The translations under genes were made by a program, and so were the position numbers. 64,000 nt of DNA, taken from positions 930,001 to 994,000 of the forward strand of contig NZ_CP100762.1 of assembly GCF_024296665.1 (NCBI RefSeq), given 5' to 3'. The DNA comes from Salinilacihabitans rarus (GTDB lineage Archaea; Halobacteriota; Halobacteria; Halobacteriales; Natrialbaceae). Of the stretch, positions 1-64,000 are shown piece by piece. Position 1 is the stretch's first letter, and each line of letters opens with the position of its first letter. A model generated the notes under the pieces. It made no database searches. It was not told the DNA's origin and saw nothing but the letters and a program-made list of their open reading frames with translations.

Positions 1-858
1 GTCGCGCGCTTCGAGGCGGTCGCGGGCGTCGGGGTAGTCGACGACCCACTCGGGGCGGCCCATCGCCTCGCAGAGGCTCGCCCAGTGGTTGTCCCCGAGG
101 GCGGCGACGACGACGTAGCCGTCCGCGGCCTCGAAGGCGTTGTAGGGAAACAGCGTCGGGTGGGAGTTGCCCTGTCGCTTGGGCACCTCGCCGGTGTAGG
201 AGTACTGGTAGACGGCGCGCTCGGCGAGGCTGATCATCGCGTCGTACATCGCGGTGTCGACGAACTGGCCGACGCCGGTCCGGTCGCGGTAGTGGACGGC
301 CGCGAGGATGTTGACGGCGTGGAGGACGCCCGTGAAGATGTCGCCGATGCCGAAGCCGACCTTCGTCGGCGGGCCGTCCTCCTGTCCGGTGAGGTGCATG
401 ATCCCGCCGAGCGCCTGCGCGACGAGGTCGAACGCCGGTTCGTGCTGTTTCGGGCTCTCGCCGGTGCGCGGGTCGCCGAACCCCCGCATCGAGGCGTAGA
501 CCAGTTGCGGGTTGATCTCGGCGAGCCGTTCGTACTCGAGGCCGAACTTCTCCATCGTCCCGACGCGGTAGTTCTCCACGAGGACGTCCGCCTCCTCGAC
601 GAGCGATCGGAAGTGCTCGCGGTCGGTCTCGTCGGTGAAGTCGAGTTCGAGGCTGCGCTTGCCGCGGTTGACGCTCTGGAAGTAGCCGCCGAAGCTGTCG
701 TCGTCCTCGTGAAACGGCGGCGTCTCGCGGACGAAGTCCCCGCCCGGCGGTTCGATCTTGACCACGTCCGCGCCCAGATCCGCCAGCAGCATCGTACAGT
801 ACGGTCCACCGAGGACCCTCGTCAGATCGAGCACGCGTAAGTCGTCGAGGGCTGGCAT
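1..858 (-). CDS. CaiB/BaiF family CoA-transferase (partial, runs off left edge)
   Basis: This gene has 286 codons inside the window and no stop, because it continues past base 1. The N-terminus (MPALDDLRVLDLTRVLGGPY, then a LADLGADVVKIEPPGGD stretch) is the class III CoA-transferase start, with the nucleotide-binding Rossmann part first. Further on, an N-Y-R-V-G-T-M segment and a D-x-x-A-Q-A-L-G-G segment also fit the family. These enzymes move CoA between organic acids, or racemise 2-methylacyl-CoA. The substrate cannot be read from the sequence. ATG at 858 is chosen because an ATAACAAAG element lies 32 nt upstream and the family motif starts within a few residues. The TnpB element sits directly upstream of its promoter. 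Confidence 0.9.
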   Translation of the reverse strand, partial: MPALDDLRVLDLTRVLGGPYCTMLLADLGADVVKIEPPGGDFVRETPPFHEDDDSFGGYFQSVNRGKRSLELDFTDETDREHFRSLVEEADVLVENYRVGTMEKFGLEYERLAEINPQLVYASMRGFGDPRTGESPKQHEPAFDLVAQALGGIMHLTGQEDGPPTKVGFGIGDIFTGVLHAVNILAAVHYRDRTGVGQFVDTAMYDAMISLAERAVYQYSYTGEVPKRQGNSHPTLFPYNAFEAADGYVVVAALGDNHWASLCEAMGRPEWVVDYPDARDRLEARD

Positions 859-889
859 GTGTCGTATCAGGCAGGAAGGGTGTGTCGGG

Positions 890-898
890 CTTTGTTAT
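890..898 (-). promoter_or_regulatory. ATAACAAAG element upstream of the CoA-transferase
   Basis: Exact copy of the recurrent motif, 32 nt before ATG 858, with no ORF in between. A GTAAC sits 9 nt upstream instead of the more common 11. It is one of ten related sites in this window, and its spacing would suit a leaderless transcript. Confidence 0.5.
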
Positions 899-917
899 GG
901 AGGTTACAAGGCTAAAA

Positions 918-937
918 CCCCGCCCTTCAGGGCGGGG
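918..937. repeat. Left-end hairpin of the TnpB element
   Basis: Eight perfectly complementary bases (CCCCGCCC / GGGCGGGG) flank a TTCA loop. IS200/IS605 elements carry subterminal hairpins of this kind, which the transposase recognises as single strands. The right end at 2337-2363 repeats the core. Confidence 0.7.
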
Positions 938-1050
938 ATACAGCCGACAATTCCTCCACAATCCACCGTCGATGGCAAGGCAGGATATTCCACGTTCCAG
1001 TCGTTACTTTTAATGCTGAATTTACTATAAGTTCTTATGAACACAGTACG

Positions 1051-2319
1051 ATGCTGGAGACAACCCGTACCTATCGGGCGAAAATCGTCAATCACCAACA
1101 GGTGAGTGACGACCTCGATGACTGCGGATACTCAGCGTCCAAACTGTGGAACGTCGCTCGCTACCACGCCCAACAAGTGTGGGACGAAACCGGTGAGATT
1201 CCGTCCGAAGCCGACCTCAAGCGCGAATTAAAAGCCCACGAACGCTACAGTGACCTCCATTCTCAGTCAAGTCAGCGCGTTCTCGAAGAACTCGCTGAGG
1301 CGTTCAACGGTTGGTTCAAAAAGCGCAAGAACGACGACACGGGCGCGAATCCTCCCGGCTACCGAAAGCGAGGTGACAACCATCCGCGCTCCACCGTGAC
1401 GTGGAAGCAGAACGGCATCAAGCACGACTTTAAGCACAACAAACTCCGTCTGAGCAAGGGCTTCAACCTGAAGGCCCACCGCTCGGACTTCATCCTCGCA
1501 GAGTACGAGACGCGCCCGGACGTGACCGTGGAGAACATCCAGCAAGTACGAGCCGTGTGGAACGGCGACCGCTGGGAACTCCACCTTGTCTGCAAAGTCG
1601 AAATTCCCGTCGAGGACGCACCCGGCGATAACGCGGCGGGTATCGACCTTGGTATCAAGAACTACCTCGCAATCGCCTACGATGACGGTGAGGCTGAACT
1701 ATATCCGGGGAACGTCCTGAAGCAGGACAAGCACTACTTCACGCGAGACGAGTACGAAACTGAAGGCGAGTACGGGCCGTCACGTCGTGCCCTTCGCGCT
1801 CGGCAGAAACTCTCGCGTCGAAAAAACCACTTCCTGCACGCCCTCGCCAAACACATCGTTGAGAGGTGTATCGACCACGATGTTGGTCACATCGCCATTG
1901 GGGACTTGAGTCAGATTCGAGAGAACGAGAACGGCGAGGCTCGAAACTGGGGCAGGCATGGCAACAAGAAACTCCACGGATGGGAGTTCGACCGTTTCAC
2001 GACGCTCTTGGAATACAAGGCTGGTGAACACGGTATTCTCGTTGACCGCACGAGCGAGCGGGACACGAGCAAGACGTGTTCGTGCTGTGGCCGGAAGCGT
2101 GACGCGAATCGTGTGGAGCGTGGCTTGTACGTCTGTGAATCGTGCGGAGTGACGATGAACGCAGACGTGAACGGTGCAGTGAACATCCGCAGAAAGATAA
2201 CTCAGAGTCCCCCGACGGGGGATATGGGTAACGGTCGGTTGGCACGGCCAGTAGCCTACCTGTTCAACCAAACCTCGGGGCGTTTCGCACCGAGCGAACA
2301 GGCGAGTTGCGAACCGTAA
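1051..2319 (+). CDS. tnpB: TnpB family RNA-guided nuclease (RuvC fold, OrfB of IS1341-type element)
   Basis: The protein is 422 aa, of normal TnpB length. The first RuvC Asp is in AAGIDLGIKN (D199), and the last is in MNADVNGAVNI (about D372). Between them lies a zinc ribbon with CSCC (343-346) and CESC (362-365). At the second RuvC position most family members read E-D-L, but this one reads IAIGDLSQIRE, with Gly284 in place of Glu. TnpB normally uses an RNA from the element's right end to cut the donor site and so keep the element in place. With Gly at this position, cleavage activity is uncertain. The C-terminal 40 or so residues after the ribbon overlap the likely guide-RNA scaffold. An AT-rich TATA-like stretch lies at about 1010-1035. 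Confidence 0.92.
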   Translation: MLETTRTYRAKIVNHQQVSDDLDDCGYSASKLWNVARYHAQQVWDETGEIPSEADLKRELKAHERYSDLHSQSSQRVLEELAEAFNGWFKKRKNDDTGANPPGYRKRGDNHPRSTVTWKQNGIKHDFKHNKLRLSKGFNLKAHRSDFILAEYETRPDVTVENIQQVRAVWNGDRWELHLVCKVEIPVEDAPGDNAAGIDLGIKNYLAIAYDDGEAELYPGNVLKQDKHYFTRDEYETEGEYGPSRRALRARQKLSRRKNHFLHALAKHIVERCIDHDVGHIAIGDLSQIRENENGEARNWGRHGNKKLHGWEFDRFTTLLEYKAGEHGILVDRTSERDTSKTCSCCGRKRDANRVERGLYVCESCGVTMNADVNGAVNIRRKITQSPPTGDMGNGRLARPVAYLFNQTSGRFAPSEQASCEP

Positions 2320-2366
2320 TATCCCAACGCTCGGGAATCCTCGCCCTTCAGGGCGGGGAGGATGTC
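2320..2366 (+). ncRNA. Right end / putative 3' part of the omega (re) RNA
   Basis: The arm ATCCTC (2337-2342), then GCCC-TTCA-GGGC, then GAGGAT (2358-2363) can fold as a long stem with a GGG bulge. In TnpB elements the guide scaffold overlaps the tnpB 3' end and stops at the right end, so the guide would begin near GCATCTTCTTCGG (about 2369 onward). This part is read from structure and family knowledge. No transcript boundary is visible. Confidence 0.4.
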
Positions 2367-2401
2367 AAGCATCTTCTTCGGCGTGTAAGCTATGCAAACC
2401 G

Positions 2402-4192
2402 TCAGACCGCCCCGTCGACGGCGTACATCCGGAACTCCTCGTTTGAGACGACTTTGTCCACGTTCGGGTCGGTCGCGATGCCTTCGAGGGCCTCCTCGTC
2501 GTGGTTGAGTTCGCGGTAGACCTCGTGTTCCCGCGTGGTGTCGTACTCGGTGACGACGAAGTAGTAGTCCAGTCCGCCGTATGCGCCGCTGTAGTCCCCC
2601 CGTTCGAACGTCTCGGGGGCGACGGTCCCCTCGCCCCCGGCGACGTAGGACGTGTCTTCGGTGGCGGCGACGCCGTATAGCCCGTCGACGAACCGCTCGG
2701 GGGAGTAGCCGTACCCGGCGTACGCGACGTCCTCCCGCGGGTGCTCGAAGGCGGACTCGTAGCCGGTCATCTGCTGGTCGGTGACGTGCTGGCCGGCGGT
2801 GTAGATCAGCGGCGACGCGAAGACGGTCAGCAGCGACAGCACCAGACAGGCCCCGAGGAAGACGGCCGCGAGCGCGTTCGACCCCGGCGTCGTCAGCGGG
2901 CGCGAGAGCCAGCCGAAGCCGCTGGCGAGGGCGACCCCCGCGAGGATCGTCACGACGACGTAGATGAACCCGACCTGCCTGAACGCCATCGTCGGCGTCC
3001 CGAAGAAGTAGACGAGGAAGATGCCGCCCAGCGGGAACAGCGAGGCGCCGAGGTAGGTGACGAACGTCCGCGTCTCGGCGTCGGCGCTGGTCCGCCCGAG
3101 CCACGTCAGCAGGACGTGGCAGGCGACGATCAGCCCGATCACCGCGGCGACGAGGAACATGAGCGCGAACAGTTCGGCCAGACTGCCGCCGATCTCGGCG
3201 AGCGAGGCGCCCCGCTGGTCGACCTCGGCGCCGCCGCCGATGTCGCCCTCGAAGAGGCCGTAGACCAGCCCGGAGAACGCACGCCGGAACCGCTCGTTGC
3301 CCGCGACCCAGGCGGCGAACAGCCCGCCGAGGAGGGCCGTGTGCGCGTACGCGGTCGGCTGTTCGAGGATCGGGTGCTCGTCCAGCCGCCGGCGCGCGAG
3401 AAACTGCACGCCGCTGATCGCGGCGAACAGCACGACGACGTTGATCATCTGCTGGGGGTGGACGAGCAGCAGGCCGGCGCCGGCGAGGACCACGAGCACG
3501 CTGAACGGCGAGACCCCGAGCGGGAGCCGTTCGAGCGCGGTCCGTCGGCGCAGGTAGGCGACGCCGGCGAAGACGACCACCGGCACGAGAAACAGCGCGT
3601 TCGAGTTCGTGTGCACGCCCATGTGCGTCGAGACGTTGTTGATCGGGAGGACGAACCAGGAGGCGATCGCCGCGAAGCCGGCCGCCGAGGCGCTCCCGGT
3701 GATGTCCCGCACCGTCAGCGGGACGAAGACGACGAACGGGACGAACAGGAGGACGACCGAGAGCAGCAGCGCCCGTTCGAGCGAGACGCCGCCGGCGAGG
3801 TGCAGCGCCGACGCGATCGAGTGTACCGCGGGGTAGAACAGTTCGTGCGGGAGCATCGTCCCCTCGACGAAGTCCCGCGCCCAGCCGAGGTGGGTGAGCG
3901 CGTCGCCCATCCCCGCGAAGCGGTAGCCCCTGACCGCGGGGAGGCTCACGATCGCCGTGACGCCGGTCGCCCCGAGGGCGATCCCGAGCGCCTGATACCG
4001 GCCGCGGCGGGCGATCGTCACGACGAGGGCGACGGCCATCGCGACGCCGATCCCGACCCACGTCGCCGTCGGGGTTCCCGAGTAGATCGACGCCTCGTAG
4101 CCGGTCGCCGGGTTCTGCCACGCCGCGAGCACTCCGCCGGCGAGCGCGAGAAAGCCGATCGCGAGGAGGACGTTCAGGCGCGGCCGCCTCAT
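2402..4192 (-). CDS. Multi-pass membrane protein, possible GT-C type glycosyltransferase
   Basis: This is a 596-aa protein with about a dozen hydrophobic segments filling residues 1-450, then a soluble C-terminal domain of about 145 residues rich in Tyr, Asp and Glu. An early luminal loop reads FAGMGDALTHLGWARDFVEG. An acidic residue in the first large loop, many TM helices and a soluble C-terminal domain are the layout of GT-C glycosyltransferases, but I see no diagnostic motif, so the function is inferred. It sits at the edge of the polysaccharide locus and shares the ATAACAAA promoter class. ATG 4192 overlaps the stop of a 17-codon leader ORF (ATGA). Confidence 0.75.
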   Translation of the reverse strand: MRRPRLNVLLAIGFLALAGGVLAAWQNPATGYEASIYSGTPTATWVGIGVAMAVALVVTIARRGRYQALGIALGATGVTAIVSLPAVRGYRFAGMGDALTHLGWARDFVEGTMLPHELFYPAVHSIASALHLAGGVSLERALLLSVVLLFVPFVVFVPLTVRDITGSASAAGFAAIASWFVLPINNVSTHMGVHTNSNALFLVPVVVFAGVAYLRRRTALERLPLGVSPFSVLVVLAGAGLLLVHPQQMINVVVLFAAISGVQFLARRRLDEHPILEQPTAYAHTALLGGLFAAWVAGNERFRRAFSGLVYGLFEGDIGGGAEVDQRGASLAEIGGSLAELFALMFLVAAVIGLIVACHVLLTWLGRTSADAETRTFVTYLGASLFPLGGIFLVYFFGTPTMAFRQVGFIYVVVTILAGVALASGFGWLSRPLTTPGSNALAAVFLGACLVLSLLTVFASPLIYTAGQHVTDQQMTGYESAFEHPREDVAYAGYGYSPERFVDGLYGVAATEDTSYVAGGEGTVAPETFERGDYSGAYGGLDYYFVVTEYDTTREHEVYRELNHDEEALEGIATDPNVDKVVSNEEFRMYAVDGAV

Positions 4193-4242
4193 GGCGTCAC
4201 CTCGTACGATCCGTTGCCGTCAACCGCAGTGACGATACGCAT
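4189..4242 (-). CDS. Short leader ORF, 17 aa, coupled to the membrane protein
   Basis: ATG at 4242 opens MRIVTAVDGNGSYEVTP, whose TGA stop overlaps the ATG of the 596-aa gene. It begins 30 nt after an ATAACAAAC element, where a leaderless transcript from such a promoter would start. The GAGGTGA inside its last codons is also the ribosome-binding site for the main gene. The position and overlap are seen in the sequence. Translation is inferred. Confidence 0.4.
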   Translation of the reverse strand: MRIVTAVDGNGSYEVTP

Positions 4243-4271
4243 GGGGTGACGGTCACGTATCCGTGTATCGG

Positions 4272-4280
4272 GTTTGTTAT
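4272..4280 (-). promoter_or_regulatory. ATAACAAAC element upstream of the membrane-protein unit
   Basis: One mismatch to ATAACAAAG. A GTATG lies exactly 11 bp upstream (GTATG-N6-ATAAC), as at the padR site. Confidence 0.5.
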
Positions 4281-4565
4281 ACGTCTCATACCCGCGGCGC
4301 GGCCGGCCGGCCCGGCGCCGGCGTGGCCGCCGCACGGTCTACCGGCGCGGATGCGGGCGTGTAGGGGCGGGCTACGGCGCGAGCGCGGGGCACCCGGCGC
4401 GTCGCGTCTCGGTAGCCGGCGGCTGACGCCGGCGTCGCCGGCCGGTACGCCCATCCAACCGTGGCTACGGGGCGGTTTCCGCCGTTCGACGGCGGTCAAC
4501 GATTCTCCCGATTTTTGTACCGTTTCGTCGTGGGACCGGCACGGACCCCTCCGGGCGCCACGCAC
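4281..4565. other. Intergenic region between divergent genes
   Basis: About 285 bp of very GC-rich DNA with no convincing gene. Near its right end, GATTTTTGTACC (about 4509-4520) is the only AT-rich stretch and is a plausible promoter for the PP-loop ATPase, whose ATG is about 46 nt further on. The ATG-less reading frame stays open upstream of 4566, but coding there looks like GC-driven noise. Confidence 0.4.
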
Positions 4566-5870
4566 ATGTCATCGATACGCATCGACACCCTCGCCGCCGA
4601 CGGTACCGTCCTGCACTGTGACATCAGCGCCAGCGCCGACCTCGACCGCTTTTTCAGCGGCGAGGCCCTCGAGGTCCGGTACGACGTCCCGATCGAGGAC
4701 GTCCCCGAGGGCGTCCTCGCGATTCCGGTCCTCGCGCAGATCTGTCCGGTCGCGTGGACTCGCGGCGCCGACGTCTACGTCGACGAGGTCGACGCGACGT
4801 TCGCCCGCGCGCTAGAGGACGTGAAGGCCTCGCTGCTGGCCATGCACGACTTCCTCGACGGGGGCCGGCTCTACGCCCGGCGGGTCGTCGACGCCGACCC
4901 CGACGCCGGCGGCGAGAGCGCGCTCCTGTTCACCGGCGGCGTCGACTCGACGTGTTCGTACGTGCGCCACCGCGAGGAGCGGCCGCGGCTGGTGAGCGTC
5001 CGCGGCTGGACGATCGCACCCGACGCCCGCGACGACGAGAAGTGGGATGCGGTCCGCTCGCGGGTCTCGCGGTTCGCCGACGAGCGCGGCGTCGAGACCG
5101 ACTTCGTCGAGGCGAACATGCTCTCGTTTCTCGACCACCCGATGCTGCTGGCGCACTTCAGCCGGCGCGTCGACGGCGGCTGGTACAGCTCCGTCGGCCA
5201 CGGTCTCGGGCTGTTGGGCCTCTGTGCGCCGATGGCGTACGCCCGCGGCGTCGAGGACTTCTACGTCGCGGCCACCCACTGGGAAGGGATCGACCTCGAA
5301 TGGGGCTCCCGACCCGACGTCGACGAGTACGTCCGCTGGTCGGGGACGCGCTGTCACCACGACGCCTACGAACTCACCCGTCAGGAACGCGTCGACCTGA
5401 TCGCCGACTACGTCCGCGAGGAGGCCCCCGGCCTCGAGTTGCAGACCTGTAACGTCCGGATGGACGGCAACTGCGGCGAGTGCGAGAAGTGCTACCGGAC
5501 CGCCGTCGGCCTCCGGCTGGCGGGGCTCGACCCGTCCGACCACGGCTATTCGTTCGCCGACGGCGACTACCGGGAGATCCGCCGGTCGTTCGAGCGCGGC
5601 GAGTGGATCCTCGGGGAGGACGAGCGACACATGTGGGCGGACATCCGCGAGCGCGTCCGCGAGACGGAGCCGCGGTCGACCCCCGAGCGGGCGTTCTTCG
5701 TGTGGCTCGAGGGCGCCGACCTCGAAGGGCTCGTCGCCGAGGCGGAGTCGCCGCTGCACCACCGGCTCTTCCGCGCGGGCGCGCGGAACGCACCAGTGAC
5801 CGTCTACGACGCCGCGTATCCGGCGCTGAAGGCCGTGAAGACCGGCGTCGACCGCGTTCGATCGCGGTAA
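4566..5870 (+). CDS. PP-loop (adenine nucleotide alpha-hydrolase) ATPase, QueC/ExsB-like
   Basis: A 434-aa protein. The PP-loop LLFTGGVDSTCSYVRH lies at about residues 120-135 and is the ATP-pyrophosphatase signature that activates a substrate by adenylation. A zinc-type cluster CNVRMDGNCGECEKC near residues 297-312 resembles the Cys set of QueC-like enzymes. The N-terminal ~115 residues are extra compared with QueC and have no family I can name. Its place beside polysaccharide genes suggests amidation or thiolation of a sugar or a precursor, but this is inference. ATG 4566 is preferred to upstream in-frame starts because the protein-like sequence begins there. It ends one base before the convergent neighbour's stop. 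Confidence 0.75.
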   Translation: MSSIRIDTLAADGTVLHCDISASADLDRFFSGEALEVRYDVPIEDVPEGVLAIPVLAQICPVAWTRGADVYVDEVDATFARALEDVKASLLAMHDFLDGGRLYARRVVDADPDAGGESALLFTGGVDSTCSYVRHREERPRLVSVRGWTIAPDARDDEKWDAVRSRVSRFADERGVETDFVEANMLSFLDHPMLLAHFSRRVDGGWYSSVGHGLGLLGLCAPMAYARGVEDFYVAATHWEGIDLEWGSRPDVDEYVRWSGTRCHHDAYELTRQERVDLIADYVREEAPGLELQTCNVRMDGNCGECEKCYRTAVGLRLAGLDPSDHGYSFADGDYREIRRSFERGEWILGEDERHMWADIRERVRETEPRSTPERAFFVWLEGADLEGLVAEAESPLHHRLFRAGARNAPVTVYDAAYPALKAVKTGVDRVRSR

Positions 5871-6239
5871 TCAGCCGTCGTCCTCGGACTCCACGTCGAC
5901 CTCGATCGGCTGGACGTCGGACTCCTCGTCGTCCCCGCTGCCGACCGGAATCTTGGTCCGGAGGTCCGCGGCGAACGACTGGACCTGATCGACCAGCGTC
6001 TGTACCTCCTCCTCGAACTGCTCGACCGACCGCTCGACGTAGTGGACCCGGCGCGCCGGGATCCGCCGGACGATGTCGTTGCCCTCCTCGTCCTCGTCGG
6101 TCTTGACGATCCAGTGGTCCTGGAAGTACGCGACGTGTTCGTTCGGGACCGTCTTCCGGACCGTCCCCTCGTCGGGGTCCTCGTAGACGATGGTCGCCTC
6201 GCCGAGGTCGCGTTCGAGTTCGAGGTCTTCCTCGACCAT
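5871..6239 (-). CDS. Conserved small acidic haloarchaeal protein
   Basis: A 122-aa soluble protein, MVEEDLELERDLGEATIVYE onward. It has a beta-rich N-terminal half (YEDPDEGTVRKTVPNEHVAYFQDHW) and a C-terminal helical stretch (VEQFEEEVQTLVDQVQ) that could form a coiled coil, then an acidic tail. I do not recognise a function. Two features support coding: no stop in a strongly biased frame, and a start positioned just after the end of the upstream spacer. It converges tail to tail with the PP-loop gene with no space between stops, which is common in compact haloarchaeal DNA. Confidence 0.7.
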   Translation of the reverse strand: MVEEDLELERDLGEATIVYEDPDEGTVRKTVPNEHVAYFQDHWIVKTDEDEEGNDIVRRIPARRVHYVERSVEQFEEEVQTLVDQVQSFAADLRTKIPVGSGDDEESDVQPIEVDVESEDDG

Positions 6240-6331
6240 ACCGGCGGTCCGTCCGCGACCGGGGTAGAGTCGTTGCTTGCGAACGAGGCGCTCGCGTGGG
6301 GTCGGCCGACAGAGCGGGGGCGGCGACTGGC

Positions 6332-7921
6332 TCACTCCATGTAGCCCAGCCCCTTCAGCCGGTCCTCGACGTCGGTGAAGTCGTCGTCGACGGTGCCGTC
6401 GCGGTCGGCCCGCGTGACCTCGACGCGCTCGACTTTCGTCCGGGCGGGCGCGGCGTCCTCGCGGAAGGCGTCGAAGAGCACGCGCCCGTCGGCGTTCTCG
6501 GGGACCGCACTGCCGATGCCGTGGAGGAGCGTGGGCGCGACGTCGACGACGCGGGCGCCTTTCAACTCGGCGTCGGGTTCGATCGAGGGGCCGCGACAGA
6601 GGACGATCCCCTCCGCCCGGTGGCTCGCGACGGTGCTTCCCGTGTCGCCGATCGGCTCGTCGGCGATGGCGTTGCGCGTCTCGTAGATCCCGCGGCCGTT
6701 GACGATGAGGTCCGGCGAGCGCTCGTCGGTCGGGAACAGGTCGTCGCCGTCGAAGACGTCGAGGATGCGCTCGCCGTCCTCGTCGGTGACCGACTCGAAG
6801 AGGTCGACGAGTTCGGCTTTCACCTCGGGCACCCGGCTCGGCGGCACGATGCCGTCGTCGAACCGTTCGGTGTCGTTGACGTAGCAGTTGCCGGCGTCGT
6901 GGACGAACGCGATCGTCGCGTCGTAGTCGACGTCGTAGAGGGCGTGGTCGCCGGGGATCTGCTCGGCGACGGAGTCGACCAGCGACCGCGGGAGCGCCGA
7001 GACCAGCAGTTCCTCGGAGACGCCGACGCGGTTGAGCGCGCCCATGACGGTCTCCCGGGAGATGCCGAGGCTCGCGAGCGCCCCCCGCGTGCCCGCGTCG
7101 TCGCGCTCGACGAGGTAGCCCTCGCGTTCGAGGTAGTAGTTGACGTAGACGAGCCGTTCGATCGGCCCGAAGCCGTGGTCGGAGACGACGTAGAGGTCGG
7201 CGTCGCGCTCGTCGACGTACTCGATCACCTCCCCGAGGAGGTCGTCGAGTTCGCGGTAGTGAGCGCGCAGTTTCTCCTCGTCCCAGACGAGATGCTGGAA
7301 GCGGTCGGGAGCGGTGTAGACGAAGAAGAACAGTCGCCAGTCGTCGTGGCGCTCCATCAGCAGCCGCATGAGTTCCCGGCGCGTGTCGAGCATCTCGTCG
7401 ACGGCGGCCGGGAACTCCTCGAGTCGGTCGGCGTAGTCGGGGTAGTTCAGGCTGATCCGGTAGTCCGGGATGCGCTCGCGGACCTCCTCGGCGAACTCCG
7501 GCGGGTGGGCGAACTCCGAGTCGACCGAGGGGGTCATCATCCCCGTGACGAGCGTCCCGTCGACCTCCGTCGCCGGGTAGGTCATCGGGACGTTGCCGAC
7601 GACCGCCGGCGAAACCAGTTCCCACAGCGCCGGCTGGGCGAGGTCGTGGCTGGTGTACATCCGGTGTGAGTACGACGACGAGAGATTCTGGAAGCCGTAG
7701 ACCCCGTGTTTGTCCGGCCACACCCCGGTGGCGATCGACGGCCACGCCAGCGGCGTCGTCGGGGGCCGCGTGCTCTCGAGGCTCCCGGCGGCCCCCTCCT
7801 CGCGCATCCGCGCGAAGTTTGGGAGTTCGCCCTCGTCGCTCCACCGCTCGATCAGGCTCCACGGCACGCCGTCGAGTCCGAGCACGAACGCTCGCCCGGA
7901 CGCAGGGGTAGATCCACTCAT
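6332..7921 (-). CDS. Type I phosphodiesterase/nucleotide pyrophosphatase family protein (alkaline phosphatase superfamily)
   Basis: A 529-aa protein. The superfamily metal ligands are in place: Asp in FVLGLDGVPW near the N-terminus, the nucleophile region RPPTTPLAWPSIATG, DHGFG at about residue 250, and a late His in SHRAEG. HGVYGFQNL matches the usual HG-x-x-G-F segment. Enzymes of this kind hydrolyse or transfer phosphate or sulfate esters, and in haloarchaeal surface loci they are probably sugar-modifying transferases or hydrolases. No signal peptide is visible, so it acts in the cytoplasm. The C-terminus RLKGLGYME matches the end of the second paralogue here (RLEDLGYL). ATG 7921 has a hairpin-containing leader after an ATAACAAAG element. 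Confidence 0.85.
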   Translation of the reverse strand: MSGSTPASGRAFVLGLDGVPWSLIERWSDEGELPNFARMREEGAAGSLESTRPPTTPLAWPSIATGVWPDKHGVYGFQNLSSSYSHRMYTSHDLAQPALWELVSPAVVGNVPMTYPATEVDGTLVTGMMTPSVDSEFAHPPEFAEEVRERIPDYRISLNYPDYADRLEEFPAAVDEMLDTRRELMRLLMERHDDWRLFFFVYTAPDRFQHLVWDEEKLRAHYRELDDLLGEVIEYVDERDADLYVVSDHGFGPIERLVYVNYYLEREGYLVERDDAGTRGALASLGISRETVMGALNRVGVSEELLVSALPRSLVDSVAEQIPGDHALYDVDYDATIAFVHDAGNCYVNDTERFDDGIVPPSRVPEVKAELVDLFESVTDEDGERILDVFDGDDLFPTDERSPDLIVNGRGIYETRNAIADEPIGDTGSTVASHRAEGIVLCRGPSIEPDAELKGARVVDVAPTLLHGIGSAVPENADGRVLFDAFREDAAPARTKVERVEVTRADRDGTVDDDFTDVEDRLKGLGYME

Positions 7922-7964
7922 GATTACGATTTCAGCGTCAGCGACGCCTGCTGTGGTCGAAGTG

Positions 7965-7977
7965 GCGGGATGCCCGC
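7965..7977 (-). other. Hairpin in the leader of the phosphodiesterase gene
   Basis: A perfect GCGGG-CAT-CCCGC stem-loop begins at the last base of the ATAACAAAG element, so it would lie at or near the RNA 5' end. It helps fill the longer 56-nt gap to ATG 7921. Confidence 0.4.
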
Positions 7978-7985
7978 TTTGTTAT
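7977..7985 (-). promoter_or_regulatory. ATAACAAAG element upstream of the phosphodiesterase gene
   Basis: Exact copy. GCAAC lies 11 bp upstream (GCAAC-N6-ATAAC). It is divergent from the + strand copy at 8110, so the 125 bp between them may hold two back-to-back promoters. Confidence 0.55.
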
Positions 7986-8109
7986 ACGGCGGTTGCAGGA
8001 CGGAAACGATCCCGAACCCGACACACTCCGCCGACGCTGATGGTCCGAAAATTCGGCCGCTCGCGGGCACAACGCCAGTATGCGGCGCCCGACCGCGAAC
8101 AGGCCGATC

Positions 8110-8118
8110 ATAACAAAA
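8110..8118 (+). promoter_or_regulatory. ATAACAAAA element upstream of the deacetylase
   Basis: The plus-strand copy of the motif in this locus, with a single last-base change. It is 25 nt before ATG 8143 of a short leader ORF and 42 nt before GTG 8160. Confidence 0.5.
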
Positions 8119-8142
8119 TCCGCCGTTCGATTCCGTCGTGAT

Positions 8143-8184
8143 ATGCAACAGGTCACAGCGTGGTGGGTTCCGTGGGGAGCGTAG
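8143..8184 (+). CDS. Short leader ORF, 13 aa, overlapping the deacetylase start
   Basis: ATG 8143 opens MQQVTAWWVPWGA and stops at TAG 8182-8184, inside the first codons of the deacetylase. It starts 25 nt after the ATAACAAAA element. If both are translated, ribosomes on the leader would run across the downstream start region. Two adjacent Trp and a third nearby are unusual for so short a peptide. Expression is inferred. Confidence 0.3.
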   Translation: MQQVTAWWVPWGA

Positions 8185-9107
8185 TCATCTCGCTGGACGC
8201 CGAACTCGGCTGGGGCTTTCACGACTTCGAGACGCCGCCGACGAACCGCGTCGAGAACGGCCGCCGCGGCTGGCGGGTGATGCTCGACCTCGCGGCGGAG
8301 TTCGACGTGCCGGCCACGTGGGCGGTCGTCGGCCACCTGATGCTCGACGCCTGCGACGGCGAACACGCCGACCACCCCGCCCCCGAGGGCTGGTTCGAGC
8401 GCGAGCGGACGACCTGGCGCGACCGCGAGGAACTCCGGTTTGCCCCCGACCTCGTCGAGGCGGTCCTCGACTCGCCCGTCGACCACGAACTCGGCTGTCA
8501 CTCGTTCTCGCACGTCCTCTTTGGCGACCCGGCCACCTCGCGGGAACTCGCGACCGCCGAACTGCGCCGCTGTCGGGAGATCGCCCTCGAGTGGGACCGG
8601 TCGCTCGACTCGTTCGTCTACCCGCGCAACGACGTCGGCCACCGCGACGCCCTCGTCGAACAGGCGTTCTCGGCCTACCGCGGCCGGTCGCCGACGCCCG
8701 ACGGCGTCCGGGGCGTCGTCGAGTCGGCGGTCGGCACCCGGTCGCTGCTGGTCGAACCCGAACTCGACGAGTTCGGTCTCGTGAACGTCCCCGCCTCGAC
8801 GTTCCTGTTCGGCTTCGAGGGGCGGGCCAGAACCGTCGCGGAGTCGATCTGGGAGGACCCGATGGTCGCCGTCGCCCGCCGCGGGATCGACGAGGCGGCG
8901 GCCGGCGACGGCGTCTACCACATGTGGCTCCACCCGAACAACCTGCGCGGCCCGCGGGACGACGAGCGGATGCGGGCGATCCTGCGCTACCTCGACCGCC
9001 GGCGCTCGGAGACCTCGCTGGCCGTCGAGACGATGGGCGAGGTCGCCCGCCGCGTCCGCGCGACCGCGAGGCCGACGAACGCGAGCGTACCGGCCCGCCG
9101 GCGGTAG
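8160..9107 (+). CDS. Polysaccharide deacetylase (NodB homology, carbohydrate esterase 4)
   Basis: A 315-aa soluble protein. The NodB metal-binding pattern is clear: SLDAELGWG for the Asp pair near the N-terminus, and HELGCHSFSH (H-x-x-x-x-H type) at about residue 115. VYPRNDVGHRDAL and HMWLHPNNL supply the later motifs. CE4 enzymes remove N- or O-acetyl groups from amino-sugar polymers or nucleotide-linked precursors. No signal peptide is seen, so the substrate is probably a cytoplasmic lipid-linked glycan or precursor. The start is unclear: GTG 8160, 8163 or 8172 are all possible, and AGGTCA just before 8160 favours 8160. It faces away from the phosphodiesterase gene. Confidence 0.88.
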   Translation: MVGSVGSVVISLDAELGWGFHDFETPPTNRVENGRRGWRVMLDLAAEFDVPATWAVVGHLMLDACDGEHADHPAPEGWFERERTTWRDREELRFAPDLVEAVLDSPVDHELGCHSFSHVLFGDPATSRELATAELRRCREIALEWDRSLDSFVYPRNDVGHRDALVEQAFSAYRGRSPTPDGVRGVVESAVGTRSLLVEPELDEFGLVNVPASTFLFGFEGRARTVAESIWEDPMVAVARRGIDEAAAGDGVYHMWLHPNNLRGPRDDERMRAILRYLDRRRSETSLAVETMGEVARRVRATARPTNASVPARRR

Positions 9108-9123
9108 GTCGGAACCGGCGCGG

Positions 9124-10113
9124 TCACGCCTCGGTTCGGGGACCCGAACTCGACGCGGCGGCGGGGCGACGGGAGCGACCCGCCGCCCCCTCGGTGCCGA
9201 CCGCGCGACGGTAGACCGCGAGCATCGCGTCGGCAGTCGCCTCGAGGCTCACCTCGCGGGCGGCCTCCCGGCCGTTCGACCGCCCGCCGCGTTCCAGGAC
9301 CTCGGTCAGGCCGTCGACGAGTTCGCGGTCGGTCGTCGCGACCGTCGAGGGCGCGACGCCGGCGAGGCGCTCGCGGACGTCGCCGACGTCCGTTGCGACG
9401 ACGGGGACGTTACAGGCCAGCGCCTCCTTGACCGAGTTCGGCGACCCCTCGCTGTGTGAGGTCAGCAAGAGCGCGTCCGCGGCGTTGACGTAGTCGGGGA
9501 CGGCGGCGTGGTCGACGCCGTGGACGGCCCGCAGGCGGACCGGGCGTTCGAGGCGCTCGTCGACGGCCTCGACGACGCGACGCGCGAGCGGGTAGTTCTT
9601 CACCTCCCGCTCGGGCGCGTACGGGAAGAGGACGTGGTACTCGTCGTCGCTCCAGCCGACGGCCTCGCGGGCTACCGACCGGGATCGTGGGACGAACCGG
9701 TCGAGGTCGACCCCGTCGGGGATCACCTCGCAGTCGACCCCGAGCGCCTCGCGCATCGCCTCGGACATCACGACGACCTCGTCACAGAGCGGCGCGCAGG
9801 CCCGGCTGACCGGCGCGACGGGGCCGTGGACGTCCGACCCCCACAGCGAGAGGACGACCGGCGTCCGGACCTGTGCGAGCGCCATCGGCGCCGTCAGCCC
9901 GTAGTGGGCGTGGACCAGGTCGTACCCGTCGCGGGCCTCCCGGAGGACCTCCGGGACGAACCGGAGGTAGTCGAGCGGACTCCGGGAGTTCCCGGCGCCA
10001 GCCTCGCCGCCCACCGCGAGCGTCTCGAAGGTGACGCCGCGCTCCTCGAGGGCGCCCACCTGCTGGTTCAGAAACGGCGCGTCGGCGCTGTTCGTGAGGG
10101 TGAGGACGTGCAT
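9124..10113 (-). CDS. Glycosyltransferase family 4 protein
   Basis: A 329-aa GT-B fold protein. The N-terminal domain starts MHVLTLTNSADAPFLNQQVG, and HAHYGLTAPMALAQ is the usual GT4 acceptor-domain segment. The C-terminal domain carries the nucleotide-sugar site HSEGSPNSVKEALACNVPVV (E-x7-E) and VATDVGDVRE. It should transfer an activated sugar to the growing surface glycan at the inner membrane face. The donor is unknown. ATG 10113 lies 33 nt after a TTAACAAAG element with CCGGAG close before it. The C-terminal 25 residues are low complexity. Confidence 0.88.
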   Translation of the reverse strand: MHVLTLTNSADAPFLNQQVGALEERGVTFETLAVGGEAGAGNSRSPLDYLRFVPEVLREARDGYDLVHAHYGLTAPMALAQVRTPVVLSLWGSDVHGPVAPVSRACAPLCDEVVVMSEAMREALGVDCEVIPDGVDLDRFVPRSRSVAREAVGWSDDEYHVLFPYAPEREVKNYPLARRVVEAVDERLERPVRLRAVHGVDHAAVPDYVNAADALLLTSHSEGSPNSVKEALACNVPVVATDVGDVRERLAGVAPSTVATTDRELVDGLTEVLERGGRSNGREAAREVSLEATADAMLAVYRRAVGTEGAAGRSRRPAAASSSGPRTEA

Positions 10114-10145
10114 CTCCGGCTACGTACTCCGGGGTCGCCCCGTCG

Positions 10146-10154
10146 CTTTGTTAA
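10146..10154 (-). promoter_or_regulatory. TTAACAAAG element upstream of the GT4 gene
   Basis: One mismatch to the consensus (first base), 33 nt before ATG 10113, with no leader ORF. GAAGG occupies the position 11 bp upstream. Confidence 0.45.
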
Positions 10155-10267
10155 CGGCGACCTTCTCGGGCCGCCGCGGCCGCCGCGGACTCGTCCGGCG
10201 TTCCCGGTCAGTGGTTGCGCGCACAACGCTTATTCGCGCTCGCGAAAAAGTGGGGCCAGCGAGTTCT

Positions 10268-10462
10268 ATGGGACTTTCAGATCTCCTCTCTGACCTGTGG
10301 CCGGGCGAGGGCACCGACGCCACGCCGGAGGCCGGCCCCGCGGACGGGACCGCCCGGAGTGCCGTCTACGAGTGTCGAAACTGCGGGACGACGGTCGACC
10401 CGGGGACGCGGCGCTGCCCGAACTGCGGCGCCGAGGAGATCGCTTCTTACCGGGTCGACTGA
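10268..10462 (+). CDS. Small zinc-ribbon protein
   Basis: A 64-aa protein. An N-terminal amphipathic start (MGLSDLLSDLWPG) is followed by an acidic linker and one rubredoxin-like zinc ribbon, CRNCGTTVDPGTRRCPNCG, with two CxxC pairs 13 residues apart. Such haloarchaeal mini-ribbons are common and mostly uncharacterised. They may bind nucleic acid or act as an adaptor. It sits alone between the GT4 and flippase genes and converges with the flippase gene. No specific role can be claimed. Confidence 0.75.
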   Translation: MGLSDLLSDLWPGEGTDATPEAGPADGTARSAVYECRNCGTTVDPGTRRCPNCGAEEIASYRVD

Positions 10463-10475
10463 GTCGCCGGCCGTA

Positions 10476-12023
10476 TCAGTCGGCCGACAGGGGGTCCGAG
10501 CCGCTCGATTCCGGGATCCACCGGCGGACGAACGGGATCTCGATCCCGGCCGCGTCCTCGACGAGGTCGACGACGACCCGGTCGTCGGGTTCGTAGCCGG
10601 CGACGATCGCGAGCGCGACGAGCGAGGCGAGGCCGCAGGCGACGAGGAACGGGAACAGCGTCAGCGGCGTGATCGTGATCCACGGCGAGAGCAACACGGT
10701 GGTCGGGAGGACGATCACCGGGAGGCCGACGTAGGCGCGGACCGCCGACGGCGAGAACGGGGTGATCCCGTACCGGACGGCGAGGACGCCACAGATGACG
10801 AGGTGGACGGTCAAAAGCGAGGTGACCGAGGCGACGCTCGCGCCGACGATGCCGTACTGGGGGATCAACAGGAGGTTGAGCGCGACGTTCATCGTCAGGC
10901 CGGCGACGTTGCCGACGGCGATCCAGGTGGTCGCGCCGACGGCCGACAGCGTCTCGCGGTCGCGGCCGGCCGCGGCGCTGACGAAGAAGCCGACCGCGAG
11001 GATCGGGAGGATCTGCCCGGCCGCGGTGTACTCCGGACCGAAGACGATCCGGATCGCGTCGGCGGGAAAGACCACGAGCAGGACGAACGCGGGGAAGGTG
11101 ACGACGTAGACCCACTTCGTCGTCGTCGCGTAGATCGAGTCGACCTCGTCGCGCTCGCCCTCGGAGTCGAGTCGGGAGGCCATCGGCAGGTAGAGGAAGC
11201 CGAACGCGGTGAGCACGACGAGCAGGCCGCCGGCGAGCGGGTAGGCGGCGTCGTAGAGGCCGACCTCGCGCGAGGTGCGGAAGTAGCCGAGCATCAGCGT
11301 GTCCGTCCGCGTGAGCAACACGCCGACGACGGTCGACACCACCAGCGGCGCCGAGAAGCGGACGAGTTCGCGCGTGTGCGTCCGAACCGACCCGCGAAGC
11401 GGCAGCAGCCGCGACAGCAGGTAGTGACCGACGACGAACGTGAGCACCGCCGCCAGGAGGTAGGCGATTCCCGCGGCGACGATGCCCATGCCGGCGACGA
11501 TCAGCGCGGCGATCAGCCCGATCCGCAACAGCGGGTCCAGCAGGTCGTGGGCGGCGGTGTAGTAGACGGTGTTCTCGTGGCCGCGGACGGCCGCGATCGC
11601 CACGCGGAAGCCGACGACGAACGGGAGCGCGACCGCGAGCACGCGGACGTAGGTGACCGCCACGTCGGCCTCGAACAGCCGGTCGGCGAGAAACTCCGCG
11701 CTCGTGAACAACGCGGCCGCGAACGCGAGCGCGAGCGTCATGGTCACCGCCAGTCCGCTGACCCAGACGCCGCGGCGGTCCTCGACGTCGTCGTACCGCG
11801 GGACGAACCGCGAGACGCCCTGCGTACAGCCCGCGAGCGCGAACGTCGTCGCGAAGGTAAGCAGCGCGATGCCGATGCTCACCTCCCCGTAGGCCTCCGG
11901 CGAGAGCAGTCGGCCGACGACGACCCGCTCGCCGAGTTTCGCCGCCGACGCGACGATCCCGCCGACCATCACCAGCGCCGCACTGGAGAGCAACGCCGAC
12001 AGTTCGCTCGCTCGCTCCGACAT
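10476..12023 (-). CDS. Wzx-like polysaccharide flippase (MOP/MATE superfamily)
   Basis: A 515-aa integral membrane protein with about 14 hydrophobic segments. It opens with LLSSAALVMVGGIVASAAKLGERVVVGRLLSPEAYGEVSIG, typical of the polysaccharide-export branch of the MOP superfamily. It should flip lipid-linked oligosaccharide across the membrane. Its start overlaps the stop of the upstream phosphodiesterase-family gene (TGATG), so the two are co-translated, which suggests that the enzyme modifies what the flippase exports. The C-terminal tail after the last helix is soluble and acidic. Confidence 0.9.
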   Translation of the reverse strand: MSERASELSALLSSAALVMVGGIVASAAKLGERVVVGRLLSPEAYGEVSIGIALLTFATTFALAGCTQGVSRFVPRYDDVEDRRGVWVSGLAVTMTLALAFAAALFTSAEFLADRLFEADVAVTYVRVLAVALPFVVGFRVAIAAVRGHENTVYYTAAHDLLDPLLRIGLIAALIVAGMGIVAAGIAYLLAAVLTFVVGHYLLSRLLPLRGSVRTHTRELVRFSAPLVVSTVVGVLLTRTDTLMLGYFRTSREVGLYDAAYPLAGGLLVVLTAFGFLYLPMASRLDSEGERDEVDSIYATTTKWVYVVTFPAFVLLVVFPADAIRIVFGPEYTAAGQILPILAVGFFVSAAAGRDRETLSAVGATTWIAVGNVAGLTMNVALNLLLIPQYGIVGASVASVTSLLTVHLVICGVLAVRYGITPFSPSAVRAYVGLPVIVLPTTVLLSPWITITPLTLFPFLVACGLASLVALAIVAGYEPDDRVVVDLVEDAAGIEIPFVRRWIPESSGSDPLSAD

Positions 12024-13642
12024 CAGAGGTAGCCCAGGTCTTCGAGGCGTTCGGTCACGGCGTCGTCCTCACCGTCGCTCGACCGACCGCCCGCCGTCGC
12101 GTACGCGACTTCGCCGTAGTCGGCGCGGGTCGGTTCCGTCGCGAGCAGCCCCGGCGGAACCTCGCCGGTCATCGCCGACGGGACTGGCCGACCGAGCAGC
12201 GCCATCGCGATCGGCGCCACGTCGGTCAGCGAGAGGCGTTCGGGCGCCGGGCCCGCGACGTCCGGCCCGGCGCCGAGGAAGACGCCGTCGCGCTTGTGGT
12301 CGTGGTCGTCGACCCCGATGAACCGCCGGCCGTACAGCGCCGTCGAGACGGTGTGGTTCATCCCGGCCGGCAGGAAGCAGACGTCCGGCGCGCGCGACGC
12401 CGCGGGGCCGTCGTAGAGCCGTTCGCGCTCGCAGACGAACTCGAAGGCGGGGTCGCCGTCCGGCGTTTCGAGGTCCGAGAGGATCCCGATTAGCTCCTCG
12501 CGCACGTCGTCGTAGTGCGACGGCGGGACGACCCCCTCGGGTTCGCGGCCGGCGAGGTTGATCCGGACGCCCATGCGGGTCCCGTCGGGACAGTACGCCC
12601 GCGAGTTCCGCCAGTCGACGCTCTCGCCGGCGACGTCGCCGATGGAGGCGGGCGCGATCCGGAGGAGAGCCTCGCCCAGTCCGACGCGCTCGGCGGCGTC
12701 GTAGACGTCGACGGGGCTGACGCCGACCCGGTCGGCGAGGCGGCCCCCCGCGAGCAGCGCCCGTTCGAGCGCGCTCGGCTCCGGGGCAGTCTCGACGCCG
12801 ACCAGCGACGACTTCTCGCTCGACAGCGTCGGCCGCTCGTCCTCGTCGGCCGGTTCGACGAAGCCGTGCTCGCGGAGCACCTCGTTGACGTAGATCCGGT
12901 AGCCCGTCACCGGCCCGATGCCGTGGTCGGAGCAGACGACGACGTTCGTCCCCTCGCCGACGGCGTCGAGGACGTCGCCGAGGAACCGGTCGGCGGCCTC
13001 GTAGACCGCGCGGAACCGCTCGTCGTCGTCGAAGTTGTGGAACACGGCGTCGGTCTTCTGGACCTGCAGGACCGCGAGGTCCCACTCGTCGTCGAGCAGT
13101 TCGAGGCCGGCCCGCCGGCGCTGGTCGAGCAGTTCGAGGTAGCCCTCGAACTTCTCCTCGGGGTCGTCGGAGATTTCGCCGCGGGAGTAGATCGCGTACT
13201 CCTCGCCGATCGCCGCCGAGAGCGCCTCGCGGATCGCCTCGGGGTGGCCGGGTTCGTCGTCCGGCGCGAGGTAGCCGGGGACTAGCGTCCCCTCGATCGG
13301 GTCCGCCGGGTGGGTGACGGGGACGTTCATCACGATCGACCGCGCGCCCGCCTCGGAGAGGTAGTCCCACAGCGCGGGCCGGTCGACGTCCCGGCGGGTG
13401 ACCAGACTCCCCTCGTCGGGGTAGGTGTCGTACTCGAAGAAGCCGTAGACGCCGTGGTGACTCGGGTCCGTCCCGGTGTACATCGACGGCCACGCGCTGC
13501 CGGTCCACGGCGGGTGAGTCGATTCGAGCGGCGCCTCGACGCCCCGCTCGCGGAGGGCCGCGAAGTTCGGCAGCGAGTCGGCGTACCGGTCGAGGTACGT
13601 GAAGTCGAGCGCGTCGAACCCGAGGACGACCGTCCTCGTCAT
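12023..13642 (-). CDS. Type I phosphodiesterase/nucleotide pyrophosphatase family protein, second copy
   Basis: A 539-aa paralogue of the gene at 6332-7921. Metal and nucleophile motifs: VVLGFDALDF, THPPWTGSAWPSMYTG, SDHGIGPVTG, then HDHKRDGVFL near residue 450. The C-terminus VTERLEDLGYL repeats the terminal motif of the first copy. The middle (residues about 280-360) differs. It is probably a transferase or hydrolase acting on a phosphorylated or sulfated glycan intermediate. ATG 13642 is chosen over the in-frame GTG at 13741 because the protein family begins MTRTVVLGFDALD, and GGAGGTGA lies just before it. A 28-codon leader ORF ends by overlapping this ATG. Confidence 0.87.
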   Translation of the reverse strand: MTRTVVLGFDALDFTYLDRYADSLPNFAALRERGVEAPLESTHPPWTGSAWPSMYTGTDPSHHGVYGFFEYDTYPDEGSLVTRRDVDRPALWDYLSEAGARSIVMNVPVTHPADPIEGTLVPGYLAPDDEPGHPEAIREALSAAIGEEYAIYSRGEISDDPEEKFEGYLELLDQRRRAGLELLDDEWDLAVLQVQKTDAVFHNFDDDERFRAVYEAADRFLGDVLDAVGEGTNVVVCSDHGIGPVTGYRIYVNEVLREHGFVEPADEDERPTLSSEKSSLVGVETAPEPSALERALLAGGRLADRVGVSPVDVYDAAERVGLGEALLRIAPASIGDVAGESVDWRNSRAYCPDGTRMGVRINLAGREPEGVVPPSHYDDVREELIGILSDLETPDGDPAFEFVCERERLYDGPAASRAPDVCFLPAGMNHTVSTALYGRRFIGVDDHDHKRDGVFLGAGPDVAGPAPERLSLTDVAPIAMALLGRPVPSAMTGEVPPGLLATEPTRADYGEVAYATAGGRSSDGEDDAVTERLEDLGYL

Positions 13643-13725
13643 CGGCTCACCTCCCGACGGGACCGGACGCGGGCGGCGTCGGTCCCGTCGATCCGCCGCA
13701 CGAACGGCTGACTCGGTGGCTGCAT
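13639..13725 (-). CDS. Short leader ORF, 28 aa, coupled to the second phosphodiesterase
   Basis: ATG 13725 opens a 28-codon frame (MQPPSQPFVRRIDG at its N-terminus, ending SRREVSR). Its TGA overlaps ATG 13642 as ATGA. It starts 26 nt after ATAACAAAG, and GGGAGGTGA inside its final codons is the main gene's ribosome-binding site. The peptide is Arg-rich and not acidic, unlike normal haloarchaeal proteins, so the peptide itself may matter less than the act of translation. Confidence 0.4.
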   Translation of the reverse strand: MQPPSQPFVRRIDGTDAARVRSRREVSR

Positions 13726-13750
13726 CGTCCGGGGAGAACACCGAGCCGTC

Positions 13751-13759
13751 CTTTGTTAT
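13751..13759 (-). promoter_or_regulatory. ATAACAAAG element upstream of the phosphodiesterase/flippase operon
   Basis: Exact copy, with GAAAC 11 bp upstream (GAAAC-N6-ATAAC), 26 nt before the ATG of the 28-codon leader ORF. Confidence 0.55.
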
Positions 13760-13838
13760 CGATCGGTTTCAGTCGGGCGTCGCCGAGTCAACGCGTGCGT
13801 GTCTCGGTTCGGGGGTGCCTACCGCCGCCGGAGCGGGG

Positions 13839-15266
13839 TCAGCGGCGGGGGCGGCCGCCGTCGGTCCGCCGCGGCGTCGGTGTCGCCCGGTCGCGGCCGC
13901 CCTCGTCGTAGACGACCGGCCGGTCGCCGGCCGCGCCGCCGAGGACGTACCGGCGGTGGTCGGTGTCCGCCAGCGACAGCGCGTCCCGGCCGTCGACCAC
14001 GAGCATCGGTTCCAGGGCCTCCCAGTCGATGCGGTCGAACGCCGCCTGCGCGGTCACGAGGACCGCGGCGTCGAACGCGCGGCCGGGGAGGTCCTCGACC
14101 GCGACGGGGCGGGCGCCGAACTCGCCGGGATCGACGAGCGGGTCGACGCCCCAGACCTCCGCGCCGGCGTCGGTCAGCCGCTCGACCACGCCGATCGCGG
14201 GCGACGAGCGCGTCTCCGCGACGCCCGGCCGGTAAGTAAAGCCGAGGACGAGCACCGACGCGTCCGCGAGGGCGACGCCCTCGGCGGCGAGTTCGCGTTC
14301 GAGCAGGTCGACGGTGACCCCGGGCATCGCCTCGTTGATCCCCCTCGCGGTCCGGGTGAGTTCGAGGTCCCGGCCGACCCGCGAGAGCAGGAAGTACGGG
14401 TAGTTCGGGATGCAGTGGCCGCCGACGCCCGGTCCGGGGTCGTGGAGGTGACACATCGGGATGTCGTTGGCGGTCTCGATCGCCTCGCGGACCGAGACCC
14501 CGAGGTCGTCGGCGGCCGTCGCCAGTTCGTTCACGAGCGCGATGTTGACGTCGCGGTAGACCCCTTCGAACACCTTCACCGCCTCCGCGGTCGTCGCGTC
14601 GGAGACGACGTGAACCGCGTTGTCGGTGATCTCGTCGTAGAGCGCCGCGGCCGCGCGGGCGCTCTCGTCGTCGACGCCGCCGACGACCTTCGGGTACCGC
14701 CCGCGGATGTCCCGCAGGGCGGTCCCCGAGGCCGTCCGCTCGGGGCAGAACGCGACGCCGAACTCGTCGGGGTCGAGGCCGCTCTCGGCGGCGAGGTGGG
14801 GGACGAGGACGTCCCGGCAGGTCCCCGGCGGGAGCGTCGACTCGGCGATCACGAGGTCGCCCGGCGAGAGGCCGGCCGCGATGTCGTCGGCGACCGCCTC
14901 GACGGTCGTCAGGTCGGGGTCGTCCCCGTCGTCGAGCAGCGTCGGGACGATGACGACGTGGACGCGCGCCTCGGCCGCCGCGGTCGCCCCGTCGGTCGTC
15001 GCCCGCAACCGGCCGCGCTCGACCTGTTCGGCGACGAGGTCGTCGAGGCCGGGTTCGCCGGCGACGTGGCTCTCGCCCGCGTTCACGGTCTCGACGACGT
15101 CCGGGTCGACGTCGACGCCGATCACGTCGCCGGCGACGTCGGCGTAGACGGCCGCCAGCGGCAGCCCCATCTTCCCGAGGCCGTAGACGGCGACGGGAAT
15201 CTCGCCGCTCGCGAACGCCTCGCGGCGCTCGCGGGCGGACGCGGAGCCGTAGGGCCCCGCGCTCAT
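13839..15266 (-). CDS. UDP-N-acetylhexosamine 6-dehydrogenase (nucleotide sugar dehydrogenase, WbpA/WecC-like)
   Basis: A 475-aa protein. The NAD-binding domain reads IPVAVYGLGKMGLPLAAVYAD. The catalytic Cys is in GPGVGGHCIPNYPYFLL at about residue 270, and the C-terminal domain has LGFTYRPGVAETRSSPA. The family oxidises C6 of UDP-sugars to the uronic acid with two NAD+. With the three genes upstream it completes a WbpA-B-E-D-like set. The extra N-terminal 20 residues (MSAGPYGSASARERREAFAS) are usual in haloarchaeal members. ATG 15266 overlaps the TGA of the previous gene (ATGA). A tail of about 30 disordered basic residues follows the last domain. Confidence 0.88.
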   Translation of the reverse strand: MSAGPYGSASARERREAFASGEIPVAVYGLGKMGLPLAAVYADVAGDVIGVDVDPDVVETVNAGESHVAGEPGLDDLVAEQVERGRLRATTDGATAAAEARVHVVIVPTLLDDGDDPDLTTVEAVADDIAAGLSPGDLVIAESTLPPGTCRDVLVPHLAAESGLDPDEFGVAFCPERTASGTALRDIRGRYPKVVGGVDDESARAAAALYDEITDNAVHVVSDATTAEAVKVFEGVYRDVNIALVNELATAADDLGVSVREAIETANDIPMCHLHDPGPGVGGHCIPNYPYFLLSRVGRDLELTRTARGINEAMPGVTVDLLERELAAEGVALADASVLVLGFTYRPGVAETRSSPAIGVVERLTDAGAEVWGVDPLVDPGEFGARPVAVEDLPGRAFDAAVLVTAQAAFDRIDWEALEPMLVVDGRDALSLADTDHRRYVLGGAAGDRPVVYDEGGRDRATPTPRRTDGGRPRR

Positions 15267-16264
15267 TTCGCGACCACCTCGGGCGCGCCGCGGCGGACGA
15301 GGTCGTCGATCCGGCGGACCGTTTCGAGGGCGCGCACGCCGTCCTCGGCGGTCACCGGCGGCTCTCCGCCGGTCCGGACGGCGTCGACGAACGCCCGGAG
15401 TTCGCGCCGCAACGGTTCGCCGTTCTCGACCCGCGGGCGCTCGACGACGCTCTCGTGGCGGTAACGGCGCGTCCCGTCGTCGGTGACGTACTCCGGGTAG
15501 GAATCGCGGTGGATCAGCACCGACTGCTCGAGGTAGTCCACCTCGACGAGACACTCCCGTGCGGTCACGGTCAGTTTGCGCACCTTCTTCTGGGTGCGAC
15601 GGCTCGCGGTCAGCGAGACGATGGCGTCGCCGTACTGCATCGTCGCGGTGGCGTACTGGCCGTCCTCGGTGCCGGCGGCGGCGATCGAGGCCGGCGCGGC
15701 GTCGAACAGCGAGCCGACGACGTCGACGTCGTGGATCATCAGGTCGAGGGTGACGTCGTCCCTGTCGGTCCGGTCGACCGGCGGCCCGAGGCGTTCGCCC
15801 TCGACGGCGATCACCTCGAGGTCGTCGATCAGTTCTTCGAGGGTCGAGACGGCCGGGTTGAACCGCTCGACGTGGCCCACCTGCAGGACGAGGTCGGCTT
15901 CCGTGGCTTTCGCGGCGAGCCGTCGGCCCTGCTCGGGGGAGTCCGCGATCGGTTTCTCGACGAGGACGTGGACGCCGGCGTCCAGACACGCCGACACGGT
16001 CTCGAAGTGTGCGGCGGTCGGGACGGCGACGGTGACGACGTCACAGGTATCGAGCAGTTCGTCGAACTCGAAGGCGTCGGCGCCGTAGGCGTCGGCTACC
16101 GCCCGCGCCTGCCGCTCGTCGAGGTCGGTGACGCCGACGAGGTCGACGTTCCGGAGTTCGCCGTAGACGCGGGCGTGGTTCTGCCCCATCGCGCCCACGC
16201 CGACGACGCCGGCGCGGAGGGGGGTCGCGGTCGACTCGGTCCGTGCGGAGGGTGCATCGCTCAT
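15263..16264 (-). CDS. Gfo/Idh/MocA oxidoreductase, probable UDP-sugar 3-dehydrogenase (WbpB/WlbA-like)
   Basis: A 333-aa protein with the Rossmann start GVVGVGAMGQNHARVY and the family EKP signature in VHVLVEKPIADSPEQG. HVERFNPAV and MIHDVDVVGSLF complete the WbpB-like pattern, where the D-x-x-x-H region binds the sugar. Given the neighbours, the expected reaction is oxidation at C3 of UDP-GlcNAc-uronic acid, giving the 3-keto substrate for the aminotransferase. It overlaps both neighbouring genes by four bases, a tight operon. The substrate is assigned from context. Confidence 0.83.
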   Translation of the reverse strand: MSDAPSARTESTATPLRAGVVGVGAMGQNHARVYGELRNVDLVGVTDLDERQARAVADAYGADAFEFDELLDTCDVVTVAVPTAAHFETVSACLDAGVHVLVEKPIADSPEQGRRLAAKATEADLVLQVGHVERFNPAVSTLEELIDDLEVIAVEGERLGPPVDRTDRDDVTLDLMIHDVDVVGSLFDAAPASIAAAGTEDGQYATATMQYGDAIVSLTASRRTQKKVRKLTVTARECLVEVDYLEQSVLIHRDSYPEYVTDDGTRRYRHESVVERPRVENGEPLRRELRAFVDAVRTGGEPPVTAEDGVRALETVRRIDDLVRRGAPEVVAK

Positions 16265-17379
16265 CGTGCGTCGAAGTGGTCGGCGATCGCGGCGACGACC
16301 GCGCGTGCGTCCTCGTCCGAGACGTTCGGGTGGACGGGGATCGAGAGGACGGTCTCGGCCGCCCGCTCGGTGCGCGGGAGGTCGGCCGCCGCCGTGCTGA
16401 CGGTCTCGTAGGCGGGCTGGCGGTGGATCGGCGTCGGGTAGTAGACGGCGGTGTCGATCCCCCGCTCTTCGAGCGACGCCGCGAGCGCGTCGCGGTCGCC
16501 GGTCCGGATCGTGTACTGGTGGTAGACGTGGCGGTACCCCTCGGGGACCGTCGGCGTCTCGACCGGCAGATCGGCGAGGCGCTCGTCGTAGACGTCGGCG
16601 GTCTCCCGGCGCGCCTCGTTGAACTCGGGGAGGCGCTCGAGTTGGGTGCGGCCGACGGCGGCGGCGAGGCTCGTCATCCGGTGGTTCGAGCCGAGGCGGA
16701 CGTGCTCGTAGCCGCGTCCGTCCTCGCCGACGTCCCGGCCGTGGTTGACGTAGCTTGCGACCCGCTCGGCGACGTCCGCGCGGTCCGTGGTCACCATCCC
16801 GCCCTCGCCGGCGGTCGCGTTCTTCGTCGGATAGAACGAGAAACAGGCGGCGTCGCCGAGGCTCCCGACGCGCCGGCCGTCGATCGCGGCGCCGTGGGCC
16901 TGACAGGCGTCCTCGACGACGATCAGGTCGTGCTCGTCGGCGACCCCGCGGATCGCGGGCATCTCGGCCGGCAGCCCGTAGAGGTGGACCGGCAACACGC
17001 CGGCGACGTCGTCGCGCTCGCGGGCGATCCGGTCGACGGCGGCCGGGTCGAGGGTGTACGTCTCCGGGTCGACGTCTGCGAAGACGGGCGTGGCGCCGAC
17101 CAGTCGGATCGCGTTGGCGCTCGCGACGAACGAGAACGCCGCGGTCACGACGGCGTCGCCCTCGCCGACGCCGAGGGCTTCGAGGGCGGCGACCAGCGCG
17201 GTCGTCCCGTTCGAGGTCGCGACGGCCTCGTCGGTCCCGCAGTAGCGGGCGAATTCCTCCTCGAAGGCCCTGACTTCCGGCCCGTCGGCCAGGTGGCCGC
17301 TCTCCAGTACCGCGTGGACCCGGTCGTAGGCGGCCTCGCTCAGGTCCGGGTCGGCGATCGGCACCGATCGGTCGGTCAT
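16261..17379 (-). CDS. DegT/DnrJ/EryC1/StrS aminotransferase (WbpE-like)
   Basis: A 372-aa PLP enzyme. It has the sugar-aminotransferase pattern ATSNGTTALVAALEALGVGEG, VEDACQAHGA for the cofactor Asp, and the Schiff-base Lys in FSFYPTKNATAGEGG. GSNHRMTSLAAAVGRTQL closes the active site. It should put an amino group on C3 of the keto sugar made by the WbpB-like enzyme, with glutamate as donor. The true start is ATG 17379; the long open frame upstream belongs to the overlapping acetyltransferase gene region. Its ATG overlaps that gene's TGA. Confidence 0.88.
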   Translation of the reverse strand: MTDRSVPIADPDLSEAAYDRVHAVLESGHLADGPEVRAFEEEFARYCGTDEAVATSNGTTALVAALEALGVGEGDAVVTAAFSFVASANAIRLVGATPVFADVDPETYTLDPAAVDRIARERDDVAGVLPVHLYGLPAEMPAIRGVADEHDLIVVEDACQAHGAAIDGRRVGSLGDAACFSFYPTKNATAGEGGMVTTDRADVAERVASYVNHGRDVGEDGRGYEHVRLGSNHRMTSLAAAVGRTQLERLPEFNEARRETADVYDERLADLPVETPTVPEGYRHVYHQYTIRTGDRDALAASLEERGIDTAVYYPTPIHRQPAYETVSTAAADLPRTERAAETVLSIPVHPNVSDEDARAVVAAIADHFDAR

Positions 17380-17954
17380 GCGAGTTGGTTCGGCCCGTCG
17401 AGGGGGTCGGGGAGCGTTCGCGTCGTCGCCGGCGCGCCGACGGCCAGCGTCTCCGGCGGGACGTCCTCGGTGACGACGGCGCCGGCGGCGACGAAGGCGT
17501 TCTCGCCGACGGTCACCCGCGGCAGCAGCGTCGCGTTCGCGCCGATCGAGGCGCCGTCTTCGATCGTCGGTCCCTCCAGGCCGGCGTCGGTCCGGATCGG
17601 GTACTCGTCGTTCGTGAGCACCGCGCCGGGGCCGACGAAGACGTTGCTCCCGACGGCCGTGTCCGTCGGGACGTAGACGTTCGTCTGGAGGCTGACGTGG
17701 TCGCCGATGGTCGTCCGGCCGTCGATCACCGTCTTCGTCCCGACGAGGACGTCGTCGCCGATTTCGGTCTCCTCGCGGACGAGGACGTCGTGGCCCGTCG
17801 CGAACTCGTCGCCGATCGTGACGTCGCCGTAGACGATCGATCCGGCCCGGATCGTCGCGTCGTCGCCGATCCGCGTCGGTTCGTCGAACTCGCCGTAGCC
17901 GACGGTCGCGTCCGCGTCGATCGAACAGCCGTCCCCGCAGACGTACCGGCTCAC
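17376..17954 (-). CDS. Hexapeptide-repeat acyltransferase (WbpD/WlbB-like N-acetyltransferase)
   Basis: A 192-aa left-handed beta-helix protein, made largely of hexapeptide repeats such as IGDDAT, IGDEFA, IGDDVL, IGDHVS, VGSNVF and IGANAT. The closing VAAGAVVTEDVPPETLAVGAPA is typical of sugar N-acetyltransferases. It would acetylate the C3 amino group to give the 2,3-diacetamido sugar. The first gene of a four-gene operon (D-E-B-A order). The start is GTG 17954 with GGAGGTGA upstream, and the GTGA overlaps the stop of an 18-codon leader ORF. Confidence 0.88.
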   Translation of the reverse strand: MSRYVCGDGCSIDADATVGYGEFDEPTRIGDDATIRAGSIVYGDVTIGDEFATGHDVLVREETEIGDDVLVGTKTVIDGRTTIGDHVSLQTNVYVPTDTAVGSNVFVGPGAVLTNDEYPIRTDAGLEGPTIEDGASIGANATLLPRVTVGENAFVAAGAVVTEDVPPETLAVGAPATTRTLPDPLDGPNQLA

Positions 17955-18007
17955 GGCCGCTCACCTCCGGGGGTCGCGTCGCGGTAACGTGTCTGTAGTA
18001 CAGTCAT
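17951..18007 (-). CDS. Short leader ORF, 18 aa, coupled to the diacetamido-sugar operon
   Basis: ATG 18007 opens MTVLQTRYRDATPGGERP, and its TGA overlaps the GTG start of the acetyltransferase (GTGA). It begins 53 nt after ATAACAAAG with a hairpin in the gap. Its last codons contain GGAGGTGA, the ribosome-binding site of the operon's first gene. Position and overlap are visible. Translation is inferred. Confidence 0.4.
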   Translation of the reverse strand: MTVLQTRYRDATPGGERP

Positions 18008-18037
18008 CTGGAATCGATACCCAGCGAGGGCAGTCGT

Positions 18038-18051
18038 CCGGATACTTCCGG
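18038..18051 (-). other. Leader hairpin of the diacetamido-sugar operon
   Basis: CCGGA-AGTA-TCCGG, a 5-bp perfect stem with a 4-nt loop, 8 nt after the ATAACAAAG element and before the leader ORF. Confidence 0.35.
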
Positions 18052-18059
18052 TAACGACG

Positions 18060-18068
18060 CTTTGTTAT
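18060..18068 (-). promoter_or_regulatory. ATAACAAAG element upstream of the diacetamido-sugar operon
   Basis: Exact copy. The 11-bp-upstream half is weak here (TCAGG). The distance to the leader ATG is 53 nt, longer than in most other copies. Confidence 0.5.
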
Positions 18069-18354
18069 CCCCGTCCTGACGCGTCGGTAGCCCCGAACTA
18101 CACGACCGGCCATCGAGCGCGCGCGGAACGCCCGCGAGGGGACGACGGCCGGCCAGCGCCGGCGAAATAGCTCATTCAACCGACAAAACACGTCGGCGCT
18201 CGCGTCAGTCATCGGATCCGACGGGTACAAGCGGCTTTCGACGGGGTAGACGCGTGATAGTAAAGTGTCACACTGTGGCACTGATCCCCGTGAGGCATCC
18301 GAAGACTCCCGTCGCTGCGAGGCCGGGCACGCACCCGCCTGCACGAGGTCGCCG
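18069..18354. other. Intergenic region before the wHTH gene
   Basis: About 290 bp without a gene. It holds GATAGTAAAG (about 18255-18264), a possible TATA-like element for the + strand gene. An imperfect palindrome GTGTCAC-ACT-GTGGCAC at 18265-18281 could be an operator. A GTG at 18265 is in frame with the wHTH gene and is an alternative start. Confidence 0.35.
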
Positions 18355-18888
18355 ATGACCGACGCCGGCCTCACGCAGGCGGAGCTGTTCGACGTGTTCA
18401 GCAACGCCCGCAGACGACGGACCGTCGAGTACCTGAAACGGCAGAACGGCTCCTGTGACCTCTCGTCGCTCGTCGAGCACGTCGCGGCGTGGGAGAACGA
18501 CGCCGACCCGGAGGAGGTGACCCGCGCGCAGCGCCGGCGCGTCTACATCTCGCTGTACCAGACACACCTCCCGATGCTCGAGGACCACGGGATCATCGAC
18601 TGGGATCCCGACGGCCACGAGATCGAGTTGCTGCCCAGCGAGGAGACGTTCGAGCCGTACCTCGACGGCGTCGGGGACGACCGCCCCTGGCACTACGCCT
18701 ACGCGACCGCGACCGTCGCCGCCGCCGTCGCGCTGGGGCTGTCGTGGCTGTCCGTCGGGTCGCTGTCGGTCGCGCTCGCCCCGTGGGTCGCGCTCGCGCT
18801 GTGTTGTGTCGTCCTCTTCCTCGCGCTCGCCCAGCGCGTCTCGCGGCGCTCCAGCCTCCCCGTCCTCGTCCCGCTCGTGCGCCGCTAG
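18355..18888 (+). CDS. Membrane-anchored winged-helix protein (DUF7344-like)
   Basis: A 177-aa protein. Residues 1-100 form a winged helix (ELFDVFSNARRRRTVEYLKRQ, then RRRVYISLYQTHLPMLEDHG). Two C-terminal transmembrane segments follow at about 120-165. The same layout and the key segment Y-x-S-L-x-Q-T-H-L-P-x-L-E occur in the gene at 21802, so the two are paralogues. Such proteins are haloarchaeal one-component regulators tied to the membrane, often beside surface-glycan genes. The target is unknown. ATG 18355 is chosen because homologous sequence begins MTDAGLTQAELFDVFSN; GTG 18265 would add 30 unlike residues. Confidence 0.78.
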   Translation: MTDAGLTQAELFDVFSNARRRRTVEYLKRQNGSCDLSSLVEHVAAWENDADPEEVTRAQRRRVYISLYQTHLPMLEDHGIIDWDPDGHEIELLPSEETFEPYLDGVGDDRPWHYAYATATVAAAVALGLSWLSVGSLSVALAPWVALALCCVVLFLALAQRVSRRSSLPVLVPLVRR

Positions 18889-19039
18889 GTCGGGCCGTCG
18901 TTCGCCTCCGCCCGCCGCCGTCGCCGCCCGACAGCGACGGCTCACGGCCGACAGACCGGGCGGCGAGAGGAACGGACCGCGGAGAGCGTCGAACGCGCGC
19001 TCGGCGGCCGACGCTCGCGAGAGTCGCCGGCCCGGTTCG

Positions 19040-20266
19040 TCACTCGTCGTCTTCGTCCTCGTCGTCGAAGAGGTCGTCTTCGTCCTCGTCGTCCTCGTCG
19101 TCGAAGAGGTCGTCGAAGCTGAACGAGTCGTCATCGTCGTCATCGTCGTCCTCGTCATCGTCGTCGCCACCCGCGTCTTCGCCCCCGCCGTCGTCCTCGT
19201 CCGTTCCGGCCTCGTCGCCGCCGTCGCCGCCGCCGGCGCCCTCGTCGGCCGCCGCGGACGCGGCGTCCTCGTCCTCGGCGACGGTCGTCCAGAAGTAGAC
19301 GTCCTCGTAGGCGTTCTCGTTGGTCGGCTCCGCGGGCGGATCGCCCTCGAACAGCAGGAAGCTGACGCGGACGGTCTCGCCGGGATCGGCCGTCGGGGTG
19401 ACCTCTCGCTCGGCGGTCACCCAGCCCCCGTCGCCGTGGGTGACGAGCACGTCGACGGTCCGGAGTTCCGTCCGCTCGACCACCTCCCCGTCCTCGATCA
19501 CCTGCTCCTGAACGACGAGCGTGTACTCGGTCTCCTCGCCCTCGTAGTTCTCCACGACGAACGTGACGGGGATCGACTCGCCGGGTTCGACCGCGTCCGG
19601 GAACGCGCCGGCGACGAGTTCGCCGCTCTCGTCTGCGGTGTAGATCTCCAGTTCGCTGTAGCTGCTGGCGGACATCGGCGCGACGAACGCCACGAGCAGC
19701 GCGCCCGCGGCCGCGACGACCGCGAGGACGAGCAGCACCGAGGTCGCGGTGGCGACGGCACCCTCCGTCGACTCGCGGAGCCGCCGGATCGCCAGCAGCG
19801 GCGACACCGTGTACCGGTCGGGTTCGGGTACCCGAAGCCGGCGGACGGCCCCGACCTGCGCGAGGGCGACGGCCACGAGCGCGAGCGCACCGACGACGGG
19901 TTCCGCGGCCAGTCCCCGGTCGGCCAGCGGCAGCGCGAGGACGGCAAGCGCCGCGACGATCAGCGAGAGCGGCACCGAGAGGCCGAGGCGTTCGACGGTG
20001 TCGATCCCGCCCGGCCGCCGCTCCACGGCGGTCGCGGCGTCGGGCCGGGCGCGACGGGCCTGGGCCGGAAAGAGCGCCGAGACGAGCGCGTATCCCGGGA
20101 GGACGGCCACGAGCGCGAGCGCCGCCGTCAGCCGGAGGGTACTCCCCGTCGGGTACGCCGTCGCGGCGAGGTACCCGAGGACCGCGAGCACCGAGACCGC
20201 CGCGAGGTCCGTCGGATACCGGAGGACGTACCGGAACCGCGTCTCCGTCTTCGTCCGCAGGCTCAT
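19040..20266 (-). CDS. DUF1616 membrane protein with a polyacidic C-terminal tail
   Basis: A 408-aa protein. Five or so hydrophobic segments lie in residues 20-210 (LAAVSVLAVLGYLAATAYP, LAALALVAVLPGYALVSALF and others). A beta-sandwich-like extracytoplasmic domain follows at about 215-330 (VEPGESIPVTFVVENYEGEE). The last ~70 residues are almost only Asp, Glu, Gly, Ser and Phe. This is the DUF1616 layout, a family repeatedly seen with haloarchaeal exopolysaccharide genes, but without a known activity. The acidic tail may bind cations or the envelope. ATG 20266 overlaps the stop of a 23-codon leader ORF. Confidence 0.83.
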   Translation of the reverse strand: MSLRTKTETRFRYVLRYPTDLAAVSVLAVLGYLAATAYPTGSTLRLTAALALVAVLPGYALVSALFPAQARRARPDAATAVERRPGGIDTVERLGLSVPLSLIVAALAVLALPLADRGLAAEPVVGALALVAVALAQVGAVRRLRVPEPDRYTVSPLLAIRRLRESTEGAVATATSVLLVLAVVAAAGALLVAFVAPMSASSYSELEIYTADESGELVAGAFPDAVEPGESIPVTFVVENYEGEETEYTLVVQEQVIEDGEVVERTELRTVDVLVTHGDGGWVTAEREVTPTADPGETVRVSFLLFEGDPPAEPTNENAYEDVYFWTTVAEDEDAASAAADEGAGGGDGGDEAGTDEDDGGGEDAGGDDDDEDDDDDDDDSFSFDDLFDDEDDEDEDDLFDDEDEDDE

Positions 20267-20334
20267 CCCGAGATCACCGCCGTCGACTGTCTCGTCGTCC
20301 GATTCGACCGCACGCCGCGCAGTCGCGTCGACAT
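20263..20334 (-). CDS. Short leader ORF, 23 aa, coupled to the DUF1616 gene
   Basis: ATG 20334 opens a 23-codon frame (MSTRLRGVRSNRTTRQ at the N-terminus, ending TAVISG). Its TGA overlaps ATG 20266 as ATGA. It starts 34 nt after ATAACAAAG. GGTGATC in the last codons can serve as the ribosome-binding site of the main gene. Arg- and Thr-rich. Confidence 0.4.
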   Translation of the reverse strand: MSTRLRGVRSNRTTRQSTAVISG

Positions 20335-20367
20335 TCGTGGATCGTTCACCGAGTCGTAACTATCCGG

Positions 20368-20376
20368 CTTTGTTAT
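20368..20376 (-). promoter_or_regulatory. ATAACAAAG element upstream of the DUF1616 gene
   Basis: Exact copy, with GTAAC exactly 11 bp upstream (GTAAC-N6-ATAAC), the clearest tandem form of the motif. Confidence 0.55.
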
Positions 20377-20558
20377 GAGCGAGTTACCCGCGGCGGGCCG
20401 TCCGCGGGGAAAACGATCGGACGTCGCGACGCGACCTGAATCGACGGGACCCGACCGGCCGGGCGGGAGCCGCGGGGGCTCGACTCGGGACGGCCGCGGG
20501 TGTCGCGGCTACAGGCGAGTGCCCCCGAGAGCGGCGCGCGAGGCCCGGCGTCGAGCGG

Positions 20559-20834
20559 TCAGAAGTCGACGTACTGCTCCTCCCACTCGCGGCGTTCGTG
20601 AATTCGCTGGCGACCCTCCTCGGTGATCGCGTAGTAGTTCGTCCGTCGGTCGAGCTGGCCTTTCTCGACCAGCTCCTTGTTGACGAGGGTGTCGAGGTTC
20701 GGGTACAGTCGTCCGTGGTTGATCTCGGAGCTGTAGTACTTCTCGACCTCTTCTTTGACGCTCTGTCCAGACGGACGGTCCGCACCTGCGATCACGTACA
20801 GGAGGTCCCGCTGGAAGCCGGTCAGGTCGTGCAT
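20559..20834 (-). CDS. PadR family transcriptional regulator
   Basis: A 91-aa single-domain winged helix. FQRDLLYVIAGADRPSGQSVKEEVE is the PadR start, INHGRLYPNLDTLVNKELVEKG is the recognition region, and YYAITEEGRQRIHERREWEEQYV is the wing and final helix. It lacks the long C-terminal dimerisation helix of bacterial PadR, as is usual in haloarchaea. It belongs to the same promoter class as the polysaccharide genes (ATAACAAAT, 35 nt upstream), so it may regulate them and itself. This is inferred from position and the shared motif only. Confidence 0.88.
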   Translation of the reverse strand: MHDLTGFQRDLLYVIAGADRPSGQSVKEEVEKYYSSEINHGRLYPNLDTLVNKELVEKGQLDRRTNYYAITEEGRQRIHERREWEEQYVDF

Positions 20835-20868
20835 TGCTCAATCACGTGGACCGTTCCGCTGACTGGAT

Positions 20869-20877
20869 ATTTGTTAT
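20869..20877 (-). promoter_or_regulatory. ATAACAAAT element upstream of padR-like gene
   Basis: One mismatch (last base). GTATG lies 11 bp upstream (GTATG-N6-ATAAC), as at the 4272 site. 35 nt before ATG 20834. Confidence 0.5.
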
Positions 20878-21019
20878 CCGCATCATACAGGCGTTTCACG
20901 CCTCATTTCATACTAACAGAGGTGAACGAAACTGTTCGTTCGCGTGACTTCCGTTCGCGGACGGAGGTTCGACGGCAGAGAGGAACTCCGGTCGCTCACG
21001 CCCGAACGGCGCCGATCCG

Positions 21020-21358
21020 TCAGGATCGCTCCTCGGGTCGCGAGACGGAGACGTCGATCCCGTCCGTTCCTATCTCAACGCTGAGGTGATCGACCGTCGC
21101 CTCGTACGCCGTCGTGTGCGTGCCGTCCTCCTCGAAGCGGATGCACTCCGCGAGCAGGTCGCTCTCGAGGAGGTTGTTGATTCGTCGATAGACCGTCGCC
21201 GACGAGCAGTCGGTCCGCGCGGTCAGTTCCTTCGCGGTCCGCGGACCGGCGCTCGTCGCGACGAGAATCGTCCGCGCGCACTCGTCGCCGAGGACTTCGA
21301 GCTGTGCCGCGGGCTCGACGCCCGATTCGGTTCTCGCGTCGTTCGCCTGTGTTGACAT
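21020..21358 (-). CDS. Winged-helix transcriptional regulator (ArsR-like)
   Basis: A 112-aa protein. LEVLGDECARTILVATSAG and PRTAKELTARTDCSSATVYRRINNLLESDLL form a clear winged helix. The C-terminal half (ECIRFEEDGTHTTAYEATVDHLSVEI) is a beta-hairpin domain common in haloarchaeal regulators. ATG 21358 (MSTQANDART) is chosen; ATG 21373 or a TTG at 21475 are alternatives, the latter close to the expected transcription start. No neighbouring target is obvious. It is divergent from the wHTH gene at 21802. Confidence 0.8.
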   Translation of the reverse strand: MSTQANDARTESGVEPAAQLEVLGDECARTILVATSAGPRTAKELTARTDCSSATVYRRINNLLESDLLAECIRFEEDGTHTTAYEATVDHLSVEIGTDGIDVSVSRPEERS

Positions 21359-21801
21359 CGTTCGTGTTCCCATCGTCGGTCGGTTCGCTCCCGCCGCGCG
21401 GGAGGACGCTGTACGCAGCCTCTCGTGTCGACCCGCCTCGGTCGGACACACCACCGTCACGTTCCAGCGGTTCAACCGGTAATCGAAGGAGGTATTTTAT
21501 AACGACCTACCTTACAGCCGGAAGGACGATCGTTACTCGCCGAAATTCCACATTTCGAAGCGGAAACGACCGGTTTCGACGCGCCGACGTCCTCGGCAAC
21601 GTGGATTTTATCGGGCGAACACACCGCAATGCGGGTGAATCGACGTTGAGCGCACGGACGCCGCATCGTCGCTCGTCGGCGCCGTCGACGGGGCTACGCG
21701 GCCGAACGTCCGATCGAAACACCGTGTTTACCGGTCGCCCGAACTCCCTCGCCCAGTGAACAGTCTACGTCCTTTATTCGCATCAGTCGACGCTGATAGT
21801 A
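21359..21801. other. Regulatory spacer between divergent regulator genes
   Basis: About 440 bp. It holds a strong TATA-like TTATAAAATA on the minus strand (21493-21502) that would start a transcript near 21470 for the gene at 21020. GATTTTATCG lies at about 21607-21616, and TTTAT (21773-21777) lies before the GTG at 21802. No coding sequence is convincing; small frames here have no family features. Confidence 0.45.
21493..21502 (-). promoter_or_regulatory. TATA box for the regulator at 21020-21358
   Basis: TTATAAAATA on the minus strand, with purine-rich sequence before it. The expected start is about 25 nt downstream, leaving a leader of around 110 nt. Confidence 0.5.
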
Positions 21802-22434
21802 GTGACGCCCGGGGCGCCCGTCCGGGTCGCCGGCACCACCGCGGGCGGGCACCGGGTACGGACGCACTGCTCGAGAGACGGACTCGGCGACAGGAGGCCA
21901 CGACCACACCATGAAACCGACACGAATCAACTGTCGGTTCAGACGAGCCGGTCGGGGCAGCTCGAGGAAAGCGAGGTATTTCACATACTCGGCAACGATC
22001 GCCGGCGGGCGATCGTCCAGATCCTGGCCGAACGGCGGAACCACGTCGGCGTCTCCGACGTCGCCACGGAGATCGCAAGTCAGGAGTCGGACTCGACGCC
22101 CGTCCCCAACAACCTCTACAAGAGCGTCTACGTCTCGCTCCAGCAGACGCATCTCCCCCAACTGGAGGAGGACGACGTCATCGAGTACGACCCCGAGGGG
22201 AAGACGATCTCCCCGGGGCCGCACTTCGACGACGTGCTCACGTACGTCGACGGCGACCACGGCGACGGGGCGGCCGTCCTGCGCCTTCACCTCGGCCTGT
22301 GCGTGTTCGGCCTCGCGCTCATCGCCCTCACGGGACTCGACCTCCCCGTGGTGTCCGCGCTCGATCCCGTCCTCGCGAGCGTCTTCGTGTTCCTCGTCGT
22401 CGCCGCGAGCAGCCTCTACTCCTTGCTGGGTTGA
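21802..22434 (+). CDS. Membrane-anchored winged-helix protein, paralogue of 18355 gene
   Basis: A 210-aa frame. The winged helix covers about residues 53-140 (VFHILGNDRRRAIVQILAERRN, then YKSVYVSLQQTHLPQLEEDDVIEYDPEG). Two C-terminal hydrophobic segments lie at 155-210. The motif Q-T-H-L-P-x-L-E is shared with the protein at 18355. No ATG exists in frame near the domain. GTG 21802 lies about 25 nt after TTTAT, a leaderless arrangement that supports it, although the first 50 residues (His- and Arg-rich) look unlike protein. A start upstream of the domain at a non-standard codon cannot be excluded. Confidence 0.7.
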   Translation: MTPGAPVRVAGTTAGGHRVRTHCSRDGLGDRRPRPHHETDTNQLSVQTSRSGQLEESEVFHILGNDRRRAIVQILAERRNHVGVSDVATEIASQESDSTPVPNNLYKSVYVSLQQTHLPQLEEDDVIEYDPEGKTISPGPHFDDVLTYVDGDHGDGAAVLRLHLGLCVFGLALIALTGLDLPVVSALDPVLASVFVFLVVAASSLYSLLG

Positions 22435-22512
22435 CCGCCCGGGCCACGCGGGCGACGCCTCTCACCGGTCGTCGGTCGCGAGAAAAGACCCCCGTCCGTT
22501 GGGATAGGTCCC

Positions 22513-24606
22513 TCAGGTGGCGCCGATCAGCAGCGCCTCGTCGTCGTCATCGTCGCTGTCGATGACGGTGTCGCCGTCGTCGTCATCGTCGACGGTGTCG
22601 TTCTCCTCGTCCTCGTCGTCGTCGAGGTCGTCACCCTCGGTCAGTTCGATGAAAGCGACCTGTCCGAACTCGTCGGTGAGCACCATGTGGACGTAGTCGC
22701 CTTCCGCGATTCCGGTGGTGTCGACCTCGAAGACGACCTCGTCGCTCTCACCGCCGTCGAGAGTCACGTCCTGTGACCCGGCGAGGTCACCCTCCAGCCG
22801 GAACTGGACCTCCTGGGTGTCCTCCTCGTCACCGGGGTTGGAGATGGTCGCCGTGACCTCGATGGTCTCGCCGACCTCTGCGCTCTCGGGCGCGTCGAGA
22901 CTCTCGACGGTGAACGACTCACCGGTCACGTCGTCGAGTTCGTCCTCCTCGTCGGTGACGTTGTCCTCGTCGTCGGTGATATTGTCGTCGTCGAGTTCGT
23001 CCTCCTCGTCGTCACCGATCTCGGTTTCTTCGTCGTCCTCGTCGGTGATGTTGTCCTCGTCGTCGAGTCCGTCATCCTCGTCGTCGAGTTCGTCGTCCTC
23101 CTCGTCGTCACCGATCTCGGTTTCTTCGTCCTCGTCGGTGATGTTGTCGTCGTCGAGTTCGTCGTCCTCCTCGTCGTCGAGTTCGTCGTCCTCCTCGTCG
23201 TCACCGATCTCGGTTTCTTCGTCCTCGTCGGTGATGTTGTCGTCGTCGAGTTCGTCGTCCTCCTCGTCGAGTTCGTCGTCCTCCTCGTCGAGTTCGTCGT
23301 CCTCTTCGACGACGTCGGCGTCCTCGAAGAGCCCTTCGAGATCCTCGGCGTCGACGTCCTCGCCGATGACGAGCACGGTGACGTTGGCGTTCGAAGCATC
23401 GACGTTCTCGACGGTCAGTTCCTCGACGACGATGAACACCGGCTGATCTTCGGGGAGTTCGTCGAGGTCGTCCTCGTCGAACTCGTCTCCGTCGAGTTCG
23501 TCGTCCTCGTCGTCACCGATCTCGGTTTCTTCGTCCTCGTCATCGAGGCCGTCGTCCTCGTCATCGAGTTCATCGTCCTCGTCATCGAGGCCATCGTCCT
23601 CGTCATCGAGGCCATCGTCCTCGTCATCGAGGCCATCGTCCTCGTCTAACTCATCGTCCTCGTCGTCGAGTTCATCGTCCTCGTCATCGAGGCCATCGTC
23701 CTCGTCTAACTCATCGTCCTCGTCGTCGAGTTCATCGTCCTCGTCATCGAGGCCATCGTCCTCGTCTAACTCATCGTCCTCGTCGTCGAGTTCATCGTCC
23801 TCGTCATCGAGGCCATCGTCCTCGTCTAACTCATCGTCCTCGTCAAGTTCGTCGCCGTCGACGGCGTCGTCTTTGACCTTGTCTTTGCTGACGTCGTCGT
23901 CACCATCGACGCGGTCCGCGTCGTCGTCCGTGACGTTGTCGTCCGTGACGTTATCGTCCGTCACGTCGTCGTCGACGACGTCGCCGTCGACGGTCACCAG
24001 CGCGACGTCGGTGACGGGTTCACCGTCCGGGGTCAGGTACGGCCCGTCCTGCTGGCCTTCGAGTTCGACGAAGTCGTACTGCTGGTTGTTGTTCGTGTCG
24101 CGGTGGGGCATCGCGATGAGCTCTTCGTCCTCTTCGAGCGGCTCGTCGAGGGTGACCTCGACGTTCTCGTGCGTGCCCTGACCGAGATACTCGGAGACGC
24201 CGATGACGCTTCCGATGACGTTACCCTGGAGCAGGGTGCTGTCGTGAATCGCCACGAAGCCCCCGCTCGCCATCGTGACCTCGTCGACGACGACGGTCTG
24301 GCCGTCGCTCGCCTGATCTTCGAAGGTCACCCAGGCGCTCTGCCCGTCGGGCGCCTCACGGTCGTCCATCGATACGTCCCCGTCGTCTTCGTCTACGGCA
24401 TCGTCCGCCTGCGCGTCCTCGGACACGTTGTCGTCGGACGCGTTGTCGTCCGTGTGTTCGTCTACGCCTATACTCGCCGTTACGCCTGTCTCGTCGGAGT
24501 GTGCGTTGCTCGCTGCCGACGGGGCTGCCGCGACCGCCATCGCCCCGCTCGAACAGACAAGCATCAGCGCAGTGACCACGACGAGTAGCTGATTGCCTGC
24601 GTTCAT
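22513..24606 (-). CDS. Secreted acidic repeat protein with DUF7282-like domain
   Basis: 697 aa from ATG 24606. An N-terminal signal peptide (QLLVVVTALMLVCSSGAMAV) is followed by an acidic linker. A DUF7282-like domain comes next (VTMASGGFVAIHDSTLLQGN, then VSEYLGQGTHENVEVTLDEP) at about 90-190. Then comes a very long Asp/Glu/Leu repeat region, interrupted by a short folded segment with VFIVVEELTVENVDASNANV. A CARDB-like Ig domain (AEVGETIEVTATISNPGDEE) and an acidic tail end the protein. It is probably an envelope or matrix protein; the repeats may bind Ca2+ or Mg2+ or act as a flexible spacer. A TATA-like CGTTTATGCG is about 45 nt upstream. Confidence 0.82.
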   Translation of the reverse strand: MNAGNQLLVVVTALMLVCSSGAMAVAAAPSAASNAHSDETGVTASIGVDEHTDDNASDDNVSEDAQADDAVDEDDGDVSMDDREAPDGQSAWVTFEDQASDGQTVVVDEVTMASGGFVAIHDSTLLQGNVIGSVIGVSEYLGQGTHENVEVTLDEPLEEDEELIAMPHRDTNNNQQYDFVELEGQQDGPYLTPDGEPVTDVALVTVDGDVVDDDVTDDNVTDDNVTDDDADRVDGDDDVSKDKVKDDAVDGDELDEDDELDEDDGLDDEDDELDDEDDELDEDDGLDDEDDELDDEDDELDEDDGLDDEDDELDDEDDELDEDDGLDDEDDGLDDEDDGLDDEDDELDDEDDGLDDEDEETEIGDDEDDELDGDEFDEDDLDELPEDQPVFIVVEELTVENVDASNANVTVLVIGEDVDAEDLEGLFEDADVVEEDDELDEEDDELDEEDDELDDDNITDEDEETEIGDDEEDDELDDEEDDELDDDNITDEDEETEIGDDEEDDELDDEDDGLDDEDNITDEDDEETEIGDDEEDELDDDNITDDEDNVTDEEDELDDVTGESFTVESLDAPESAEVGETIEVTATISNPGDEEDTQEVQFRLEGDLAGSQDVTLDGGESDEVVFEVDTTGIAEGDYVHMVLTDEFGQVAFIELTEGDDLDDDEDEENDTVDDDDDGDTVIDSDDDDDEALLIGAT
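23641..23820. repeat. Perfect 60-bp tandem repeat, three copies, within the acidic protein gene
   Basis: Three successive identical 60-bp units (23641-23700, 23701-23760, 23761-23820), plus the first 24 bp of a fourth copy. Each encodes a 20-residue unit of D, E, L and G in the pattern DELDEDDGLDDEDDELDDED. Flanking DNA holds degenerate 18-21 bp versions. Perfect identity implies recent expansion. Confidence 0.9.
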
Positions 24607-24745
24607 GTTGTGCCGCGAAGGCATTCGCCAATCGTCTATTCGGCGCATAAACGGACGCAACCATTACGATGAGAAACGGGACAATGCGACGGGTGAGGTC
24701 GCCTGCGGAACGATTACAGCCCGAGAAAACGTCTATTGAGGCCGA

Positions 24746-25201
24746 TCACTCCCCGCCGGTCGTCTCCGTCGACTGCGAGGCGGCCGGTTCGTGTCCCGGC
24801 AGGCAGACGAGGTTCTCGCGGCCGAGACGGAGTTTCGTAACCTCGCCGTCCTCCTCGAGATCGGCGAGCAGGCGGCTCACCTTCGCCTTCGACCACTCCA
24901 CCGAGTCGACGATCGCCGACTGTTTCATTCGCCCGCCGTTCTCCTTGACGAGTTGCCGGACTCTCTCCCGATCGGTCACGAACTCCTCGTTCGCGGGGGC
25001 CGGCGAGTCGGTTCGTTCCTCGGAGCGTTCGAGTCGGTTCCGGATGACCAGCACGCCGCCGAGCAGCGCCAGGGCGACGATGCCGAGCAGCGCCGCGAGG
25101 TGGGGGTCCCCGCCGACTTGCGCGAGCGGACCGACGGCGTCGCTCCCGGTCAGTCCGGACCGGACCTCGGCGACGACGTCGACTCGGTAGTGATAGTTCA
25201 T
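24746..25201 (-). CDS. Membrane-bound winged-helix regulator
   Basis: A 151-aa protein. A short N-terminal extracytoplasmic part is followed by one transmembrane segment (LAALLGIVALALLGGVLVI, about 36-54). A linker leads to a winged helix at about 75-140 (DRERVRQLVKENGGRMKQSA, then EWSKAKVSRLLADLEEDGEV). This is the haloarchaeal MarR-like membrane HTH type. It lies directly upstream of the secreted acidic protein gene on the same strand but with about 140 bp between, so co-regulation is possible but unproven. Confidence 0.82.
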   Translation of the reverse strand: MNYHYRVDVVAEVRSGLTGSDAVGPLAQVGGDPHLAALLGIVALALLGGVLVIRNRLERSEERTDSPAPANEEFVTDRERVRQLVKENGGRMKQSAIVDSVEWSKAKVSRLLADLEEDGEVTKLRLGRENLVCLPGHEPAASQSTETTGGE

Positions 25202-25269
25202 GACGTCTCGGCGGTGTTCGTGGGGGTCTCCGCTCGCTTCGTCGTCGGGAATCGACGCGACCGGGCCAC

Positions 25270-25318
25270 AAAGTATTTTTTATAATTCAATTATTGTTAT
25301 TATATTATCTGTATATCT
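25270..25318. promoter_or_regulatory. AT-rich tract before the membrane HTH gene
   Basis: About 49 bp almost without G or C (TATTTTTTATAATTCAATTA onward), the most AT-rich stretch in the window. On the minus strand it lies 70 nt before ATG 25201 and could hold the promoter. It could also end transcription of the lipoprotein gene at 25359-25562. Confidence 0.45.
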
Positions 25319-25358
25319 GGAAGTACAACACGTCCGTGGCTCCCCATGGAACTCGTGA

Positions 25359-25562
25359 TCAGCCGGGAGGTGCGGTCGCGAGCGGTTCGTCCTCGACGGC
25401 CGCCGGTTCGAGGGCGGCGGTCCCGTTCTCCTCGTCTTGCGCGCCGGGGTCGTCGGTGGCGTTGTCGCCGTCGGTGTCGTTCTCCGGGGCCTCTCCGGGG
25501 CCGCCACAACCGGCCATCAGGACGGCGAGCGCGATCGCGACGACGATGAGCGTCCGTTTCAT
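25359..25562 (-). CDS. Small acidic lipoprotein
   Basis: A 67-aa protein. MKRTLIVVAIALAVLMAGCG is a signal sequence with the lipobox LMAGC, so Cys19 would be lipidated. The mature part is 49 residues, acidic and low complexity (EAPENDTDGDNATDDPGAQD). No fold can be named. It would be anchored on the outer face of the cytoplasmic membrane. Confidence 0.75.
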   Translation of the reverse strand: MKRTLIVVAIALAVLMAGCGGPGEAPENDTDGDNATDDPGAQDEENGTAALEPAAVEDEPLATAPPG

Positions 25563-25933
25563 GTCACGACGATACCACCGGTTGGCCGACGCCGCAGATA
25601 AACACGTCAGGACGTTCGGGACCGCTAGTGCCGAGTTTGCGCGAGTTCGAGGCGGTAAGTATTTGATTCGACGACTCTCCGGCGAGCGGTGTCGTCGTCG
25701 GTATCGGCGGCGCAGGCAACGCCGCCCTCGGGTCGGGCCGCCGGCCGTCCCGATGCGCCTCGGTCGCCGCGGACGGGGAAGGCGCCCTCGACCGTCGCCT
25801 CGTACCGGACTGCGGTCGCGCGTACCGCTGGTCCCCACCGTCGAGCGGACCGTCCGAGAACGGGATTCGTAGAGAACAGGGGAAGTCGTTGCGGCCGGCA
25901 GGGCCGCGCCGGGAGCGAGACGGTCGACGGGCG
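25563..25933. other. Intergenic region upstream of the lipoprotein gene
   Basis: About 370 bp. AAATACTTACC on the minus strand (about 25654-25664) is a plausible TATA element for the lipoprotein gene. The rest is GC-rich with no gene I can support. Confidence 0.35.
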
Positions 25934-26293
25934 TCAGACCCCCGGGACGCCGACCGCTTCGAACGCCGTGACTTCGAGTACGGCGAGGACGTACAGCACG
26001 ACGAGCACTGAGAGCCACGCGACGACGGTGATCGCGGCCGCCTGCACCCACCCGCCCGGGTACCGCGCGTTGACGACCGCGAGGTACGCGAGCAACACGA
26101 GCAGCGGGCCGAGAAGCGGGATCCAGCCGAAGAAGAATCCGACGATCCCCCAGACGATCGCCCCGATCAGCGCCGTTACGAGGGCGTACGTGTAGTCTTC
26201 CGTGTCCACGATTACCCTCGCGCCTACGTAGATGCCGAGCGCGCCGATCAGCAGGCTCACGGCGAACACGATCAGGCTGTCGACGAGTGCCAT
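25934..26293 (-). CDS. Small integral membrane protein
   Basis: 119 aa from ATG 26293 (MALVDSLIVFAVSLLIGALG). Four hydrophobic segments make up nearly the whole protein, with WGIVGFFFGWIPLLGPLLVL in the middle. It resembles small uncharacterised haloarchaeal membrane proteins. No function is visible. A perfect inverted repeat CGATA-AC-TATCG is located 24-35 nt before the start (26317-26328) and may be an operator or core promoter. Confidence 0.7.
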   Translation of the reverse strand: MALVDSLIVFAVSLLIGALGIYVGARVIVDTEDYTYALVTALIGAIVWGIVGFFFGWIPLLGPLLVLLAYLAVVNARYPGGWVQAAAITVVAWLSVLVVLYVLAVLEVTAFEAVGVPGV

Positions 26294-26444
26294 ACGGCAA
26301 ACCGGAGCCCGCACGCCGATAGTTATCGTCGGTCTACACGTCACGGGTCCCGACCGTCAGCGGCCGATGCGAGTCGCAGTGCGACGCTGACGCCCGACCG
26401 CCATCGGCGGGTGCGACGGAAAGGCCGAATTCACCCGCCCGCCG

Positions 26445-27422
26445 TCAGCCCGTAGGGCCGCCCCCGGCCCCGCGGTTCGCCGGGACGTCGACCGCGCGGT
26501 CGTCCGGGCCGCACGCGAGGTCGCTGATCCCCGATTCGAGGTCGACGCGGGCCTCGAACCCCAGTTCCCGGCGGGCCTTCGAGACGTCGGCGACGCTGTG
26601 GCGGACGTCGCCCGGGCGCGCCTCCTCGTGGACGATGGGCGAGGCGGAGTCGGTCGCCTCGCGGACGACCTCCGCGAGGTCGCGGATCGACGTGCGTTCG
26701 CCGGACCCGACGTTGTACGCCTCCCCCGTCCGGTCGGTCGTCGCGGCGACCAGGTTCGCCCGTACGACGTCGCCGACGTGGACGAAGTCGCGGGTCTGCT
26801 CGCCGTCGCCCTCGACGGTGATCGGATCGCCCGCCGACGCCTGTTCGAGGAACGTCGAGATGACGCTGCTGTACGGCCCCCGCTGGCGCGGGCCGTAGAT
26901 GTTGAAGTACCGCAACGCGACCGTCGGCAGGTCGTAGAGGTCGGCGTACCGCCGCGCGTAGTGGTCGAGCGCGAGTTTCTGGATGCCGTACGGCGAGGTG
27001 GGTTCCTTGCGTGCCGTCTCCGGTACCGGGAGTTCCGCCGGGTGGCCGTAGACGGCCGCGCTGGAGGCCACGACCACCCGCGCGTCCGCCAGCCGCGCCT
27101 GTTCGAGGACCATGAGCGTCCCGTCGAGGTTCGTCCGGTCGCTCTGCCGCGGGGCCTCGACGCTCCGGGGGACGCTGACCAGTCCGGCCTGGTGGAAGAT
27201 CAGGTCGACGCCGCTGGCCGCCCGCTGGAGGGCGATCGGATCGCGGACGTCACCCTCGACCAGCGTCGCGGCCTCGTGGACGTGCTCGCGCCGTCCCGAG
27301 GAGAGGTCGTCGAGAACGCGGACGTCGTTGTGGGGCGCGAGCGCGTCGACGAGGTGGCTCCCGACGAAACCGGCCCCGCCCGTCACGAGAATCGTCCGAT
27401 CTGCGATCGGTGGTGAGTCCAT
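26445..27422 (-). CDS. NAD-dependent epimerase/dehydratase (UDP-sugar 4-epimerase-like)
   Basis: A 325-aa extended SDR enzyme. NAD site TILVTGGAGFVGSHLVDAL, catalytic SSAAVYG and Y-x-x-x-K in SPYGIQKLALDHYARRY, then ALRYFNIYGPRQ and DFVHVGDV. These are the signatures of UDP-glucose or UDP-GlcNAc(A) 4-epimerases (GalE/WbpP-like). It could supply UDP-sugars to the polysaccharide locus on its left. The C-terminal 30 residues are divergent and Gly/Pro-rich. A canonical TATA (GGTATACTAAA) lies 29 nt before ATG, suggesting a leaderless mRNA. Confidence 0.88.
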   Translation of the reverse strand: MDSPPIADRTILVTGGAGFVGSHLVDALAPHNDVRVLDDLSSGRREHVHEAATLVEGDVRDPIALQRAASGVDLIFHQAGLVSVPRSVEAPRQSDRTNLDGTLMVLEQARLADARVVVASSAAVYGHPAELPVPETARKEPTSPYGIQKLALDHYARRYADLYDLPTVALRYFNIYGPRQRGPYSSVISTFLEQASAGDPITVEGDGEQTRDFVHVGDVVRANLVAATTDRTGEAYNVGSGERTSIRDLAEVVREATDSASPIVHEEARPGDVRHSVADVSKARRELGFEARVDLESGISDLACGPDDRAVDVPANRGAGGGPTG

Positions 27423-27450
27423 CGCGTCCGGTGACGGCGACCGGCCCGTT

Positions 27451-27461
27451 TAGTATACCAC
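27451..27461 (-). promoter_or_regulatory. TATA box of the epimerase gene
   Basis: GGTATACTAAA on the minus strand, 29 nt before ATG 27422. Note the contrast with the ATAACAAAG class used by genes further left. Confidence 0.6.
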
Positions 27462-27548
27462 TCGTACCGTCGCTTATCGAACTCTTACCGTCCCCGCCGG
27501 CCGCCGGCGGCCCCCGCCTGATAGTCGCGGACGCTCGTGGACCAACAG

Positions 27549-27557
27549 AAGCTATAT
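27549..27557 (+). promoter_or_regulatory. TATA box of the dihydroorotase-family gene
   Basis: GCTATATCC, ending 26 nt before ATG 27583, consistent with a leaderless transcript. Confidence 0.55.
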
Positions 27558-27582
27558 CCGCGCCGGTTCGGAACTCCAGTCG

Positions 27583-28956
27583 ATGACCGCGGACCTCGTC
27601 GTGCGCAACTGTACCGTCGTGACGCCCGCCGGGCGGACGCCCGACGCCGGCGTCGCCGTCGAGGACGGGACGATCGTCGCCGTCGGCCGCCCCGACAGCC
27701 TGCCCGACGCCGAGCGCGTCCTCGACGCCGGGGGGAATTTCCTCGTACCCGGGATCGTCGACGGCCACATCCACAACCGCGAACCCGGACTGGAGTACAA
27801 GGAAGACTGGGAGAGCGCCACGCGCGCGGCCGCGGCGGGCGGGGTCACGACCGTCGTCGGGATGCCCAACACCGACCCCGTCGTCGACCGGCCCGAGCAC
27901 CTCGAACTCAAGTTCGAGCGCGGTGAGGCGAAAGCCCACGTCGATTTCCAGAGCTACGCCGTCGTCACCTCGGAGAACCTCGACCTGATCCCGGCGCTCG
28001 ACGAGGCCGGCGCGCTCGGCTACAAGGTCTTCCTCGGGTCGACCGTCGGCGACGTCCCGCCGCCGAGCGACGGCGAGATCCTCGAAGCGATGGAGAAGAT
28101 CCGGGAGACCGGCAAGCGTCTCGGTTTCCACGAGGAGAACGGCGAGATCATCGACCACTACACCGAGCGGTTCCGGGCCGAGGGCCGGAACGAACCGATC
28201 GACCACTCACACTCCCGACCCGTGATCGCCGAGCGCGAGGCGATCGAACGGATGATCACCTTCGCCGAGGAGACCGGCGCGAAGATCCACATGTTCCACG
28301 TCTCCTCGGGGTCGGGCGCCGAGGCCGTCGCCCGCGGGAAAGAGCGCGGCGTCGACGTCACCGCCGAGACCTGCCCGCACTACCTCTGGTTCACCGAGGA
28401 CGTGATGGCCGAGAAGGGCAACGTCGCGCGCATCCAGCCGCCGATCCGCGACGAGGCCGAGCGCGAACGCCTCTGGAACGCCTTCGAGGACGGCGCGATC
28501 GACTGTATCGCCACCGACCACGCGCCCCACACCGACGAGGAAAAACTGGTCGACGACCCGTTCGGGAACACGTGGGACGCCATCTCGGGATTCGTCGGCC
28601 TCGAAACCGAGGTGCCCGTCATGCTCACGTTCGTAGACGAGGGCCGCCTCTCCGCGGAGGAGTGGGTCTACCGCCACTCGACCCGTCCCGCGCAGGTCTG
28701 GGGGATGTACCCGGCGAAGGGGTCGCTGCAGGTCGGCACGGACGCCGACTTCACGGTCGTCGACCCCGACAGCGAGTGGACCCTCGACGATCGGACGGAC
28801 CTGCACTCGAAGAACACGGTCACGCCGTTCGAGGGCGAGACGTTCGCGGGGAAGGCGACGGCGACGGTCGTCCGCGGCGAGGTCGTCTACGAGGACGGCG
28901 CGGTCGTCGGGGAGTCGGGGTACGGGACGCGCGTGGACGTTGACGCGGACGACTGA
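27583..28956 (+). CDS. Dihydroorotase/allantoinase family amidohydrolase
   Basis: A 457-aa protein. The metal motif DGHIHNREPGLEYKEDW, the carboxylated Lys in LGYKVFLGS, the His residues in FHEENGE and HMFHVSSGSG, and Asp in IATDHAPHTDEE are all present. Dihydroorotase closes carbamoyl-aspartate to dihydroorotate in UMP synthesis. The D-x-H-x-H-x-R-E-P-G pattern fits dihydroorotases, but allantoinases and hydantoinases share it. The position beside pyrD (convergent) favours pyrimidine synthesis. Haloarchaea often carry two family members, so the assignment is probable rather than certain. Confidence 0.85.
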   Translation: MTADLVVRNCTVVTPAGRTPDAGVAVEDGTIVAVGRPDSLPDAERVLDAGGNFLVPGIVDGHIHNREPGLEYKEDWESATRAAAAGGVTTVVGMPNTDPVVDRPEHLELKFERGEAKAHVDFQSYAVVTSENLDLIPALDEAGALGYKVFLGSTVGDVPPPSDGEILEAMEKIRETGKRLGFHEENGEIIDHYTERFRAEGRNEPIDHSHSRPVIAEREAIERMITFAEETGAKIHMFHVSSGSGAEAVARGKERGVDVTAETCPHYLWFTEDVMAEKGNVARIQPPIRDEAERERLWNAFEDGAIDCIATDHAPHTDEEKLVDDPFGNTWDAISGFVGLETEVPVMLTFVDEGRLSAEEWVYRHSTRPAQVWGMYPAKGSLQVGTDADFTVVDPDSEWTLDDRTDLHSKNTVTPFEGETFAGKATATVVRGEVVYEDGAVVGESGYGTRVDVDADD

Positions 28957-28976
28957 GCGATGCGATCCGCCCGGCC

Positions 28977-30041
28977 TCACCCGAGATCCGCGCCCACGGC
29001 CTCCTCGACCGACGAGAAGCCGTCCCGGTCGAGCAACTCGACCAGTCCGCGGTTGATCTCGCGGGCCGTCGACGGCCCGTTGTAGATGAACCCCGTGTAG
29101 AGTTGGACGAGCGACGCGCCCGCGCGGATCTTCTCGTAGGCGCTCTCGGCGGAGTCGACGCCGCCGACGCCGACGATCGGCAGGTCGGTGTGGGTCGCCA
29201 GCGTGCGGACGACCTCGGTGGCGCGGGCTTCGAGGGGCTTGCCGCTGAGCCCGCCCCACTCCCGGCCGTTCTCCGACCGGAGGCCGTCGCGGCGGGTCGT
29301 CGTGTTCGTCGCGACGACGCCGTCGAGGTCGAACTCCTCGACGATCCCGACGAGGTCGAGGATCGACTCCTCGGGGGAGTCCGGCCCGATCTTCACGAGG
29401 ATCGGGACGTCCGCGTCGTTCTCGGCTTCGAGGGTCTCGAAGATCGCCCGGAGGTGATCGGGGTCGCCCTCGTCGAACTCGTCGGGGGTGTTCGGACAGG
29501 AGACGTTGACGACGACGTAGTCGGCGAACGGCGAGAGGCGGTCGAAGACCCGGCGGTAGTCCTCGATGGCCTCCTCCTCGTCCGAGGTGTTCATCTTCCC
29601 GACGTTGAGCCCCAGCGGGACGTCGGGGCGGCCGCCGGTCTCCAGTCGCTCTTTGACCCGGTCCATCCCGTGGCCGTTGAACCCCATCCGGTTGACCATC
29701 GCCTCGTCCTCGCGCAGTCGGAAGAGGCGGGGGCGCTCGTTGCCCGACTGGGGGTACGGCGTCACGGTCCCGACCTCGACGAAGCCGAAGCCGAGCGCGG
29801 CCAGCGCGTGCGTACACTGGGCGTTCTTGTCGAAGCCGGCGGCGACGCCGACGGGGTTCGGGAACGTCGCGCCGAAGGCGTCGACCTCGAGCGCCGGGTG
29901 TTCGTACCGGTAGGCGTACCGGAGCGCGGCCCGTGCGGGCCCCACGGCGCCGACGCCCCGGAGCGCGAGCGTGCCGAGTTCGTGGGCCGTCTCGGCCGGC
30001 AGCGTGAACGCGAGCGGCCGGAGCCGCGAGTAGAGGGTCAT
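28977..30041 (-). CDS. pyrD: Quinone-dependent dihydroorotate dehydrogenase (class 2)
   Basis: A 354-aa protein. The class 2 N-terminal extension (MTLYSRLRPLAFTLPAETAH) that contacts the membrane quinone is present. The FMN and substrate motifs are PNPVGVAAGFDKN, NRMGFNGHG, and VNVSCPNTPDEF with the catalytic Ser. VATNTTT and GVGGVDSAESAYEKIRAGAS follow. It oxidises dihydroorotate to orotate. A TATA-like TACTTTACG is about 26 nt before ATG 30041. It converges with the dihydroorotase-family gene. Confidence 0.93.
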   Translation of the reverse strand: MTLYSRLRPLAFTLPAETAHELGTLALRGVGAVGPARAALRYAYRYEHPALEVDAFGATFPNPVGVAAGFDKNAQCTHALAALGFGFVEVGTVTPYPQSGNERPRLFRLREDEAMVNRMGFNGHGMDRVKERLETGGRPDVPLGLNVGKMNTSDEEEAIEDYRRVFDRLSPFADYVVVNVSCPNTPDEFDEGDPDHLRAIFETLEAENDADVPILVKIGPDSPEESILDLVGIVEEFDLDGVVATNTTTRRDGLRSENGREWGGLSGKPLEARATEVVRTLATHTDLPIVGVGGVDSAESAYEKIRAGASLVQLYTGFIYNGPSTAREINRGLVELLDRDGFSSVEEAVGADLG

Positions 30042-30182
30042 CGTCTCGAACTGGTGACGGACGGTACGTAAAGTACTCGGACGCCCGGCCGGATACCCTC
30101 AGATAGCAGGTTCTTGATGTCCGGGAATCCACTTACTACTATATGACCTGTCGCGCCGTCCGTACAGTCGGTGAAAGATCCA

Positions 30183-30752
30183 ATGGCAACAGAGAAGACG
30201 AGTGTCGGTGCGAACGTGTTCGAGAGCAGAATCGGTGGCGTCACGGTCAGGGGACAGGCCCACAGCCTGAGCGCGTGGTTCGTCCTCGCGCTCAGACTCA
30301 TGATGGGCTTTGCGTTCCTCTACGCCGGCATCGAGAAGGTACTCGAAGCGGGCTGGTCCGCCCAGGGCTACCTCGCGAACGTCGCCGCTGTCAACGGCAA
30401 CCCCCTCGAAGGGATGTTCGCGTGGATGGCCGCGACGCCGTGGTTCGTCGAGTTCGTGAACGTCGCCGTCCCGTGGGGTGAACTCCTCATCGGCCTCGCC
30501 CTCCTCGTGGGCGTGGCCGTCCGCCTCGCGGCGTTCTTCGGCGCGTTCATGATGCTCATGTTCTACTTCGGGAACTGGGGCGTCGAACACGGCCTCATCA
30601 ACGGCGACTTCGCGTACATGCTCGTGTTCCTCGCCGTCGCCGCCTTCGGCGCGGGCCGGATCCTCGGGCTGGACGCGATCATCGAGCGCTACGAGGTCGA
30701 CGGCGAGCCGTTGATCGAGAAGTACCCGAGACTGGACTACGTCCTCGGGTGA
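30183..30752 (+). CDS. DoxX family membrane protein
   Basis: A 189-aa protein with four or five hydrophobic segments. WFVLALRLMMGFAFLYAGIEK is the family start, PWGELLIGLALLVGVAVRLA is in the middle, and NGDFAYMLVFLAVAAFGAGR comes near the end. DoxX proteins relate to thiosulfate:quinone oxidoreductase subunits and to oxidoreductase-associated membrane proteins. The substrate here is unknown. ATG 30183 follows a TATA-like CTATATG (30139-30145). A GTG at 30171 in frame would add four residues. Confidence 0.83.
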   Translation: MATEKTSVGANVFESRIGGVTVRGQAHSLSAWFVLALRLMMGFAFLYAGIEKVLEAGWSAQGYLANVAAVNGNPLEGMFAWMAATPWFVEFVNVAVPWGELLIGLALLVGVAVRLAAFFGAFMMLMFYFGNWGVEHGLINGDFAYMLVFLAVAAFGAGRILGLDAIIERYEVDGEPLIEKYPRLDYVLG

Positions 30753-30768
30753 GTGGCCCCTTCTCCGG

Positions 30769-31047
30769 TCAGTTTACGTACAGCGAGTAGGTGATGACGC
30801 CGAAGCCGGCGACGGTGAGCGCGCTCTCGATGAGGACGACGTAGTCCGAGTCGAGGCCGAACGCGTGGTGGGCGGCGCCGGCGAGCAACGCGCCGAGGGT
30901 GACGAGGGCGAACCCGAGCGCGAGCGCGCCGATCGGCCGGGCGGTCGTCCGGCGGTAGGCGTTGAACGCGAAGTAGGTGATGAGCCCGCCCAGCGCGAGC
31001 GTGACCGTCTTCAGGGCGACGACGGCGGTCGCGGCGGCCGCGCTCAC
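30769..31047 (-). CDS. Small membrane protein (DUF7521-like), partner of the wHTH gene
   Basis: A 92-aa protein with three hydrophobic segments. TYFAFNAYRRTTARPIGALALGF with an Arg pair between helices 1 and 2 is the family hallmark. It is two bases behind the wHTH gene on the same strand, so the pair forms an operon. Such membrane/wHTH pairs are frequent in haloarchaea and may form a membrane-sensing switch, but the signal is unknown. Confidence 0.75.
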   Translation of the reverse strand: MSAAAATAVVALKTVTLALGGLITYFAFNAYRRTTARPIGALALGFALVTLGALLAGAAHHAFGLDSDYVVLIESALTVAGFGVITYSLYVN

Positions 31048-31049
31048 GG

Positions 31050-31430
31050 CTACGTCTCCCTCCTGACCTCGGACCAGACGTCGACGAGCCGCTGCTCCGG
31101 GTCGGACAGCGGGCGCTCGACCTCGACGCGGAAGTCCCGGTCGCCGTCGAGTTCGACCGCGATCCGGTCGAAGTGGGCCAGGTACCGGGAGCGGTGGTGG
31201 CCCCCGGCGCGGAGCTGGGTCCGCTCGGAGACGAGCGACGCCTTCCGCAGGCGGTCGAGTTTTCGGTACGTCGTCGAGAGGGGAACGTCGGCCTCGTCGG
31301 CGATTTCGCGGACGGTCATCGGCTCGTCGAGCGCCGAGACGATGTCCCGGCAGGCCTCGTCGTCGAGCACGCCGACGACCCGGTCGAGGTCGGCCCGGTC
31401 GGCTTCGGCCTCCCGTGGGTCGAACGTCAT
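31050..31430 (-). CDS. Winged-helix transcriptional regulator
   Basis: A 126-aa protein. VVGVLDDEACRDIVSALDEPMTVREIADEADVPLSTTYRKLDRL is an ArsR-like winged helix covering residues 19-62. The C-terminal half (LAHFDRIAVELDGDRDFRVEV) is a beta-rich domain seen in haloarchaeal regulators. Co-transcribed with the membrane protein at 30769 and divergent from the Mrp operon, which it could control. That link is only by position. Confidence 0.8.
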   Translation of the reverse strand: MTFDPREAEADRADLDRVVGVLDDEACRDIVSALDEPMTVREIADEADVPLSTTYRKLDRLRKASLVSERTQLRAGGHHRSRYLAHFDRIAVELDGDRDFRVEVERPLSDPEQRLVDVWSEVRRET

Positions 31431-31589
31431 GTCGTCCCTACCGTTCGTCGCTCCCGATAAAGGTCGTTCGGTCGATCCGGCCGCCGGCCGTCGACGGTCG
31501 AAACGCGTCGACGACCGTCGTCCATGTTGGTAGATAACGAAATAGTTTTCCTGCGGCTACCGCTTGACTCGACTAACAAGAGCAGAGCT

Positions 31590-31637
31590 ATGAGTAACGT
31601 ACGACGGTCGCCCGGAGGGGTCCTCCGTGGCGACTGA
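31590..31637 (+). CDS. Possible short leader ORF, 15 aa, overlapping mrpE start
   Basis: ATG 31590 opens MSNVRRSPGGVLRGD and stops at 31637, 11 nt inside the MrpE frame. It spans the hairpin and ribosome-binding site of MrpE. Upstream (31534-31542) is ATAACGAAA, a weaker relative of the ATAACAAAG motif. Low confidence as a real peptide. Confidence 0.2.
   Translation: MSNVRRSPGGVLRGD
31614..31626 (+). promoter_or_regulatory. Hairpin covering the ribosome-binding site of mrpE
   Basis: GGAGG-GGT-CCTCC forms a perfect 5-bp stem that ends immediately before the GTG start at 31627. GGAGG is the Shine-Dalgarno sequence, so the hairpin would hide it. Confidence 0.45.
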
Positions 31638-32721
31638 GCGGGTTCTCGTTCCGCTGTCGGAGTCGGTGACGGTCCGGCAGACGGTAGCGTACGCCGTCCA
31701 GTCCGGGGTCGCGGAAGGCAACGAGACGCTCGTCTGTCACCTCGTCGTCGCCGTCCCGTTCCAGGGGGAGACCCCCGAGGGGCGACACAGCATCGAGGAG
31801 GCCGAGCGACTCCTCGACCGCGCGGAGAACTGGGTCGAGGAGGACGCCGTCGCGACGTCCGTCGACGTCGAGGTCGAGACGGCCGTCATCGGGACCGACG
31901 AGTACCTGTTCGGGCCGCGGGACTACGCCGAGGCGTTCGCGGCCTACGCCGACGCCCACGGCGTCGACCGGGTCGTCGTCGACCCCGAGTACGAACCCGG
32001 GGTGACGGCGCCGATGCTCCAGCCGCTGGAACGCGAACTCGACCGGGTAGGGCTTGCCTACGACGAGGCGCCGGTCGAGCGCCCCGCCCGCCACGAGCGG
32101 CTGGTCGGCCGCCGCGGGCGCGAGCGCGGCCGGCGGTTCCTCGCGACGTTCGCGCTCTCGTACGCCTTCTACATGATCCTCGGCGACCTCTCGTACTGGT
32201 TCGACTGGGTGACCGGCGCGGCCGTCGGCCTGATCGTCGCGCTGACGCTCTCGCAGGTGACGTTCACGGTGGCGCCGACGCTCCGGCACTCGCCCGGTCG
32301 GGTCCTGCGGTTCGTGCTCTACCTCCCCTACCTGCTGTCCGAGATCCTAAAGGCCAACCTCGCGGTCTCGCTCGTGATCCTCCGGCCGTCGATGCCGATC
32401 GACCCGCGGATGACGCGGGTGAACGCGCTCGTCCGCGGCGGCCTCCCGCTGCTCGCGCTGGCCAACAGCATCACGCTGACGCCGGGGACGCTCACCGTAC
32501 GGGCGGACGACCAGCGGCTGCTCGTCCACACGCTGATCCCCGACGCTCGCGAGGACCTCTTCGACGGCGGCCTCGAACGGGGGGTCCGCTTCGTCTTCTA
32601 CGGTCGCCGGGCCGCCGCGCTCGCGACCCCGCGCGAGCGCGGCGACGTCGCAGTCGTCGACGGCGAGGACGAGGCCGACGAGGCGGCCGAACCGGCGCCC
32701 GCCGGGGGTGACGGGGCGTGA
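31627..32721 (+). CDS. mrpE: Mrp Na+/H+ antiporter subunit MrpE with an N-terminal UspA-like domain
   Basis: A 364-aa protein, about twice the usual MrpE length. Residues 1-150 form a UspA-like alpha/beta domain (MATERVLVPLSESVTVRQTV, DRVVVDPEYEPGV). Residues about 165-310 are the MrpE part, with SYAFYMILGDLSYWFDWVTG, VLYLPYLLSEILKANLAV and SITLTPGTLTV. The tail is acidic. It is the first gene of the Mrp operon, which couples Na+ export to H+ import across the membrane. The GTG start is supported by GGAGG 9 nt before it and by the overlap downstream. The Usp fusion suggests nucleotide or stress sensing, an inference. Confidence 0.88.
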   Translation: MATERVLVPLSESVTVRQTVAYAVQSGVAEGNETLVCHLVVAVPFQGETPEGRHSIEEAERLLDRAENWVEEDAVATSVDVEVETAVIGTDEYLFGPRDYAEAFAAYADAHGVDRVVVDPEYEPGVTAPMLQPLERELDRVGLAYDEAPVERPARHERLVGRRGRERGRRFLATFALSYAFYMILGDLSYWFDWVTGAAVGLIVALTLSQVTFTVAPTLRHSPGRVLRFVLYLPYLLSEILKANLAVSLVILRPSMPIDPRMTRVNALVRGGLPLLALANSITLTPGTLTVRADDQRLLVHTLIPDAREDLFDGGLERGVRFVFYGRRAAALATPRERGDVAVVDGEDEADEAAEPAPAGGDGA

Positions 32722-32996
32722 TCGAGGGCCTCGACGAGGTCTTCCTCGCGGCGGCCGCCGGCTTCGTCGTCCTCGCGATCGTGATGTTCTACCGTGCGCT
32801 CGCCGGGCCGACGACCCAGGACCGGCTGCTGGCGGTAAACGTCCTCGGGACGAACACGGTCGTCGTCCTCGCGCTGCTGTCGGTGGGGCTCGGCGAGCCG
32901 TGGTTCCTCGACGTCGCGCTGATCTACGCCCTGTTGAACTTCCTGATGGCCGTCGCCATCTCGAAGTTCACCGTCGAGCGGGGTGGTGTCCTGTGA
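32718..32996 (+). CDS. mrpF: Mrp antiporter subunit MrpF
   Basis: A 92-aa protein with three transmembrane segments. FYRALAGPTTQDRLLAVNVLGTN is the MrpF signature between helices 1 and 2, and YALLNFLMAVAISKF is near the C-terminus. The GTG start overlaps the stop of mrpE (GTGA). It is part of the small-subunit half of the complex. Confidence 0.9.
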   Translation: MIEGLDEVFLAAAAGFVVLAIVMFYRALAGPTTQDRLLAVNVLGTNTVVVLALLSVGLGEPWFLDVALIYALLNFLMAVAISKFTVERGGVL

Positions 32997-33325
32997 TCGA
33001 GACCGTGCGGTTCTGGGCGGTCATCGCCCTGCTGGCGTTCGGGCTGTTCTTCACGTTCGTCTCGGCGGTCGGCGTCATCCGCCTGCCGGACGTCTACACC
33101 CGCGCACACACCGCCTCCCAGACCGATACCCTCGGGGCCGGCTTCACCCTCGCGGGCGTCGCGCTCGCGCTCGGCTGGACGGAGGTGACGGTCTACACCG
33201 TCCTGTTGCTGTTCTTCGTGTTCATCACGAACCCCACCGCGGCCCACGCCATCGCGCGCTCGGCCGCCGAGTCGGGCATCGAGGCGTGGACGGTCGACGC
33301 CGCCGAGGAGGGTGAGGAGCGATGA
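32993..33325 (+). CDS. mrpG: Mrp antiporter subunit MrpG
   Basis: A 110-aa protein with three transmembrane segments. GVIRLPDVYTRAHTASQTDTLG is the diagnostic MrpG sequence, and FFVFITNPTAAHAIARSAAE follows. Starts at GTG 32993, overlapping the TGA of mrpF. The C-terminus is acidic. Confidence 0.92.
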   Translation: MIETVRFWAVIALLAFGLFFTFVSAVGVIRLPDVYTRAHTASQTDTLGAGFTLAGVALALGWTEVTVYTVLLLFFVFITNPTAAHAIARSAAESGIEAWTVDAAEEGEER

Positions 33326-33861
33326 GCGCGCTCGCCTACTCGCTCGCGGTGTTCGTGGTGCTCACCGCGGTCGCGACCGCGCTCTTCCGGGACGTGCTGT
33401 CGGCCATCGTCGTCTTCGGCGCCTACAGCCTCGGGATGGCGATCCTCTACGCGTTCCTGCTCGCGCCGGACGTGGCGATGACCGAGGCGGCCATCGGCGC
33501 CGGCGTCACGACGATCCTGCTGTTGCTGACCATCGCGCGCACGTCGCGGCCGACGACCGACCGCCTCTTCGAGCGGATCGATCCGCCGGCGCTCGTCGCC
33601 GTCGGCGCGTTCGTGGCCGTACTCGGCGCGTTCGTGCTCCCGGAGATGTACGCCGTCGGCGCCGAGAGCGCCCCGATCTGGTCGAACCCCGAGGTGACCC
33701 AGCACTACATTCAGAACACGTACGCACAGACCAAGGTTCAGAACGCGGTCACGGCCGTGCTGGCGGCCTACCGCGGGTTCGACACCTTCGGCGAGGCGGT
33801 CGTCGTCTTCGCCGCCGGCGTCGCCGTCCTCGTCGTGTTGAAGCGGGAGGTGTTCGTCTGA
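33322..33861 (+). CDS. DUF4040 membrane protein (stand-alone C-terminal part of MrpA type)
   Basis: A 179-aa protein with five hydrophobic segments. LSAIVVFGAYSLGMAILYAFLLAPDVAMTEAAIGAG is the DUF4040/MbhD signature, which in bacterial MrpA is fused to the C-terminus of the large subunit. The last part (NAVTAVLAAYRGFDTFGEAVVVF) is MbhE-like. So MrpA is split here, as in many archaeal Mrp and Mbh complexes. It overlaps mrpG by four bases (ATGA). Confidence 0.85.
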   Translation: MSALAYSLAVFVVLTAVATALFRDVLSAIVVFGAYSLGMAILYAFLLAPDVAMTEAAIGAGVTTILLLLTIARTSRPTTDRLFERIDPPALVAVGAFVAVLGAFVLPEMYAVGAESAPIWSNPEVTQHYIQNTYAQTKVQNAVTAVLAAYRGFDTFGEAVVVFAAGVAVLVVLKREVFV

Positions 33862-34361
33862 TGGCCGACGGGTACACGGACACGTACACCGAGAGTCAGG
33901 TGATCCTGACCGCCGTGAAGGTCCTCGCCCCGTTCACGCTCACGTACGGGCTGTTTCTGGTCTTCCACGGCGGCGACACCCCCGGCGGGAGCTTCCAGGG
34001 CGGCGCCATCGCCGGCGTCACGATCCTGATGATGGCGTTCGCCTTCGGCATCGAACCCACCCGCCGGTGGCTGAAAAACGGCGTCGTCGTCGGCCTCGTC
34101 GCCGGCGGCGTCGCCTTCTTCGTCGGCGTCGGCGTGGCGACGGTCGCCCTCGGCGGGCGATTCCTCGAGTACAAGACGTTCGAGACGGGGCTGGGAATCG
34201 CCGCGAAGTGGGGGATGGAGGCGATCGAGGTCGGCGGCATCGCGCTGATCGTCGCCGGCGTCGTCGTCACCCTGTTCTTCGCGACGGCGGCGGGGTACAC
34301 CCCCGAACGCCCCCCGGAAGCGGAAGCCGACTCCGAGACGGAGGTGCGACCCGATGATTGA
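33861..34361 (+). CDS. mrpB: Mrp antiporter subunit MrpB
   Basis: A 166-aa protein with four transmembrane segments. FLVFHGGDTPGGSFQGGAIAG is the MnhB-domain signature. The C-terminal tail is acidic. The ATG overlaps the TGA of the DUF4040 gene (TGATG), so the two are translated together. It forms part of the hydrophobic small-subunit core of the antiporter. Confidence 0.9.
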   Translation: MADGYTDTYTESQVILTAVKVLAPFTLTYGLFLVFHGGDTPGGSFQGGAIAGVTILMMAFAFGIEPTRRWLKNGVVVGLVAGGVAFFVGVGVATVALGGRFLEYKTFETGLGIAAKWGMEAIEVGGIALIVAGVVVTLFFATAAGYTPERPPEAEADSETEVRPDD

Positions 34362-34725
34362 GTTGCTCGCGAGCCACTACGCCTACGCGCTGACGTTCGT
34401 CCTGTTCGGGATCGGCCTGTACGTGATCATCGCCAGCGAGAACCTCGTGAAGAAGCTGATCGGGGTCAACATCTTCCAGACGGCGATCTTCCTCTTTTTC
34501 GTCTCGACGGCCTACGTCGACGGCGGCGGCGCGCCGGTCGTCCCCGCCGCGAAAGAGCCCGGCAGGCTGCTCGTCGCGAGCCCGCTGCCACAGGTGATCG
34601 TGCTGACCGCCATCGTCGTCGGGGTGGCGCTGACGGCGGTCGGTCTGGCGCTGATCGTGCGCATCTACGCCGAGTACGGCACCCTGCAAGAAGACACCCT
34701 GCGGGAGGTGCGCGCCGATGAGTGA
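34354..34725 (+). CDS. mrpC: Mrp antiporter subunit MrpC (NuoK-like)
   Basis: A 123-aa protein with three transmembrane segments, homologous to NuoK of complex I. GIGLYVIIASENLVKKLIGVNIFQTA and ASPLPQVIVLTAIVVGVALTA carry the family pattern, with SPLPQ before the third helix. Overlaps mrpB by eight bases. Confidence 0.92.
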   Translation: MIELLASHYAYALTFVLFGIGLYVIIASENLVKKLIGVNIFQTAIFLFFVSTAYVDGGGAPVVPAAKEPGRLLVASPLPQVIVLTAIVVGVALTAVGLALIVRIYAEYGTLQEDTLREVRADE

Positions 34726-36238
34726 GGCCGACCTGCTCCCCGTGGCGCTGATCGTGACGCCGATCCTCGCGGCGACGCTCCCGATCGCACTCGGCCTGCG
34801 CTTCGAGCGCGCCGGCTGGCCGGTCGCCGCGGTCACGACGACGGGGCTGTTCGCCGCGGCGCTCGCGCTCGCGACGGTCGTCTACGCCGGCGGCGAGCCA
34901 ATCACGCACGAACTGGGCGGGTTCCCGCCGCAGTACGGCATCCAGCTCGTCGCCGACGGCCTGTCGGCGCCGTTTACCGTGCTCGTGACGGCGGCCGCCG
35001 CGGGCGTTCTCGTCTTCACGCGCGTCGCGGGCCCGCGCGGGAACGCCTTCTACACGGCGTACCTGCTGCTCGTCGGCGGCCTGCTCGGCATCTCGCTGAC
35101 GGGCGACGTCTTCAACCTGTTCGTCTTCCTCGAGATTTCCAGCCTCGCGACGTACGCGCTGGTCGCCAGCGGCGACGGCCCCGAGTCGGCGGTCGCGGCC
35201 CTGAAGTACCTGATCCTCGGGACCCTCGGCGCGTCGATCTACCTGACCGGCGTCGCCCTGCTGTTCATGGCGACCGGGACGCTCAACATGAACGAACTCG
35301 CCGGGATGGTCCCCGCGGAACTCGACGGGCAGCAACTCGCGCTCGCCCGCGCGGCGTTCGCGTTCGTCTTCGTCGGCTTCGCGCTGAAGGTCGCCCAGTG
35401 GCCGCTGCACACGTGGCAGCCCGACGCCTACCAGCACGCCCCCGACGCCGTGACGCCGCTGATCGCGGCGCTGGTCTCGACCGCCTCGGCGTACGCGCTC
35501 GGCCGGGTGGCCTACACCGTCTTCGGGCCGGAGTTTCTCGCCTCGACGCCGTACCTGACCGAGGTCGTCGTCACGGTCGGCTCGACGAGCGTCCTCGCGG
35601 GCAGCGCGCTGGCGGCGATCCAGCAGGACGTAAAGCGGATGTTCGCGTTCTCGTCGGTCGCCCAGTTCGGCCTGATCGTCGCGGCCTACGGCGTCCTCAC
35701 CGAGACGGCGTTCGCGGGCGCGGTCTTCCACCTCCTCGGCCACGGGCTGTTGAAAGGGGGGCTGTTCCTCGCGGTCGCGGCCGTCGCGCTGTCGACCGGC
35801 GCGCGGACGGTCGACGAGTACGCGGGGCTGGCCGCCCGGCGGCCGCTGCTGGCCGGCACGATGTCGGTCATGCTCGTCGCGCTCGTCGGCGTCCCGCCGT
35901 CGGTCGGCTTCGTCGGCAAGTGGTACATCGCCATCGGCGCCGTCGAGGCCGAGGCGTGGCCGGTCGCCGCCGTCGTCTTCCTCAGCACGATGTTCACCCT
36001 CGCCTACGCCGCCCGCCTGCTGGAGAAGATGTACTTCACGCCGCCGACGCCGGTCGAGGCGCCCCACGCGCCCGGCGCGGTGGCGACCGACGGCGGTCGC
36101 GACCGGGTGACCACCGGGATGTGCGTCGTCCTCGTCGCCGTCGCGGTCGCCGCCGTCGTCTTCGGCTTCGCCGGCGGCGTCTTCTACGACTCGCTGCTCG
36201 GACCGTTCCTCGAAACGATCTCGATCGGAGGTGTCTAA
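34718..36238 (+). CDS. mrpD: Mrp antiporter subunit MrpD (proton-conducting, NuoN-like)
   Basis: A 506-aa protein with about 14 transmembrane segments. The antiporter core shows NLFVFLEISSLATYALVASG with the key Glu in TM5. AQWPLHTWQPDAYQHAPDAV has the Lys/His channel region. QQDVKRMFAFSSVAQFGLI and HLLGHGLLKGGLFL complete it. It overlaps mrpC by eight bases. One of three large proton-translocating subunits in this operon. Confidence 0.92.
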   Translation: MSEADLLPVALIVTPILAATLPIALGLRFERAGWPVAAVTTTGLFAAALALATVVYAGGEPITHELGGFPPQYGIQLVADGLSAPFTVLVTAAAAGVLVFTRVAGPRGNAFYTAYLLLVGGLLGISLTGDVFNLFVFLEISSLATYALVASGDGPESAVAALKYLILGTLGASIYLTGVALLFMATGTLNMNELAGMVPAELDGQQLALARAAFAFVFVGFALKVAQWPLHTWQPDAYQHAPDAVTPLIAALVSTASAYALGRVAYTVFGPEFLASTPYLTEVVVTVGSTSVLAGSALAAIQQDVKRMFAFSSVAQFGLIVAAYGVLTETAFAGAVFHLLGHGLLKGGLFLAVAAVALSTGARTVDEYAGLAARRPLLAGTMSVMLVALVGVPPSVGFVGKWYIAIGAVEAEAWPVAAVVFLSTMFTLAYAARLLEKMYFTPPTPVEAPHAPGAVATDGGRDRVTTGMCVVLVAVAVAAVVFGFAGGVFYDSLLGPFLETISIGGV

Positions 36239-36241
36239 CCG

Positions 36242-38137
36242 ATGACCGAACACGTCGTTACCGACCCGCGTCCGCTCGCCGCGGTTCTCGTCTCCGCCGC
36301 GGCCGTCGTCCTGATCGTCGCCTCGCACCGCCACCCGAACGTCCGCGAGGGGTGGTCCGTCCTCGCCGCGGTCTCGAAGTTCGCCATCGTGGCGAGCATG
36401 CTCCCCGGCGTCCTCTCGGGCACCGTCTACGAGTGGCACCTCGGGTGGACGTTCGTCGGCGGCGGCGACGCCGCGATCGAGTTCGCGCTGCGGGCCGACC
36501 CGCTCGGGATGCTGTTCGCGACGCTCGCGAGCTTTCTCTGGATCTTCACCGCGTTCTACGCGACGGGCTACATGCGCGGGTTAGACGAGCACTCCCAGAC
36601 GCGCTTTTTCGCCGCGTTCGCGGCCAGTCTCTCGACGGCGGTGGGGATCGCCTTCGCGGCGAACCTCGTGACGATCTTCGTCTTCTACGAACTGCTGTCG
36701 CTCGTGACCTACCCGCTGGTCGCACACAACGAGGACCGCGAGGCGCGCGTGGCCGGCCGCAAGTACCTCACGTACACGTTCTTCGGCGGCGGGGTGTTCC
36801 TGCTGGCGGGGACGGTCATGGTCTACTGGCTCACCGCCGGCGTCGGCGAGCCGACGGTCGCGTTCGAGGCCGGCGGCATCGGGGCGCTCGCGGCGGCCGC
36901 GGCCGCCGACCCGCTCGCCGCGCGGGTCGCCTTCTACCTGCTGATCGCCGGCTTCGGCGTGAAGGCCGCGGTGATGCCGCTGCACTCGTGGCTGGCCGAC
37001 GCGATGGTGGCACCGACGCCCGTCTCCGGGCTGCTCCACGCCGTCGCGGTCGTCAAATCCGGCGCGTTCGGGGTCGCCCGGGTGATCCTCGAAGTGTACG
37101 GCGTCGACCTCGTCGGCAGTTCCGACCTCGCCATCCCGCTCGACGCCGTCGGGCTCCCGTACGAGATGGGGATGAACGTCCCCGTCGCGGCGGTGGCGGC
37201 GTTCACGCTCGTCGCCGCGAGCATCATCGCGATGCGCAAAGACCACCTCAAACGCCGGCTGGCGTACTCGACGACCGCTCAACTGTCGTACATCGTCCTC
37301 GGGCTCTCTCTGTTGCACCCGTACGCCGTCCTCGGCGCGCTGTTTCACATCCCGGCGCACGCGTTCGGCAAACTGACGCTGTTTTTCTGTGCCGGCGCGA
37401 TCCACGTCGAGACCCACACCGACTACATCAGCGAGATGGCCGGCATCGGCAAGCGGATGCCGCTGACGATGGGCGCGTTCGCCGTCGGCGCCGCCGGGAT
37501 GGCCGGGATGCCCCCCGTCGCCGGCTTCGTCAGCAAGTTCTACATGCTGATCGGCGCCGGCGAGGTCGCCGGCGGCTACTGGCTCTTCGCCGCCGCGCTG
37601 TTGCTCTCGGGGCTGCTCAACATCGCCTACTTCTGGCCCGTCGTCTACACCGCGTTCTTCGAGAGCGAGGAGCGCCACGACGCCAAGCCGCTGCTCGAGT
37701 TCCCCCTCGGCGGCGAGCGGGAGTCCTACGTCGCCGCGGATGCCGCCGAGGAGCGCGTCGCCGCGGACGGGGGCGACCGCGAGGCGAGCGACGACCGCGA
37801 CGACGGCGACCGCGAGGCCGACGAGGCGGCGTACGAGTACGCCGTCGACGAGTACCCGAGCGACCACGCCGACGAGTCGGTGCCGGAGGCGACGGCCGGT
37901 GAGCACGTCAGCGCCGTCGACCACCACGGCGACCGCGACGACGCCCACACCGGCGGCCCGCCGGCCGGCGGCTGGGCGCGCCGGTCGCCGCTCGGCGAGA
38001 GCACGTGGCTGATGCTCGTGCCGATCGCCGTCATCGCGACCGGCGCGGTCGTCCTCGGCATCGTGCCGGACTACGCGGTGTTCCTCGAACTGGCCGCACG
38101 CATCGTCGAGACGGTCACGGGGGTGACGGTCCCGTGA
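36242..38137 (+). CDS. Proton-conducting membrane transporter (MrpA/D-like) with hydrophilic insert
   Basis: A 631-aa protein. About 14 transmembrane segments with the antiporter core: TIFVFYELLSLVTYPLVAHN, KAAVMPLHSWLADAMVAPTP and LLHAVAVVKSGAFG. A charged segment rich in Asp, Glu, Arg and His, at about residues 475-580, sits before the last helix (LMLVPIAVIATGAVVLGIVP), where MrpA or MrpD proteins normally have a short loop. Its role is unknown. The gene follows mrpD by three bases. It probably takes the place of the MrpA core. Confidence 0.88.
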   Translation: MTEHVVTDPRPLAAVLVSAAAVVLIVASHRHPNVREGWSVLAAVSKFAIVASMLPGVLSGTVYEWHLGWTFVGGGDAAIEFALRADPLGMLFATLASFLWIFTAFYATGYMRGLDEHSQTRFFAAFAASLSTAVGIAFAANLVTIFVFYELLSLVTYPLVAHNEDREARVAGRKYLTYTFFGGGVFLLAGTVMVYWLTAGVGEPTVAFEAGGIGALAAAAAADPLAARVAFYLLIAGFGVKAAVMPLHSWLADAMVAPTPVSGLLHAVAVVKSGAFGVARVILEVYGVDLVGSSDLAIPLDAVGLPYEMGMNVPVAAVAAFTLVAASIIAMRKDHLKRRLAYSTTAQLSYIVLGLSLLHPYAVLGALFHIPAHAFGKLTLFFCAGAIHVETHTDYISEMAGIGKRMPLTMGAFAVGAAGMAGMPPVAGFVSKFYMLIGAGEVAGGYWLFAAALLLSGLLNIAYFWPVVYTAFFESEERHDAKPLLEFPLGGERESYVAADAAEERVAADGGDREASDDRDDGDREADEAAYEYAVDEYPSDHADESVPEATAGEHVSAVDHHGDRDDAHTGGPPAGGWARRSPLGESTWLMLVPIAVIATGAVVLGIVPDYAVFLELAARIVETVTGVTVP

Positions 38138-39963
38138 CGGAGGTCGCCGGCCTGCCGCTGGCGGCGCTTTACCCGCCGGCGCTCGTGCTCGCCGCGGCGA
38201 TCCTCGCGCTCGTCCTGCCGCGGGCGCTCGGCCACGCCGTCGGGGCGCTCAGCCTCGTCGCCGTCCTCGTCGTCTCGCTTACCGTCCCCGACGGGACGAC
38301 CCTGACGGCCACCTTCCTCGGCTTCTCGGACGTCCGGCCGTTCTTCGTCGACGACTTCAGCCGGGTCGTCGGGGCCGGCCTCGGCTTCCTCGGGACGTTC
38401 GCCGTCGTCTACGCCTACTCGACCGACGCGAGCGAGGGGATGACGGCCATCGCGCTGGCGTACGTCGCCTCCTGTCTCGCGACGGCGTTCGCCGGCGACT
38501 GGCTCACCCTCGTGTTCGCCTGGGAGCTGATGGCGATCACCTCCACCGTGTTGGTCTGGCACCACGGCGGCGACGCCGTCCGCGCGGGCTTCCGGTACGC
38601 CATCGCCCACGGCATCGGCGGGACGCTCGTCCTGTTCGCGGTGATCGCCCACTACGCCCAGGTCGGCGAGTTCGTCTACGGCGCGGGCGCCGCCGGCATC
38701 GCCGTCGGGCTCCCGCAGTTGCTCGCCGCGCTCGGGGTCGGCGTCAACACCGCGTTCATCGGCCTGCACACGTGGCTGCCGGACACCTACCCCCGGCCAC
38801 ACGTCGCCGCGTCGGTGTTCCTCTCGGTGTTCACGACGAAGACGAGCGCGTACGTCCTCTACCGGGCGTTCCCCGAGGGCGAACTCGCGCTCGCGTACAT
38901 GGGTGGGCTGATGGCCGTCTACGGCGCCGGCTTCGCGTTGCTCCAGCACGACATGCGCGCGCTGCTGTCCTACCACATCCAGGCCCAGGTCGGCTACATG
39001 GTCGCCGGCATCGGCATCGGGAGCGCGCTCGCGGCCGCCGGCGCGATGGGCCACCTGCTCAACAACGTCCTCTTCAAGAGCCTGCTGTTCATGGCCGTCG
39101 GCGTCATCATCTACCGCACCGGCGAGGAGGACCTGTACGAACTCGGCGGCCTCTGGCGCGAGATGCCCCTGACCGCCGTCGGCTTCTCGCTCGGGGCGCT
39201 CTCGATCACCGCCGTTCCCGGCTTCAACGGCTTCGTCACCAAGGGGATGATCCTCGACGCGGCCGATCCGGGCTACTACGGCACCCCCGAGTACCGGGCG
39301 GTGTACTACCTGCTGTTGCTCGGCGCCGTCGGAACGTTGCTCTCGTTCATCAAACTCGGCTACTACGCGTTCCTCCACGGCGAGAGCGACGTCGAGGTGG
39401 CGGACGCGAAGCCGGGCCAGACGGTCGCGATGCTCGCCGTCGGCGCCGCGTGTCTCGCGCTGGGGGTCTGGTGGCAGGGGCTCGTCGACTTCCTGCCGAA
39501 CGTCCAGGGGACCGCGTTCACGTATTCCGGCGGCGAGAGCCACCTCCACCCCTACAGCGCGAGCCACCTCACCGAGACGGCGGGGCTGGTGGCCGTCTCG
39601 CTCGTCGGCTTCGTCGCGATCCGCAAGCCGCTGTCGAAACTCGACCTCACCGACCCCGCGACGGTCGTCGAACCGATCACGTACTACGCCGGCCGGTGGT
39701 CGATGCTCGCGGTCACGGAGACCTACCGGGCGGTCGACGCCGCCGCCGTCGCGCTCGTACGCCGGTGCTACTGGGTCGGCAACAACCCGGTGCTCGCCGT
39801 CGAGGCGGCCGCGCGGCGCCTGCCGAACTGGATGGTCGAGGTCGAGGGACGCCGCCCCGCCGACGGCGGCCGCCCGTCGACGATCCACCTCCGGGCGAGC
39901 ATCGGCCACACCGTCCTGTTCCTGACGCTCGTGCTGACGATCGTCCTCTGGTTGCTGGTCTGA
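38134..39963 (+). CDS. Proton-conducting membrane transporter (MrpA/NuoL-like), third large subunit
   Basis: A 609-aa protein with about 15 transmembrane segments. WLTLVFAWELMAITSTVLVW, NTAFIGLHTWLPDTYPRPHV and MGHLLNNVLFKSLLFMAVG match the antiporter core, although Asn replaces the usual His in L-x-N-N. The C-terminal part has an extra domain, with ITYYAGRWSMLAVTETYRAV before a final helix. GTG 38134 overlaps the stop of the previous gene. The last gene in the operon. Confidence 0.87.
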   Translation: MTEVAGLPLAALYPPALVLAAAILALVLPRALGHAVGALSLVAVLVVSLTVPDGTTLTATFLGFSDVRPFFVDDFSRVVGAGLGFLGTFAVVYAYSTDASEGMTAIALAYVASCLATAFAGDWLTLVFAWELMAITSTVLVWHHGGDAVRAGFRYAIAHGIGGTLVLFAVIAHYAQVGEFVYGAGAAGIAVGLPQLLAALGVGVNTAFIGLHTWLPDTYPRPHVAASVFLSVFTTKTSAYVLYRAFPEGELALAYMGGLMAVYGAGFALLQHDMRALLSYHIQAQVGYMVAGIGIGSALAAAGAMGHLLNNVLFKSLLFMAVGVIIYRTGEEDLYELGGLWREMPLTAVGFSLGALSITAVPGFNGFVTKGMILDAADPGYYGTPEYRAVYYLLLLGAVGTLLSFIKLGYYAFLHGESDVEVADAKPGQTVAMLAVGAACLALGVWWQGLVDFLPNVQGTAFTYSGGESHLHPYSASHLTETAGLVAVSLVGFVAIRKPLSKLDLTDPATVVEPITYYAGRWSMLAVTETYRAVDAAAVALVRRCYWVGNNPVLAVEAAARRLPNWMVEVEGRRPADGGRPSTIHLRASIGHTVLFLTLVLTIVLWLLV

Positions 39964-40204
39964 GCGGATTCGGCGTTCGAAACCGCCGCCATCCGGCTGT
40001 ACGCCGACGCTACCGCCCCGCGTAGCCCGCCCCTAGCCCGGCGGCGCCTGCGGACCGCTCTCGGGACGCGTTCTGCCGGCCGACTCCCCGCGGCGCTCGC
40101 CGACCCGCTCGCGCGGGCCGCGAACGCCCCGCGCGGCTAACTCGCGGCTACCGCGCCCACATGGCTCGAATAACAATGGTTCGAGGTGGGGACGCCGCGA
40201 GTAG
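39964..40204. other. Spacer between the Mrp operon and the glycosyltransferase pair
   Basis: About 240 bp, GC-rich with no gene. Its right part carries the inverted repeat and ATAACAATG site described below. No clear terminator was seen after the Mrp operon. Confidence 0.35.
40165..40185 (+). promoter_or_regulatory. ATAACAATG site inside an inverted repeat, upstream of the GT2 gene
   Basis: CTCGAA (40165-40170), nine bases, TTCGAG (40180-40185). The spacer plus the preceding A reads ATAACAATG (40170-40178), one mismatch to ATAACAAAG. It is 27 nt before ATG 40205 of a leader ORF, the same spacing as in the 2.4-21 kb locus. Confidence 0.4.
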
Positions 40205-40288
40205 ATGAGGGTAACCGCGACAGCGCCACCGACGACGCCGCGTTTCGACGACGGGACCGACGCGACGGTCGCACCTCCGGCGGGGTGA
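40205..40288 (+). CDS. Short leader ORF, 27 aa, upstream of the GT2 gene
   Basis: ATG 40205 opens a 27-codon frame beginning MRVTATAPPTTPRFDDG. It ends at TGA 40286-40288, four bases before the GTG of the glycosyltransferase. GGGGTGAT at its end is the ribosome-binding site for that gene. It starts 27 nt after the ATAACAATG site. Confidence 0.35.
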   Translation: MRVTATAPPTTPRFDDGTDATVAPPAG

Positions 40289-40292
40289 TCCG

Positions 40293-41360
40293 GTGTACGG
40301 AGACAACACGGTCGCCGTCGTCGTCCCCGCGTACAACGAGGCGGGGTTCGTCGGCGACGTGATCGAGACGATGCCGTCGTTCGTCGACCGGATCTACGCC
40401 GTCGACGACCGCTCGACCGACGGCACCTGGGAGGAGATCGTCGCCCACGCACGGCGGCCCGCCGACCGGCGCGGGGGCGAGGGGGGCGAACCGGCCGCCG
40501 AGGACGACGCGGCCGCCGTCGAGGCGAGCCCCGACGCCGAGGGGGCGGTCGCCGACGGGGGCGCGACGGGGGACCCCGCGGTCGTCCCGATCCGTCACGC
40601 GGAGAACCGCGGCGTCGGCGCCGCGATCAAGACGGGCTACCGCCGCGCCCTCGAAGACGGAATGGACGTCACGGCCGTGATGGCCGGCGACGGCCAGATG
40701 GACCCCGACCAGCTCGACCGCCTGCTCGACCCGGTCGTCGAGGGGCGGGCGGCCTACGCGAAGGGCAACCGCCTCGACGGCAGCGCCCACCGCACGGAGA
40801 TGTCGACCTGGCGGCTGTTCGGCAACCTCCTGCTGACGTTCCTGACGAAGGTCGCCAGCGGCTACTGGGAGATGCTGGACCCCCAGAACGGCTACACGGC
40901 CATCTCGCGGGCGGCGCTCGAAGCGGTCGACCTCGACCGACTCTACGACCGCTACGGCTTCGCGAACGACCTCCTCGTGTCGCTCAACGCCTGCGGGTTC
41001 CGGATCGCCGACGTGTCGATGCCCGCGGTCTACGGCGAGGAGCGCAGCCACATCCGGTACCGCTCGTTCGTTCCCTCGCTCTCGTGGCTCCTGCTTCGCG
41101 GGTTCGTCCGCCGGCTGGGCTACCGGTACGTCTTCGGGGAGTTCCACCCGCTCGCGCTGCTCTACGCCCTCGGGGCCGCCGCCAGCGCCGCCGCGGCCGC
41201 GGGGCTGGCGTGGGCCGTCCGCGTCCGGTCCGACGCCGACTCCCGGATCGCGGGCGTCCTCGCGTCGGTCGCCGTCCTCGTGCTGGGGGCGCTGTGTCTC
41301 GTCCTCGGGATGGTGTTCGACCGCGACGTCAACGAGGGAACGGTGGTGAGCGTCCGGTGA
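40293..41360 (+). CDS. Glycosyltransferase family 2 (polyprenyl-phosphate sugar transferase-like)
   Basis: A 355-aa GT-A protein. VAVVVPAYNEAGFVGDVIETM, YAVDDRSTDGTW and VMAGDGQMDPDQLDRLLDPV carry the nucleotide and metal sites. An unusual low-complexity insert (residues about 55-95) splits the N-terminal fold. Two C-terminal transmembrane helices follow (LLYALGAAASAAAAAGLAWA and VAVLVLGALCLVLGMVF). The layout matches dolichol-phosphate glucose/mannose synthases with a membrane anchor. The GTG start is supported by GGGGTGAT. The next gene overlaps it by four bases. Confidence 0.88.
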   Translation: MYGDNTVAVVVPAYNEAGFVGDVIETMPSFVDRIYAVDDRSTDGTWEEIVAHARRPADRRGGEGGEPAAEDDAAAVEASPDAEGAVADGGATGDPAVVPIRHAENRGVGAAIKTGYRRALEDGMDVTAVMAGDGQMDPDQLDRLLDPVVEGRAAYAKGNRLDGSAHRTEMSTWRLFGNLLLTFLTKVASGYWEMLDPQNGYTAISRAALEAVDLDRLYDRYGFANDLLVSLNACGFRIADVSMPAVYGEERSHIRYRSFVPSLSWLLLRGFVRRLGYRYVFGEFHPLALLYALGAAASAAAAAGLAWAVRVRSDADSRIAGVLASVAVLVLGALCLVLGMVFDRDVNEGTVVSVR

Positions 41361-42439
41361 CGATGCGGGTCGTCGTGACCATCCAGCACCCCGCGCACGT
41401 CCACTTCTACCGGAACGTGATCGACATCCTCGAGGACCGGGGCCACGAGGTGTTCGTCTTCGCCCGCGAGAACGACCTCGCGGTGCCGCTGCTCGAACGC
41501 TACGACCTCCCCCACGAGGTGCTCGCGGGGACACAGGACTCGCTGGCCGAACTGGCGAAGGTCCAGTTGAGCTACGAGTACCGCCTGCTCAGGCGGGCGC
41601 GGGAGATCGATCCCGACGTGATGACGGCCATCGGCGGCGTCGCCGTCTCGCACGTCGCCCCCCTCGTCGGCGCGCGCAGCGTCGTCTTCATCGACAACGA
41701 GGGCGTCGCCTCCCACCGGATCACGACGCCGTTCGCCCACGTCGTCTGTACGCCGCGGCGGTTCGAGGAGGAGTACGGCTCGAACCACGTCCGCTACGAC
41801 GGCTACCACGAACTCGCCTACCTCCACCCCGACCGGTTTTCCCCCTCGCCGGATCGACTGCGCGAGCGCGGCGTCGACCCCGACGAGCGGTACTTCCTGT
41901 TGCGCTTCAAGAAGTGGGACGCGCTCCACGACGTGGGCGAGCGCGGCCTCTCCCCGCGCGGAAAGCGACGGCTGGTCTCGCTGCTCGCAGACGAAGGCGA
42001 GGTCTACATCACGAGCAGCGACGACCTGCCGCCGGACCTCGAACGCCACCGCCTGCCGGTGCCCCCGGACCTCGTCCACGACCTGCTGTACCACGCGGAC
42101 CTGTACGCGGGCGACTCGGCGACGATGGCGACCGAGGCGGCCTGTCTCGGGACGCCCGCGGTCCGCATCCAGTCGTTCGCCGCGAGAGAGCGGGACATGA
42201 GCAACTTCGTCGAACTGGAGCGGCGGTACGACCTCCTCCGGTCGACCCCCGACGAGGAGACGGCGCTCGCGTACGTCCGCGACCTGCTGGACCCCGAGGC
42301 CCCCGACCGCTGGCGCGAGCGGCGGGCACGGCTCTTCGAGGAGAAGATCGACGTCGCCGCGTTCGTCGCCGAACTGCTCCGTGCACAGGCCGGCGAGTCG
42401 ACGCTCGCCCGGCGGTCGGAGGTGCCCGCGCCGACGTGA
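41357..42439 (+). CDS. DUF354 family glycosyltransferase-like protein
   Basis: A 360-aa protein. MRVVVTIQHPAHVHFYRNVIDIL is the DUF354 start, followed by IGGVAVSHVAPL and VFIDNEGVASHRIT. The C-terminal YAGDSATMATEAACLGTPAVRI resembles the nucleotide-binding part of GT-B enzymes (UDP-GlcNAc 2-epimerase/MurG fold). The GTG at 41357 overlaps the GT2 stop as GTGA; ATG 41363 is two codons later. It probably works on the same glycan as the GT2 protein. The donor and acceptor are unknown. Confidence 0.83.
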   Translation: MTMRVVVTIQHPAHVHFYRNVIDILEDRGHEVFVFARENDLAVPLLERYDLPHEVLAGTQDSLAELAKVQLSYEYRLLRRAREIDPDVMTAIGGVAVSHVAPLVGARSVVFIDNEGVASHRITTPFAHVVCTPRRFEEEYGSNHVRYDGYHELAYLHPDRFSPSPDRLRERGVDPDERYFLLRFKKWDALHDVGERGLSPRGKRRLVSLLADEGEVYITSSDDLPPDLERHRLPVPPDLVHDLLYHADLYAGDSATMATEAACLGTPAVRIQSFAARERDMSNFVELERRYDLLRSTPDEETALAYVRDLLDPEAPDRWRERRARLFEEKIDVAAFVAELLRAQAGESTLARRSEVPAPT

Positions 42440-42442
42440 GGG

Positions 42443-43528
42443 CTAGTCGGTCCCGGCGCCCGGGACGTCCTCGGCGACGACGATCGACCGTTCGAGGTAC
42501 GACTCCCTGAGCGCCGTCCCCGGCGAGGTCGCGGCGCGCCGTCGCGAGCGCTCGCCGAGCGCCCGCCGGGCGCCGCCGGGCTTGAGGTAGCCGCCGTCGA
42601 CGTCGACGTCGGCGTCCGCACAGAGGCGCTTGAGGATCGACCGGGCCCCCTCGGTCGTGATCGCCGGCGGGGGGATCGAGCGCTCGCGCGCGAGTTGACT
42701 CGCGGTGGTCCCGTCGAGCAACGCTTCGATCTCGTCGTCGTCGTGGCCGCGCTCGGCGAGGACCGACCGGACCCGGCCGGCGATGGAGGGGGCGTGCCGG
42801 GTGGGGAACAGCGGCCACTCGTTCGACGGCGGGTCGAGGACGACGCGGTACCGGCGCAGCGGCGTCCGCGCCGCCGCCGGCAGCAACACCTCCTCGAAGC
42901 GCTGGGAGGTGCCGAGCACGCGGATCGTCCCCGTGTAGAAGTCGACGTCGTCCCAGGTGGCGCCGCTGCGGCGGTCGTCGGCGGGCACGCGGAACAGTTC
43001 GCCGGCGCGGACGCCGGCGTGGGCCAGCACCGCGACCATCGCGTAGTCCCGCAGGCGGCCGAGGCGCTCGCGGCGGTCGTCGTCCTCGGCGTCGAGGGCC
43101 CGCTGGCGGACGTACTCCTCGAGGGTGCACCGTTGTTCGCGGGTCCAGAACTGCCCCTCCGAGCGCTCGGCGGCCGGCAGCGCCCGCTCGGCGGCCTCCG
43201 TCGCCGCCGGGTTCGATTCGAGGATGCCCCCGCGGACGCACCACGAGAGGAACGCGCGCACGACCGCGAAGTAGGTGTGGGCCGTCGACGCCGCGTACTC
43301 GCCGCGGTCGACCCGGTCGGCGAGGGTCGCGGCGTACGACCGGAGGTGTTCGACGTCGAGGTCGAACAGCGAGGTGGTCCCGTGTTCGGATTCGAGCCAC
43401 GCGGTCCACCGCCGGAGGATCGACTCGGCGTTCGAGGCGTAGGTCCCGGCGCCCCGCTCGTCCGGGTCGCCGACGGCTTTCCGGCGGAGGTAGGCGGACA
43501 CCGCGTCCTCGACCGCGACGTCGCTCAC
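42443..43528 (-). CDS. Tyrosine recombinase/integrase family protein with an altered active site
   Basis: A 361-aa protein. A SAM-like N-terminal domain (HLRSYAATLADRVDRGEYAA, FLSWCVRGGILESNPA) is followed by a catalytic domain. Arg I is present in LAHAGVRAGELF (R174), and the Tyr nucleophile in RESYLER (Y344). At the H-x-x-R box it reads KPGGARRALG, with Gly where His is expected. It is either catalytically weakened or a member of a haloarchaeal subfamily with that change. No att-like repeat was found at its own ends. It converges with the DUF354 gene, three bases apart. Confidence 0.78.
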   Translation of the reverse strand: MSDVAVEDAVSAYLRRKAVGDPDERGAGTYASNAESILRRWTAWLESEHGTTSLFDLDVEHLRSYAATLADRVDRGEYAASTAHTYFAVVRAFLSWCVRGGILESNPAATEAAERALPAAERSEGQFWTREQRCTLEEYVRQRALDAEDDDRRERLGRLRDYAMVAVLAHAGVRAGELFRVPADDRRSGATWDDVDFYTGTIRVLGTSQRFEEVLLPAAARTPLRRYRVVLDPPSNEWPLFPTRHAPSIAGRVRSVLAERGHDDDEIEALLDGTTASQLARERSIPPPAITTEGARSILKRLCADADVDVDGGYLKPGGARRALGERSRRRAATSPGTALRESYLERSIVVAEDVPGAGTD

Positions 43529-43686
43529 GCACCGATCACCCGCCGCGCCCGCCGACGCGACGCGGCGGGGTACGATCGGTCGGCCGGACGGTCGGCGATC
43601 ATCTCTGGTCCGACGTACGTGATCGCCCTAAATCTGCCTTTCGGTCAGTCGGTTTCGGAAAGAAAGGAAACGGCCGGCCGGTCGGC

Positions 43687-45198
43687 TCAGTCGTCCGCGG
43701 TGACCGGTTCCGGGCGGTAGCCCCGGCTGATCGCCTTCCACCGGCCGGTCGAGAACCGGTAGTAGTTGATCGCGGCGGGGACGCCGGTCTCGGCGACGAA
43801 CCCGAGGTACAGCCCCCACAGCCCGATCGCGGGGATCGACACCGCGGGGAGGGTGACGCCGACGAGGGGGACGGTGACCGACGGGATCGACAGCCCGGCC
43901 GCGCCGAGGTACGCGAGCGGGATCTCGACGCCGAACATGCCGAGAAACTGGCTGTAGAAGGGCCAGCGGGTGTCGCCGGTGGCGTCGAGGGCCCCGGCGG
44001 CGCTGCCGGCGACGCCCTGAAAGACGACGGCGACGCAGGCGGCGTAGACGAGCGTCACGGCCGTCGGGATCGACAGTTCGCTCGGGTCCTCGGTGAACGC
44101 GAGAGTGATCGGCTCCGCGAAGAGGAAGACGATCGTCGCGGAGACGACGTAGACCGCGACGGCGAAGCGGACGATCTCGCGGCCGTAGCGTTCGGCGGTC
44201 CCCTCGTCGCCGGTCCCGAGCACCTGCCCGACGAGGCTCGACGCGGCCAGCCCGAACCCCCAGCCGGGCGTGTTCATGACCCCCCAGATGCGCCGGACGA
44301 TGACGTAGGCGGCGACCGTGTCCCGGCCGAAGATGTCGACGATGGCGAGCATGGGGAACTCCGCGACGGTCCAGACGAGGTTGCGTCCCATCACGGGGAG
44401 GCCGATCGTGATCAGGTCGCGGATCGTCTCGGGGTCGACGTAGCGGCCGACCGGGTCGACCGCGACGGGGAACCGCCCGGCGCCGGGGAGCCGACCCGCG
44501 ACGAGGCCGGCCGCGAACGCCGTGGTCACGACGACGTTCGAGATGACGGTCCCCAGCGCGGCGCCGGCGACGCCCATCTCGAAGCCGAAGATCAGGGCGG
44601 CGTTGAGCACGACGTTGACCATCGCCCCGCCCGCCCGGAGGAGCATCGGCGTCCGGGCGTCGTCCATCCCGACGAAGACGCGGCTGCCGATGAGGTTGAG
44701 GCCGGCAAACGGGATGCCGAAGCCGACGATCCGCAGGTACGTCGCCCCGTAGGCGACGGCCTCGGGGTCGTCGCTGATGAGCGAGATCAGTTCGGCGGGG
44801 TACGTCCAGAAGACGGCCGTAATCGGCAGGGAGACGGCGACGACGAGGAACGCGCTCGACCGCACCGCCTGGGCGAGGCCGCCGTACGCGCCGGCGCCGT
44901 AGCGCTGGGAGACCAGCGCGATCGTCCCGGCGGCGATCCCGCCGCCGATCGAGAACGCGAGCCCCCAGAACGGCGAGGCGAAGCCGACGCCGGCGATGGC
45001 CGCCGAGCCGAGGGCGACCCCCACCATCGCGACGTCGACGGCGTTCTTCGACATCCGGGCGATGCCGGTGACGACACGCGGCCACGCGAGGTCGGCGGTA
45101 CGCCGCGCTCGCTCGGCCTCGATCAGCCCGGCTCGCGCCAGCGCGAGTCCGATCCAGAGGATCGACAGCCGGATCGGATTCGGGACCCGTCGTGCCAC
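43687..45198 (-). CDS. MATE family efflux transporter
   Basis: A 503-aa protein with 12 transmembrane segments in two related halves. SKNAVDVAMVGVALGSAAIAG and FSIGGGIAAGTIALVSQRYGAG are typical of the first half. AAYVIVRRIWGVMNTPGWGFGLAASSLVGQVLG is typical of the second. MATE proteins export drugs or metabolites using Na+ or H+. Substrate unknown. Confidence 0.9.
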   Translation of the reverse strand: MARRVPNPIRLSILWIGLALARAGLIEAERARRTADLAWPRVVTGIARMSKNAVDVAMVGVALGSAAIAGVGFASPFWGLAFSIGGGIAAGTIALVSQRYGAGAYGGLAQAVRSSAFLVVAVSLPITAVFWTYPAELISLISDDPEAVAYGATYLRIVGFGIPFAGLNLIGSRVFVGMDDARTPMLLRAGGAMVNVVLNAALIFGFEMGVAGAALGTVISNVVVTTAFAAGLVAGRLPGAGRFPVAVDPVGRYVDPETIRDLITIGLPVMGRNLVWTVAEFPMLAIVDIFGRDTVAAYVIVRRIWGVMNTPGWGFGLAASSLVGQVLGTGDEGTAERYGREIVRFAVAVYVVSATIVFLFAEPITLAFTEDPSELSIPTAVTLVYAACVAVVFQGVAGSAAGALDATGDTRWPFYSQFLGMFGVEIPLAYLGAAGLSIPSVTVPLVGVTLPAVSIPAIGLWGLYLGFVAETGVPAAINYYRFSTGRWKAISRGYRPEPVTADD

Positions 45199-45330
45199 GA
45201 GAATCGGCCGATCCTTGACTACCCCCGCAAAAAGACCTTCCCGACCCGGCAGGGTCGACCGGTTTCGAATCGATACCCATTCGCACGCGACCGGCGGGGC
45301 GACGGCACGTCGTCCACGTCGCCCCCGGCG

Positions 45331-45636
45331 CTACTCGCCGGAGGCCGCCGTCCCCGTCTCCGAGAGCCGTCGCTCGTACTTCGCGAGCGCCTCGTCGAGC
45401 GCCGCCGACGCGTCGACGTCGACGGCCTCGCAGACCGAGAGCAGCGAGAACAGCGCGTCGCCCAGTTCGTCGCGTGCGACCGCGACGTCGTCGGGGCTCG
45501 CGCCGTAGTCGGTCGACTCGTTTACCTCCGTGGCGACCTCGCCGACCTCCGAGACGAGGTCGAGGACGCGGTTCTCGGGCGCCGCGTCGAGGTCGTACGT
45601 TTCGAGGAACGTCGCGACTCGATCCTGTTCGTCCAT
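45331..45636 (-). CDS. MazG-like nucleotide pyrophosphohydrolase
   Basis: A 101-aa protein. RVLDLVSEVGEVATEVNEST and ARDELGDALFSLLSVCEAVDVD hold the E-x-x-E and E-x-x-D metal motifs of all-alpha NTP pyrophosphatases. The likely role is cleaning of non-standard or excess NTPs to NMP. The substrate is not known for haloarchaeal members. The start at ATG 45636 gives the usual short family length. It lies 50 bp behind a UspA gene on the same strand. Confidence 0.83.
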   Translation of the reverse strand: MDEQDRVATFLETYDLDAAPENRVLDLVSEVGEVATEVNESTDYGASPDDVAVARDELGDALFSLLSVCEAVDVDASAALDEALAKYERRLSETGTAASGE

Positions 45637-45688
45637 GGGTCGTGGGGATTTCGACGGCGTCGGCAAAAGCGTCTCGGCCACGGTCGCG

Positions 45689-46090
45689 TCACCGGACGAC
45701 CAGCACCGGGACCGAGGCGGCCTCGAAGACCCGGTCCGAGGTGCCACCCCGGAGGAGCCGATCCAGTCCGCGCCCCCGGCCCACGACCACGAGGTCGACG
45801 TCGTGGGCGTCGACGTAGTCGAGGATCGCCCGGTGGCGCAGCCCGTGGGTGACGGCGGTCTCGACGTCTTCGAGTCCCGCCTCCCGCGCCGTCGCCGCGA
45901 CGTGGTCGACCGCGTCCCGGCCGATCGATTCGAGGTCCTCGAAGTCGACGCCGGGCGCGATGGCCGACGAGTTGACGACGTACAGCGCGTGCAAACGCGC
46001 GTCGTGGACGGTTGCCAGTTCGATCGCCTCCTCGATCGCCCGCTCGGCGCCGGCCCCGCCGTCGGTCGCCACCAGGATCGCGTCGTACAT
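45689..46090 (-). CDS. UspA-like universal stress protein
   Basis: A 133-aa protein. MYDAILVATDGGAGAERAIEEAIELA is the UspA start with the nucleotide-contacting D. VVGRGRGLDRLLRGGTSDRVFEAASVPVLVV has the G-x-x-x-G-S/T-x-x-x ATP signature in altered form. It is divergent from a second UspA gene 84 bp away. Confidence 0.88.
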   Translation of the reverse strand: MYDAILVATDGGAGAERAIEEAIELATVHDARLHALYVVNSSAIAPGVDFEDLESIGRDAVDHVAATAREAGLEDVETAVTHGLRHRAILDYVDAHDVDLVVVGRGRGLDRLLRGGTSDRVFEAASVPVLVVR

Positions 46091-46174
46091 CGGTCGACGG
46101 TTCGACGCGGAGGGTGAAAATCCTCGCCCCCGAACCGGGATACGCTTTTGGCCCGGGTCGACGAACCCCCTCGC

Positions 46175-46600
46175 ATGGCCCACCGCGTCCTGGTCGCGCT
46201 CGACGGCTCCGCGCAGTCCGTCGCCGCGTTCGAACACGCAGTCGAGACGTTCCCCGACTCGACGATCGTCGTCTTCCACGCGCTCGACCCCTTCGACGCC
46301 GACCCCGAGGGGGAGACGGCCCAGCCGCTGACCGACGCGTGGCACGAGGCCGAACGCGAGCGGGCCGAGCGGCTGTTCGACCGCGCCCTCGACGCGGTCG
46401 GCGTCGACCCCGACGGCGTCGAGCGCGAGACCAGCGTCGGCCCGCCCGCGGAGACCATCGTCGCCTTCGCCGAGGAGAGCGACGTCGACCACGTCGTGCT
46501 GGGGAGTTACGGTCGCGGCGGGGCCTCGCACCTCCACCTCGGGAGCGTCGCCGAGGTCGTCGTCCGGCGCGCCCCGGTCCCGGTCACCGTCGTCCGGTGA
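46175..46600 (+). CDS. UspA-like universal stress protein
   Basis: A 141-aa protein. MAHRVLVALDGSAQSVAAFEHA at the start, and LGSYGRGGASHLHLGSVAEVVVRRAPVPVTVV at the end. The ATP signature has an unusual HLHL in the middle. A TATA-like TACGCTTTTGG is about 25 nt before the ATG. Divergent from the UspA gene at 45689. Confidence 0.88.
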   Translation: MAHRVLVALDGSAQSVAAFEHAVETFPDSTIVVFHALDPFDADPEGETAQPLTDAWHEAERERAERLFDRALDAVGVDPDGVERETSVGPPAETIVAFAEESDVDHVVLGSYGRGGASHLHLGSVAEVVVRRAPVPVTVVR

Positions 46601-46621
46601 CCGCGCCCTCGTCGGAACCGC

Positions 46622-47245
46622 TCACCCGTCGACGCCGTCGAGGTGGCCGAGTCGCTCCGCGAGACACGCTTCCTCGTCCGGATTCACGGCCCGCAGATCG
46701 CCGAGCCCCGGCGTCGCGACCCCTTCGGTCTCGAACAGTTCGACCGCCGCGAGGACGGTCGTCTCCGGATCGAGGTCGAACTCCGCGGCCGCGTCGATCG
46801 TCCGCTCGCCGTCGACGCCGCCGACGGGTTCGACGATGGTCCCGACCGCGCCGTCGCCGGAATCGAACGCGATCGAGAGGATGACGTCAGCGTAATCGCC
46901 GACGATCCGGACCCGTCCGCAGTCGAGGAACGTGACCCGCTTGCCGGCCTTCCCGTCGCCCGCGGACGCCGGATCGTCGGCGTCCGCGCCGCGCTTCGCT
47001 TTCGAGCCGTCGCGGCCGTCGGCTGTCCGGTCGTCACAGCCGGTCGGTTCGTCGTCGGCGTCGGCGCCGGCGTCGTCGTCGCGATCCGCTCCCGTCTCGT
47101 CGGCCGCGTCCGCCGTCCGGGCCGGCCGCTCGCGGTCGTCGGCCGCGCGGTCGCGCTTCCGCCGGGCGACGGCGGCGGCCGCCGGGCCGACCGTCGCCGT
47201 CGTCGCCGTCGCGAGCAGGAATCGCCGCCGGTGGGGCGCTGTCAT
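46622..47245 (-). CDS. Secreted acidic protein with Tat-type signal
   Basis: 207 aa from ATG 47245. MTAPHRRRFLLATATTATVG carries a twin-arginine-like motif (RRRFLL) before a hydrophobic segment. A long low-complexity Asp/Ala/Arg linker (residues 30-100) is followed by a folded part, FLDCGRVRIVGDYADVILSIAF, and a helical end. I do not recognise the fold. It is probably exported by Tat and anchored or free outside the membrane. Confidence 0.65.
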   Translation of the reverse strand: MTAPHRRRFLLATATTATVGPAAAAVARRKRDRAADDRERPARTADAADETGADRDDDAGADADDEPTGCDDRTADGRDGSKAKRGADADDPASAGDGKAGKRVTFLDCGRVRIVGDYADVILSIAFDSGDGAVGTIVEPVGGVDGERTIDAAAEFDLDPETTVLAAVELFETEGVATPGLGDLRAVNPDEEACLAERLGHLDGVDG

Positions 47246-47333
47246 GGCGCCGGCTTTACCGACTCCGCCCATCAATCATTGTTCCCTACACCGGGACTCT
47301 CAGGCCGGACGAGGGGAGTAGCCCCCGGTTTCC

Positions 47334-48035
47334 TCAGTCGCCGGCGCTCGTGCCGTCGCCGTCGGGTTCGACGGTCGTCTCGCGCTCTTCGACCGAGTCG
47401 AACGGCGACGCGGGGCCGTCGCCGCCGAGTTCGGCCTCGACCTTCTCGGTGAGCAGGTCGACGGCCATCCGGTTTGCACCTTCGGGGATGATCACGTCGG
47501 CGCGTTTCTTCGTCGGCGCGACGAACTGCTCGTGCATCGGCTTGACCGTCCCGAGGTACTGCTCGATGACCCCTTCGAGGTCGCGGCCGCGATCGATGAC
47601 GTCTCGCTGGATGCGCCGGAGGATGCGGACGTCGGCGTCGGTCATCACGTACACCCGGAGGTCGAGCATGTCGAGGACCGCCTCGTCGTACAGCGCGAAG
47701 ATCCCTTCGAGGACGATCACGTCCGTCGGTTCGACGCGGACCGTCTCGTCCTTGCGGTTGTGCCGTTCGAAGTCGTACTGGGGCATCTCGACCGGCTGGC
47801 CCATCGTCAGCGCGTCGAGGTGCTCGCGCAGGAGTTCCCACTCGAACGCCGAGGGGTGGTCGTAGTTGACCGTCTTCCGTTCCTCGTAGTCGAGGTGCGA
47901 GAGGTCCTCGTAGTAGTTGTCGACCGGAATCCGGGTGACGGCCTCGCCGACGGTGTCGGCGACCTCCCGAGCGACCGTCGTCTTGCCGGCCCCCGTCCCC
48001 CCCGCGATGCCGATGACGAACGACGGAATGCTCAT
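47334..48035 (-). CDS. udk: Uridine kinase
   Basis: A 233-aa P-loop kinase. VIGIAGGTGAGKTTVAREVAD is the Walker A motif, IPVDNYYEDLSHLDYEERKTVNYDHPSAF holds the uridine-binding region, and VIVLEGIFALYDE is the Walker B part. It phosphorylates uridine and cytidine in pyrimidine salvage. A short acidic C-terminal tail is extra. ATG 48035 is chosen as the family start (MSIPSFVIGIAGG). Confidence 0.93.
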   Translation of the reverse strand: MSIPSFVIGIAGGTGAGKTTVAREVADTVGEAVTRIPVDNYYEDLSHLDYEERKTVNYDHPSAFEWELLREHLDALTMGQPVEMPQYDFERHNRKDETVRVEPTDVIVLEGIFALYDEAVLDMLDLRVYVMTDADVRILRRIQRDVIDRGRDLEGVIEQYLGTVKPMHEQFVAPTKKRADVIIPEGANRMAVDLLTEKVEAELGGDGPASPFDSVEERETTVEPDGDGTSAGD

Positions 48036-48196
48036 CGTCCGAACGTGGTAAGCGACGGTTAAGAAGGCCCTGATCCCGTCTCGCGCCGAGAGAATCGCCC
48101 CACTGGGAGGAGGTCGGACCGCGTTCGACCCGCTCACGCGGGGCCGCCCCGAGCGCCGACGAAACACTGACGGAGCGCGGTTGCGACCTCGACGCC

Positions 48197-49003
48197 ATGA
48201 ACGAAGCCGACGCCGTCGAGCGGGTCGACGAACCGGTCACCGTCGCCTCGCTCGCCGACGACCTGCGCGCACTCGGGGTCGAGGCGGGCGACACCCTCCT
48301 CGTCCACTCGTCGCTGAGCGAACTCGGCTGGGTCGCCGGCGGCGCGCAGGCCGTCGTCGAGGCCCTGCGGACGGTCGTGACCGACGCGGGGACGCTCGTG
48401 ATGCCGACCCACTCGGGCCAGTACTCCGACCCCGCGGCGTGGTCGAACCCGCCGGTCCCGGAGTCGTGGGTCGACATCATCCGCGAGTCGATGCCGCCGT
48501 TCCGGCCGGCGGTCACGCCGACGCGGGGGATGGGCGCCGTCCCGGAGTGCTTTCGCACCTACCCGGACGTCGTCCGGAGCGACCACCCGACCGTCTCGTT
48601 CGCGGCGTGGGGCGCCGACGCCGAGGCGGTCGTCGCCGACCACGCCCTCGACGACGCCCTCGGCGAGGGGTCGCCGCTGGCGCGCATCTACGAGCGCGAC
48701 GGCCGGGTGCTCCTGCTCGGCGTCGGCCACGACAGCGACACCTCGCTGCACCTCGCGGAGTACCGGGCCGAGATTCCGACGGCGACCGTCTCCAACGCCG
48801 CGGCCGTCCTCCGGGACGGCGAACGGGTCCTCGCGGAGTACGAGGACATCGAGACGAGCACCGAGGACTTCCCCGACCTCGGCGCGGCCTTCGAGCGGGA
48901 GGTCGGCCTCGCGGAGGGGCCCGTCGGCGCCGCGACGGCGAAACTGGCGAGCCAGCGGGCGCTGGTCGACTTCGCCGTCGAGTGGTTCGAGGCGAACCGG
49001 TGA
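48197..49003 (+). CDS. Aminoglycoside 3-N-acetyltransferase (AAC(3)) family protein
   Basis: A 268-aa protein. LLVHSSLSELGWVAGGAQAV, LVMPTHSGQYSDPAAWSNPP and RSDHPTVSFAAWGADAE are the family motifs, and LLGVGHDSDTSLHLAEYRAE contains the conserved His. AAC(3) enzymes acetylate the 3-amino group of aminoglycosides using acetyl-CoA. Archaea resist these drugs anyway, so the natural substrate is likely another amino compound. Confidence 0.88.
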   Translation: MNEADAVERVDEPVTVASLADDLRALGVEAGDTLLVHSSLSELGWVAGGAQAVVEALRTVVTDAGTLVMPTHSGQYSDPAAWSNPPVPESWVDIIRESMPPFRPAVTPTRGMGAVPECFRTYPDVVRSDHPTVSFAAWGADAEAVVADHALDDALGEGSPLARIYERDGRVLLLGVGHDSDTSLHLAEYRAEIPTATVSNAAAVLRDGERVLAEYEDIETSTEDFPDLGAAFEREVGLAEGPVGAATAKLASQRALVDFAVEWFEANR

Positions 49004-49070
49004 CGCCCGCCACGTTCGATCGCGATCGTCTCGCGGAAGGTATTTACGACGCGAGAGGGGTGTCGACGGC

Positions 49071-49913
49071 ATGTCGGATTCCGGAACGCCGTCCGACGGC
49101 CGGCCGTCCCGCGACGGCGAGGAGGTCCGCGCGATGGTGCTCGGCACGTACCACATGGACGAGCCGGGGCTGGACGCGGCGACCCTCGACGTCGACGACG
49201 TCCTCGTGCCGCGCCGGCAGGCCGAACTCGAGGAACTGACCGACTCGCTCGCCCGCTGGAACCCCGACCGCGTCGCCGTCGAACGGCCCTACGACAGGGC
49301 CGACGCCGTGAACGCCCTCTACGACGAGTACCGCGCCGGCGAGCGGGCGTACGACCGCGAGGAGGAGATCGACCCGCCACACCCCTTCCGGAACGAGCCG
49401 GACACCGAGTGTCGCAGCGAGGTCGTCCAGATCGGCTTCCGGCTCGCCGAGAAGCTGGACCACGAGCGCGTCTCCCCGATCGACAGTCCGACGAAGCTCG
49501 GCAACGAGGAGGTCGAGGCCCTGCGCGAACGGGGGTTCGAACCGGAGACGAAGGTGTCGGCGTCGCTTCCGGACCCCGAGGAGAGGGTCCGGGAGTGGGG
49601 GCGGCGACTGGCCGACTCCTCGATCGTCGAGTTCCACCGGTGGCTGAACCGCGAGGAGCAGGTCTCCGCGAACAACGAGGCGATGTTCGACGAGTACCTC
49701 CGACTCGGCGAGGGCGACAACTTCGGCGGCCCGCGGCTGCTCGCGACCTGGTACGAGCGAAACCTCCGGATGGTCCACGCGCTCTGGCGCGCGATCGAAC
49801 CGGACGACCGGCGGGTGCTGGTCCTCGTCGGGAACGGGCACGTGCCCGTCCTCCGGCACCTCTTGGAGGAGACGCCGACGTTCCGTCCGGTCGGCCCGCG
49901 TTCGCATCTGTGA
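49071..49913 (+). CDS. DUF5694 family protein (TraB-like fold)
   Basis: A 280-aa soluble protein. AMVLGTYHMDEPGLDAATLD, DRVAVERPYDR and VLVLVGNGHVPVLRHLLEET are the three conserved parts seen in DUF5694 and relatives of the TraB/ChaN-like group, where His and Glu residues are thought to bind a metal. No activity is proven. A TATA-like GGTATTTACGACG ends about 20 nt before ATG 49071. Confidence 0.78.
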   Translation: MSDSGTPSDGRPSRDGEEVRAMVLGTYHMDEPGLDAATLDVDDVLVPRRQAELEELTDSLARWNPDRVAVERPYDRADAVNALYDEYRAGERAYDREEEIDPPHPFRNEPDTECRSEVVQIGFRLAEKLDHERVSPIDSPTKLGNEEVEALRERGFEPETKVSASLPDPEERVREWGRRLADSSIVEFHRWLNREEQVSANNEAMFDEYLRLGEGDNFGGPRLLATWYERNLRMVHALWRAIEPDDRRVLVLVGNGHVPVLRHLLEETPTFRPVGPRSHL

Positions 49914-49978
49914 CGGCGATTCCCACCGCGCCGAACCGACCCCCGACACTTGAGTACGCGCGGGCCGTCGCCTCCCCC

Positions 49979-50302
49979 ATGCGCCTCGGAATCATCCTCG
50001 AGACGAACGACCCGGAACGCGTCTGGAACGCCTTCCGACTCGCGAACACCGCCCTCGACGCCGACCACGACGTCGAGGTGTTCCTCCTCGGCGACGGCGT
50101 CGACGCCCCCGACCTCGAACACGAGAAGTTCAACCCCCACGGCGTGATGGTCAAGTACACCCGAAACGGCGGCGAACTCCTCGCGTGCGGGACCTGCCTC
50201 GACTCCCGCGACATCGAACCGGACGACCTCCGGCCCCGCTCGACGATGGGAGACTGCCTCCGCGTCGTCGAAGACGCGGACGAAGTCCTCACGATCGGCT
50301 GA
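49979..50302 (+). CDS. DsrE-like sulfur-relay protein
   Basis: A 107-aa protein. MRLGIILETNDPERVWNAFRLAN and DVEVFLLGDGVDAPDLEHEKF are DsrE/YchN-like. GELLACGTCLDSRDIE holds two Cys in C-x-x-C, the likely persulfide carriers. It may pass sulfur to thiolation or Fe-S targets. Alone here, about 65 bp after the DUF5694 gene. Confidence 0.85.
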   Translation: MRLGIILETNDPERVWNAFRLANTALDADHDVEVFLLGDGVDAPDLEHEKFNPHGVMVKYTRNGGELLACGTCLDSRDIEPDDLRPRSTMGDCLRVVEDADEVLTIG

Positions 50303-50315
50303 CCCCGGAGCGCGG

Positions 50316-51050
50316 TCAGTCGGCGCTCCCCGGTGCGGCGTCCGGCGAGTCCGCCCGCAGCGGGTTCGGCCCGGCGGTGGCCGTGACCAGCCGCAGGTAG
50401 CTGCCGGCGTTCGTCAGGAGCTTGTTCTCCGCCTTCCGGAGGTGCTCCTCGAACGTCGAGCGGGCCACGGCGGTCCGCTCGGCCAGCTCGCGCAGCGACG
50501 TCCCCCGCGGCTGTTCGTAGTAGCCGTTCTCGAGGGCCAGTTGCAGCGCCGCAAGCTGCCGGTCGGTCAGCCCCTCGAACAGCTGGTCGACCGGCGCCAG
50601 CATGCTGTGGGAGATCCGCTGTTCCGCGATGGCGGTCTTCGAGAGCAGGTCGATGTCCCGGTCCGCCTCGAGGTCACGCAGCAGCGCCCGGACGTCGGCC
50701 TCGTCGAACGCGACCACCGTGTAGTGCTCCCAGCCCTGACGGTGGATCGTCGGCGGCTGGTAGAGGCAGTCGTGTTCCTCGAACCGCTCCAGAATCGACC
50801 CTTCGAGCGAGCAGAGACAGGACTGCGTGACGACGTGCAGGCCGGTCTCGTCGATCGATTCGTGGAGGATCGTTCCCAGTTCGTCGATCTCCTCGAGTAA
50901 CTCCTCGGTCGGCGACTCCGGGGACGTGATCTCGATCACCTGGCAGTCGCTCAGGTACCACTCGCGGATCGTGAGGTCCGGGTGTCGCTCCGAGATCTCG
51001 CGGTACGGACACTCGTGTTTGACCCGGAACGAGGCTTCGTAGAGGCTCAT
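50316..51050 (-). CDS. Bat-type helix-turn-helix regulator
   Basis: 244 aa from ATG 51050. The N-terminal ~150 residues are a beta-rich sensing domain (IREWYLSDCQVIEITSPESP). The C-terminal HTH-10 domain follows: LTDRQLAALQLALENGYYEQPRGTSLRELAERTAVARSTFEEHLRKAENKLL, typical of bacterioopsin-activator relatives. Some Cys residues are present in SCLCSLEG, and may sense redox or metal. A start at ATG 51092 in frame would add 14 residues. It is divergent from the rhodanese-MFS pair, which it may control. Confidence 0.86.
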   Translation of the reverse strand: MSLYEASFRVKHECPYREISERHPDLTIREWYLSDCQVIEITSPESPTEELLEEIDELGTILHESIDETGLHVVTQSCLCSLEGSILERFEEHDCLYQPPTIHRQGWEHYTVVAFDEADVRALLRDLEADRDIDLLSKTAIAEQRISHSMLAPVDQLFEGLTDRQLAALQLALENGYYEQPRGTSLRELAERTAVARSTFEEHLRKAENKLLTNAGSYLRLVTATAGPNPLRADSPDAAPGSAD

Positions 51051-51139
51051 ATCCGTACCGACCGTCCGAAGATCATTAACGGTACCGGTCATGGCCGGCA
51101 GTACCTATATTCTACTAGTTCTCTTACGGGTGAACATCG

Positions 51140-51325
51140 ATGTCGGAGATCAGTCCCGAGGAACTCGACGAACGAGTACGGGCCGGCGGGGACGACCCGC
51201 TCGCGCTCGACGCTCGCCACGAAGCGGAGTACGACGACCGGCAGAGTCCGGACAGCCTCAACGTCGACGGCGACGACGAACTGACCGGCCGCGAACCGGG
51301 TCCGAACAACTGCGCGGCCGAGTGA
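51140..51325 (+). CDS. Truncated rhodanese-like protein (N-terminal part only)
   Basis: A 61-aa protein. MSEISPEELDERVRAGGDDP and LALDARHEAEYDDRQSPDSLN match the beginning of haloarchaeal single-domain rhodaneses through the GSxN-type loop. The second half, with the active-site Cys, is missing, and the frame ends soon after (the one Cys is near the end, in NNCAAE). It is thus either a remnant or a small protein reusing the N-terminal half. It precedes an MFS gene by three bases, a pairing also seen with intact rhodaneses. A TATA-like CTATATTC lies about 25 nt upstream. Confidence 0.6.
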   Translation: MSEISPEELDERVRAGGDDPLALDARHEAEYDDRQSPDSLNVDGDDELTGREPGPNNCAAE

Positions 51326-51328
51326 CCC

Positions 51329-52615
51329 ATGGGCACGGAATCCGATCTCACACAGGGCATCCGCGAACACGTCGGGCAGTTCTCGCTGCACGTCCTGCTG
51401 GTGTTCGCGACCGGGCTGACCATCGGCTCCGAGCGCACCGTTGTCCCCGTCCTGGGCGAGGACCTCGGCGTCGAGTCGTTTCTGGTCATCGGCTCGTTCG
51501 TCGTCTCCTTCGGCTTCGTCAAGGCCGTGCTCAACCTCTACGCCGGCAAGTGGGGCGAGGAGTACGGCCGCAAGCCGGTCCTCGTCCTCGGCTGGGCGAC
51601 CGCACTTCCCCTCCCCGTGATCCTCATCTTCGCCCCCAGTTGGGGCTGGATCACGGTCGGGAACGTCCTGCTGGGCGTCAACCAGGCGCTGACCTGGAGC
51701 ATGGCGATCAACGCCAAGATCGACCTCGCGGGGCCGGAACAGCGCGGCCTCGCGGTCGGCATCGACGAGTCGTTCGGCTACACGGGCGTCGCCGTCGGCG
51801 CGTGGCTCACGGGCGCCATCGCCGCCCGGACGGCCCTCCGGCCGGAGCCGTTCTACTTCCTCGCCGTCGTCGTGGTGCTCGCGCTGCTCGTCTCGATCTT
51901 CCTGATCGAGGAGACGGTCCAGTACGCCCGTCTGGAGGGCGACGACGACCACCACGACGCGAACCTGCCGTTCGGCGAGGTGCTGAAGCGGGCGACCTAC
52001 GGCGACCGGACGCTGTTCGCGGCGGCGCAGGCGGGCCACGTCGAGAACTTCGTCGACACGCTGTTCTGGATCGCCGTGCCGCTGTACCTCACGAGTCGGG
52101 ACCTCGGCATCGAGGCCGTCGGCGTCGTCGTCGGCGTCCACAGCGCGATGTACTTCCTCCAGATCGGTACCGGCGGCCTCGCCGACCGCATCGGGCGGCG
52201 CCCGCCCGTCGTCTGGGGGATGTTCCTCGCCGGCGCCGGCGTCCTCGGGATGGTACTCGTCGACGGCTACCTCCCGTGGGCCGTCCTCGCCGGCGTCTCC
52301 GGTCTGGGGATGGCGCTGCTCTACCCGAACCTGATGACCGTCCCCGGCGACGCCGCCCACCCGACGTGGCGGTCGGCGGGGATGGGCGTCTACCGGATGT
52401 GGCGCGATTCGGGGTACGGCGTCGGCGCGATCCTGATCGGCCTCTCGATGGAGTTCGTGAACCTCGAAGCCGCGTTCTACGCGACCGCGATCCTGATGTT
52501 CGCCTCCGGCGCGGTCGTCTACCTGTGGATGGAGGAGACCCACCCCGAGTTCGGCACCCACGAACCGCCGGCCCCCGCCCCGGAACCGCCCCGCGGGGTG
52601 ACGGCCGAGGACTGA
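51329..52615 (+). CDS. MFS transporter
   Basis: A 428-aa protein with 12 transmembrane segments in two halves. NLYAGKWGEEYGRKPVLVLGWA is the loop 2-3 signature of MFS, repeated as GGLADRIGRRPPVVWGM. A His/Asp-rich loop (EGDDDHHDANL) occurs between the halves. Substrate unknown. The operon with the rhodanese-like fragment hints at a sulfur compound, an inference. Confidence 0.9.
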   Translation: MGTESDLTQGIREHVGQFSLHVLLVFATGLTIGSERTVVPVLGEDLGVESFLVIGSFVVSFGFVKAVLNLYAGKWGEEYGRKPVLVLGWATALPLPVILIFAPSWGWITVGNVLLGVNQALTWSMAINAKIDLAGPEQRGLAVGIDESFGYTGVAVGAWLTGAIAARTALRPEPFYFLAVVVVLALLVSIFLIEETVQYARLEGDDDHHDANLPFGEVLKRATYGDRTLFAAAQAGHVENFVDTLFWIAVPLYLTSRDLGIEAVGVVVGVHSAMYFLQIGTGGLADRIGRRPPVVWGMFLAGAGVLGMVLVDGYLPWAVLAGVSGLGMALLYPNLMTVPGDAAHPTWRSAGMGVYRMWRDSGYGVGAILIGLSMEFVNLEAAFYATAILMFASGAVVYLWMEETHPEFGTHEPPAPAPEPPRGVTAED

Positions 52616-52991
52616 GGTTCGGACCTGTCCGTCGAGCGAACGGATCCCGTCGCGATAGCGGCGTTCGCAGCGGCGTCGGACGGGCCACGAGTGCAGTCCG
52701 GGAGCCGATCGTGAACCCGTCCGGCCCCCGTTCGGCAGGATCGCCCCGTCTTCCGCGAACGAAACGCGGACCCCTTGCTCTCCCACTCCGGTGAACTGGC
52801 TCACCCGAGCCGCCTCGTACGTCGGCTGCTGCCGATTCTCTCGCCGTTCGGCCTCGTTCAGGTAGCTGACGTCCGTGTCGCTATGTGGCGAACCGAAGGT
52901 GGCTTCCTCCCACGGAAGTCACAAAATCACGGGATAGGCGCCTCGGTTCGAGTATGCGGATGAACCCGGCCGGACGTCGGTAGATACCCTC
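52616..52991. other. Intergenic region after the MFS gene
   Basis: About 375 bp without a gene I can support. Several short frames occur but have no family features. GC content drops toward the nickel permease side. Confidence 0.35.
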
Positions 52992-53849
52992 TCAGAACAG
53001 GCCGACGACGAATCCTGCCCCCATGATGATGAGGACGGCGGCGGAGAACGCCGGGAGGTACGGTGTGTACTGCTCGACTCTCTCCTCGGAGTGGTGGTAG
53101 CCCGCAATCAACAGCATCGTCAGTCCGACGATACCCACGATGACCGTGAGAGCGTACGCACTCATCAGTTCGATGCAGTAGTTCGACCCGGCACAGAGCG
53201 CGATGATCTCGAACTCCTCTTCGTGTGCGAACCCGAGGACGAACGCGAACCACGCGATGCCGAGAAGCCCCCGGTCGGCGGCCTCGTCGAGGTCATCGTG
53301 TGAGTGAGCGTGCCCACCGACGAACGGGACGTACCGTTTTAGACGGGAGGGGAGTCCACCGCCGTCGTGGTCGTGCGAATGGCCGTCGTCGTGGTCGTGC
53401 GAATGGCCGTCGTCGTGGTCGTGCGTATGGTGGTGATGCTCGTCCGAATCGTGTTCTTGGTCGTCCGGGTGTCCGTGATCGTGGTCGTGGTCGTTCCCGT
53501 GGGAGTGGCCGTGGAAGTACTCGCGGATGCCGAGGCCGATCAGCAGGACACCGGCCACGAGACTGACCGGCCCACCGATCCGGAAGCCACCGAGTATCGT
53601 GATCGGTTCGTTGACCTGTGTGAGGTCGAAGTAGCCCTTCGCGTAGAAGAACACTCCCACCATCGCAATACTGCTGACGAGGTGGCCGACGCCGATGATG
53701 AAACTCGCCGCGAACCCGTAGGCCCACTTGTTGGCTTGATCGAGCGCGTACGAGGCGGCAACTGGCCAGCCGTGGCCCGGTTCGAGGCCATGAACGGCAC
53801 CGAGTGCGACCGCACCTACGAGCGGACCGAGCAGTTCGTTGGGGAACAT
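52992..53849 (-). CDS. Nickel/cobalt permease with a His-rich loop (NicO/RcnA-like)
   Basis: A 285-aa protein with six hydrophobic segments. AVHGLEPGHGWPVAASYALDQ in helix 1-2 has the H-x-x-x-x-H type metal motif of the family. A central cytoplasmic loop of about 70 residues is packed with His and Asp (HSHGNDHDHDHGHPDD and more). FAHEEEFEIIALCAGSN comes after it. The divergent nikR gene points to nickel. Direction (import or export) is unclear, since RcnA-type proteins export and NicO proteins import. Confidence 0.85.
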   Translation of the reverse strand: MFPNELLGPLVGAVALGAVHGLEPGHGWPVAASYALDQANKWAYGFAASFIIGVGHLVSSIAMVGVFFYAKGYFDLTQVNEPITILGGFRIGGPVSLVAGVLLIGLGIREYFHGHSHGNDHDHDHGHPDDQEHDSDEHHHHTHDHDDGHSHDHDDGHSHDHDGGGLPSRLKRYVPFVGGHAHSHDDLDEAADRGLLGIAWFAFVLGFAHEEEFEIIALCAGSNYCIELMSAYALTVIVGIVGLTMLLIAGYHHSEERVEQYTPYLPAFSAAVLIIMGAGFVVGLF

Positions 53850-53938
53850 CGCCTCACCTGGTACTCAGAAACGGCTGACTTTAGGGATTGTTAATATCGA
53901 ACGAGGGGATTCGTCATAACGAGTCTCTTGTAGCTGCA

Positions 53939-53951
53939 CGGTACAGTACCG
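53939..53951. promoter_or_regulatory. Candidate NikR operator
   Basis: CGGTA-CAG-TACCG, a perfect inverted repeat with a 3-nt spacer, immediately before the nikR start, in the 106-bp region shared with the nickel permease gene. It could also be a palindromic core promoter. Confidence 0.4.
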
Positions 53952-53955
53952 GGTA

Positions 53956-54351
53956 ATGAGAACGAGTTTCAACATCCCCGACGACGTAGTCGAGGAGTTC
54001 GACCGAGTATGGCAGGACGAGGGGATCGGAAATCGGTCACGGGCGGTGAGAGAAGCGATGCTGGAGTTCATCGAAACCCACTCTCGCCTCGAAGATACGA
54101 CCGGCGAGATCGTCGCGCTCGTCGGTTTCGACTACCGCCACCACGAGGTAATTCAGGAACTCCACGCTGTCCAACACGAGTATCAGGACGTTATCCTCAA
54201 TACGAGCCACACGCATCAAGGCGAGTGGTGCCTCGAATCGCTGTTCTGTCGCGGGGCCGCCGAGCGGGTCCGTGAGCTTACGTACCGGCTCCGTGATTTC
54301 GACGGTGTTCGCAGGGTGAAGGTGATGGTGATCCGGGATAACGTCGAATAA
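53956..54351 (+). CDS. nikR: Nickel-responsive regulator NikR
   Basis: A 131-aa protein. A ribbon-helix-helix (MRTSFNIPDDVVEEFDRVW, then GNRSRAVREAMLEFIE) is followed by an ACT-like nickel domain. The four nickel ligands can be placed: H74, H85, H87 and C92, with the same 11- and 2-residue gaps as the E. coli set (H76, H87, H89, C95) and one residue less before Cys. It represses nickel uptake when nickel is sufficient. Divergent from the nickel permease, its probable target. Confidence 0.93.
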   Translation: MRTSFNIPDDVVEEFDRVWQDEGIGNRSRAVREAMLEFIETHSRLEDTTGEIVALVGFDYRHHEVIQELHAVQHEYQDVILNTSHTHQGEWCLESLFCRGAAERVRELTYRLRDFDGVRRVKVMVIRDNVE

Positions 54352-54482
54352 ACTGCCCTCTTCGTCGAAGCGACTCGTTCGTACACTCGGTTTCGCTCTC
54401 GCCGATCGAGCGAGAAACGAAAGGGCAACTGCCGAAAGAAGATTTGGCTACCCGACCAGCAACGGAAACCCCCCGGATTCGA

Positions 54483-54521
54483 CTACCGGTTCTCTCGCTG
54501 CTCTACTTTGTTCAGTTCGAT
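54483..54521 (-). pseudogene. Displaced 3' end of aroQ (13 codons with stop)
   Basis: Read on the minus strand this encodes IELNKVEQRENR and a TAG stop, exactly the end of the intact chorismate mutase at 55314-55352. Thirty-four of 39 bases match, and all five differences are synonymous (stop TAG against TAA included). Homology begins abruptly at the ATC codon. It marks the far side of an insertion. Confidence 0.85.
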
Positions 54522-54625
54522 AACTCACGTTGCACTGTTTCGTGTATTTTTCCGGTTTTTCGCTACGTTAGCTCAGCTTTCGACCGAGCGAATGAGCTTC
54601 GCATTAGGATTTTTAAGCGTGCATG

Positions 54626-54640
54626 TAGTACTGTGTACTA
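54626..54640. promoter_or_regulatory. Candidate VapBC operator
   Basis: TAGTAC-TGT-GTACTA, a perfect 6-bp inverted repeat ending two bases before the vapB ATG. A TATA-like TTTTTAAG (about 54610-54617) precedes it. A VapB dimer would block the promoter there. Confidence 0.55.
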
Positions 54641-54642
54641 AG

Positions 54643-54904
54643 ATGGCGACGAAAACGATTTCACTCGACGAGGAAGCCTACGAGCGGCTGAAAGCCCGAA
54701 AAAAAAGAGGGTGAAAGCTTCAGTGAAACCGTCAAGCGCCTTGCGGGAGAACGGTCGTGGAACGAGGTCACAGGGATTCTCTCCGAGGACGAGGCGGCGG
54801 ACCTCGAGGCCGCTATCGAGGAGGGACGAACGAAGTCCAGCGAACGGAGTGACCGCCTCACAGCAGCGTTAGACGAAGTTGGAGATGACGAGACATCGGA
54901 ATGA
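54643..54904 (+). pseudogene. vapB: VapB-family antitoxin, frame split at an A8 run
   Basis: ATG 54643 gives MATKTISLDEEAYERLKARK, then ends at 54714. If one A of the A8 run at 54699-54706 is dropped, the frame continues EGESFSETVKRLAGERSWNE to TGA 54902-54904, an 86-aa protein. The N-terminal part is the DNA-binding strand-helix; the second part is the toxin-neutralising region. Its stop then overlaps the vapC start (ATGA), as usual. It may be a true mutation, a sequencing error, or a site of transcriptional slippage that makes an A7 message. Confidence 0.75.
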
Positions 54905-55293
54905 TTCAGGACACATCGTTCATTATCGACTTATTACGTGGCGATGAAAACGCAAAACGAATTCTCGATATCGTCGAAAAAGAAGCGCGGCCACAAAAAG
55001 TGTCCTCCGTGACGGTTTTGGAACTCTACGAGGGCGTTGTTCGGTCTCAAACGCCGGAGACGAAGCGGGAGCGAATTCTCGAGATACTGGAAACGAAGCA
55101 CGTCGTGAGTGCCGACCACACCGTGATGCGAAAAGCCGGAAAACTCTCCGGTAAGCTAATCAATGGCGTCGAACGGATTGAGCGAGAAGACTGTATTATC
55201 GCTGCGACTGCGCTTCTCAACGACGAACCAGTTATCACGAGAAACACCAAGCACTTCGGACGTATCGACGGCCTCGAAGTACGGACGTACTAG
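54901..55293 (+). CDS. vapC: VapC-type toxin, PIN domain ribonuclease
   Basis: A 130-aa protein. The PIN acidic residues are D4 (MIQDTSFIIDLL), E41 (VLELYEGV), D97 (EDCIIAATAL), and the TRNTKHF end. VapC cuts RNA, often tRNA or rRNA, when the antitoxin is lost. The ATG overlaps the stop of the frame-corrected vapB. It appears intact, although the antitoxin frame is not, which would be harmful if the antitoxin were really lost. Confidence 0.9.
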   Translation: MIQDTSFIIDLLRGDENAKRILDIVEKEARPQKVSSVTVLELYEGVVRSQTPETKRERILEILETKHVVSADHTVMRKAGKLSGKLINGVERIEREDCIIAATALLNDEPVITRNTKHFGRIDGLEVRTY

Positions 55294-55313
55294 GGCTATG
55301 ATTGTGTGAGGTG

Positions 55314-55637
55314 TTACCTGTTTTCACGCTGCTCAACTTTGTTCAGTTCGATCAACAGCCGAAAGATCGCTTTCACGAGGTTCGCGTCGACGTCGAAGCG
55401 GTCGGCGTTCTCGCCCGCGCGTTCCATCACGCGCACTTCCTGCTTCTCGTCGGTCGTCGGCAGCCCTTCGGCGGACTTGACCCGTGCGATGGTGTCGGCG
55501 ACGTACGTACGGCGGGCAATGAGTTCGACGATGTCGCGGTCGATCTCGCGGATCTCCTCGCGGAGTTCGTCCAGATCCATCTCCTCGGGGGTTCGGTTCT
55601 CGCCTCCGTCGGTCGTAGCTGCGTCGTCTCCTGTCAT
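55314..55637 (-). CDS. aroQ: Chorismate mutase
   Basis: A 107-aa AroQ-type all-alpha protein. LREEIREIDRDIVELIARRTYVADTIARVKSAEGLPTTDEKQEVRVMERA has the helix 1 Arg and Lys of the active site, and AIFRLLIELNKVEQRENR is the last helix. It converts chorismate to prephenate for Phe and Tyr. The ATG overlaps the stop of the shikimate kinase gene (ATGA). The last 12 codons belong to the incoming or original DNA at the insertion edge and are duplicated at 54483. Confidence 0.92.
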   Translation of the reverse strand: MTGDDAATTDGGENRTPEEMDLDELREEIREIDRDIVELIARRTYVADTIARVKSAEGLPTTDEKQEVRVMERAGENADRFDVDANLVKAIFRLLIELNKVEQRENR

Positions 55638-56506
55638 GTCGTGGTCGCTCCGTCGGACCGCGTCGCGAGCAGTCGCGTCGTCCCCGGGCGGTCCTCCCAG
55701 CGGTCCCGGACCGTCGCCAGCGCCTCGCGCTCGCCGACGGCGACGTAACTCGGGCCGGTCCCCGACAGCGAGACGCCCGCGGCGTCGGGGAGGGCATCGA
55801 GCAGCGGCGCCGTCGGGAAGCCGAGCGCGCCGCAGAAGGCGAAGCCGTTGACCGTCATCGCCTCGGCGTACCGGCCGTCGAGGGCGAGTTCGGCGACGAG
55901 GTCCGCCACCGGGGCGATCCGCTCGCAGGCGGCGACGTCGGCGTCGGCGCTGAACGCCTGCTCGGGCGGCGTGTAGACGACCGCGTGCCAGTCGACCGCC
56001 TCGCGGGCGAGCAGTTCGTCGCGCGTATTGTCGGTGACGGTCACGCCGCCGAGCATGCTGGCGCTGGCGTCGTCGAACGCGCCGGTCACCGTCACGCCGG
56101 CCTCGCGCGCCGCGTACACGCCGAGTCGACAGGCGTCGACCCGGTCGACGGCGTCGGCGATTTCGAGGGCGTCGAGGGTCGCCAGCACGGCCGCGTTCGC
56201 CGCGGCGCTCGAACTCTTCAGCCCCGCGGCCAGCGGCACCTCGCTCTCGGTGTGGACGCGCGCGCCGACGTCCCGTCGCTCACGTCCCGCCGCCGCCGCG
56301 TGGCGGTCGAGGGTGACCGCGACGCCGCGCTCGATCAGTTCGGCGTCCGCCTCGGGGTCCTCGGCGATCGTGCCCTCGATCTCGCCGTCGTCGGTGAGGT
56401 CGACCGTCGCGGTCGTCTCGAGGTCGATCGCGAACGCCGACCCGGTGCCCGTCGCGAGCGCGTTCAGTACGGTGCCGGCGGCGGGGGCGACTGCCCGACC
56501 GTCCAT
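55634..56506 (-). CDS. aroK: Archaeal shikimate kinase (GHMP family)
   Basis: A 290-aa GHMP kinase. MDGRAVAPAAGTVLNALATG at the start, the P-loop-like EVPLAAGLKSSSAAANAAVLAT, and DDASASMLGG and GVSLSGTGPSYVAVG later. This is the archaeal form that replaces bacterial AroK in the shikimate pathway. In one operon with chorismate mutase, two steps around chorismate. Confidence 0.92.
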   Translation of the reverse strand: MDGRAVAPAAGTVLNALATGTGSAFAIDLETTATVDLTDDGEIEGTIAEDPEADAELIERGVAVTLDRHAAAAGRERRDVGARVHTESEVPLAAGLKSSSAAANAAVLATLDALEIADAVDRVDACRLGVYAAREAGVTVTGAFDDASASMLGGVTVTDNTRDELLAREAVDWHAVVYTPPEQAFSADADVAACERIAPVADLVAELALDGRYAEAMTVNGFAFCGALGFPTAPLLDALPDAAGVSLSGTGPSYVAVGEREALATVRDRWEDRPGTTRLLATRSDGATTT

Positions 56507-56631
56507 AGAGGGAGTCTCTCGAAGGGATACTTACGGCTGGCGGTCGGTGCGGTTCTGGCCGGGTTCCGGCGACGGATGCGGGCCGGGAGCGGTCGGAAAC
56601 GGCAAGTGTCCGGGCGAGCGACGTAGAGACG

Positions 56632-57747
56632 ATGACGCCCGAATCGCTGCGAGCCGAGATGCCGGCGCTCGAGGACGTGACGTACCTGAACTTCGGCGCG
56701 GCCGGGCCCAGCCCCCGCCGGGTCGTCGAGGCCGCGGAGTCGTTCCTCGAACACCACGAGTACGTCGCCCCCGGACGCGAGGGGCCGTACACGGCCGCGT
56801 TCGACGCCTACGACGACGCGCGGGCGACCGTCGCCGACTTCCTCGGCGCGAGCGAGGGGGAAGTCGCGCTCACGGGGAGCACGACCGACGGCATCAACCG
56901 GGTCGGCTGTGCGCTCCAGTGGGAACCCGGGGACGTCGTCGTCCGGACCGACCTCGAACACCCCGCGGGGATCCTGCCGTGGCAGCGACTCGAACGGCTG
57001 GGCGTCGAGGTCCGGGTCGTCGAGAGCGAGCGCGGCCGCCTCGACCTCGACGCCTATCGCGAGGCCGTCCGCGGAGCGAAACTCGTCTGCTTCAGCGCGC
57101 TCACGTGGAACTACGGGACCCACCTGCCGGTCGACGAACTCGTCGAGATCGCCCACGACGCGGGCGCGCTCGTCATCGTCGACGCGGTGCAGGTCCCCGG
57201 CCAGACCCCGCTTGCCGTCGACGAGTGGGGCGCCGACGTCGTCGCCGCGGCGGGCCACAAGTGGCTGCTGGGAACCTGGGGCGCCGGCTTCCTCTACGTC
57301 GATTCGGCGGTCGTCGACCGGTTCCAGCCCCGGGCGGTCGGCTACCGGGGCGTCGTCGACCCCGGCGACCCGGACCCCGAGTTCGAACCCGGCGCCCGGC
57401 GGTTCGAGATCGGTACCGCGAACCCGGCGCCACACGTCGCCCTCGGGACGGCGATCGAGACGGTCGAGGCGATCGGCGTCGAGGAGATCGACGCCCGGAT
57501 CGCGACGCTCGCGGGCCGTCTCGCCGACGCCGTCCCCGACGAGCGGCTCCTGAGCCCCGCGACGCCGGAGTCCGGGCTGGTGACGATCGACGTCGACGAC
57601 CCCGAGGCGACGGTCGAGCGTCTCGCCGACGAGGGGATCGTCGTGCGGTCGCTACCCGCTCCCGACGCGATCCGGGCGTCGATCCACGCCGTCACCACCG
57701 AGGCGGAGGTCGACGCCCTCGTCGAGGCGCTCGAACCGGAGTGGTGA
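56632..57747 (+). CDS. Class V aminotransferase (cysteine desulfurase-like)
   Basis: A 371-aa PLP enzyme. VTYLNFGAAGPSPRRVVEAA, EVALTGSTTDGINRVGCAL, DAVQVPGQTPLAVDEWGADV, and the Lys in AAGHKWLLGTWGAGFLYV are the family motifs. The usual Cys-rich mobile loop of cysteine desulfurases is not seen; RRFEIGTANPAPHVALG occupies the region. So it may act on an amino acid other than Cys. Substrate unknown. Confidence 0.87.
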   Translation: MTPESLRAEMPALEDVTYLNFGAAGPSPRRVVEAAESFLEHHEYVAPGREGPYTAAFDAYDDARATVADFLGASEGEVALTGSTTDGINRVGCALQWEPGDVVVRTDLEHPAGILPWQRLERLGVEVRVVESERGRLDLDAYREAVRGAKLVCFSALTWNYGTHLPVDELVEIAHDAGALVIVDAVQVPGQTPLAVDEWGADVVAAAGHKWLLGTWGAGFLYVDSAVVDRFQPRAVGYRGVVDPGDPDPEFEPGARRFEIGTANPAPHVALGTAIETVEAIGVEEIDARIATLAGRLADAVPDERLLSPATPESGLVTIDVDDPEATVERLADEGIVVRSLPAPDAIRASIHAVTTEAEVDALVEALEPEW

Positions 57748-57814
57748 GCGATCAGAATTGTACGCCGCCTACAAAGGTCTTATGCTACTCTAGGACCAAC
57801 CCGGAGGCAGAACG

Positions 57815-58219
57815 ATGCCCGACTCGATGATCGAACAACTGCAGCGGGACATGGAGTGTGAGGGGTTGCTGGAGTGTTTCCACGGGTTGAAACAGCTGGA
57901 CAAGGAGTGTTTCCGGGTGCTCGTCGATAGCGACGAGCCGTTGACGATCGACGAGGTCGCCGAGGCGGTCGACCGCGAGCGCTCGACGGCCTACCGCTCG
58001 ATCCAGCGGCTGCTCAAGGCGGGGTTCATCCAGAAAGAGCAGGTCAACTACGATCAGGGCGGCTACTACCACGTCTACTCGCCGACGGACCCGTCACAGA
58101 TCGCAGACGACATGCAGCGGCTGCTCAACGACTGGTACGCCAAGATGGGCCAGCTCATCCAGGAGTTCGAGGACAAGTACGAGCAGGCCGACGAACGCCC
58201 CGTCGCCGTCGACGGCTGA
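57815..58219 (+). CDS. Helix-turn-helix regulator with N-terminal Cys cluster
   Basis: A 134-aa protein. Cys15, Cys21 and Cys32 lie in the N-terminal 35 residues (EQLQRDMECEGLLECFHGLK onward), then a winged helix EPLTIDEVAEAVDRERSTAYRSIQRLLKAGF. A helical C-terminal region (ADDMQRLLNDWYAKMGQLIQEF) probably dimerises. The clustered Cys residues near the DNA-binding domain, and the neighbouring thioredoxin, TusA and SQR genes, suggest a thiol or sulfide sensor. The link is inference. Confidence 0.82.
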   Translation: MPDSMIEQLQRDMECEGLLECFHGLKQLDKECFRVLVDSDEPLTIDEVAEAVDRERSTAYRSIQRLLKAGFIQKEQVNYDQGGYYHVYSPTDPSQIADDMQRLLNDWYAKMGQLIQEFEDKYEQADERPVAVDG

Positions 58220-58247
58220 CCGGTCCGTTCGAGAGCGCGGTTCGCGA

Positions 58248-58682
58248 TCAGGCGAACTGGTCGATCAGCCCTTCGAGCGTCCCCCGGTCCTGAACGCCGA
58301 CGAGGCGTTCGACCGGTTCGCCGTCGGCGTAGAGCACGAGCGTCGGGACGCCCTGGACGCCGAGCTGTCGGGCGAGGGTCTGGTGGGCGTCGACGTCCAC
58401 CTTCGCGACCGCGGCGTCGGTCTCGGCCGCGAGCGCCTCGACCGTCGGTTCGAGCATCTGGCAGGGGCCACACCAGTCGGCGTAACAGTCGACGAGGACG
58501 ACCCCGTGGGTTTCGACGACGGATTCGAGGTGGTCGCCGCCCTCGATCGGAATCGGCTCGTCGGGGGCGCCGGCGTCGGTCGCGGCCGCCTCCGACCCGT
58601 CGCCGCCTTCGAGGCGGTTCATCAGTTCCCGTTTCTTTTGCTCCCTGATCCGTTCCCGTTCCTCGTCGAGCGTGTCGCTCAT
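58248..58682 (-). CDS. Thioredoxin
   Basis: A 144-aa protein from ATG 58682. An N-terminal charged helix (DEERERIREQKKRELMNRLE) of about 45 residues precedes the thioredoxin fold. VVLVDCYADWCGPCQMLEPTVEALAAE has the WCGPC active site, and VQGVPTLVLYADGEPVERLVG has the cis-Pro loop. It converges with the HTH regulator gene, 28 bp apart. Confidence 0.93.
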   Translation of the reverse strand: MSDTLDEERERIREQKKRELMNRLEGGDGSEAAATDAGAPDEPIPIEGGDHLESVVETHGVVLVDCYADWCGPCQMLEPTVEALAAETDAAVAKVDVDAHQTLARQLGVQGVPTLVLYADGEPVERLVGVQDRGTLEGLIDQFA

Positions 58683-58903
58683 CGCGTCGACGTACGGGCC
58701 GAACCGACATAATGGTTGTGTGTCCGGCGAGCAATATAGCCCGGGCGGCGCGTCCCGGATCGACGGCCGAGCGGGCCCGGTATTCGATTCGATCGCGGAT
58801 GCGCGCACGGAGCGACCGAACGCAGTCGCCTTCCGGGTCCCGTTCCGTGGCGGTCGAACCGACGGGACGCCGTCGTTCGTCCGCCGCTCCGCCGTTTCCC
58901 ACT

Positions 58904-58926
58904 ATATTGGAATACCCGCACAATAT
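58904..58926. promoter_or_regulatory. Inverted repeat over the promoter of the sulfide operon
   Basis: ATATTG (58904-58909), 11 bases, CAATAT (58921-58926). The right arm merges with a TATA-like ATTATATG (58926-58932), about 38 nt before the TusA ATG. A repressor bound here would block TBP. A third CAATAT is at 58732-58737, in the thioredoxin promoter side. Confidence 0.5.
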
Positions 58927-58968
58927 TATATGGGGTCGGCGCCTACCATCAACCGGAGACCGTACACG

Positions 58969-59211
58969 ATGACCGAACCGCAACTCGACACCGACGTAAC
59001 GATCGACTCGCGCGGCGCGTCCTGCCCGGGGCCACTGATGGACCTCATCGGGAAGGTGAAGACGCTCGACCCCGGCGCCGTCGTCGAACTACAGACCTCG
59101 ACGCGCAACTCGACGACTGACGTCCCCGAGTGGCTCGACGAGGCCGGCCACGAACTCCTCGAGATCGAAGAGCACGACGACTACTGGAGCATCTACCTGG
59201 AGGTGTCCTGA
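58969..59211 (+). CDS. TusA-like sulfurtransferase
   Basis: An 80-aa protein. DVTIDSRGASCPGPLMDLIGKVKTLDPG is the TusA/SirA signature with the persulfide-carrying Cys in C-P-G-P. It accepts and passes sulfane sulfur. The first gene of an operon with SQR and DUF1641; its stop overlaps the SQR ATG (TGATG). Confidence 0.9.
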   Translation: MTEPQLDTDVTIDSRGASCPGPLMDLIGKVKTLDPGAVVELQTSTRNSTTDVPEWLDEAGHELLEIEEHDDYWSIYLEVS

Positions 59212-60350
59212 TGCACCGAATCGCCGTCGTCGGCGGCGGGACCGGCGGGACGGTCCTCGCGAACCGGCTCGCGAAGGAACTGCGGTCCGAGATCGACGCC
59301 GGCGAGGTGGAGGTCCGGCTAATCACCGACGACCCGGACCACGTCTACAAGCCGACGTTCCTGTACGTCCCGTTCGGCAAGAAGACGGTCGACGACGCGA
59401 AGCGACCGATCGCCGACCTGCTCGACCGGCGCGTGACCCTCGAAATCGACGAGGTCGCCGGCGTCGACACGGAGGCGAAGAAACTGCAGTTCGCCGACGG
59501 CTCGCTGCTCGCCTACGACCAGCTCGTGCTGGCGACCGGGGCCACCCTCGAACCCGAGGCCGTGCCGGGGCTCGCCGAGGGCGGGCACCACTTCTACGGC
59601 CCCGACGGGGCCGAGCGCCTGCGGGACGCCCTCGCCGAGTTCACCGAGGGCCACCTCGTGTTGAGCGTCGTCGGCGTGCCGCACATGTGCCCGGCCGCGC
59701 CCGTCGAGTTCGTGCTGATGGCCGACGCGTGGCTCCGCGAGCGCGGCCTGCGCGAGGACGTCGAGCTTACCTACACCTACCCGATCAACCGCGCCCACGG
59801 CCTCGAATCGATCGCCGACTGGGCGACCGACCTGTTCGAGGAGCGGGACATCAACCTCGAGACGTTCTTCAACGTCGAGTCGGTCGACCCCGACGCGGAA
59901 CTCATCGAGACGGTCGAGGGCCGGGAACTCGACTACGACCTGCTGGTGGCCATCCCGCCCCACGCGGGCAGCGACTTCGTGGTCGACGCCGGCCTCGGCG
60001 AGGACGGCTGGGTCGACGTCGACCGCAACACCCTCGAGGCGACGAACGCCGAAGACGTCTACGCGATCGGTGACGTCGCGGACGTGCCGACGAGCAAGGC
60101 CGGCAGCGTCGCCCACTACGAGGCGGGCGTCGTCGCCGACCGGATCGCCAGCCGCGCCCGCGGCCTGCCGCCGACGGCGACCTTCGACGGCAAGACCGTC
60201 TGCTTCCTCGAAGCCGGCATGGACGAAGCCACCTTCGTCGAGTTCAGCTACGGCGAGGAGCCGTACGTCCGCGAGCCGTCGAAGCCGCTGCACTGGGCGA
60301 AACTCGGCTACAACGAGTCCTACTGGCTCACCGCGAGGGGGTTACTGTGA
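59211..60350 (+). CDS. Sulfide:quinone oxidoreductase-like FAD enzyme
   Basis: A 379-aa protein. FAD site IAVVGGGTGGTVLANRLAKEL, LVLATGATLEPEAVPG, EDVYAIGDVADVPTSKAGSVAHYEAG. Catalytic-type Cys at C160 (VPHMCPAAPVEF) and C331 (KTVCFLEAGMDEA). Only these two Cys are present, whereas many SQRs use three. SQR oxidises H2S to sulfane sulfur or polysulfide and gives electrons to membrane quinone. With TusA before it and cytochrome bd after, a sulfide-removal role is likely. Confidence 0.88.
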   Translation: MHRIAVVGGGTGGTVLANRLAKELRSEIDAGEVEVRLITDDPDHVYKPTFLYVPFGKKTVDDAKRPIADLLDRRVTLEIDEVAGVDTEAKKLQFADGSLLAYDQLVLATGATLEPEAVPGLAEGGHHFYGPDGAERLRDALAEFTEGHLVLSVVGVPHMCPAAPVEFVLMADAWLRERGLREDVELTYTYPINRAHGLESIADWATDLFEERDINLETFFNVESVDPDAELIETVEGRELDYDLLVAIPPHAGSDFVVDAGLGEDGWVDVDRNTLEATNAEDVYAIGDVADVPTSKAGSVAHYEAGVVADRIASRARGLPPTATFDGKTVCFLEAGMDEATFVEFSYGEEPYVREPSKPLHWAKLGYNESYWLTARGLL

Positions 60351-60982
60351 CGTCGGACGCGGAGTACGCGACCGAGGACGCCGCGGAGCCGGACCTCGAG
60401 GCGCTCGTCGCCGAACACCCCGAGGAGGTCGCCCGGTTCATCGAACGGCTCGGCGTCGCAAACGAGTTGCTCGACACCGCGGAACTCGCCACGGCCGCGA
60501 TGGACGACGACATGGTCCAGGAGCTGTCGGGCACCGCGACGAACCTCGCCGCCGCGGCCGACGGGCTGGCGACCGAGGAGGTGGCGAAGGTCGGCGAGGC
60601 GACCGGCGAGAACGCCGGGGACCTGGCCGACGCGGTCGAGACGCTCGCCCGCCTGCAGCGGTCGGGGACGCTCGACGACCTCGCCGCGCTGGCGGACCTC
60701 GCCGGGCTCGCGACCGGCGCGATGGACGACGACATGGTGGTCGACCTCGCGGCGACCGGCACCCGGCTTGGCGAACTGGCGGACACGGCAGCCGACGACG
60801 ACGTCGCCGGGACGCTCGCGTCGCTGCTCTCGGCGGTCGGGGAGGCGGGAGCCGAACCGGTCGAACCGGTCGGCGCCATCGGACTGGCGCGTGCGCTCCG
60901 GGACCCCGAGGTCCGGCAGGGACTCGGCTTTCTGGTCGCCGTCGCCCGCGAGACGGGCGCCAGCTTCGACGGGAAGCGGTGA
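60347..60982 (+). CDS. DUF1641 protein
   Basis: A 211-aa all-helical Ala-rich protein. FIERLGVANELLDTAELATAAMDDDMVQELSGTATNLAAAADGLA is repeated later as DLAGLATGAMDDDMVVDLAATGTRLGEL. The end (RDPEVRQGLGFLVAVARETG) is the DUF1641 region. These proteins often follow SQR or formate dehydrogenase genes and may help assembly or membrane docking. The GTG start overlaps the SQR stop (GTGA). Confidence 0.85.
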   Translation: MTSDAEYATEDAAEPDLEALVAEHPEEVARFIERLGVANELLDTAELATAAMDDDMVQELSGTATNLAAAADGLATEEVAKVGEATGENAGDLADAVETLARLQRSGTLDDLAALADLAGLATGAMDDDMVVDLAATGTRLGELADTAADDDVAGTLASLLSAVGEAGAEPVEPVGAIGLARALRDPEVRQGLGFLVAVARETGASFDGKR

Positions 60983-61088
60983 ACCGCCCCGGGCGGTCCG
61001 TTCGACGGATGGACCACAAACGATACTCGCGTTCTGCACCTAGCGTCGACGAGGGGGACGGCGTCCGGACGCCGTCGTACGCATCGCT

Positions 61089-62507
61089 ATGATCGATCCA
61101 GTCTCGGCGAGTCGAATCCAGTTCGCGCTCACGACGATCGTCCACATCGTCTTTCCCGTGGTCAGTATGGGTCTCGCGCCCTTCCTGATATACTTCACGT
61201 GGAAGGAGATCCGCACGGGCGAGGCGATCTACGAACAGTTGCGCCGCTTCTGGACGCGGATCTTCGCCGTCAGTTTCGTCGTCGGCACCGTCACGGGGAT
61301 CGTCCTCGAGTTCGAGTTCGGGACCAACTTCGCGGCGTTCTCGACGGCCGCCGGCGAACTGTTCGGCGGCCCGCTGGCGGTCGAAGGGATGATGGCGTTC
61401 ATGCTCGAAGCGACGTTCCTCGGCGTCTTCGTCTTCGGGCGCGAGCGCGTCGGTAACGCGCTCTACATGGTGTCGGCGGTGGCCGTCGGCCTCGGGACGT
61501 GGCTCTCGGCGGTGTGGATCCTGATCGCCAACTCCTGGATGCAGACGCCCCGCGGCTTCGAACTCGTCACGGAGAACGGCCAGCCGATCGTCACGCTGGT
61601 CGACCCGATCGCCGCCTACGCGAACCCGCGGTTCCCGTGGATGTTCGTCCACATGCAGAACGCGGCCGTCGAGTCCGTCGCGCTGTTCATGGCCGGCCTC
61701 GGCGCCTACTTCGTCTTCCGTCACTACGTCTGGGAGTACCCCGTCGAGAACGTCCGGTTCTGGGAGGCGACGCTGAAGTTCGGCCTCCTCGCGTTGCTGA
61801 TCACCGCGCCGCTGCAGGTCGTCCACGGCGACCTCTACGCCCGCCACGTCTTCGTGACCCAGCCCCAGAAGTTCGCCGCGATGGAGGCGGTCTGGGAGAC
61901 CAGTTCGTACGTCCCCGAGTACGTCGTCGCCTTCCCGACGAGCCTCGGGGACCTGCTGGACCCGCGGGCGAAGGAAATCTTCGGGATCGGCATCCCCGGC
62001 GGCGCCTCGTGGCTCGCCAGCGGCGGCGACCCGCAGGCGACCATCCAGGGCCTAGAGGAGTTCGAGGGCCCCCAGCCCCCGGTCGCGCTCGTCTTCTGGG
62101 CGTTCCGGCTCATGGTCGCGCTGGGCTTCTGGTTCGTCCTGCTGGCCGTCTGGGGCGGCTACCGGTGGTGGCGCGGCGAACTCCGCGAGGACGACCTGCT
62201 GCAGAAGGCGCTGATGCTCTCCGCGCCGCTCGGGATCGTCGCGGTCGAACTGGGCTGGATCGTCACGGAGGTCGGCCGCCAGCCGTGGGTCATCCAGGAC
62301 GTGCTGAAGACCGCCGACGGCGTCTCGTCGGGGCTGACCGCCGCCGAGGCGACGACGACGCTCGTCGGCTTCGCCGTCGTCTACCTCGCGTTGCTCGCGC
62401 TCTACGCCTACGTCGTCGCCCGGATCGTCCGCGCCGGCCCGCCGGCGGTGACCGACGCCCGCGACCGCACTGTGACGGCCGTCACGGAGGCGAGCGCCGA
62501 TGACTGA
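61089..62507 (+). CDS. cydA: Cytochrome bd quinol oxidase subunit I
   Basis: A 472-aa protein with nine transmembrane segments. Haem ligand H19 (TTIVHIVFPV), E99 and E107 (VEGMMAFMLEATFLG) and H188 (WMFVHMQNAAVES) keep the E. coli positions or nearly so. GRQPW is in EVGRQPWVIQ. The Q-loop is short. It oxidises quinol and reduces O2 to water, and is resistant to sulfide in known cases. That fits with SQR upstream. Confidence 0.93.
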   Translation: MIDPVSASRIQFALTTIVHIVFPVVSMGLAPFLIYFTWKEIRTGEAIYEQLRRFWTRIFAVSFVVGTVTGIVLEFEFGTNFAAFSTAAGELFGGPLAVEGMMAFMLEATFLGVFVFGRERVGNALYMVSAVAVGLGTWLSAVWILIANSWMQTPRGFELVTENGQPIVTLVDPIAAYANPRFPWMFVHMQNAAVESVALFMAGLGAYFVFRHYVWEYPVENVRFWEATLKFGLLALLITAPLQVVHGDLYARHVFVTQPQKFAAMEAVWETSSYVPEYVVAFPTSLGDLLDPRAKEIFGIGIPGGASWLASGGDPQATIQGLEEFEGPQPPVALVFWAFRLMVALGFWFVLLAVWGGYRWWRGELREDDLLQKALMLSAPLGIVAVELGWIVTEVGRQPWVIQDVLKTADGVSSGLTAAEATTTLVGFAVVYLALLALYAYVVARIVRAGPPAVTDARDRTVTAVTEASADD

Positions 62508-63501
62508 CCCCGCGACGCTGGCCGGCGAGCCCCTGTTCGGCCTCCCGCTCCCCGACGTCTGGTTCGGGCTGTTGTTTTTCATCTTCGCCACGTTCCTCTT
62601 TCTGGACGGCTTCGACTTCGGCGTCGGAGCGCTGTTCGCCGGCCGCGAGGACGAGGCCGACCGCGAGCGGTTGCTCGCGGCGATCGGACCGTTCTGGGAC
62701 GGCAACGAGGTGTGGCTCGTCGTCTTCGGCGGCGCGATGTTCGCGGCATTTCCGTCCGTCTACGCCAACCTGTTCAGCCGCCACTACCTGCTGATGTTCG
62801 CCATCCTCGGGGCGCTCATCCTCCGGGGGCTGGCTCCCGAGATGTACGAACAGCGCCACGACGAGACGTGGCAGCGGTGGTGGGGGCGGGCGTTCGTCGT
62901 CGGCAGCGTCACGGCCCCGTTCTTCCTCGGACTGTTCGTGGCGAACTGGCTGCTCGGCGCGACGACCATCGTCACGCTGCCGGGGGTGGTCGTCGGCCTC
63001 GCCGTCGTCGCCCTGACCGTCGTCGACGGCGTGGCGTTCCTCCGCGTGAAGACCCGCGGCGAGTTGCGCGAGAACCTCCGATCGACCGGCTACCGCGCGC
63101 TCGCGGCCTACCTCGCCCTGATCGTGGCGACGCTGGGGTACGTCTACGTCGCCGTCCCCGCGTTGCGGCCGCGGCTGTTCGCCGCGCCGGTCGCCGCGCT
63201 CGTCCTCGCCACGCTCGCCCTCGCCGGCGTCTACGCGGCGGCGACGCGGGCGGACCGCTACTACGTCGCGTTCGGCGCCGCCGCGGGCCTCGTCTTCGCG
63301 CTGGTCGGCGTCGTCGCCGGCCTGCTGTACCCCGTCGTCGATCCGGTTACGGGGCTGACCGTCGAGGACGCCATCGTGTCGACGCTCCCGCTGAACCTGA
63401 TGACCGTCGCCGCGGCCGTCCTGCTCCCGCTGGTCGTCGTCTACTTCGTGGTCCTCTACTCGGCGTTCAGCGGCCCGATCGAACCGGGGGAGACGTACTG
63501 A
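62500..63501 (+). CDS. cydB: Cytochrome bd quinol oxidase subunit II
   Basis: A 333-aa protein with eight or nine transmembrane segments. VWFGLLFFIFATFLFLDGFDFGVGALF and PFWDGNEVWLVVFGGAMFAAFPSVYA are the CydB signatures. Overlaps cydA by eight bases. Slightly shorter than E. coli CydB. Confidence 0.93.
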   Translation: MTDPATLAGEPLFGLPLPDVWFGLLFFIFATFLFLDGFDFGVGALFAGREDEADRERLLAAIGPFWDGNEVWLVVFGGAMFAAFPSVYANLFSRHYLLMFAILGALILRGLAPEMYEQRHDETWQRWWGRAFVVGSVTAPFFLGLFVANWLLGATTIVTLPGVVVGLAVVALTVVDGVAFLRVKTRGELRENLRSTGYRALAAYLALIVATLGYVYVAVPALRPRLFAAPVAALVLATLALAGVYAAATRADRYYVAFGAAAGLVFALVGVVAGLLYPVVDPVTGLTVEDAIVSTLPLNLMTVAAAVLLPLVVVYFVVLYSAFSGPIEPGETY

Positions 63502-63728
63502 TGGGGACCGGGGGGCCCCACCTCGGATCGCGAGTGCTGGTGACGTGGTTCGAACTCACCCTCGTCGGCCTCGTCGGCGGGGCCCTCGGGACGACCGTCG
63601 GCGGACCGCCGGGGTTCGTGATCTACCTGACGACGACGCTGCTCTCCGTCGCCGTCCTCTTTTACAACGTAAACGAACTCGTCGCGGCGCGACTGCGGGC
63701 GTCCGACGCCGAGCGTCGGGGCGAGTAG
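63501..63728 (+). CDS. Small two-helix membrane protein, third gene of the cyd operon
   Basis: A 75-aa protein with two hydrophobic segments (LTLVGLVGGALGTTVGG and FVIYLTTTLLSVAVLFYNVNELV). Its ATG overlaps the cydB stop (TGATG), so it is made with the oxidase. Bacterial bd oxidases have a small third subunit (CydX, one helix). This could be an analogue, but there is no sequence motif to prove it. Confidence 0.72.
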   Translation: MGTGGPHLGSRVLVTWFELTLVGLVGGALGTTVGGPPGFVIYLTTTLLSVAVLFYNVNELVAARLRASDAERRGE

Positions 63729-63740
63729 CCGCCGTCGGCC

Positions 63741-63980
63741 TCACTCGACTCGGACCTCGCCGTCGGCGTCGACCGTCACGCGGTAGCCGCGGTAGGAGAA
63801 GGTGAGCCGTTCGACGACGGTCGAGTCGCCGAACAGGCGGTCGATCGCGATCGGATCGACGACGGCGCCGAGCGGCGGGTCGAGCGCCGCGGGGTCGACT
63901 CCCTCGGCGTCGGCGATGGCCTCGACGATCGCGAGACTGATCCGTTCGGTCGCGGCCGAGAGCGTACGCGAGTCGGTCAT
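63741..63980 (-). CDS. HalOD1 output domain protein
   Basis: A 79-aa protein. ISLAIVEAIADAEGVDPAALDPPLGAVVDPIAIDRLFG and LTFSYRGYRVTVDADGEVRV are the HalOD1 signature. This domain is an output module of haloarchaeal signalling, here alone. Role unknown. It converges with the cyd operon. Confidence 0.85.
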   Translation of the reverse strand: MTDSRTLSAATERISLAIVEAIADAEGVDPAALDPPLGAVVDPIAIDRLFGDSTVVERLTFSYRGYRVTVDADGEVRVE

Positions 63981-64000
63981 CGTGGTCGGGGGATCGGGGT

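Follow-up and report, generated by a model that had tools for sequence, protein, structure and literature searches.

The window is a stretch of 64,000 nucleotides from Salinilacihabitans rarus, whose genome is a single 3.62 Mb contig. Toward its end lies a small gene for a helix-turn-helix (HTH) protein, together with a thioredoxin gene and a cluster that begins with the sulfur carrier gene tusA (Table 1). The second gene of this cluster codes for a flavoprotein resembling type III sulfide:quinone reductase (SQR), which scores 346.8 bits (E 1.5e-103) against the NCBIfam model NF049943, where the model cutoff is 525. The named relatives of the HTH protein are haloarchaea. In another part of the window, a gene with a NikR C-terminal nickel-binding domain (PF08753, 53956-54351) adjoins a gene for a histidine-rich membrane protein (52992-53849), the latter judged by eye, and the two are possibly a nickel uptake pair.

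Table 1. Genes and candidate regulatory elements at the locus, in window coordinates
Feature	Position	Strand	Remarks
HTH regulator gene	57815-58219	+	134 aa, TrmB-family, single winged helix, Cys15/Cys21/Cys32
Thioredoxin gene	58248-58682	-	PF00085, E 7.3e-25; convergent with the regulator gene
tusA, TusA sulfur carrier	58969-59211	+	PF01206, E 5.9e-19
SQR-like flavoprotein gene	59211-60350	+	PF07992; NF049943 below cutoff
DUF1641 protein gene	60347-60982	+	PF07849, E 1.3e-13; final gene of the tusA-SQR cluster
Candidate operator, regulator's own promoter	57758-57774		TTG-N11-CAA, then a CTTATG TATA-like element
Candidate operator, thioredoxin promoter	58716-58736	-	TATTG-N13-CAA; CAATAT at 58732 is the left arm
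Candidate operator, tusA-SQR promoter	58904-58926		ATATTG-N11-CAATAT, exact
Predicted TATA-like element	58924-58931	+	TATTATAT, read from the sequence; overlapped by the right arm of the operator

A preliminary description of this DNA had pointed to an inverted repeat, ATATTG-N11-CAATAT, over the TATA element of the tusA promoter. The repeat is there and exact, and is the sole match in the window at up to two mismatches, while 100 shuffles yield 0.01 on average. Its right arm continues into TATTATAT upstream of tusA. The half-site CAATAT occurs four times in the window against a shuffle mean of 1.08, and three of these lie at this locus, at 58732, 58904 (minus strand) and 58921. The one at 58732, on the thioredoxin side, had also been remarked upon, and it proves to be one arm of a variant site with a spacer of 13, read on the minus strand from 58736 to 58716, immediately upstream of the thioredoxin TATA element. 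Similar sites are present in other thioredoxin promoters. The reading of the 58732 element as a stray half-site was rejected, given its place as the left arm of this N13 site. The operator in the regulator's own promoter is an additional site, absent from the earlier description.

A shared candidate operator and its promoter geometry

Operators were counted in 150-nt upstream regions; upstreams identical in their last 80 nt were counted once, and genes with a listed same-strand gene ending at most 60 nt upstream were left out. Conservation of the site, proposed earlier as a check, is borne out, with the N11 spacing retained before orthologous tusA genes and in many further promoters. TTG-N11-CAA stands upstream of tusA2(-dsrE) in 55/59 cases (shuffled mean 2.2), of tusA1 in 7/9 (0.2) and of thioredoxin in 50/91 (2.3), rising to 60/91 for thioredoxin when either N11 or N13 is accepted. 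The regulator's own promoters (n=145) hold 54 N11 and 79 N13 sites, with either one in 132 against a shuffled mean of 6.9 and neither in 13. The spacings N10 and N12 reach at most 5/59; other spacings that recur in tusA2 promoters are N9 (20/59), N19 (15/59) and N16 (13/59). Kinship among genomes inflates these raw counts. When upstreams more than 60% alike are collapsed, the site is found in 28/32 tusA2, 39/78 thioredoxin and 7/8 tusA1 upstreams, the regulator promoters hold 38 N11 and 47 N13 sites among 96, and N10, N12 and N14 stand at 0-1.

The operator extends to further gene families. A set of 467 upstreams had served as a 'control' and gave 30 N11 sites, against 5 for N9, 4 for N10, 7 for N12, 10 for N13 and 2 for N14; it is an unclean control, with many of its members from Usp, DUF7512, OsmC, DUF302 and CoA-disulfide-reductase-like genes. 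Counted separately, the N11 site is present in 50/55 upstreams of DUF7512 membrane proteins, 37/65 of Usp, 11/21 of DUF302 and 5/5 of OsmC, and in only 2/12 of the CoA-disulfide-reductase-like genes. These counts weigh less than those for tusA, thioredoxin and the regulator, because the families were chosen after matches had appeared in the control. The Usp proteins have an N-terminal two-cysteine motif of the TCLECL type (L053:8977-9822 and relatives), and in the 37/65 upstreams the operator stands beside the TATA element. The DUF7512 protein measures 49 aa, and its site in L005 is at G000:C1:2813198.

Two sulfur gene families depart from this pattern. TauE promoters hold the N11 site in 0/84 cases. 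Promoters of the fusion of a metallo-beta-lactamase-type domain with rhodanese (MBL-rhodanese) hold TTG-N21-CAA in 39/77 and N11 in 4/77, the N21 spacer being ten bases longer; this may reflect another mode of binding or a pair of overlapping sites. An N21 example is found in the region G000:C1:2816772-2816792 (L005).

The genome carries a second copy of the regulator, 92% identical, at G000:C1:2811425-2811826 (L005:5423-5827). The larger sulfur cluster around this paralogue includes TauE/SafE, a PHO4-family transporter, two YeeE-type halves (Sulf_transp and DUF6691), the MBL-rhodanese fusion, TusA and DsrE_2, and the tusA promoter nearby reads TTATTG-N11-CAATAC. Exact TATTG-N11-CAATA occurs three times in the genome, twice at the two tusA promoters; around the third (G000:C1:1649056, L038) a codon filter recognized no gene within 3 kb. 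The looser TATTG-N11-CAA is found at 16 places by our count, against 9 control matches, and four of the 16 belong to tusA1, tusA2, a second thioredoxin and a DUF7512 gene. Across 41 genomes the table of counts sums to 121 places for the exact form, compared with 18 for its reversed control. A perfect TTG-N11-CAA also lies at G000:C1:2575562 (L044), just before the start codon (1535) of an SBF-family transporter gene (PF01758), which is a possible further target.

The position of the site relative to the core promoter is regular. In the regulator promoters, 35/54 N11 sites have the TATA-like element beginning 5 nt after CAA, and 75/79 N13 sites have it beginning 3 nt after CAA, so that the TTG arm is held at a constant distance from TATA. 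In 50/55 tusA2 promoters, CTTWW begins 21 nt ahead of TTG, which places the site over the predicted transcription start. With the site on BRE/TATA at some promoters and over the start at others, TTG-N11-CAA would most simply be a repressor site. The view that the motif is no more than a core promoter element (BRE plus TATA) was discarded on three counts: the TTG arm stands 11 nt from the CAA arm, the spacing is specific, and the whole tusA2 site lies downstream of TATA.

The regulator, its cysteines and its genomic company

The regulator matches the TrmB family (PF01978) over residues 19-93 with E 1.1e-16 and 60.8 bits, against a cutoff of 25.6. TrmB is its best Pfam match, HTH_20 matching below cutoff only, and the NCBIfam models Sta1 (73.4 bits, cutoff 80) and Lrs14 (43.5, cutoff 90) also stay below theirs. 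It is not of the two-domain, sugar-sensing TrmB type: at 134 aa, it gave no C-terminal sensing family in a Pfam-type search. Among 30 of 102 records of plasmid-borne homologues, none has a specific protein name, most being called 'helix-turn-helix domain-containing protein'. The AF2 model has a pLDDT of 82 and finds its best PDB match in 3r0a. Its winged helix is well modelled and its residues 1-20 poorly, with the cysteine-bearing N-terminal helix at about pLDDT 49, and we therefore make no geometric claim for the cysteines.

Three cysteines had been described as lying just before the winged helix. Their positions, 15, 21 and 32, are right, but Cys32 falls in a model helix (27-38) within the domain itself. 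Lack of conservation had been named earlier as a ground for refutation, one that Cys15 and Cys21 escape and Cys32 does not. Cys15 and Cys21 are present in 141/141 distinct haloarchaeal proteins (numbered 17 and 23 in two), and the C-x5-C pattern is kept in 20/20 distant homologues at 28-38% identity, whereas Cys32, found in 127/141 of the haloarchaeal proteins, is not invariant. Cys21 aligns with Cys17 of MM_1094 (PDB 3R0A), taking a construct numbering offset that appears to be 3, and Cys15 is without a counterpart there. Taken comparatively, the operator, the regulon and the constraint on Cys15 and Cys21 are well supported.

At E <= 1e-20, the regulator is found in 127/146 genomes of its order. 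Its neighbourhood was studied at 142 loci, namely the window, the paralogue, 60 loci chosen by hand for spread from among those genomes, and the 80 best of 343 matches in named genomes, which became 133 once near-identical regulator copies were removed. At least one sulfur gene lies near the regulator in 106/133 loci and no listed one in 27/133. The genes are TauE (81 loci), MBL-rhodanese (71), the YeeE halves (62 and 65), TusA2 (60), DsrE (51), SQR (13) and TusA1 (9), and thioredoxin is present in 84/133. DsrE is encoded in 108/127 genomes with the regulator and in 1/19 without it, a comparison uncorrected for phylogeny in which the one exception is a 64% complete genome. Relatives of MBL-rhodanese occur in 7/15 regulator-lacking genomes, six of them at 39-51% identity, so the MBL-rhodanese gene does not need the regulator. 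Overall, the sulfur-gene neighbourhood supports a sulfur role for the regulator.

The HTH protein is very probably the binder of TTG-N11-CAA, judging from the site in its own promoter, the correlation with its recognition helix and the absence of the site at OxsR-like promoters. The correlation comes from 20 distant homologues, hand-picked within the same phylum but beyond the order: of those with the recognition-helix sequence RERST, 7/11 have the N11 site in their own promoter, and of those without it, 0/9. The seven (L242, L243, L245, L246, L250, L255 and L259) belong to other families of the phylum. Among OxsR-like paralogues, the own promoter has the N11 site in 0/25. It is improbable that the sites belong to another regulator, with the HTH gene simply among the genes it controls. 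The 4/11 RERST-bearing homologues without the site would fit this, as would the comparative nature of the link between protein and site, but the HTH gene is repeatedly preceded by the site, both within the haloarchaea and in further families of the phylum, and the site tracks the recognition helix.

Outside the haloarchaea, some homologues (L248 and L241) lie in operon-like runs with glutaredoxin-like, thioredoxin and radical-SAM-like proteins, the glutaredoxin and radical-SAM names being assigned by eye. As these runs contain thioredoxin, the regulator's link to thioredoxin may predate its link to sulfide oxidation.

A candidate thiol switch and its rivals

We consider it fairly probable that the HTH protein is an autoregulated repressor of a haloarchaeal reactive-sulfur and thiol regulon, released from DNA when Cys15 and Cys21 react with sulfane sulfur. 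The earlier proposal of a sulfide sensor that thiol modification could release from its sites is in part supported. The parts of this reading differ in strength. On the promoter geometry, the protein likely acts by repression, and a thiol switch at Cys15/Cys21 is likely as well. The case for sulfane sulfur as the main signal is only slightly better than even.

The process can be pictured as follows. A homodimer would bind TTG-N11-CAA, in its extended form TATTG-N11-CAATA or in the N13 variant, with Cys15 and Cys21 near an N-terminal dimer interface; the dimeric state and the interface position of the cysteines are suggested by analogy with OxsR and MM_1094. The site adjoins or overlaps BRE/TATA in the promoters of the regulator itself, thioredoxin, tusA1-SQR and Usp, and at tusA2-dsrE it lies at the expected transcription start, and in both arrangements a bound dimer would block initiation. 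Upon sulfide oxidation, persulfide or polysulfide would rise, and Cys15 and Cys21 would either be persulfidated or be joined through a di- or polysulfide bridge. The modified dimer would then leave the DNA, allowing TusA, DsrE, SQR, thioredoxin and stress proteins to be made, and thioredoxin could reset the switch.

The main rival is general oxidant sensing with activation. Here the protein would work as OxsR does, with hypochlorite or peroxide forming a disulfide at Cys21 (and Cys15), stronger DNA binding and activation from upstream of BRE/TATA. OxsR Cys24 and the window's Cys21 align to the same cysteine of MM_1094, Cys17, and the genes that OxsR activates have its motif upstream of BRE/TATA (PMC9426492, in the passages on OxsR). 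The stronger binding of OxsR under hypochlorite and its dual role mean that the sign of regulation here could be the opposite of repression. The site is carried by thioredoxin, OsmC and Usp promoters, and these targets fit general thiol stress equally, which counts against a specificity for sulfide. However, the tusA2 site covers the expected transcription start (50/55), an unlikely place for an activator; sulfur genes abound around the regulator; and the regulator falls outside the OxsR-like clade. We regard this alternative as unlikely. Improbable, too, is a response of the cysteine pair to a soft metal or metalloid, with the sulfur genes induced as part of metal-thiol stress: the perfect site before the SBF-family transporter gene speaks for it, but only two cysteines are invariant, with no invariant third ligand cysteine, and most targets are sulfur or redox genes.

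A broader form of the sulfane-sulfur repressor reading has about an even chance of being right. It would make the protein a TrmB-family C-x5-C sensor of sulfane sulfur that is older than the haloarchaea and has one operator code, read both upstream of TATA and over the start, with sulfur carriers, sulfide oxidation, thioredoxin, OsmC, Usp, DUF302 and DUF7512 proteins as its targets. A regulator with a defined operator, two constrained cysteines and consistent sulfur-handling targets across most sampled haloarchaea would account for their sensing of sulfide products. It would also give DUF302, DUF7512 and Usp proteins a regulon to belong to, and through HVO_1360 it would make a sulfur-sensing switch accessible in a model species, Haloferax volcanii.

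Comparison with known regulators

The archaeal thiol-switch regulators known before OxsR were the ArsR-family proteins MsvR and SurR, and OxsR is one TrmB-family case, as its own report recounts (PMC9426492). OxsR (HVO_2970) is a thiol-based regulator with a single cysteine, Cys24, and the motif CGGnCGnGCG; its DNA binding increases under hypochlorite, and it acts as an activator as well as a repressor (PMC9426492). Like the window protein, it has a single TrmB winged helix and a cysteine at the position of Cys21. The two differ in that OxsR has one cysteine and a CG-rich motif, whereas the window type has two conserved cysteines and a candidate site with AT-rich arms. The window protein is 28% identical to the OxsR-like protein of its own genome. 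In a tree of 52 rows (18 window-type, 14 of 25 OxsR-like and all 20 distant proteins), the window-type and OxsR-like groups separate with support of 100/99 and 100/100, the bootstrap being not fully settled and the OxsR-like rows (L003 and relatives) assigned by length and cysteine pattern. The identification of the regulator as OxsR was rejected on this separate clade and on its two invariant cysteines, Cys15 and Cys21.

A probably closer relation is to HVO_1360 of Haloferax volcanii (UniProt D4GXQ1), a small arCOG02242 protein, 28% identical to OxsR, that has C15 and C21 and was suggested as a possible heterodimer partner of OxsR (PMC9426492). It shares the TrmB family and both cysteines with the window protein, which most likely belongs to the HVO_1360 family, the likeness being matched by published description. 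In the passages of PMC9426492 that describe it, HVO_1360 is a possible OxsR partner only, with no operator, regulon or sulfur link; the words TusA, sulfurtransferase, sulfide, rhodanese and DsrE are absent from the main text of that paper, the only open-access full text in which the locus tag HVO_1360 was found. In both sequence and fold, MM_1094 (PDB 3R0A) and AbfR2 (6CMV) are among the window protein's nearest solved structures. The 3R0A structure has intersubunit C6-C17 disulfides, and it is C17 to which OxsR Cys24 was aligned (PMC9426492); of C6 and C17, only the latter matches a cysteine of the window regulator (Cys21).

Sensing of sulfane sulfur is described in bacteria. Cysteines of MarR-family regulators are modified by it (PMC11211675, in part), and SqrR and sHdrR/SoxR are sulfane-sulfur regulators of sulfur oxidation or stress genes (parts of PMC12423496 and PMC9995734). 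All of these belong to protein families different from the TrmB family of the window regulator. A search of the open-access full-text literature listed no sulfane-sulfur regulator of the TrmB family in archaea. SurR and MsvR set the archaeal precedent for release from DNA by a thiol switch, as set out in sections of PMC7278568. MsvR of methanogens binds its own promoter and loses this binding when oxidized (PMC7278568); it is a 5-Cys factor of the ArsR family for which peroxide was the oxidant tested in those sections, whereas the window regulator is of the TrmB family. In SurR of the Thermococcales, the cysteines are oxidized by elemental sulfur, upon which DNA binding is lost and sulfur genes are derepressed (PMC7278568). 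SurR does so as an ArsR-family protein with a CxxC switch, while the window regulator is a TrmB-family protein with C-x5-C.
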